Below, piece after piece: positions 1 to 20,218 of a stretch of DNA of 20,218 nt. The stretch covers positions 1-20,218 of the IMG/VR virus record IMGVR_UViG_3300042924_000031. One strand, 5' to 3'. This DNA is from a virus. A model generated the notes under the pieces. That model saw nothing but the letters and a program-made list of their open reading frames with translations, did no database searches and had not been told where the DNA came from. A program made the translations under genes and the position numbers. How positions within the stretch are numbered: the stretch's first letter is position 1; every line of letters begins with the position of its first letter.

Positions 1-20
1 GTTGTCTGTCTGCTCTTGCT

Positions 21-44
21 TGTGGACTACTCACATTGTCCACA
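21..44. repeat. Perfect 7-bp inverted repeat (possible operator or packaging signal)
   Basis: TGTGGAC at 21-27 is exactly the reverse complement of GTCCACA at 38-44, with a 10-nt spacer. As DNA, the arms are centred about 17 bp apart, which could suit a dimeric regulator or terminase binding. As RNA it would form a modest hairpin with a 10-nt loop and no T tract, so it is not a terminator. The function is unknown. Confidence 0.5.
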
Positions 45-77
45 TCTGCCAGCCTACTGGCTCACGCTATGATCTAC

Positions 78-91
78 TAGGGTTTACCCTA
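78..91. repeat. Near-palindrome TAGGGT-TT-ACCCTA
   Basis: Two 6-bp arms, TAGGGT (78-83) and ACCCTA (86-91), are perfect reverse complements around a 2-nt centre. The loop is too short for a stable RNA hairpin, so a double-stranded DNA protein-binding site is the likelier role. It lies about 100 bp upstream of the promoter, so it is not an obvious promoter-overlapping operator. Confidence 0.45.
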
Positions 92-187
92 AATGCCTAT
101 TTTTTAAGCATGGGGGGGGTAGGGCCGAGGCGAAGGGCTATGTGTCGGTGTAGGTTTCGCGAACAATTTTTATTTTTTTTAGCAAAT

Positions 188-215
188 TTGCAAACAGCCT
201 TAGTTTTGATACACT
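188..215 (+). promoter_or_regulatory. Extended -10 promoter for the packaging operon
   Basis: A -35-like TTGCAA (188-193; 4 of 6 match to TTGACA) is followed by 16 nt and a -10-like TACACT (210-215). The -10 is preceded by TG plus one base (207-209), the extended -10 signature. The surrounding 18 bp (204-221) recur with three changes at 15196-15213, upstream of the tailspike-like gene, which supports a shared promoter. Transcription would start near 222, essentially at the first base of the small terminase ATG (223). Confidence 0.6.
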
Positions 216-222
216 CACGCAT

Positions 223-678
223 ATGACATTCCTCAGCTTCCCTTACGCACCCCGTACGTTGCAAGCCACAGAGTCACGGCTCAAAGCAATCATGGACGCC
301 GCACGGCTTGGACTTAAAGGCGACAGGCTTGCCATCGCCGCAGGCATGATGCCCACCGAGTACCGGCAACTGTGCCAGTTTGACCCCATCGTGGAGTACG
401 CCGAACTCAAGGCGCGCACCGAATCTGAGATGGCTATGAGCCAAGTGCTACACGCCGCCGCGCTCGAGGGCGACATCAAAGCAGCCACCACCATCTTGCA
501 GAACCAGCACGACTGGGTAGCCAAGCAGCAAATTAACGTCGAGATTGACCAGCGCATCTCCATCAGCCAAGCGCTCGAGATGGCGCAGCAACGCACAACC
601 AAGGCTATACAAATGGAAGCTCAAGAAGTGAGCTACACCGAAGTCAAACAAACTAAAGAAAAACAAAAAGCCGCCTAA
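223..678 (+). CDS. Probable terminase small subunit
   Basis: This 151 aa protein probably recognises phage DNA and brings it to the large terminase for packaging. The case rests on position (its stop overlaps the start of a clear large terminase by one base, TAATG), size, and an N-terminal helical region (about residues 17-50) compatible with a helix-turn-helix. That is followed by a helical central part with the A-A-x-x-G-D-I-K-A-A pattern and 'LQNQHDW' often seen in small terminases. The C-terminus is lysine- and glutamine-rich. The ATG at 223 has no Shine-Dalgarno sequence; the next in-frame ATG (292) would delete the start of the helical DNA-binding part. With the promoter at 188-215, the mRNA may be leaderless. 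Family assignment is inferred from context more than from diagnostic motifs. Confidence 0.75.
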   Translation: MTFLSFPYAPRTLQATESRLKAIMDAARLGLKGDRLAIAAGMMPTEYRQLCQFDPIVEYAELKARTESEMAMSQVLHAAALEGDIKAATTILQNQHDWVAKQQINVEIDQRISISQALEMAQQRTTKAIQMEAQEVSYTEVKQTKEKQKAA

Positions 679-2207
679 TGCAAGAACCCCGCTATTCCGC
701 GCAAGACGAGATGGAACTCATGGCGCGGCTGTGGGCGCCAGCCATTAAAGACAACCCCCTAGCGTTCGTGATGTTTGCGTTCCCGTGGGGCGAAGCTGGC
801 ACACCGCTAGAACACTTCACTGGGCCACGCAAGTGGCAACGCCAGGTATTGCAAGACCTAGCCGAACACATCAAAAAGAACGACGGGCAGGTGGACTTTG
901 ACGTACTGCGCCTAGCAATTGCGTCAGGCCGTGGTATTGGCAAGTCGGCGTTAGTCAGTTGGCTAGTGCTGTGGATGATGACCACAAGGATCGGGTCAAC
1001 GGTCATCGTGTCGGCGAACAGCGAGAGCCAGCTACGTTCGGTGACATGGGCCGAGATCACCAAGTGGTCGTCTATGTCGATCAACACCTACTGGTGGGAG
1101 ATCAGCGCTACCCGCGTGATGCCTGCTAAATGGCTGACCGAGCTAGTCGAGCGTGACCTCAAGAAAGGCACCCGCTACTGGAACTTAGAGGGACGGCTAT
1201 GGTCGGCTGAGAACCCCGACGCGTTCGCGGGAGTACACAACTACGACGGGGTAATGGTCGTGTTTGATGAAGCGTCAGGTATTGACGACTCCATCTGGGC
1301 GGTGACATCAGGCTTCTTTACGGAGAACACACCGAACCGCTTTTGGTGCTGCTTTAGTAACCCACGGCGTAATACCGGCTATTTCTACGAGGCGATCGAG
1401 GGTAGCAAGCGTGACTTTTGGCAATCAAGGCAGGTGGACGCTAGGGACGTGGAAGGCACCGACAAGAACGTCTACAACCAGATCATTGAAGAATACGGCG
1501 CGGATTCCTACCAGGCGCACGTCGAGGTCTACGGTTCGTTTCCATCGGAAGGCGACGATCAGTTTATCCCGTCAACGTTGGTGGACGAAGCCATGCGGCG
1601 GGAAAAGCACAAAGACGACACCGCGCCCTTGGTGGTGGGCGTGGATCCAGCACGGTTTGGCTCGGACTCGACAGTTATTGCAGTGCGGCAAGGGCGGGAC
1701 ATTGTGGAGATCCGCCGGTTTAAGGGCGACGACACGATGGTCGTGGTCGGCCACGTGATCGAAGCAATCGAGCAGTACCAGCCAGCGGTCGTTGCCATCG
1801 ACGAGGGTGGGCTAGGCGCAGGGGTAGTGGATCGCTTGAAAGAGCAGCGCTACAAGATCAGGGGCGTGAACTTTGCGAACAAGAGCAAGAACCCCATGAT
1901 GTATGGCAACCTGCGGGCGCAGATTTGGGGGCAGATGAAGGATTGGCTCAAGACGGCCAGCATCCCAAACGAAAAAATGCTCAAGACCGACCTGATCTCA
2001 CCCATGATGAAGCCCGACAGCAAGGGGGCGATCTACTTGGAAGGCAAGAAAGAGATGAAGGCGCGGGGCTTGGCATCACCCGACAGTGCAGACGCTATTG
2101 CTTTGACGTTTGCATTTCCTGTTGCACACCGCGAATATAAGGGTACAATTCGGAAATCATCGTATTCAAGTCAGGGCGCAGCCCTAAACTCATGGATGGG
2201 AAGCTAA
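678..2207 (+). CDS. Terminase large subunit (packaging ATPase and nuclease)
   Basis: This 509 aa packaging motor cuts concatemeric DNA and pumps it into the prohead through the portal. The N-terminal ATPase has a Walker A loop SGRGIGKS (residues 83-90), a Walker B strand ending in the DE pair (GVMVVFDEAS, 191-200) and the coupling motif SNP (227-229). The C-terminal RNase H-like nuclease has the three expected acidic residues: D323 in GVDPARFGSD, D375 in VVAIDEGG, and D472 in SPDSADAIA. Length is typical of a full-length large terminase and no motif is broken. The start overlaps the small-subunit stop (TAATG), and its own stop overlaps the next start in the same way, so translation is probably coupled. 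Base composition here is clearly more G+C-rich than in the later fibre genes (38 of 60 bases in 1201-1260). Confidence 0.96.
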   Translation: MQEPRYSAQDEMELMARLWAPAIKDNPLAFVMFAFPWGEAGTPLEHFTGPRKWQRQVLQDLAEHIKKNDGQVDFDVLRLAIASGRGIGKSALVSWLVLWMMTTRIGSTVIVSANSESQLRSVTWAEITKWSSMSINTYWWEISATRVMPAKWLTELVERDLKKGTRYWNLEGRLWSAENPDAFAGVHNYDGVMVVFDEASGIDDSIWAVTSGFFTENTPNRFWCCFSNPRRNTGYFYEAIEGSKRDFWQSRQVDARDVEGTDKNVYNQIIEEYGADSYQAHVEVYGSFPSEGDDQFIPSTLVDEAMRREKHKDDTAPLVVGVDPARFGSDSTVIAVRQGRDIVEIRRFKGDDTMVVVGHVIEAIEQYQPAVVAIDEGGLGAGVVDRLKEQRYKIRGVNFANKSKNPMMYGNLRAQIWGQMKDWLKTASIPNEKMLKTDLISPMMKPDSKGAIYLEGKKEMKARGLASPDSADAIALTFAFPVAHREYKGTIRKSSYSSQGAALNSWMGS

Positions 2208-2494
2208 TGGCGACCAAGAAACACGACAAACCGATCCCGCGCACCACCACTGGTAAGGGCGCAAACTACAAGCTCACCGAAAAAGGTGCGGGGATGACTG
2301 CCAAAGGAAGGGCTGAGTACAATGCAAAAAATAACGCAAATCTTAAACCGCCTGCTCCAAATCCTAAGAGTAAGGCTGATGCTGGTCGAAAAGCCAGCTT
2401 CTGCGCCAGAATGTCCGGCGTCGTCGCCCACGCCAAAGGCGACGCCCCGCGTGCGAAAGCCGCGCTCAAAAGTTGGAACTGTGGTAAAAAATAA
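2207..2494 (+). CDS. Small basic phage protein (DUF6321-like)
   Basis: A 95 aa, strongly basic protein. The part with TEKGAGMTAKGRAEYN, then NLKPPAPNP and RKASFCARMSG, resembles a short family of unknown function I know from phages (DUF6321-type: 'GLTAKGRAKYN ... NLKPP ... RRKSFCARM'). It ends K-S-W-N-C-G-K-K. The two conserved cysteines (in SFCARM and WNCGKK) could matter, but no metal site is evident. I chose ATG 2207, which overlaps the terminase stop (TAATG), over ATG 2192, which would read further into the terminase gene. It is the first of three tiny lysine-rich proteins between terminase and co-chaperonin. Its function is unknown; small size and charge are compatible with nucleic-acid or capsid-interior binding, which is only a guess. 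Confidence 0.8.
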   Translation: MATKKHDKPIPRTTTGKGANYKLTEKGAGMTAKGRAEYNAKNNANLKPPAPNPKSKADAGRKASFCARMSGVVAHAKGDAPRAKAALKSWNCGKK

Positions 2495-2504
2495 GGAGAA
2501 AACT

Positions 2505-2669
2505 GTGGCTACTAAACCTGGATTGTATGCAAATATTCACGCTAAACAAAAGCGCATTGCGGCTGGTAGTGGTGAGAGGATGCGTAAAGTTGGCGCTAAG
2601 GGCGCGCCTACTGCGAAGGACTTTAAAGAATCAGCTAAAACGGCTAAACCAGCTAAAAAGGGGAAATGA
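2505..2669 (+). CDS. Tiny basic phage protein, GTG start
   Basis: A 54 aa lysine-rich protein of the recurring phage type 'GLYANIHAKQKRIAAGSGERMRK...GAPTAKDF' that I recognise from many environmental phage genomes without a known function. The same frame stays open upstream to 2322, but that part overlaps the previous gene and has no family resemblance. The true start is the GTG at 2505, preceded by a strong ribosome site AAGGAG (2493-2498) six bases before it; the conserved block begins just after. The stop TGA (2667-2669) shares a base with the next ATG (2669). The conserved G-S-G-E-R-M-R-K-x-G core suggests selection, not chance. Confidence 0.82.
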   Translation: MATKPGLYANIHAKQKRIAAGSGERMRKVGAKGAPTAKDFKESAKTAKPAKKGK

Positions 2670-2812
2670 TGCCACTCAAGAAAAGCGCAAGCAAAGAGGC
2701 GTTCCGTCAGAACATCAAGGCTGAGGTCAAAAGTGGCAAGCCCGTCAAGCAGGCAGTAGCTATTGCGTATGCAACCAAACGTGCTGCGGCTAAACCTAAA
2801 ATGAAAAAATGA
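2669..2812 (+). CDS. Tiny basic phage protein (DUF6496-like)
   Basis: A 47 aa protein with 9-10 lysines. The arrangement MPLKKSASKEAFRQNI, then GKPVKQAVAIAYATKR, follows the pattern of a small family common in phages (a short helix, then 'G-K-P-x-K-Q-A-[VI]-A-I-A', as in DUF6496-type proteins). Function is unknown. The ATG at 2669 is favoured over ATG 2666 because GGGG (2660-2663) sits five bases before it; it overlaps the preceding stop by one base (TGATG). Its stop TGA overlaps the co-chaperonin start in an ATGA. Placed in the packaging operon, it should be made together with terminase and portal. Confidence 0.78.
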   Translation: MPLKKSASKEAFRQNIKAEVKSGKPVKQAVAIAYATKRAAAKPKMKK

Positions 2813-3084
2813 GCTTACAACCTTTATCTAACTGTGTTCTAATCAGGCAAGACATTGAAAAATTATCTGATCTGATTGTTTTACCCCAAAATAAATTATT
2901 TAGCGGTATCATTGTGGCAGCGGGAGAAGGCAAAAAAAGTCCGAAAGGGCATATTGAGCCTATGAACGTCAACGTCGGCGACCGTGTGCTATTCGGTGAG
3001 TATTCCGGGCAAAAAGTTACGGTCGATGGCGAAGAATTGCTAATGATGCGCGAGCCAGACGTGATTGGAATATTACATGAATGA
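2809..3084 (+). CDS. Phage GroES-like co-chaperonin
   Basis: A 91 aa protein with the layout of the Cpn10/GroES family, which caps GroEL and encloses folding substrates. It opens with a strand like the GroES N-terminus (PLSNCVLIRQ). A loop with the hydrophobic tripeptide IVL (23-25) follows, which in GroES contacts GroEL. Next come 'GIIVAAGEGKK', a roof-loop-like segment with K-G-H-I-E-P-M (46-52), the typical 'VNVGDRVLFGEYSGQKV' (54-70), and the C-terminal 'DGEELLMMREPDVIGIL'. Full-length GroES is about 97 aa, so this is complete. The start overlaps the preceding stop (ATGA) and the stop lies inside the portal gene start. Known phage co-chaperonins (T4 gp31, RB49 CocO) help fold the coat protein; a similar role for the coat at 10481 is inferred. 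The mobile loop is shorter than in GroES. Confidence 0.87.
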   Translation: MSLQPLSNCVLIRQDIEKLSDLIVLPQNKLFSGIIVAAGEGKKSPKGHIEPMNVNVGDRVLFGEYSGQKVTVDGEELLMMREPDVIGILHE

Positions 3085-5299
3085 CCCAACAGGCATGAAC
3101 AAGGTAGGTCAAGTAGCCAACGTAGGTAGTAACCCTACTGGCCCAGATGACCACCGCGATAAACTGGCTGAGATGCGTCATCGGTACACGATGGCGATTG
3201 CGGCGTACAGCGACAGTCGTGAAGATGAGTTAGATGACCTGCGCTTTATGGCGGGTAGCCCTGACAATCAGTGGCAATGGCCTGCCGACGTACTACAAAC
3301 GCGCGGTTCGGTGCAGGGTCAAACGATCAATGCCCGTCCTTGCCTTACAATTAACAAATTACCGCAACACGTTCGGATGGTTACGAACGAACAACGTCAG
3401 AACCGCCCATCCGGCAAGGTCATCCCTGCGGATGACAAGGCTGACGTGCAGGTCGCTGAGATCTACGACGGCATGGTTCGTCACATTGAGTATTTGTCAG
3501 ATGCCGATGTAGCGTACGACACCGCCTGCGAGAACCAGGTCACATACGGCGAAGGGTACATCCGCGTCTTGACCGAGTATTGCAACGACAACAGCTTCGA
3601 CCAAGACCTTAAGATCGGACGCGTACGCAACAGTTTCAGCGTTTACATGGATCCGATGTCGCAAGACCCTACGGGCGCAGACGCCTGCTGGTGTTTTATC
3701 ACCGAAGATTTGACCAAAGAAGAATACGAGCGTGAATTTCCTGATGCCGCGCCCGTTAGCTCTATTTTGGCAAGCGGTGTAGGCGATCAGTACCTTAGCC
3801 AATGGTTAGATGAGAACACCATCCGTATTGCCGAGTATTTTTACTACAGATACAAAGACGCAACCCTGAATTTGTACCCTGGCAACGTCAGTTTGTTTGA
3901 TGGATCGCCTGAAGATAAAGAAATGAAGATGATGGGCTTAAAACCCATCAAAAGCCGCCCAGTACAGCGCAAAACCGTGATGTGGATGAAAACAAACGGC
4001 TATGAAGTGCTTGAAGAACGTGAGTGGGCAGGCAAATGGATCCCTGTTGTACGCGTAATTGGCAATGAATTTGAGGTAGAAGGCCAGATTTACATCTCCG
4101 GCTTGGTACGTAATGCTAAAGATGCCCAGCGGATGTACAACTACTGGACTAGCCAAGAGGCAGAGATGCTTGCCTTGGCACCAAAAGCACCATTTATCGG
4201 CTACGGCGGTCAGTTTGAGGGTTACGAGCAGCAATGGAAGACCGCAAACACGACCAATTGGCCGTATTTAGAGGTAAACCCCGACGTGACCGATGGCATG
4301 GGCGCTGTTTTGCCTTTGCCACAGCGCGCCCCACCCCCATTACCCCAAACTGGCTTAATTCAAGCCAAGATGGGTGCAAGCGATGACATCAAGTCCACCA
4401 CTGGACAGTACGACTCGAGCTTAGGAGCCACAAGTAACGAACGCTCAGGTCGGGCTATTCTGGCACGGGAAAAACAAGGCGACACAGGCACGTATCACTA
4501 TGTTGACAACTTGTCCCGTGCAATTCGTCACATTACCCGTCAGTTAGTTGACATGATCCCCAAGATTTACGACACCGAGCGTATTGCTCGCATCGTAGGG
4601 CTTGATGGTGAAGTCGAGATGGTTAAGATTAACCCTGAGCAGCCCGAGCCAGTCAAAGAAATCCGCGACGAAACAGGGCTGTTGATTGAAAAGATCTACA
4701 ACCCAGGCGTAGGTACTTACGACGTGGTGGTTACGACTGGCCCAAGCTACATGACTAAGCGTCAAGAGTCGTTAGATGCTATGAGTCAGCTATTGCAGGG
4801 TAATCCTCAGCTTTGGGCAGTGGCAGGTGATCTGTTTGTTAAGAACATGGATTGGCCTGGCGCTCAAGAGATGGCTGCACGGTTTGCCAAGACAATTGAT
4901 CCTAAACTAATGAGCGACGACGACAAGTCACCTGAGTTGCAAGCCGCAGAGCAACAAATACAGATGATGGGTCAGGAAATGGAAGGTATGCACACCATGT
5001 TGCAAAACGTCCAAAAGTCGATGGAAGCACAAGATCTTGATCGTAAAAACTTTGAAGCTGAGATTAAGGCTTACCAGGCTGAAACCCAGCGGATTAGCGC
5101 TGTTTCCGCAGGCATGACCCAAGAGCAGATTCAAGACATTGTAATGGGTACCATTGCAGCCGCTTTGGATACAGGCGATTTGGTTGGTAACGAATTACAA
5201 CGTCAACCAATGGAGATGCCTGAAGAAATGGCAATGGAGATGCCTCAAGAAATGCCAATGGAAGGTCAAATACCGCCTGAAGGGATGATGCCACAATGA
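3077..5299 (+). CDS. Portal protein, P22 gp1 type
   Basis: A 740 aa portal protein that forms the dodecameric ring at one capsid vertex, through which DNA enters and leaves. Length is close to P22 gp1 (725 aa). Typical portal features include the N-terminal 'EDELDDLRFMAGSPDNQWQW', the early 'RPCLTINKLPQHVRMVTNEQRQNRP', and the later 'ATSNERSGRAILARE', where D-x-x-x-x-G-A-x-S-N-E-R-S-G is characteristic of P22-like portals. The C-terminal region (about 600-700) is helical and Q/E-rich, fitting the barrel that extends inward in P22. It ends in a Met/Pro-rich tail with a tandem repeat. The ATG at 3077 is preferred to the upstream TTG at 3065, because it is a canonical codon inside the preceding gene's last residues, with GGAA just upstream. 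Position right after terminase agrees with the role. Confidence 0.95.
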   Translation: MNDPTGMNKVGQVANVGSNPTGPDDHRDKLAEMRHRYTMAIAAYSDSREDELDDLRFMAGSPDNQWQWPADVLQTRGSVQGQTINARPCLTINKLPQHVRMVTNEQRQNRPSGKVIPADDKADVQVAEIYDGMVRHIEYLSDADVAYDTACENQVTYGEGYIRVLTEYCNDNSFDQDLKIGRVRNSFSVYMDPMSQDPTGADACWCFITEDLTKEEYEREFPDAAPVSSILASGVGDQYLSQWLDENTIRIAEYFYYRYKDATLNLYPGNVSLFDGSPEDKEMKMMGLKPIKSRPVQRKTVMWMKTNGYEVLEEREWAGKWIPVVRVIGNEFEVEGQIYISGLVRNAKDAQRMYNYWTSQEAEMLALAPKAPFIGYGGQFEGYEQQWKTANTTNWPYLEVNPDVTDGMGAVLPLPQRAPPPLPQTGLIQAKMGASDDIKSTTGQYDSSLGATSNERSGRAILAREKQGDTGTYHYVDNLSRAIRHITRQLVDMIPKIYDTERIARIVGLDGEVEMVKINPEQPEPVKEIRDETGLLIEKIYNPGVGTYDVVVTTGPSYMTKRQESLDAMSQLLQGNPQLWAVAGDLFVKNMDWPGAQEMAARFAKTIDPKLMSDDDKSPELQAAEQQIQMMGQEMEGMHTMLQNVQKSMEAQDLDRKNFEAEIKAYQAETQRISAVSAGMTQEQIQDIVMGTIAAALDTGDLVGNELQRQPMEMPEEMAMEMPQEMPMEGQIPPEGMMPQ
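5210..5257 (+). repeat. Tandem 24-bp repeat in portal gene tail
   Basis: Two adjacent 24-bp units (5210-5233 and 5234-5257) differ at only two positions. They encode MEMPEEMA and MEMPQEMP (about residues 712-727 of the portal). A third partial copy starts at 5258 (MEG). The repeat keeps the frame and lies in a low-complexity Met/Glu/Pro tail, so it looks like a recent slippage-type duplication in a tolerant C-terminus. Confidence 0.85.
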
Positions 5300-5658
5300 G
5301 CTGCGAAAAATTTATAGGAATGTTGTTTTTGGCACGGGATGTTACTCATTCGGCGCATCTTAACACCCGTAGTTACTCCAAGCACAAAGCGTTACAAAAA
5401 TTTTACGAGAATATTATTGACCGGGCAGACGCGTTCGCCGAGGCGTACCAGGGACGAAAAGGTTTGATTGGCCCGATTGCATTAGCGTCAGCCAAAAAGA
5501 CCAATAACGTCCTTGAGTTTTTAGAAGATCAGCTTGCCGAGCTTGAAACTATGCGATATGAAGTGTGTAGCAAAGATGACGCTCCGTTACAAAACTTAAT
5601 TGATGGAATTATTGATTTGTATTTAACAACGCTCTATAAATTACGGTTTCTAGCATAA
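5296..5658 (+). CDS. Small Dps/ferritin-like protein (DUF5856-like)
   Basis: A 120 aa helical protein. Residues 14-53 resemble helices A-B of Dps, the iron-storing, DNA-protecting dodecamer. H21, H30, D45 and E49 are spaced like the E. coli Dps ferroxidase residues H51, H63, D78 and E82 (H30 to D45 to E49 is +15 and +19, as in Dps). Dps D67 is replaced by Q34, and H21-H30 is three residues shorter. The C-terminus (about 92-119, 'DAPLQNLIDGIIDLYLTTLYKLRFL') resembles the last Dps helix. It is much shorter than Dps (about 167 aa) and lacks the basic N-terminal tail. Similar phage proteins are known to me as DUF5856 (from memory). The start is an ATGA overlap with the portal stop and the stop overlaps the next start (TAATG). 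Iron oxidation or DNA protection is inferred; a purely structural four-helix role is possible. Confidence 0.7.
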   Translation: MSCEKFIGMLFLARDVTHSAHLNTRSYSKHKALQKFYENIIDRADAFAEAYQGRKGLIGPIALASAKKTNNVLEFLEDQLAELETMRYEVCSKDDAPLQNLIDGIIDLYLTTLYKLRFLA

Positions 5659-6287
5659 TGCCAATAACTGTCAACCATTCAACGCCTGCCGACGGTACTT
5701 TTAGTGCTACGGGCGCAGCGGCTTGGGATGCTAACCACACATTAAGTGGTTTGGGGACAATGGCAGAGCAAAATGCCAATAACGTCAATATTACTGGCGG
5801 TTCAATTACAGGCGTAAGTGGATTAGGAACAGTCACTAGCATTACGGCTGGCACAGGACTTACTGGCGGCACAATTACTAGTTCAGGAACAATAGCTATT
5901 GATTCTACTGTTGCTACGCTAACAGGAACACAAACCTTAACTAATAAACGAGTAACTAACCGCATCGGTTCTAATGGTGGAACAACAAGTGGAAATATTA
6001 CACCTACTAGCGATACTGCTGACCAATATAATATTACTGGTCTTACTGGTACATCTGCTATTCAAATTCCTTCAGGAACACCTACAGACGCACAAAGACT
6101 ATCCATCCGAATCAAAGACAACGGAACAAACAGAACATTAAGCTGGGTAACAACGGCTGGCGGTTACAGGGTTATTGGTACTACATTGCCATTAACAACA
6201 ACTGCCAATAAAACAATTTATGTAGGTTGTGTGTATAACAATGCTGACTCCTTTTGGGATGTCGTAGCAGTAGCAAGCGAGGTATAA
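5658..6287 (+). CDS. Tail fibre-type structural protein
   Basis: A 209 aa protein rich in Thr, Gly, Ser and Asn, typical of phage fibres. 'LGTMAEQNANNVNITGGSITGVSGLGT' and 'TLTGTQTLTNKRVTNRIGS' are stock segments of fibre shafts, forming short beta repeats. The C-terminal domain (about 140-209, 'LSIRIKDNGTNRTLSWVTTAGGYRVIGTTLP ... IYVGCVYNNADSFWDVVAVASEV', given in pieces) is a recurring beta-rich tip module in environmental phages. It probably sits on the virion exterior and may help host binding. The start overlaps the Dps-like gene stop. The gene begins a clearly AT-richer stretch compared with terminase and portal. No catalytic motif is seen, and the exact virion position is unknown. Confidence 0.75.
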   Translation: MPITVNHSTPADGTFSATGAAAWDANHTLSGLGTMAEQNANNVNITGGSITGVSGLGTVTSITAGTGLTGGTITSSGTIAIDSTVATLTGTQTLTNKRVTNRIGSNGGTTSGNITPTSDTADQYNITGLTGTSAIQIPSGTPTDAQRLSIRIKDNGTNRTLSWVTTAGGYRVIGTTLPLTTTANKTIYVGCVYNNADSFWDVVAVASEV

Positions 6288-6288
6288 G

Positions 6289-6453
6289 ATGGCTAATTGT
6301 GCAGTTATTGATTCTAACAATGTAGTAGTCAATATTATTGTTGCCGAACTAACCGACCCACCACCTGAAGGTTGCACTTTGGTGGAAATTCCGTTTTGTG
6401 ATATTGGTTACACATGGGATGGTGTACGATTTAACCCACCACAGGCTGACTAA
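6289..6453 (+). CDS. Small fibre-associated protein
   Basis: A 54 aa protein beginning MANCAVIDSNNVVVNIIVAE and ending in 'GYTWDGVRFNPPQAD'. This two-part pattern ('...AVIDxxNVVVNIIVA...' then 'G..WDG..F.PP') recurs in small phage proteins beside fibre genes. It resembles the N-terminal part of tail-fibre assembly chaperone proteins, but the function is not established. The ATG at 6289 is two bases after the preceding stop, and its stop overlaps the next start (TAATG). It lies between two probable adhesin genes, which suggests assembly or attachment of those proteins. Confidence 0.7.
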   Translation: MANCAVIDSNNVVVNIIVAELTDPPPEGCTLVEIPFCDIGYTWDGVRFNPPQAD

Positions 6454-8684
6454 TGGCTAATAGGTATTGGGTAGGTGGTACAGGAACTTGGGATGCTACC
6501 GCTGGTTCTAAATGGGCTTTAACTTCAGGCGGTGCTGGTGGTCAAGCCGTACCTACTTCTGCCGATGATGTTTTCTTTGATGCCAACTCTGGTGCAAATA
6601 CTGTAACCATTGGTTCAGGTACTTCTGTTTGCAGAATTTTAACCATGACAGGGTTCACAGGAACTCTTGCGTTTGGAACAAATAGTATTGATATTGCTGG
6701 TAATGGTGGTCTTGGTGTGTTTACAGGGGCAACCACTTATTCTGTAACAGGAACACCAGTAATCAACCTTACGTATTCTGGCTCAACTGCAACCAGTATT
6801 GGTCCAGCGGCAGTAACAGAGGCTAATGCTATTAGTTTTAATATTACCGCAGGAACTTATGCGATTAACATAAACACTAATGGGGTTGTTAAAAATTTAA
6901 ACTTTACTGGGTTTTCGGGAACTTGGACTGCCACTACAGCTAATACAATTTATGGAAATTTAACCCTTAGTTCAACTCAAGGGACATTTTCATCTGGTGG
7001 TACTAAAACCTTTGGTGCAACATCAGGCACACAATTAATTACTAGCAATAACAAAACACTAGATTTTCCAATTACTATTAATGCAGTAGGGGCTACAGTT
7101 CGCTTAGTTGATGCACTAACAATGGGCGCAACAAGAACTTTAAACTTAACTGCTGGCACATTTGACGCTAGTAATCAAAACGTAACTGTTGGATTATTTA
7201 ACAGTTCAAACTCAAACACTAGAACACTTACAATGGGTTCAGGTACTTGGACATTAAGTGGAACTGGAACTGTCTGGACTACATCAACAACAACAAATTT
7301 AACATTTAATGCTAATACAGCTAATATTGTTTTAAGCAATAATTCTACAAACACAAGAACATTTACTGGCGGGCAAAACGTAAATTATAGTGGCACTACT
7401 ATTACAATCGGTGGAAATACATCAACATCAACAACAGTATTTAGCAGTCCTGGAACCATTTATGGAACAATAGCAAGCACAAAAACAGTTGCTCATACAA
7501 TTACTTTTGGTAACACCTTAGCAGTAACAGTAGCAAATTGGACTGTAACTGGAACTGCTGGAAACGTAGTAACTGTAAATTCAGATGGTGTGGGTTCACA
7601 AAGAACGCTAACCTACACAGGTAGCGGAGTATCTATGGACTATATGTCCATTACAAATATTAACTTTTCCTACACTTTAGGTGCTTCAAACCCTTACCTT
7701 GTTTATGCTGGTGCAAACTCTACTAATGGCGGTAATAACAACGGCATATTGTTTCAACCTACTACAGTTAAAGCCTACCGATTAACTACAGGCACTTCTT
7801 TTACAACCCCTGCTGATTGGAATAATTCTAATAACACTATTCACATGATTGGTGCTGGTGGTGGTGGAGCAACTTCAGCAGTATCAGGCAATAACCGAGC
7901 CGCTGGTGGCGGTGGGGGCGGTGGTGGATATACAGTTTTAACCAATCAATCATTAAGTGGTGCAATCCCTTACACAATCGGCACGTCTGCTGGTAACGCC
8001 AATGGTGGCTCTACAACATTTAACACTACTAATACTGCTGGTGGTGGCTCAAAAGGCAATGCTACTACTGCTCCTACTTCGTCAGGTGGTGCTGGTGGTA
8101 CAGGAACATACGCTGGTGGCACGGGTGGTGTTGGTGGGTTTGGAACAGCCGCTTCTACAGGCTATGGCTCAGGCGGTGGCGGTGGTGCTGGTGGCCCTAA
8201 CGGAATAGGTGGTATTGGTGGTAATGGAATTGGCGGTTTAGCTGGAACAATTACTGGCGGTGGCGGTGGTGGTAATGGTGGAGGAACTAACGGCACAAAT
8301 GGAACATCATCTGTAGGCGGTAACGGTGGTAATAACTTTGGTGGCACAGGCGGTGCAACTGGCGGTGCAGGTACTGGAGCAAACGGAACTGTTGGTGGTG
8401 GTGGTGCTGGCGGTGGTTCGGGAAGTTCTGGTGGACAAGGTGGTGCAGGGATAGATATTGCTAATACGATTGGTGGGGGTGGTGGTAAAGGCGGTCAAGG
8501 CGGTTTAGCTAGTTCGGTAACAACAAATACTGGTATATATGGTGGTGGCGGTGCTGGTGGTGGTGTTCAGACGGGCGGTACTTTTGGAACTGGCGGTGCT
8601 GGCTCACAAGGCGTTATCTTTATTGTCTATACGCCAAGCGGTGCGCCAGTAGCTAACAGTAACTTTTTCTTGATGTTTGGATAA
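6453..8684 (+). CDS. Large glycine-rich adhesin / structural protein
   Basis: A 743 aa protein in two parts. Residues 1-430 are Thr/Asn/Gly-rich with repeated short beta strands ('WVGGTGTWDATAGSKW', 'TLTMGSGTWTLSGTGT'), suggesting a beta-helix or stacked-sheet shaft. From about 440, 'AYRLTTGTSFTTPADW' then 'IHMIGAGGGG' begins a classic glycine-rich domain with many G-G-x and GGGG runs. It closes with 'GSQGVIFIVYTP', the usual last strand of that domain. Glycine-rich segments of this kind form packed polyglycine helices in the adhesins of T4-like phages (S16 gp38), where they bind receptors; that role here is inferred by analogy. No enzyme motif is seen. The start overlaps the preceding stop. 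Composition is AT-rich (20 of 60 G+C in 7261-7320), except for the GGT/GGC-rich end. Confidence 0.78.
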   Translation: MANRYWVGGTGTWDATAGSKWALTSGGAGGQAVPTSADDVFFDANSGANTVTIGSGTSVCRILTMTGFTGTLAFGTNSIDIAGNGGLGVFTGATTYSVTGTPVINLTYSGSTATSIGPAAVTEANAISFNITAGTYAININTNGVVKNLNFTGFSGTWTATTANTIYGNLTLSSTQGTFSSGGTKTFGATSGTQLITSNNKTLDFPITINAVGATVRLVDALTMGATRTLNLTAGTFDASNQNVTVGLFNSSNSNTRTLTMGSGTWTLSGTGTVWTTSTTTNLTFNANTANIVLSNNSTNTRTFTGGQNVNYSGTTITIGGNTSTSTTVFSSPGTIYGTIASTKTVAHTITFGNTLAVTVANWTVTGTAGNVVTVNSDGVGSQRTLTYTGSGVSMDYMSITNINFSYTLGASNPYLVYAGANSTNGGNNNGILFQPTTVKAYRLTTGTSFTTPADWNNSNNTIHMIGAGGGGATSAVSGNNRAAGGGGGGGGYTVLTNQSLSGAIPYTIGTSAGNANGGSTTFNTTNTAGGGSKGNATTAPTSSGGAGGTGTYAGGTGGVGGFGTAASTGYGSGGGGGAGGPNGIGGIGGNGIGGLAGTITGGGGGGNGGGTNGTNGTSSVGGNGGNNFGGTGGATGGAGTGANGTVGGGGAGGGSGSSGGQGGAGIDIANTIGGGGGKGGQGGLASSVTTNTGIYGGGGAGGGVQTGGTFGTGGAGSQGVIFIVYTPSGAPVANSNFFLMFG

Positions 8685-8692
8685 AAATTGCT

Positions 8693-8809
8693 ATGGGTAA
8701 CTTTTTTAACGGAAAATTCTTTGCAGGCGGATTTTTTGGGGGTATTATTGAGGCTGCTGAACAACTTTATGTAAAACTCCGGTCATTCACGGAACGAGGG
8801 AGATGTTAA
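8693..8809 (+). CDS. Tiny Phe/Gly-rich protein
   Basis: A 38 aa frame beginning MGNFFNGKFFAGGFFGGI and ending in 'RSFTERGRC'. The alternating F-F and G pattern occurs in small phage proteins next to glycine-rich adhesin genes, and the preceding protein ends in F-F-L-M-F-G. It fills most of the gap between two genes, and its stop (8807-8809) directly abuts the next ATG (8810), which supports a real gene. No good ribosome site lies before ATG 8693. It could be a membrane-active or scaffold-like peptide, but no function can be assigned. Confidence 0.55.
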   Translation: MGNFFNGKFFAGGFFGGIIEAAEQLYVKLRSFTERGRC

Positions 8810-9115
8810 ATGTCTATGAATTTAAAAGCGATAACCACTTGCCTTGGCTATCAACAAATCACCAGTTTGACTGCTGCGTCAGCGCTTACTGTACCGCAAC
8901 GTGACTTACAAGGTCTTAATCAAAGGCCTACGTTTGCCTTAATTACGCCTTTAACTGCCGCCGTTCGTTGGCGCGATGACGGCATTGCGCCTACCGCTTC
9001 GGTCGGTATGCCCTTGGCCGCTGGCGTTACTTTGCAGTATGATGGCGATTTGACTAGAATTCAATTTATTCAAAACGGCGGCACCGCCGAACTTAACATT
9101 AGCTATTACGCGTAA
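8810..9115 (+). CDS. Small beta-rich phage protein, probably virion-associated
   Basis: A 101 aa protein with the pattern 'TAASALTVPQ', then 'ITPLTAAVRWRDDGIAPTASVGMPLAAG', 'LQYDGDLTRIQFIQNGGTAELNISYY'. I recognise this as a common small phage protein, usually encoded near portal or coat genes. The fold looks like a beta sandwich with a conserved 'VRWRDDG'. It may decorate the head or tail, but no function is established. ATG 8810 is preferred over ATG 8816 because GAGGGAG (8796-8802) is well spaced from it. It follows the 38 aa gene with no gap and is nine bases before the coiled-coil gene, so it belongs to the same transcription unit. Confidence 0.72.
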   Translation: MSMNLKAITTCLGYQQITSLTAASALTVPQRDLQGLNQRPTFALITPLTAAVRWRDDGIAPTASVGMPLAAGVTLQYDGDLTRIQFIQNGGTAELNISYYA

Positions 9116-9124
9116 GGAACAGAC

Positions 9125-9622
9125 ATGGATCTCTCTAACGGCTCCGGCGGTATTGACTCTAGCAAATTAATAGACTATTTCACCAAAGATTTTCTTACAG
9201 ATCTTGGTAAAATGGCTGTTTTGCGCGATGAATTGGCTAAACGCCAAGGCGCGCTATCGGCGGTAGAAGACGCCAACAAGCTACGTTTAGACGCCCAAAC
9301 TTACGCTCAAGGCCTAAAAACCGAAGCCGAGGTTAATTTAAACCAGGCTAAACAAACTAATGCAAGCGCTAAAGAGCTAAAAACAGCCTTAGACACCCGC
9401 GAAGCTAGCTTAAACACCCGCGAAGGTGAATACGAAAAAAACAATACCGCTTTAGAGAAAGCTGTTCAAGCGCACAAAAAAGCAGTTGCTGACGCTGAAG
9501 TTTCTTTACAAACTGCCCAAAATGCGTTAAAAAATGAACAATTACGTTTAGTTGCTGACCAAACTGCATTAGAAGCCCGTATTAAGGCGTTTCAGGACAA
9601 GGTTGCATCTATTAACGTATAA
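9125..9622 (+). CDS. Coiled-coil protein of unknown function
   Basis: A 165 aa protein that, after a short N-terminal head (1-25, 'GGIDSSKLIDYFTKDF'), is almost wholly an alanine/glutamine/lysine/glutamate-rich helix with heptad-like spacing. The segment 'ALDTREASLNTREGEYEKNNTALEKAV' is given in part to mark the repeated R-E-x-S/Y pattern (about 90-115). It has no cysteine and no catalytic motif. A ribosome site AAGGA (9114-9118) lies six bases before the ATG. It sits immediately before the scaffold gene, so an assembly role (accessory scaffold, or a trimeric plug or needle like P22 gp26) is possible, though gp26 is normally encoded after gp10. Function unknown. Confidence 0.7.
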   Translation: MDLSNGSGGIDSSKLIDYFTKDFLTDLGKMAVLRDELAKRQGALSAVEDANKLRLDAQTYAQGLKTEAEVNLNQAKQTNASAKELKTALDTREASLNTREGEYEKNNTALEKAVQAHKKAVADAEVSLQTAQNALKNEQLRLVADQTALEARIKAFQDKVASINV

Positions 9623-9635
9623 GAATTAAATCGTA

Positions 9636-9652
9636 CTGGTGCGACACACCAG
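9636..9652 (+). other. Hairpin before scaffold gene
   Basis: CTGGTG (9636-9641) and CACCAG (9647-9652) form a perfect 6-bp stem with a 5-nt loop. No T tract follows, so it is not a standard terminator. It lies 21 bases before the scaffold ATG, with the ribosome site AGGAA (9661-9665) in between. It could influence mRNA stability or processing. Confidence 0.4.
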
Positions 9653-9673
9653 GGTTTCTAAGGAAACATCGAA

Positions 9674-10462
9674 ATGGACGAAAGTCAAGAAGTAGTACCA
9701 GCGGAAGTATCCGCGCCAGAGCAGGTGGCAACGGCTGCACCTGAAACTGAAGAATTAGCGCCGGAAGCAGTAGAACCAGCAGCAGAAGCACCTAAAACCT
9801 TCTCACAAGAAGAATTGGATGCCGCTATTGGTAAAAGACTTGCTAGAGAACAACGTAAGTGGGAAAGAGAACAGGTTGCTAAAGCCGCTGAAAAGCAGCT
9901 TAAAACCCCAGTAGAAATCCCGCCGATTGAGCAGTTTGCTTCACCTGATGAGTACGCCGAGGTTTTGGCTGAAAAAAAGGCAGAAGAATTGCTTGCTAGG
10001 CGTGAACAAGCTAGGATGCAGTCTGAGATTATTGAGTCCTACCACGACAGAGAAGAAGATGCGCGGAATAAGTACGATGACTTTGAACAAGTCGCCTACA
10101 ACCCCAAGCTACCAATCACTGACGCAATGGCTCAAACAATCCAATCTTCCGATATTGGCCCTGATATGGCTTATTACCTAGGGTCTAATCCGAAAGAAGC
10201 GGATCGTATTTCTCGTTTATCACCTCTCCAACAAGCCAAAGAATTAGGGAAAATTGAGGCTAAATTAGCTGATAACCCAGTCGTAAAAAAGACTACAAAT
10301 GCTCCGGCGCCTATTGCTCCGGTGACGGCGAGATCCAGCAGTGGATCGCCTGCGTACGATACAACTGACCCACGATCGCTGAAAAGCATGAGTACGTCAG
10401 AATGGATCGAAGCAGAACGCCAACGCCAGGTCAAGAAGTACGAAGCGCAACGAAACCGCTAA
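9674..10462 (+). CDS. Head scaffolding protein
   Basis: A 262 aa protein, somewhat shorter than P22 gp8 (303 aa), that probably directs coat assembly into a prohead and then leaves. Residues 1-40 are acidic and rich in E, P and A. Residues 41-125 contain a charged helical stretch ('FSQEELDAAIGKRLAREQRKWERE'-type, shown in part) typical of phage scaffolds. A small flexible region follows (about 205-235). The C-terminal helix ('STSEWIEAERQRQVKKYEAQ', about 240-259, ending RNR) is basic; in P22 a basic C-terminal helix binds coat. It lies 18 bases upstream of the coat gene, the normal order. Start: ATG 9674 with AGGAA eight bases upstream. The assignment rests on composition, layout and position. 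Confidence 0.88.
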   Translation: MDESQEVVPAEVSAPEQVATAAPETEELAPEAVEPAAEAPKTFSQEELDAAIGKRLAREQRKWEREQVAKAAEKQLKTPVEIPPIEQFASPDEYAEVLAEKKAEELLARREQARMQSEIIESYHDREEDARNKYDDFEQVAYNPKLPITDAMAQTIQSSDIGPDMAYYLGSNPKEADRISRLSPLQQAKELGKIEAKLADNPVVKKTTNAPAPIAPVTARSSSGSPAYDTTDPRSLKSMSTSEWIEAERQRQVKKYEAQRNR

Positions 10463-10480
10463 CTATTTTAAGGACTTAAT

Positions 10481-11683
10481 ATGTCAAATTCGATCTTAAC
10501 CATCGACATGATTACAAGAAAAGCGCTCGAAATCCTCGAGAACAACCTTGTACTCACACGTAACGTAAACCGCCAGTATGACGATTCTTTCGCTGTTGAA
10601 GGCGCAAAAATCGGTTCTACTCTCCGTATCCGTCTACCAGACCGCACTTTGGTAACTGACGGTGCTGCCTTGCAAGTTCAGGCAGACAACGAGCAGTTCA
10701 CAACTTTAGCCGTTGCTAGCCAAAAGCACATTGGTGTTAACTTCACCTCTGCTGAAATGACCATGCAGTTAGATGACTTTGCAGAGCGTGTTCTAAAACC
10801 ACGTATTTCGCAATTGGCTTCTTCTATCGACGCTGACGTAGCTAATTCGTATAAAGCGATTGCTAACTCGGTCGGTACGCCTGGCACAACTCCTTCTACT
10901 TCGTTGGTGCTGTTACAAGCCCAGCAAAAGCTGAACGAAAACGCTGCTGTTATGTCACCACGCTACGCTACTGTTAACCCAGCAGCGAACGCTGGCTTGG
11001 TTGAAGGCATGAAAGGCCTGTTTAACCCAACCGACACCATTTCTAAGCAGTTTAAGAATGGCATGATGGGTATGGGCGTGTTGGGCTTTGAAGAAGTTAA
11101 TATGTCACAGTCCATCAAGCAACACACCAACGGCGACTGGGGTACAACTATTACTGTTACCTCAACTGTAACCACCGAAGGCGCAACAACTCTTGGTATC
11201 AGCTTTACAGGCTCTAGCAAGACTTGGAACGTGGGCGACGTGTTCACTATCGGCAGTGTATTTGCTGTTAACCCACAAACCCGTGAGTCTACAGGTAGCT
11301 TGCAACAGTTCACTGTAACTGCTGCTGCAACTGGTTCTTCAACAGCTACTTTGTCAATTAGCCCAGCGCTATTCTCAGCTACTCAAGCCTTGGCTACTGT
11401 ATCTGCATTGCCTGCGGCTTCTGCTGTAGTAACAATGTTGGGTAACGCTCAAGGTCAATACGCTCAGAACTTGGTATACCACAAAGATGCGATCACTTTT
11501 GCGACCGCTGACTTGTTGATGCCACAGGGCGTAGACATGGCTTCACGTCAAGTTCACAACGGTATTTCAATGCGTATTGTTCGCCAATACGACATTAACA
11601 ATGACCGTTTGCCTTGCCGTATTGACGTTCTCTATGGCTATAGCACAATCCGTCCACAGATGGCCTGCCGTATTTTTGGCTAA
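10481..11683 (+). CDS. Major capsid protein, P22 coat type
   Basis: A 400 aa coat protein (P22 gp5 has 430) that builds the icosahedral shell. The N-terminus carries the family hallmarks: 'ILTIDMITRKALEILENNLV', 'NRQYDDSFAVEGAKIGSTL', 'RIRLPDRTLVTDG' and 'VNFTSAEMTMQLDDFAER'. About residues 215-330 are Thr/Ser/Val-rich beta sequence ('GDVFTIGSVFAVNPQTRES'), matching the insertion domain of P22 coat. The end 'RIDVLYGYSTIRPQMACRIFG' completes the HK97-type core. The ribosome site AAGGA (10470-10474) lies six bases before the ATG. A hairpin with a GNRA loop follows the stop, so coat may be the most abundant product of a processed or attenuated mRNA. Confidence 0.95.
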   Translation: MSNSILTIDMITRKALEILENNLVLTRNVNRQYDDSFAVEGAKIGSTLRIRLPDRTLVTDGAALQVQADNEQFTTLAVASQKHIGVNFTSAEMTMQLDDFAERVLKPRISQLASSIDADVANSYKAIANSVGTPGTTPSTSLVLLQAQQKLNENAAVMSPRYATVNPAANAGLVEGMKGLFNPTDTISKQFKNGMMGMGVLGFEEVNMSQSIKQHTNGDWGTTITVTSTVTTEGATTLGISFTGSSKTWNVGDVFTIGSVFAVNPQTRESTGSLQQFTVTAAATGSSTATLSISPALFSATQALATVSALPAASAVVTMLGNAQGQYAQNLVYHKDAITFATADLLMPQGVDMASRQVHNGISMRIVRQYDINNDRLPCRIDVLYGYSTIRPQMACRIFG

Positions 11684-11690
11684 TCTAACT

Positions 11691-11724
11691 GCTCCCGCGC
11701 AAGCGGGGGCTTTCAAATTTATTT
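11691..11724 (+). terminator. Hairpin terminator after coat gene
   Basis: GCTCCCGC (11691-11698) pairs with GCGGGGGC (11703-11710), with one T-G wobble, around a GCAA tetraloop (GNRA type). The downstream tract TTTCAAATTTATTT is T-rich but interrupted. It is probably a partial rho-independent terminator, which would also protect the 3' end of coat mRNA. The next gene starts 27 bases after the stem. Confidence 0.75.
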
Positions 11725-11736
11725 AGGAGAATTATT

Positions 11737-12132
11737 ATGGCATTACCAAATGGTGCAGGTGGGTATCAATTTAATGACGGTAGCGTTGGCGAAGCATTGT
11801 TGTTCGTACAAGGCGCTCCAACTGCTGTAGCTGCTGCTGCAACAATGACCGCTGCTGAATTAGCAAACGGTTTGTTTGTATTCAACGGTACGGCTGGCAA
11901 CTTAACTCTGCCAACAGTAGCTTTGCTTGAAGCTGACACTTCTAGCGCAGCTAAAGTAGACGCAGCGTTTGACTTTTTTATTGTCAATACCGACGCAGCC
12001 GATGCAGTTACTTTGGCGGTTGGTACTGGTTGGACAATCGTCGGCGCTGCTGCGGTAGCTCTTTCAACTTCAGGTCATTTCCGCGCCCGTAAAACAGGCG
12101 AAGGTTCTTGGACTGCATACCGTATTAGCTAA
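11737..12132 (+). CDS. Small alanine-rich virion-type protein
   Basis: A 131 aa protein with an Ala/Thr/Val-rich, beta-type sequence: 'ANGLFVFNGTAGNLTLPTVA', 'FFIVNTDAADAVTLAVGTGW', and the end 'FRARKTGEGSWTAYRIS'. This resembles small phage proteins encoded just after coat genes and is a candidate head decoration or spike protein. The ending 'F..R.TG.GSWT.YRI' is a motif I have seen in such proteins, but their function is not established. The ribosome site AGGAG (11725-11729) is seven bases before ATG 11737. Flanking terminators (after coat, and at 12141-12167) suggest that its dosage is set separately. Confidence 0.7.
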   Translation: MALPNGAGGYQFNDGSVGEALLFVQGAPTAVAAAATMTAAELANGLFVFNGTAGNLTLPTVALLEADTSSAAKVDAAFDFFIVNTDAADAVTLAVGTGWTIVGAAAVALSTSGHFRARKTGEGSWTAYRIS

Positions 12133-12140
12133 TGAAATAC

Positions 12141-12167
12141 CCTGCCCTTCGGGGCAGGTTTCTCTTT
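12141..12167 (+). terminator. Rho-independent terminator with TTCG loop
   Basis: CCTGCCC (12141-12147) and GGGCAGG (12152-12158) form a perfect 7-bp G/C-rich stem closed by a TTCG tetraloop (stable UNCG type). TTTCTCTTT (12159-12167) follows. This is the clearest intrinsic terminator in the window, yet the next gene begins only 12 bases later, so read-through must supply it, or termination is partial. Confidence 0.88.
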
Positions 12168-12178
12168 AAGGAAAAATT

Positions 12179-12592
12179 ATGTCTTCTAATACCAAACCAA
12201 TTGGCGTTGCTTTTGAAGATCAAGACATCATTGGGTCTAACTTTGTAATGTCTGGTGGTGAGTTGGGCTATACCGCAGAAGCAAGTGGTACCGTGACTCA
12301 ATTGACAGACAAGTCTACAGGCGTAACTCTAAACAAGTCTGCTGGTCAAATCACTACGAACAACGCGGCTTTGGCTAACGCCACAAATGTTACGTTTACT
12401 TTGACTAACAGCACTATCACAGCTAAAGATGTTGTAATTCTAAGCGTGGCTTCTGGCGCTACTGCTGGCGGGTACAACTGCTGGATTTCTAGCAAAGCTA
12501 CTGGAAGCTGCACAATCACGTTGCGTAATCTTTCAGGTGGTTCGCTGTCTGAAGCTGTTGTGATTAATTTTGCTGTAATTCACGTTTTGTAA
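12179..12592 (+). CDS. Small beta-rich virion-type protein
   Basis: A 137 aa protein of a recurring phage type: 'GELGYTAEASGTVTQLTDKS', 'TGVTLNKSAGQITTNNAAL', 'TFTLTNSTITAKDVVILSV', and the end 'LSEAVVINFAVIHVL'. The T-G-V-T-L-N-K-x-x-G-Q-I-T core is distinctive in these proteins, which are often encoded near coat or tail genes. Probably an abundant virion component (decoration, tail or fibre knob). No catalytic motif. The ribosome site AAGGA (12168-12172) is six bases before ATG 12179 and overlaps the end of the terminator tract. A G5/C5 hairpin follows the stop. Confidence 0.72.
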   Translation: MSSNTKPIGVAFEDQDIIGSNFVMSGGELGYTAEASGTVTQLTDKSTGVTLNKSAGQITTNNAALANATNVTFTLTNSTITAKDVVILSVASGATAGGYNCWISSKATGSCTITLRNLSGGSLSEAVVINFAVIHVL

Positions 12593-12595
12593 AAA

Positions 12596-12616
12596 TAGGG
12601 GGCTAAACACCCCCTA
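12596..12616. terminator. G5/C5 hairpin, minus-oriented terminator-like
   Basis: TAGGGGG (12596-12602) and CCCCCTA (12610-12616) form a perfect 7-bp stem with a 7-nt loop. On the + strand no T tract follows (AACCAAT). Read on the - strand, the stem is followed by TTTTTAC, so it would work best as a terminator for antisense transcripts. On + mRNA it could block 3' exonucleases. It ends six bases before the next ATG. Confidence 0.6.
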
Positions 12617-12622
12617 ACCAAT

Positions 12623-12841
12623 ATGCCACTCATCTATTTAGAACACCCTGACCACGGCAACAAAATTGCCACAATGGAACAAGAAGCCGAATTTGATGAA
12701 CAAAACGGCTGGACACGCTATACTATTGACACGCCAACTCCCGTAGTTGAAGTGGTCGAAATTGCGGTTGAAGAATCAGTCGCTGTCGAAGAAGAAGAAG
12801 TAAACACACTTAAACCAAAGACACGACGTAAATCTGCTTAA
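12623..12841 (+). CDS. Small acidic phage protein
   Basis: A 72 aa protein: an N-terminal 'YLEHPDHGNKIATMEQEAEF' and 'NGWTRYTID', then an acidic Val/Glu-rich stretch (about 40-62), then a basic tail 'LKPKTRRKSA'. This layout (H-P-x-H-G-x-K, then a W-x-R-Y segment, then a variable linker and a basic end) is common in small proteins of head modules. Function unknown. No Shine-Dalgarno sequence is seen before the ATG; the hairpin at 12596-12616 ends six bases upstream and may shape initiation. The strong charge segregation might suit binding to another virion protein. Confidence 0.7.
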   Translation: MPLIYLEHPDHGNKIATMEQEAEFDEQNGWTRYTIDTPTPVVEVVEIAVEESVAVEEEEVNTLKPKTRRKSA

Positions 12842-12854
12842 TTAAGGGGTAGCT

Positions 12855-13565
12855 ATGACCACGGCTAACGAACAAATCAACGGCGCATTGCGCTTACTAG
12901 GTGTGTTAGCCGAAAGCGAAACGCCTTCTGCGGCTACGTCACAAGACGCTTTAAGCGTTTTAAACCAGATGATTGACAGTTGGAATACCGAGCGTTTGTC
13001 GGTGTTTGCTACCCAAGACCAGGTTAAGACTTGGCTGCCTAACGAAATATCTAACACCCTTGGCCCTACTGGTACGCTAGTTGGTCAACGCCCAGTTTTG
13101 GTAGATGATGCTACTTATTTCCGTGACCCAGCCAATAACATCTCGTATGGTATTAAGCTAATTAACCAACAGCAATACAACGGTATTGCGGTTAAAACCG
13201 TTACCTCAACCTATCCACAAGTCATGTGGGTCAATATGACCTTTCCTGACATTGAGATTTACGTGTACCCCGTACCCACAAAACCACTAGAGTTCCATTT
13301 TGTGTCGGTCGAGCCATTAATGTCCGTACCTACTTTGGCTACCGACATCACTATGCCGTTAGGCTACCTACGGGCGTTTAAATACAGCCTCGCCTGCGAG
13401 CTTGCCGCTGAGTTTGGGGTTGAGCCTAGCCCACAGGTTTTGCGCGTCGCTATGACCTCTAAGCGCAATCTGAAGCGCATTAACAACCCAGACGACATCA
13501 TGGCTCTGCCATACAGCCTAGTAGCGACCCGCCAGCGCTTTAACATTTACGCAGGTAACTTCTAG
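12855..13565 (+). CDS. Head-completion adaptor, P22 gp4-like
   Basis: A 236 aa protein (P22 gp4 has 166) that probably attaches below the portal after packaging and starts the tail. Features typical of this group are 'TANEQINGALRLLGVLAESE', 'ALSVLNQMIDSWNTERLSVF', 'LPNEISNTLGPTG', and later 'PDIEIYVYPVPTKPLEFHFV', 'MPLGYLRAFKYSLACELAAE'. The first 60 residues are helical with conserved N-x-M-I-D-S-W. It is followed without a gap by a gp10-like gene, the P22 order. The ribosome site AGGGG (12845-12849) is five bases before ATG 12855. It is longer than P22 gp4, and the C-terminal third (about 165-236) may be lineage-specific. Confidence 0.85.
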   Translation: MTTANEQINGALRLLGVLAESETPSAATSQDALSVLNQMIDSWNTERLSVFATQDQVKTWLPNEISNTLGPTGTLVGQRPVLVDDATYFRDPANNISYGIKLINQQQYNGIAVKTVTSTYPQVMWVNMTFPDIEIYVYPVPTKPLEFHFVSVEPLMSVPTLATDITMPLGYLRAFKYSLACELAAEFGVEPSPQVLRVAMTSKRNLKRINNPDDIMALPYSLVATRQRFNIYAGNF

Positions 13566-15004
13566 TGAAGTCACACATTCTTGGTCAATCCTACGTAGCC
13601 CGTAGCATCAATGCTGCGGACAACGTAATGATAAATTTGTTCCCAGAAGCTACGCCGGATGCCGGTAAAGAAAACGGCTTTTTAAACAGGACGCCAGGGA
13701 TGCGTAAGCTCGCCACTATTGGCAGAGGCCCAATCCGCGCCCTATGGTCGCATCAAACTAACGGCTCAGACGCCTACGTTGTGTCTGGTAATGAAGTCTT
13801 TAAAATTGATGCTAGCTATCAAGCCGCAAAGTTAGGTAACGTAACGGGTTCAGGCCCCGTATCCATTGCGGATAACGGCACTCAACTGTTTTTTGCCTGT
13901 AATCCTGACGGGTTTATCTACGACGAGGTTGCCAATACGTTTGTACAAATTACTGACCCAGACTTTCCTGGCGCAGTAACTGTAGGCTATTTAGATGGTT
14001 ATTTTGTGTTTAATGAGCCAAACAGCCAAAAGCTGTGGGTTACGGAGATATTTGACGGCACTATCATTGAGCCTTTGGCGTTTGCTAGTGCTGAAGGCGC
14101 GCCCGACTTAGTTCAAGCTATTAACGTAGACCAACGCGAGCTTTGGGTGTTTGGTACAGACACCATTGAAGTCTGGTACAACGCAGGCACCGCTAACTTC
14201 CCTTTTGCGCGCATCCAAGGCGCTTTTAACGAGTTAGGGTGCATAGCCCCTTACTCAGTAGCAAAACTTGATAACACGCTGTTTTGGCTTGGTAGCGACC
14301 CCCGTGGCTACGGCATTGTTTACCGTGGTGAAGGTTATAGGGGTAAACGCGTATCTACCCATGCTGTTGAGTTTGCCATTCAAAGTTACGGCGACGTGTC
14401 TAACGCGCTTGCGTACACGTACCAGCAAGAAGGCCATGCGTTCTACGTTTTGATATTCCCAACGGTTAATAAGACCTGGGTGTTTGACGTAGCTACAGGC
14501 GCTTGGCATGAACGTGCAGGCTTTGAAGATGGTTTTTTTACCCGCCATCGTTCAAACTGCCAAATGAATTTTGAGAGCCAAACCATTGTTGGCGATTACT
14601 TAAACGGTAACATTTATGCGTTTGACTTAAACGTCTATGATGATAATGGTGCAGTGCAAAAATGGCTTCGTTCTTGGAGAGCGCTCCCCACAGGCACTAA
14701 CAACCTAAAACGTACCGCGCAGCACTCATTACAGCTTGACTGCGAATCAGGCGTTGGTACAGACACTGGGCAAGCGCAAGACCCACAAGTAATGCTTCGT
14801 TGGTCAGATGACGGCGGCCATACTTGGTCAAACGAGCATTGGGTTTCTGTTGGCAAAATAGGTGAGTATTACCGCCGGGCTATTTGGCGCCGCCTTGGTA
14901 TGACGCTTAAGTTGCGTGACCGAGTGTATGAAATTTCAGGTACAGACCCAAATAAGATCGTTATTATGGGCGCCGAACTAATTTTGAGTGGTACAAATGC
15001 CTAA
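13565..15004 (+). CDS. Head-closure protein, P22 gp10-like, GTG start
   Basis: A 479 aa protein very close in length to P22 gp10 (472 aa), the packaged-DNA stabilisation protein that follows gp4 on the head-tail stem. Family traits include 'SQSYVARSINAADN'-type N-terminus (here ILGQSYVARSINAADN), 'MINLFPEATPD', 'FLNRTPGMRKLATIG', repeated beta segments with 'PVSIADNGTQLFFACN' and 'DGYFVFNEPNSQKLWV', and 'TIEVWYNAG'. The later 'FWLGSDPRGYGIVYRGEGYR' and 'TWVFDVATGAWHERAGF' are also typical. The start is a GTG sharing a base with the preceding TAG. The stop overlaps the start of a 58 aa protein by eight bases. It probably forms a hexamer under the adaptor, where a needle or plug would attach. 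Confidence 0.92.
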   Translation: MKSHILGQSYVARSINAADNVMINLFPEATPDAGKENGFLNRTPGMRKLATIGRGPIRALWSHQTNGSDAYVVSGNEVFKIDASYQAAKLGNVTGSGPVSIADNGTQLFFACNPDGFIYDEVANTFVQITDPDFPGAVTVGYLDGYFVFNEPNSQKLWVTEIFDGTIIEPLAFASAEGAPDLVQAINVDQRELWVFGTDTIEVWYNAGTANFPFARIQGAFNELGCIAPYSVAKLDNTLFWLGSDPRGYGIVYRGEGYRGKRVSTHAVEFAIQSYGDVSNALAYTYQQEGHAFYVLIFPTVNKTWVFDVATGAWHERAGFEDGFFTRHRSNCQMNFESQTIVGDYLNGNIYAFDLNVYDDNGAVQKWLRSWRALPTGTNNLKRTAQHSLQLDCESGVGTDTGQAQDPQVMLRWSDDGGHTWSNEHWVSVGKIGEYYRRAIWRRLGMTLKLRDRVYEISGTDPNKIVIMGAELILSGTNA

Positions 15005-15173
15005 CACTTTAACGACAATCCCCGCGCCTCGGGTTCCTTTAATAGACCCCGCTACTGGATTAATTTCTAATGAATGGTATCGTTTTTTCTTTAATTTATA
15101 CACATTAACTGGGTCGGGTAGAAATTCTATTTCTTTAACAGATCTGCAACTTGGCCCACCGTCTGCTGACTAA
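14997..15173 (+). CDS. Small phage protein downstream of gp10-like gene
   Basis: A 58 aa protein with 'TTIPAPRVPLIDPATGLISN', 'EWYRFFFNLYTLTG', and a C-terminal 'SLTDLQLGPPSAD'. This is a recurrent small phage protein; P-R-V-P-L-x-D-P-x-T-G-L-I-S-x-E-W-Y-R-F-F is its signature. Its function is unknown; it might be a small fibre or head-tail connector partner. I chose ATG 14997 over GTG 14988; it overlaps the gp10-like stop by eight bases, consistent with coupled translation. The next 58 bases carry a promoter. Confidence 0.75.
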   Translation: MPNTLTTIPAPRVPLIDPATGLISNEWYRFFFNLYTLTGSGRNSISLTDLQLGPPSAD

Positions 15174-15195
15174 ATATGCTTTTTTATGCTCACCC

Positions 15196-15213
15196 TTCTG
15201 ATACACTAGCGCA
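15196..15213 (+). promoter_or_regulatory. Extended -10 promoter for fibre operon
   Basis: TGATACACT (15199-15207) has the TG-n-TACACT extended -10 form. The 18 bp here match 204-221 at 15 positions. No good -35 is visible (T-rich at the expected place), which the extended -10 can tolerate. The start would be near 15214, giving a leader of about 18 nt with GAGG (15222-15225) six bases before ATG 15232. It lies in the longest intergenic gap of the late genes (15174-15231). Confidence 0.6.
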
Positions 15214-15231
15214 AAAGTTACGAGGTAATTT

Positions 15232-16164
15232 ATGACAACATTTTTAACTCCATCCCCCAAACAGCAGTTTTTTACTGCTGCTGGCGTACCGTTAGTAGGG
15301 GGTAAAGTTTATACATACGCTGCGGGTACTTCTACGCCGCTAGCTACGTATCAAGATTCCACTGGCACCGTTAGCAATACTAACCCGATTATTTTGGATT
15401 CTAGGGGCGAATGTAATCTTTGGCTTTTACCTGCCAATGCGTATAAATTTATATTAAGGGACAGTGCAGATGCTTTAATTTGGACTGTAGACAATATCAA
15501 TTTAGGTATTAACTTTAGCAACGTCATCATTACTGGCGGTAGCATAAACGGCGTCACCATTGGCAATATTGCCCCTGGAACCGCCGTATTTACTGATTTA
15601 ACTGCAACTGGCACCGTTACTTTTAACGGCGTTACCCAGATGCAAATCCCTGCTGGGCCAACGGCTGACCGCACCGATCAGCCCGTAGACGGCATGATCC
15701 GCTACAACAGTACAACTGATGAGTATGAAGGTAATATTTCTGTAACTGGTCAAACCATCTCAACCTTGCAATTGACAGGCACTGTAACGGCTATTTTGAC
15801 TACAGCTACCCCGCACGGCTTGTCTGATGGCGATTACATCACCGTTACAGGCGCTACGCCTGCTGCATATAACGGTTCGTACAATATTACGTACATTAAC
15901 GCTACTTCATTTAGCTACACAATGGCGTCAAACCCAGGTGGCAACGCTACGGTTGTAGGTACTTATGTAGCGCATCTATGGTCAGATATTGGCGGCGGTG
16001 CTACGGGCGGTGGTACTAATCAAATTTTCTTTGAAAATCAACAAACCGTAACAGCAGACTATACAATCACTACAGGTCGTAATGCTATGTCGGCGGGGCC
16101 GATCACAATCGATACGGGCGTAACAGTAGCTATCCCAACTGGTTCAACTTGGGTCATCGTCTAA
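15232..16164 (+). CDS. Fibre with tailspike-type head-binding domain
   Basis: A 310 aa protein. Residues 1-92 match the P22 tailspike head-binding domain layout: 'QQFFTAAGVPLVGGKVYTYA', 'AGTSTPLATYQDSTG', 'NPIILDSRGECNLWLLPANA', 'YKFILRDSADALIWTVDNI'. This anchors the protein to the tail. A 'GGSINGVTIGNIAPGTAVFT' segment (about 100-125) is a stock fibre-shaft element, and about 178-245 is a beta domain ('ATPHGLSDGDYITVTGATPA'). The end 'NAMSAGPITIDTGVTVAIPT' then 'GSTWVIV' is a very common phage fibre terminus. P22 tailspike is 666 aa with endorhamnosidase activity; no such domain is here, so it is not an enzyme spike. It starts the promoter-driven fibre operon, with GAGG six bases before the ATG. 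Confidence 0.85.
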   Translation: MTTFLTPSPKQQFFTAAGVPLVGGKVYTYAAGTSTPLATYQDSTGTVSNTNPIILDSRGECNLWLLPANAYKFILRDSADALIWTVDNINLGINFSNVIITGGSINGVTIGNIAPGTAVFTDLTATGTVTFNGVTQMQIPAGPTADRTDQPVDGMIRYNSTTDEYEGNISVTGQTISTLQLTGTVTAILTTATPHGLSDGDYITVTGATPAAYNGSYNITYINATSFSYTMASNPGGNATVVGTYVAHLWSDIGGGATGGGTNQIFFENQQTVTADYTITTGRNAMSAGPITIDTGVTVAIPTGSTWVIV

Positions 16165-16192
16165 CACCCTAAAGGGTACAAGGGAAAATATT

Positions 16193-16585
16193 ATGGCTGG
16201 TACTTTAAATGTTACGACAATAAACGGTGTATCTACTTTAAATGACAGTAGCGGAGTTCTTGCAACACAGAACGGCATGACTGGTATTGCTAAAGCGTGG
16301 GTTATATTTCAGGGTGGAAATTCAAACACTTCAGGCGCAATAAATGGTTCATTTAATGTTTCTTCAGTAACTGTAAATGGTACAGGAGATTGGGTAATAA
16401 ACTTTACAAACGCAATGGTAAATACTAATTATGCTGCCGTAGCCACTGCTGGTGGATTTAATAGTGCAAGCAATAGTACTGCTCTTAATGCCCAATACAA
16501 TGGTACATACTCAACAACACAAATAGGGCTTAAATACTGGAATCAAAATGCAACATATATGAATGTTGTAATTTACGGTTCATAA
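16193..16585 (+). CDS. Fibre-tip-like protein, paralogue A
   Basis: A 130 aa, Asn/Ser/Thr-rich protein. The N-terminus (MAGTLNVTTINGVSTLNDSS) is like the anchor of short fibre subunits. The core 'GIAKAWVIFQGGNSNTSGAI', 'SFNVSSVTVNGTGDWVINFT' and 'NAMVNTNYAAVATAG' is a known modular fibre C-terminal type (K-A-W-V-x-F ... S-F-N-V-S-S-V-T ... A-M-x-N-x-N-Y-A). It probably contributes to host recognition as a separate polypeptide instead of the end of one long fibre. The ribosome site AAGGGA (16180-16185) is seven bases before the ATG. The next gene is a clear paralogue. No enzyme motif is seen. Confidence 0.78.
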   Translation: MAGTLNVTTINGVSTLNDSSGVLATQNGMTGIAKAWVIFQGGNSNTSGAINGSFNVSSVTVNGTGDWVINFTNAMVNTNYAAVATAGGFNSASNSTALNAQYNGTYSTTQIGLKYWNQNATYMNVVIYGS

Positions 16586-16594
16586 GGATAAATC

Positions 16595-16966
16595 ATGGCT
16601 GGCACACTAACAATATCAACGCTCTCAGACGGCACTAATAGCACTTCTGCAACTAACTGTATTCAAGGCTCTGCAAAGGCTTGGGTAAACTTTACAAATA
16701 CCGGTAGCACATCTGTTATTGCTTCTTACAATGTAAGTTCTGTAACTTATGTAAGCACAGGAACATATACTGTAAACATGACAAACGCTATGTCAAATGC
16801 TAATTATGCAGTAGTAACATCTTCAGGTGTTGGTGGTGGTAACGGTTTATATATGGTACAGAATACATCCACAAAAACAACTTCTGCTTTTGGGTTAATT
16901 GGAAGAAATGGACCATCTAATGCGCTTACAGACCCAGGCACTTCTTATGCTGCAGTATTTAGTTAA
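16595..16966 (+). CDS. Fibre-tip-like protein, paralogue B
   Basis: A 123 aa paralogue of the preceding protein. The shared frame is MAGTL at the start, then 'GSAKAWVNFTNTGSTSVIAS', 'YNVSSVTYVSTGTYTVNMTN' and 'AMSNANYAVVTSSG'. The C-terminal 35 residues have diverged: residues after 'NYA' share no obvious similarity with paralogue A, the region that would be surface-exposed at the tip. The ribosome site AAGGA (16584-16588) is six bases before the ATG. Tandem duplication with tip divergence suggests broadened or switched receptor recognition, which is inferred. Codon use is AT-rich as in paralogue A. Confidence 0.78.
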   Translation: MAGTLTISTLSDGTNSTSATNCIQGSAKAWVNFTNTGSTSVIASYNVSSVTYVSTGTYTVNMTNAMSNANYAVVTSSGVGGGNGLYMVQNTSTKTTSAFGLIGRNGPSNALTDPGTSYAAVFS

Positions 16967-16987
16967 TTTTTAAAAGGACAAATTAAA

Positions 16988-17395
16988 ATGACACAAGCTA
17001 TTATTTTTACTAACGATAACGGTGGAGTATCTACCTGCATCCCCACTGGCGAAATTAGCATTGATGCCGTAATGACCAAAGATGTACCAGCAGGTCGTGG
17101 CGCACGAATTGTTAATCTAACAGACCTACCCCGTGACAACGACTTCTACGATGCGTGGGAAATGGATGCTACTTCTGTTACCGTAAACTTTGCCAAAGCC
17201 GTAGAGATTACTAAAGCCCGTTTACGAGCAGAGCGTACTCCACTTCTAGCCGCACAAGATGTAGCGTTTCAGCGAGCCTTAGAAGAAGGTAAAGCTACTG
17301 CTGCTATCGTTGCTGAAAAACAAAGACTGCGTGATATTACTAACATCACCGCTACAACTTTAGACGAATTACGGGCTTTGAAAGCAGAGGTGTAA
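16988..17395 (+). CDS. Putative tail-fibre assembly / chaperone-like protein
   Basis: A 135 aa protein of mixed fold. The first half ('QAIIFTNDNGGVSTCIPTGE', 'DVPAGRGARIVNLTDLPRDN', 'FYDAWEMDAT') is beta-rich. The second half is a helical, charged segment: 'ITKARLRAERTPLLAAQDVA', 'FQRALEEGKATAAIVAEKQR', 'LRDIT', and 'LDELRALKAEV'. This helical part (L-R-A-E-R-T-P-L-L-x-x-Q-D ... E-K-Q-R-L-R-D) is widespread in proteins that sit beside fibre genes and resemble phage tail-fibre assembly proteins. A chaperone for the neighbouring fibres is likely but not shown. AAGGA (16974-16978) precedes the ATG by nine bases. Confidence 0.75.
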   Translation: MTQAIIFTNDNGGVSTCIPTGEISIDAVMTKDVPAGRGARIVNLTDLPRDNDFYDAWEMDATSVTVNFAKAVEITKARLRAERTPLLAAQDVAFQRALEEGKATAAIVAEKQRLRDITNITATTLDELRALKAEV

Positions 17396-17396
17396 T

Positions 17397-17912
17397 ATGC
17401 CATTAGTCCTTAACGGTACTACAGGTGTACAAGATAACTCAGGGGCTTTTGTCGCTGGAACTGCCGTAGCTTCTACAAGTGGTACAAGCATTGATTTTAC
17501 TGGTATTCCTAGCTGGGCTAAACGGATTACTGTGATGTTTACTGGTGTTTCTACTAATGGAACTTCATCAATTATAGTTCAGGCTGGTTCAACAAGTTTT
17601 ACAACTTCAGGTTATACAGGAACTTTAGCAACGACTATTAGCGGGGCTACCGCAACAAGTAGTTTATCAACTGGATTTCAAGTTGCTGGGTCAGTTGCGG
17701 TGGCATCAACTTTATTTGGAAAATGTGAAATTTGTTTATTAACAGGTAATACATGGGCGGCTTCTGCTGTTGTTGGCAGGGGTAATGAAGCAAGGTGTGA
17801 TTACATGGGCGGCACAATTGCTTTGTCAGGCGTATTAGACCGTGTTCGTATTACTACAGTAAACGGCACAGACACATTCGATGCTGGCTCAATCAACATT
17901 CTTTACGAGTAA
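17397..17912 (+). CDS. Fibre receptor-binding-like protein
   Basis: A 171 aa protein. It starts 'MPLVLNGTTGVQDNSGAFVA', a typical fibre anchor, and continues 'SIDFTGIPSWAKRITVMFTG', with 'VSTNGTSSIIVQAGS'. It ends 'ALSGVLDRVRITTVNGTDTF', 'DAGSINILYE'. The end 'NGTDTFDAGSINILYE' is a recurrent terminus of short fibre or tip proteins in aquatic phages. The fold looks like a beta sandwich. It has two cysteines (in KCEICLL) and one later (RCDY) that could form a disulfide, but that is unknown. The ATG begins one base after the preceding TAA, so it is coupled to the chaperone-like gene. Confidence 0.75.
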   Translation: MPLVLNGTTGVQDNSGAFVAGTAVASTSGTSIDFTGIPSWAKRITVMFTGVSTNGTSSIIVQAGSTSFTTSGYTGTLATTISGATATSSLSTGFQVAGSVAVASTLFGKCEICLLTGNTWAASAVVGRGNEARCDYMGGTIALSGVLDRVRITTVNGTDTFDAGSINILYE

Positions 17913-17915
17913 GCA

Positions 17916-18257
17916 ATGACCGTCTACGTCAAGGTTCTGATCCCCGCCAAGATCGCTGAAGATGCGCAGACTACGCAATACACTGCGGGGAACAACATCA
18001 CGACCATTATTGACAGGTTTACGGCTACTAACTATAGCGGTTCTACGGCTACGATTAGCGTAAACCTCGTCACGGTAGCGGGTACGGCAGGCAATAACAA
18101 CTTGATCGTTAAGGCTAAAAGCCTATTGGCAGGCGAAACGTATCGGTTTCCTGAGATTGTGGGGCAAGCGCTAGAGCCAGGCGGGTTTATATCTACTATC
18201 GCCAGCGCCGCTAGTTCCATCAATATTCGGTCTAACGGCCGTGAAATTTCAAGCTAA
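17916..18257 (+). CDS. Small beta-rich structural protein
   Basis: A 113 aa protein with a beta-strand pattern: 'VLIPAKIAEDAQTTQYTAGN', 'NITTIIDRFTATNYSGSTAT', 'ISVNLVTVAGTAGNNNLIVK', 'LLAGETYRFPEIVGQALEPG'. Small proteins with 'T-A-T-N-[YV]-[ST]-[GA]-x-x-x-x-[IV]-[ST]-V' and 'G-[EQ]-x-x-x-[FP]-E-[IL]-V-G-[QH]-x-L' repeat across phage fibre modules. Probably an external virion part with a jelly-roll-like fold; function is not established. It begins three bases after the preceding stop without its own clear ribosome site, and its stop overlaps the next ATG (TAATG). Confidence 0.7.
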   Translation: MTVYVKVLIPAKIAEDAQTTQYTAGNNITTIIDRFTATNYSGSTATISVNLVTVAGTAGNNNLIVKAKSLLAGETYRFPEIVGQALEPGGFISTIASAASSINIRSNGREISS

Positions 18258-18805
18258 TGCACCATACCGTCACCGTTACATATGGCAAAGGGTTTAATTT
18301 CCTACCTGTAGTGCCTTTGCGTGAAAAAGTAGAGAAGTTGCAAGAGGCTTTATTACAGATGCCTCAAGCCGATGTTCAGTACTTACATTCGTTTGAGCCA
18401 GGCAAGTACATTCGTACCATGATTGCCCCGCCTTGGTCAGTCATTGTTGGCGCAGAGCATAAGACGCCGTACAGAATTAGGCTTGAAAAAGGTACAATCG
18501 CTGTAAATATTGACGATGAAATTAAAGTACTAACGGCGCCGTTGGAGTTTGACGCGCCAGCAGGTGTAAAACGAGTAGGCCGTGTATTTGACGAAGAAGT
18601 GATTTGGGTAGATTATTACGATAATCCGGATGATTGCACGGACATACAGGCAATCGAAGAACGATTGTATGTCATTCCTGAGTGCGGCTTAATGTCAAAC
18701 AGAATTAAAGAGCTTGAAAACAAGCAAAACGATACCGAACAGTTAACTAATAGCGTTAAAATGCTGTTAGGCAATGGGTTTGGTTTTAGTGATAGGGAGA
18801 ATTAG
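18257..18805 (+). CDS. Cupin-like phage protein
   Basis: A 182 aa protein with a central small beta-barrel of the cupin type (about 44-132): 'HSFEPGKYIRTMIAPPWSVI', 'VGAEHKTPYRIRLEKGTIAV', 'APLEFDAPAGVKRVGRVFDE', 'EVIWVDYYDN', then 'DIQAIEERL'. This pattern (F-x-P-G-x-Y ... H-K-T ... K-G-x-I-x-V ... A-P-x-x-F-x-A-P-A-G-x-K-R-[VA]-[GL]) is a recognisable phage cupin-like family without an established function. The usual metal-binding His cluster is reduced to H70 in 'AEHKTPY', so enzyme activity is doubtful and a structural or ligand-binding role seems likelier. The C-terminal tail is helical. Start: ATG sharing a base with the preceding TAA. Confidence 0.78.
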   Translation: MHHTVTVTYGKGFNFLPVVPLREKVEKLQEALLQMPQADVQYLHSFEPGKYIRTMIAPPWSVIVGAEHKTPYRIRLEKGTIAVNIDDEIKVLTAPLEFDAPAGVKRVGRVFDEEVIWVDYYDNPDDCTDIQAIEERLYVIPECGLMSNRIKELENKQNDTEQLTNSVKMLLGNGFGFSDREN

Positions 18806-18806
18806 T

Positions 18807-19544
18807 ATGTCAGGTGGAATAACAGCCGCAGTTATTGGAGCTACAGCCGTTGTAGGCGGCGCGTATATGTCTTCTCAGGCCGCTAAAAGCGCAGCTAGAA
18901 CGCAATCCGACGCCGCAAGATACGCTGCGGATCAACAAGCCGAAGCTACAGAACGCCAAATTGCACTTAGCGAACCGTACAGAGAAACTGGCACCACCGC
19001 GATGAATCGCCTTGCGGCCATGACTGAGCCTGGCGGCGAGTTTTACGCACCTTTTTCACAAACCGATTTTAAACAAGACCCTGGATACGCGTTTAGGCTT
19101 AGGGAAGGCATGAAAGCGCTTAACGCGTCAGCCGCCGCTAGAGGTGGCTTGATCTCAGGCAATGCCCTAAGAGCCGCTACAGCCTACGGTCAAGACATGG
19201 GATCGCAAGAGTACACCAACGCGTTTAACCGCTATTACGCTGAACGCTCTAATAAGATGGATCCATTAAAGTTCTTATCTGCGCAAGGTCAAGCGGCTGC
19301 GGCTGGTCAAGCCGCTAACATTGGTACTGGCGCGGCTAACACTGCCAATCTAATAACAGGCGCCGCTAATGCTAACGCGGCGGGGCAGATTGGGTCGGCT
19401 AACGCTTACGCCAACGCTATTGGTCAAGGCGTAAGTATGTACCAAACTAACCAGCTACTGAATAGATTTGCACCGCAACAAACAACACCAAGGTATTACA
19501 CCACTAATACCGGCATGAACGCCGAACTTGGTCTAAAGGAATAA
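18807..19544 (+). CDS. DNA-ejection protein, P22 gp7-like
   Basis: A 245 aa protein (P22 gp7 has 229) probably packed inside the head and injected with DNA, helping it cross the cell envelope. The N-terminus 'GGITAAVIGATAVVGGAYMS' (about 3-22) is a hydrophobic, glycine-zipper-like helix that could enter membranes. A coiled-coil segment follows, then the family core: 'QTDFKQDPGYAFRLREGMKA', 'LNASAAARGGLISGNALRAA', 'YGQDMGSQEYTNAFNRY'. An Ala/Gly/Asn-rich C-terminal half (about 165-215) follows. The same layout occurs in annotated DNA-transfer proteins. ATG 18807 with AGGGAGA (18794-18800) is chosen; the frame opens upstream at 18774, but that part overlaps the cupin-like gene. Confidence 0.88.
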   Translation: MSGGITAAVIGATAVVGGAYMSSQAAKSAARTQSDAARYAADQQAEATERQIALSEPYRETGTTAMNRLAAMTEPGGEFYAPFSQTDFKQDPGYAFRLREGMKALNASAAARGGLISGNALRAATAYGQDMGSQEYTNAFNRYYAERSNKMDPLKFLSAQGQAAAAGQAANIGTGAANTANLITGAANANAAGQIGSANAYANAIGQGVSMYQTNQLLNRFAPQQTTPRYYTTNTGMNAELGLKE

Positions 19545-19546
19545 AT

Positions 19547-20218
19547 ATGCCAATCGATCCAAGTATCCCTTTACAAGCTAAAAATCCTCAAATTCAAACT
19601 GGCCCAAATCAGTTGGCAATGGTGGGTGAGGCTATGAAAATTGGCGAAATGCAACGCGGCGTAGACACACAAAACAAGCTGCGCGAACTATATTCGCAAG
19701 GCATCGACGTCAGCACTCCTGAAGGGTTTAAACAAGTAGCGTCTATTGACCCTGGAACAGCGTTAAAGCTCCGCGCAGACGCGTTGCAAGGGCAAAAACT
19801 TCAGGGTGAAATTAAGAAAACAAACGTAGATATTGACCAAAAAACCTACGATTTGGCTAAACAACGCATGGGCGACCTAGCGTTTAACCCATCGGACAGC
19901 AACATTAAAGCCCATTTAGAAGATGGCCTTTTAAGAAAAGAAATTACGCCTGCTCAAGCTAATGCAACATGGCAACAAGTGTCTGCTTTGCCTTTAGATC
20001 AACGTAAAGCATACTTTACTGAAATGGGCGTTAAGGTAGATGAACGCTATAGGATGAATACCATTAGCGCAGCGCAACAACAAGCTGATATTACAGCCCG
20101 TCGTGGTCAAGACATTAGCGCTAAAACAGCGCAGCGCGGTCAAGACATTGGTCGTATTCCTGTAGGCTACCGCATGACGCCCGAAGGTACGATTGAAGCA
20201 ATACCTGGCGGCCCAACC
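19547..20218 (+). CDS. Large internal virion / ejection protein, N-terminal part
   Basis: The frame is open to the window end; 224 codons are visible and the gene continues. It starts MPIDPSIPLQAKNPQIQTGP and is followed by a long, mostly helical Gln/Ala/Lys-rich region. The segment 'RRGQDISAKTAQRGQDIGRI' (about 184-203) repeats R-G-Q-D-I, and 'PVGYRMTPEGTIEAIPGGP' (about 204-222) is typical of large internal or ejection proteins of environmental podoviruses. By position after the gp7-like gene, it may correspond to P22 gp20 or gp16. The visible part has no lysozyme or transglycosylase motif, but such domains could lie downstream. The ribosome site AAGGA (19536-19540) is six bases before the ATG. 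Confidence 0.8.
   Translation, partial: MPIDPSIPLQAKNPQIQTGPNQLAMVGEAMKIGEMQRGVDTQNKLRELYSQGIDVSTPEGFKQVASIDPGTALKLRADALQGQKLQGEIKKTNVDIDQKTYDLAKQRMGDLAFNPSDSNIKAHLEDGLLRKEITPAQANATWQQVSALPLDQRKAYFTEMGVKVDERYRMNTISAAQQQADITARRGQDISAKTAQRGQDIGRIPVGYRMTPEGTIEAIPGGPT

Follow-up and report, generated by a model that had tools for sequence, protein, structure and literature searches.

A GroES-like co-chaperonin gene with a short mobile loop between the terminase and portal genes of a phage with a P22-type coat

A phage with P22-type portal and coat genes encodes its own GroES (Cpn10) homologue within the run of head genes. We consider it likely (probability about 0.77) that this protein caps the GroEL of the host and serves the folding of at least one abundantly produced phage protein, and that it is an accessory cassette gene with no obligatory coat partner. 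The window, which is the whole stretch of DNA that was analysed, corresponds to a 20,218-base virus record in IMG/VR. The GroES gene occupies positions 2809..3084 on the plus strand and encodes a protein of 91 residues and 10.0 kDa. It is under purifying selection, has a mobile loop shorter than that of cellular GroES and is patchily distributed among relatives of the phage.

The 2809–3084 protein belongs to the GroES family by both profile and fold. The Pfam Cpn10 profile PF00166 matches it over positions 2–92 of 93 with 64.5 bits (E 9e-18; cut-off 21.1), and phrog_3188, named 'co-chaperonin GroES', gives a full-length match (1–95 of 96, E 8.4e-15). The sequences of solved GroES structures also match, the best being 8wuc (E 1.4e-15). 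With NCBIfam models of cellular GroES the protein reaches at best 78.4 bits, where the cut-off is 120, and so stays below the subfamily and equivalog cut-offs. An AlphaFold2 monomer, calculated from an alignment of 36 sequences (the window protein and its relatives), has a pLDDT of 87, and its sole weak region, residues 21–30, lies in the mobile loop. The model superimposes on human and bacterial structures in Foldseek with TM scores of 0.84 for 4pj1 (Hsp10) and 0.79 for 1aon (GroES), bacterial GroES and human Hsp10 lying at about 0.75–0.84. All the strong matches are GroES or Hsp10, and T4 gp31 (1g31) is a weak one (E 4e-3). In a library of viral models, 68 match at E ≤ 0.001, many of which are named GroES. 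Structure prediction, proposed as a check for the GroES barrel when the gene was interpreted from its sequence alone, thus returned a barrel that matches GroES and Hsp10.

Relatives of the protein number 139 in IMG/VR, and the median pairwise dN/dS among 48 distinct sequences of the window family is 0.08; together these exclude a chance ORF, and the low ratio marks a real, constrained gene. The 48 sequences show little or no variation at residues 8–12 (NCVLI), 14–15 and 17–18, at the core glycines and at nearly all of the IVL tripeptide. A spurious ORF, or an ORF on the opposite strand at 2796–3089, was considered and rejected, since the profile match and the dN/dS of 0.08 favour the plus frame. 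The Pfam, PHROG and fold matches and the purifying selection agree with the sequence-only reading, which had named the gene a phage GroES-like co-chaperonin inside the head operon.

The gene order in the window is TerL (terminase large subunit), three small basic ORFs, GroES, a P22-type portal, a phrog_858 protein, tail- or fibre-like genes, a scaffold, a P22-type coat and tail genes, and the genes detailed here are all on the plus strand. TerL (678..2207; phrog_2, 148 bits) is followed by a small basic DUF6321 protein of the TerL–portal cassette (2192..2494; PF19846, 58.8 bits), which occurs with and without GroES, and by two more small basic ORFs that recur in relatives, a cassette member at 2505..2669 (KPGLYANIHAKQ..., with an uncertain start codon) and one at 2669..2812 (MPLKKSASKEAFRQNIKAEV...). 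The latter overlaps the GroES start by 4 nt, in the sequence ATGA. At its other end GroES overlaps by 8 nt the gene for the P22-type portal (3077..5299; 740 residues, 83 kDa; PF16510, 579 bits; phrog_156). No clear ribosome-binding site was seen before GroES on inspection of the sequence, and in view of this, translational coupling of GroES is likely. The tight overlap with its neighbours that had been noted earlier therefore holds for the small ORF and the portal, but not for the terminase, which lies in the same gene run with three ORFs between. Further downstream, a head scaffolding protein (9674..10462; phrog_8865, 103 bits) precedes the P22-type coat (10481..11683; 400 residues, 42.7 kDa), which matches PF11651 across the whole protein with 136 bits.

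All three ORFs of the 2192–2812 cassette are strongly basic, with a pI above 10 (DUF6321; KPGLYANIHAK...; MPLKKS...KAEV..GKPVKQAVAIAY), and most relatives, whether or not they carry GroES, have the cassette between TerL and portal. Directly after the portal gene, 5296–5658 encodes the phrog_858 protein (90 bits), a family named starvation-inducible transcriptional regulator. Between portal and scaffold, 6453–8687 encodes a 743-residue protein whose C-terminal half is very glycine-rich and which has the appearance of a surface or fibre protein.

The mobile-loop region of the window protein comprises residues 14–32 (QDIEKLSDLIVLPQNKLFS; 2848..2904, plus strand), as defined by alignment to 34 cellular GroES sequences, and coincides with low model confidence. 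It contains the hydrophobic tripeptide IVL at residues 23–25, the positions of which (I/L, V/I and L) are nearly invariant across the 48 sequences. Loop length was counted between the anchors equivalent to E. coli R14 and G38. By this count the loop has 18–19 residues in 48/48 window-family sequences and 22–23 in 34/34 cellular GroES; the sources of the latter were three genomes in which related (pro)phage contigs occur (two MAGs and one isolate), one more MAG, and 29 genomes belonging to the same phylum as the Rhodoferax MAG. Compared with the GroES of H. thermoluteolus (8wuc), the window loop lacks about one residue ahead of the tripeptide and three behind it; compared with E. coli GroES, about two are missing ahead of it and three behind. 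A loop shortened by about 5 residues relative to cellular GroES might weaken or alter GroEL binding. Other GroES proteins encoded in the same slot have loops of 17–19 residues, except for a host-like type (L126, L133 and L384) with 22. Canonical loops of 23 residues are found in L386 and L445, contigs from unrelated phages with very large genomes. In a tree of 97 columns only, the short-loop proteins of the slot group as a single clade separate from cellular GroES (support 100/95).

The roof segment (residues 40–56; 2926..2976, plus strand) has the canonical length of 17 residues, as in 34/34 cellular GroES. The GroES layout with an IVL tripeptide in the mobile loop, and the shortness of that loop, had both been recognised correctly from the sequence, the model adding barrel and roof; the different residue order reported around the roof loop amounts to ordinary sequence drift.

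GroES is present in 21 of the 80 nearest IMG/VR portal relatives, some of the others having too little upstream sequence to judge. Relatives without GroES have the same small-ORF cassette alone, or carry an ORF of HNH type or Ig-like type in its place; elsewhere this variable slot holds HNH-type endonucleases, Ig-like or GNAT-like ORFs (all labels assigned by eye). In L085 (MW202483), an HNH-like endonuclease ORF at 5385–5957 lies before the portal, where GroES would sit, and the deposited annotation at this ORF is a shorter hypothetical protein. On the portal tree the presence of GroES is explained by 9 changes, where shuffles need 54, in a sample largely gathered via GroES itself, from which clustering can be read and lineage frequency cannot. 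A sister clade (L106/L107; portal 86%, TerL 95–97%) is without GroES, and Cpn10 was found in 0/28 whole GroES-negative records, several of which are fragments. On this tree the gene is inherited within clades and changed between them. Related portal genes are carried on MAG contigs of Rhodoferax, Burkholderiales, Methylococcaceae and Lysobacteraceae, and one is present in the isolate genome of Rhizorhabdus histidinilytica.

Several relatives of the window protein are without a roof. The roof segment has 8–9 residues in L082, L185, L091, L100, L424 and L428, among which L185 is a Rhodoferax MAG contig, L424 and L428 form a second branch, and L091 and L100 are two phages in which the GroES gene precedes the terminase. 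The GroES of the metagenome-assembled phage DSL-LC05 and its IMG/VR relatives has no roof in 80/80 proteins examined (82 residues; 55 distinct DNA sequences); at these IMG/VR loci TerL was found in 77/80 and the portal in 72/80, and the median dN/dS is 0.10. Roofless slot proteins of 80–82 residues (L082, L185, L304–L383, L424 and L428) are abundant in IMG/VR, and in the L304–L383 group a dN/dS of 0.10 indicates purifying selection. On a tree of 83 columns built without the roof columns, and for a group that was defined after the sequences had been seen, descent of the roofless slot proteins from one origin was rejected (p 0.017). The roof was therefore probably lost at least twice among relatives in the same slot; this is a reading of the sequence alignment, since the AlphaFold model of the roofless L185 protein reached only pLDDT 42.

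A search of 17 records from relatives that carry GroES found no GroEL gene, which leaves the host GroEL as the only evident partner. A phage supplying its own GroEL was rejected on the same 0/17 records. In the reading that we prefer, subunits of the window protein would assemble into a seven-membered lid, and the IVL tripeptide of the mobile loop would bind the host GroEL. The lid would close the folding chamber late in infection, and the capped chamber would assist the folding of at least one phage protein that is produced in large amounts. The gene itself may be viewed as an accessory member of a recombining TerL–portal cassette, passed down over long periods in several clades, with gains or losses from one clade to another.

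The most obvious competing proposal is that the protein is a co-chaperonin dedicated to the coat, as T4 gp31 is to gp23, and that the P22-type coat requires it to fold. Its location in the head operon is consistent with such a role, as is its clustering on the coat tree, on which GroES presence needs 4 changes against 16 in shuffles. GroEL/S also acts on folding mutants of the P22 coat: the passages of PMC2267774 that report Nakonechny and Teschke 1998 describe the wild-type coat as a weak GroEL/S client and ts mutants as strong ones. P22 is thus no clear case of a coat that needs a chaperonin. The portal tree, however, clusters GroES equally well with 4 changes, so that neither coat nor portal is favoured as the partner; nor do these counts show the converse, GroES tracking the portal rather than the coat. 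More telling are relatives sampled by coat identity in IMG/VR. Eight contigs whose coats are 89.75–94% identical to that of the window have no GroES gene near the portal and no recognisable GroES in their whole records (8–38 kb, several fragmentary, in which a diverged lid could be missed), and MW202483, with a coat 79% identical and a record called complete and circular, likewise has no recognisable GroES. With the 0/28 records above, these 0/8 records, several fragmentary, also led us to reject relocation of GroES to another site in GroES-negative relatives. The ordinary GroEL–GroES cage should accommodate a 42.7-kDa coat, the 83-kDa portal being beyond its limit, and for the coat a gp31-like enlargement would therefore be unneeded. 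A coat-dedicated function is for these reasons unlikely, and the coupling of a P22-type coat to its own GroES that the sequence-only reading had entertained finds no support in the comparison of near-identical coats. Coat folding may benefit from the window GroES without strictly needing it. Separately, the phages with coats about 90–94% identical (L200, L207, L208, L210–L213 and L223) have portals only 72–75% and TerL only 62–67% identical to those of the window, which suggests that the coat module has been exchanged between lineages.

Two further proposals dispense with a phage client. A short-loop lid could occupy GroEL as a modulator or competitor, diverting it from host clients or altering its cycle. 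The uniform loop of 17–19 residues in the short-loop slot clade, and the loss of the roof in some branches where selection still acts on the gene, would suit such an activity, but the window protein retains a complete roof and barrel. Moreover, we know of no GroES-like inhibitor of GroEL, and the phage GroES homologues tested so far (gp31 and RB49 CocO) are active co-chaperonins, which makes a modulator improbable. We also give little credence to a passenger gene that would aid proteostasis of the infected cell, for instance in cold or nutrient-poor water. Although the patchy occurrence in a slot with HNH-type, Ig-like and GNAT-like alternatives (labelled by eye) and the frequency of GroEL/GroES analogues in Southern Ocean viruses, interpreted as cold adaptation (PMC8407431), accord with this idea, the start/stop overlaps with late head genes and the clade-wise inheritance point to a role in late morphogenesis, and the short-loop clade stands apart from the cellular proteins.

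A phage lid for host GroEL, with no fixed coat client, therefore remains our preferred reading. Phage GroES genes are already well known and occur commonly in viromes from the environment, and the same slot of DSL-LC05 has an annotated one; what is unusual here is the fixed short loop together with the probable repeated loss of the roof. No paper on short-loop or roofless GroES variants in P22-type phages was found in the open-licence literature. To our knowledge, nearly all mechanistic understanding of phage GroES comes from T4 gp31 and RB49 CocO. The present clade supplies natural variants in one slot (roofed proteins with a long or a short loop, and roofless ones with a short loop), and close relatives with and without GroES provide matched pairs for testing the purpose of a phage lid. 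Comparative evidence already indicates that coupling between a P22 coat and its own GroES is not strict. It is a tentative and rather speculative suggestion that the co-chaperonins of this clade, with a short fixed loop (17–19) opposite to that of gp31 and a roof lost in at least two branches, form a tighter-gripping, open-topped lid adapted either to a specific virion client or to a freshwater Burkholderiales-type GroEL.

Among known systems, bacterial GroES and human Hsp10 share with the window protein the whole PF00166 profile, the barrel, the roof of 17 residues and the hydrophobic tripeptide. They differ in the loop, which has 22–23 residues in cellular GroES and 18 in the window protein between the same anchors, and in the residues before strand 1, which are 'DR' in E. 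coli GroES and an invariant 'NC' in the window family. T4 gp31 (1g31) and RB49 CocO are phage lids that, as is expected of the window GroES, work with the host GroEL. The mobile loop of gp31 has 22 residues, compared with 16 in GroES, and gp31 is without a roof (PMC6318259). The window protein shows the opposite in both respects, with a roof of 17 residues and a loop about 5 shorter than in GroES, and its roofless relatives share with gp31 only the absence of the roof.

Small podoviruses are known carriers of GroES, which is a core gene of the HTVC023P-type pelagiphages (PMC9599517) and has been noted in other podoviruses (PMC4294664); the hosts of these phages are different. Closer are Xanthomonas phage PBR31 and the uncultured phages ctn9Y15 and cta1H496, which combine a P22-type coat with GroES as the window does but carry GroES upstream of the terminase. 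The PBR31 protein (L083, 6891–7214) has an unusually long loop of 29 residues, and those of ctn9Y15 and cta1H496 are roofless. The closest counterpart in position is DSL-LC05, a metagenome-assembled genome from Dishui Lake of the proposed 'Luchaoviridae' (PMC10611076). Its record annotates a 'co-chaperonin GroES', which goes unmentioned in the main text of that paper. This GroES (WJZ48174.1, OR003940) lies, as in the window, between TerL and portal and has a loop of 18 residues. Portal and coat are each 74% identical to those of the window, but the DSL-LC05 GroES is a roofless protein of 82 residues, with a roof segment of 8 residues compared with 17 in the window.
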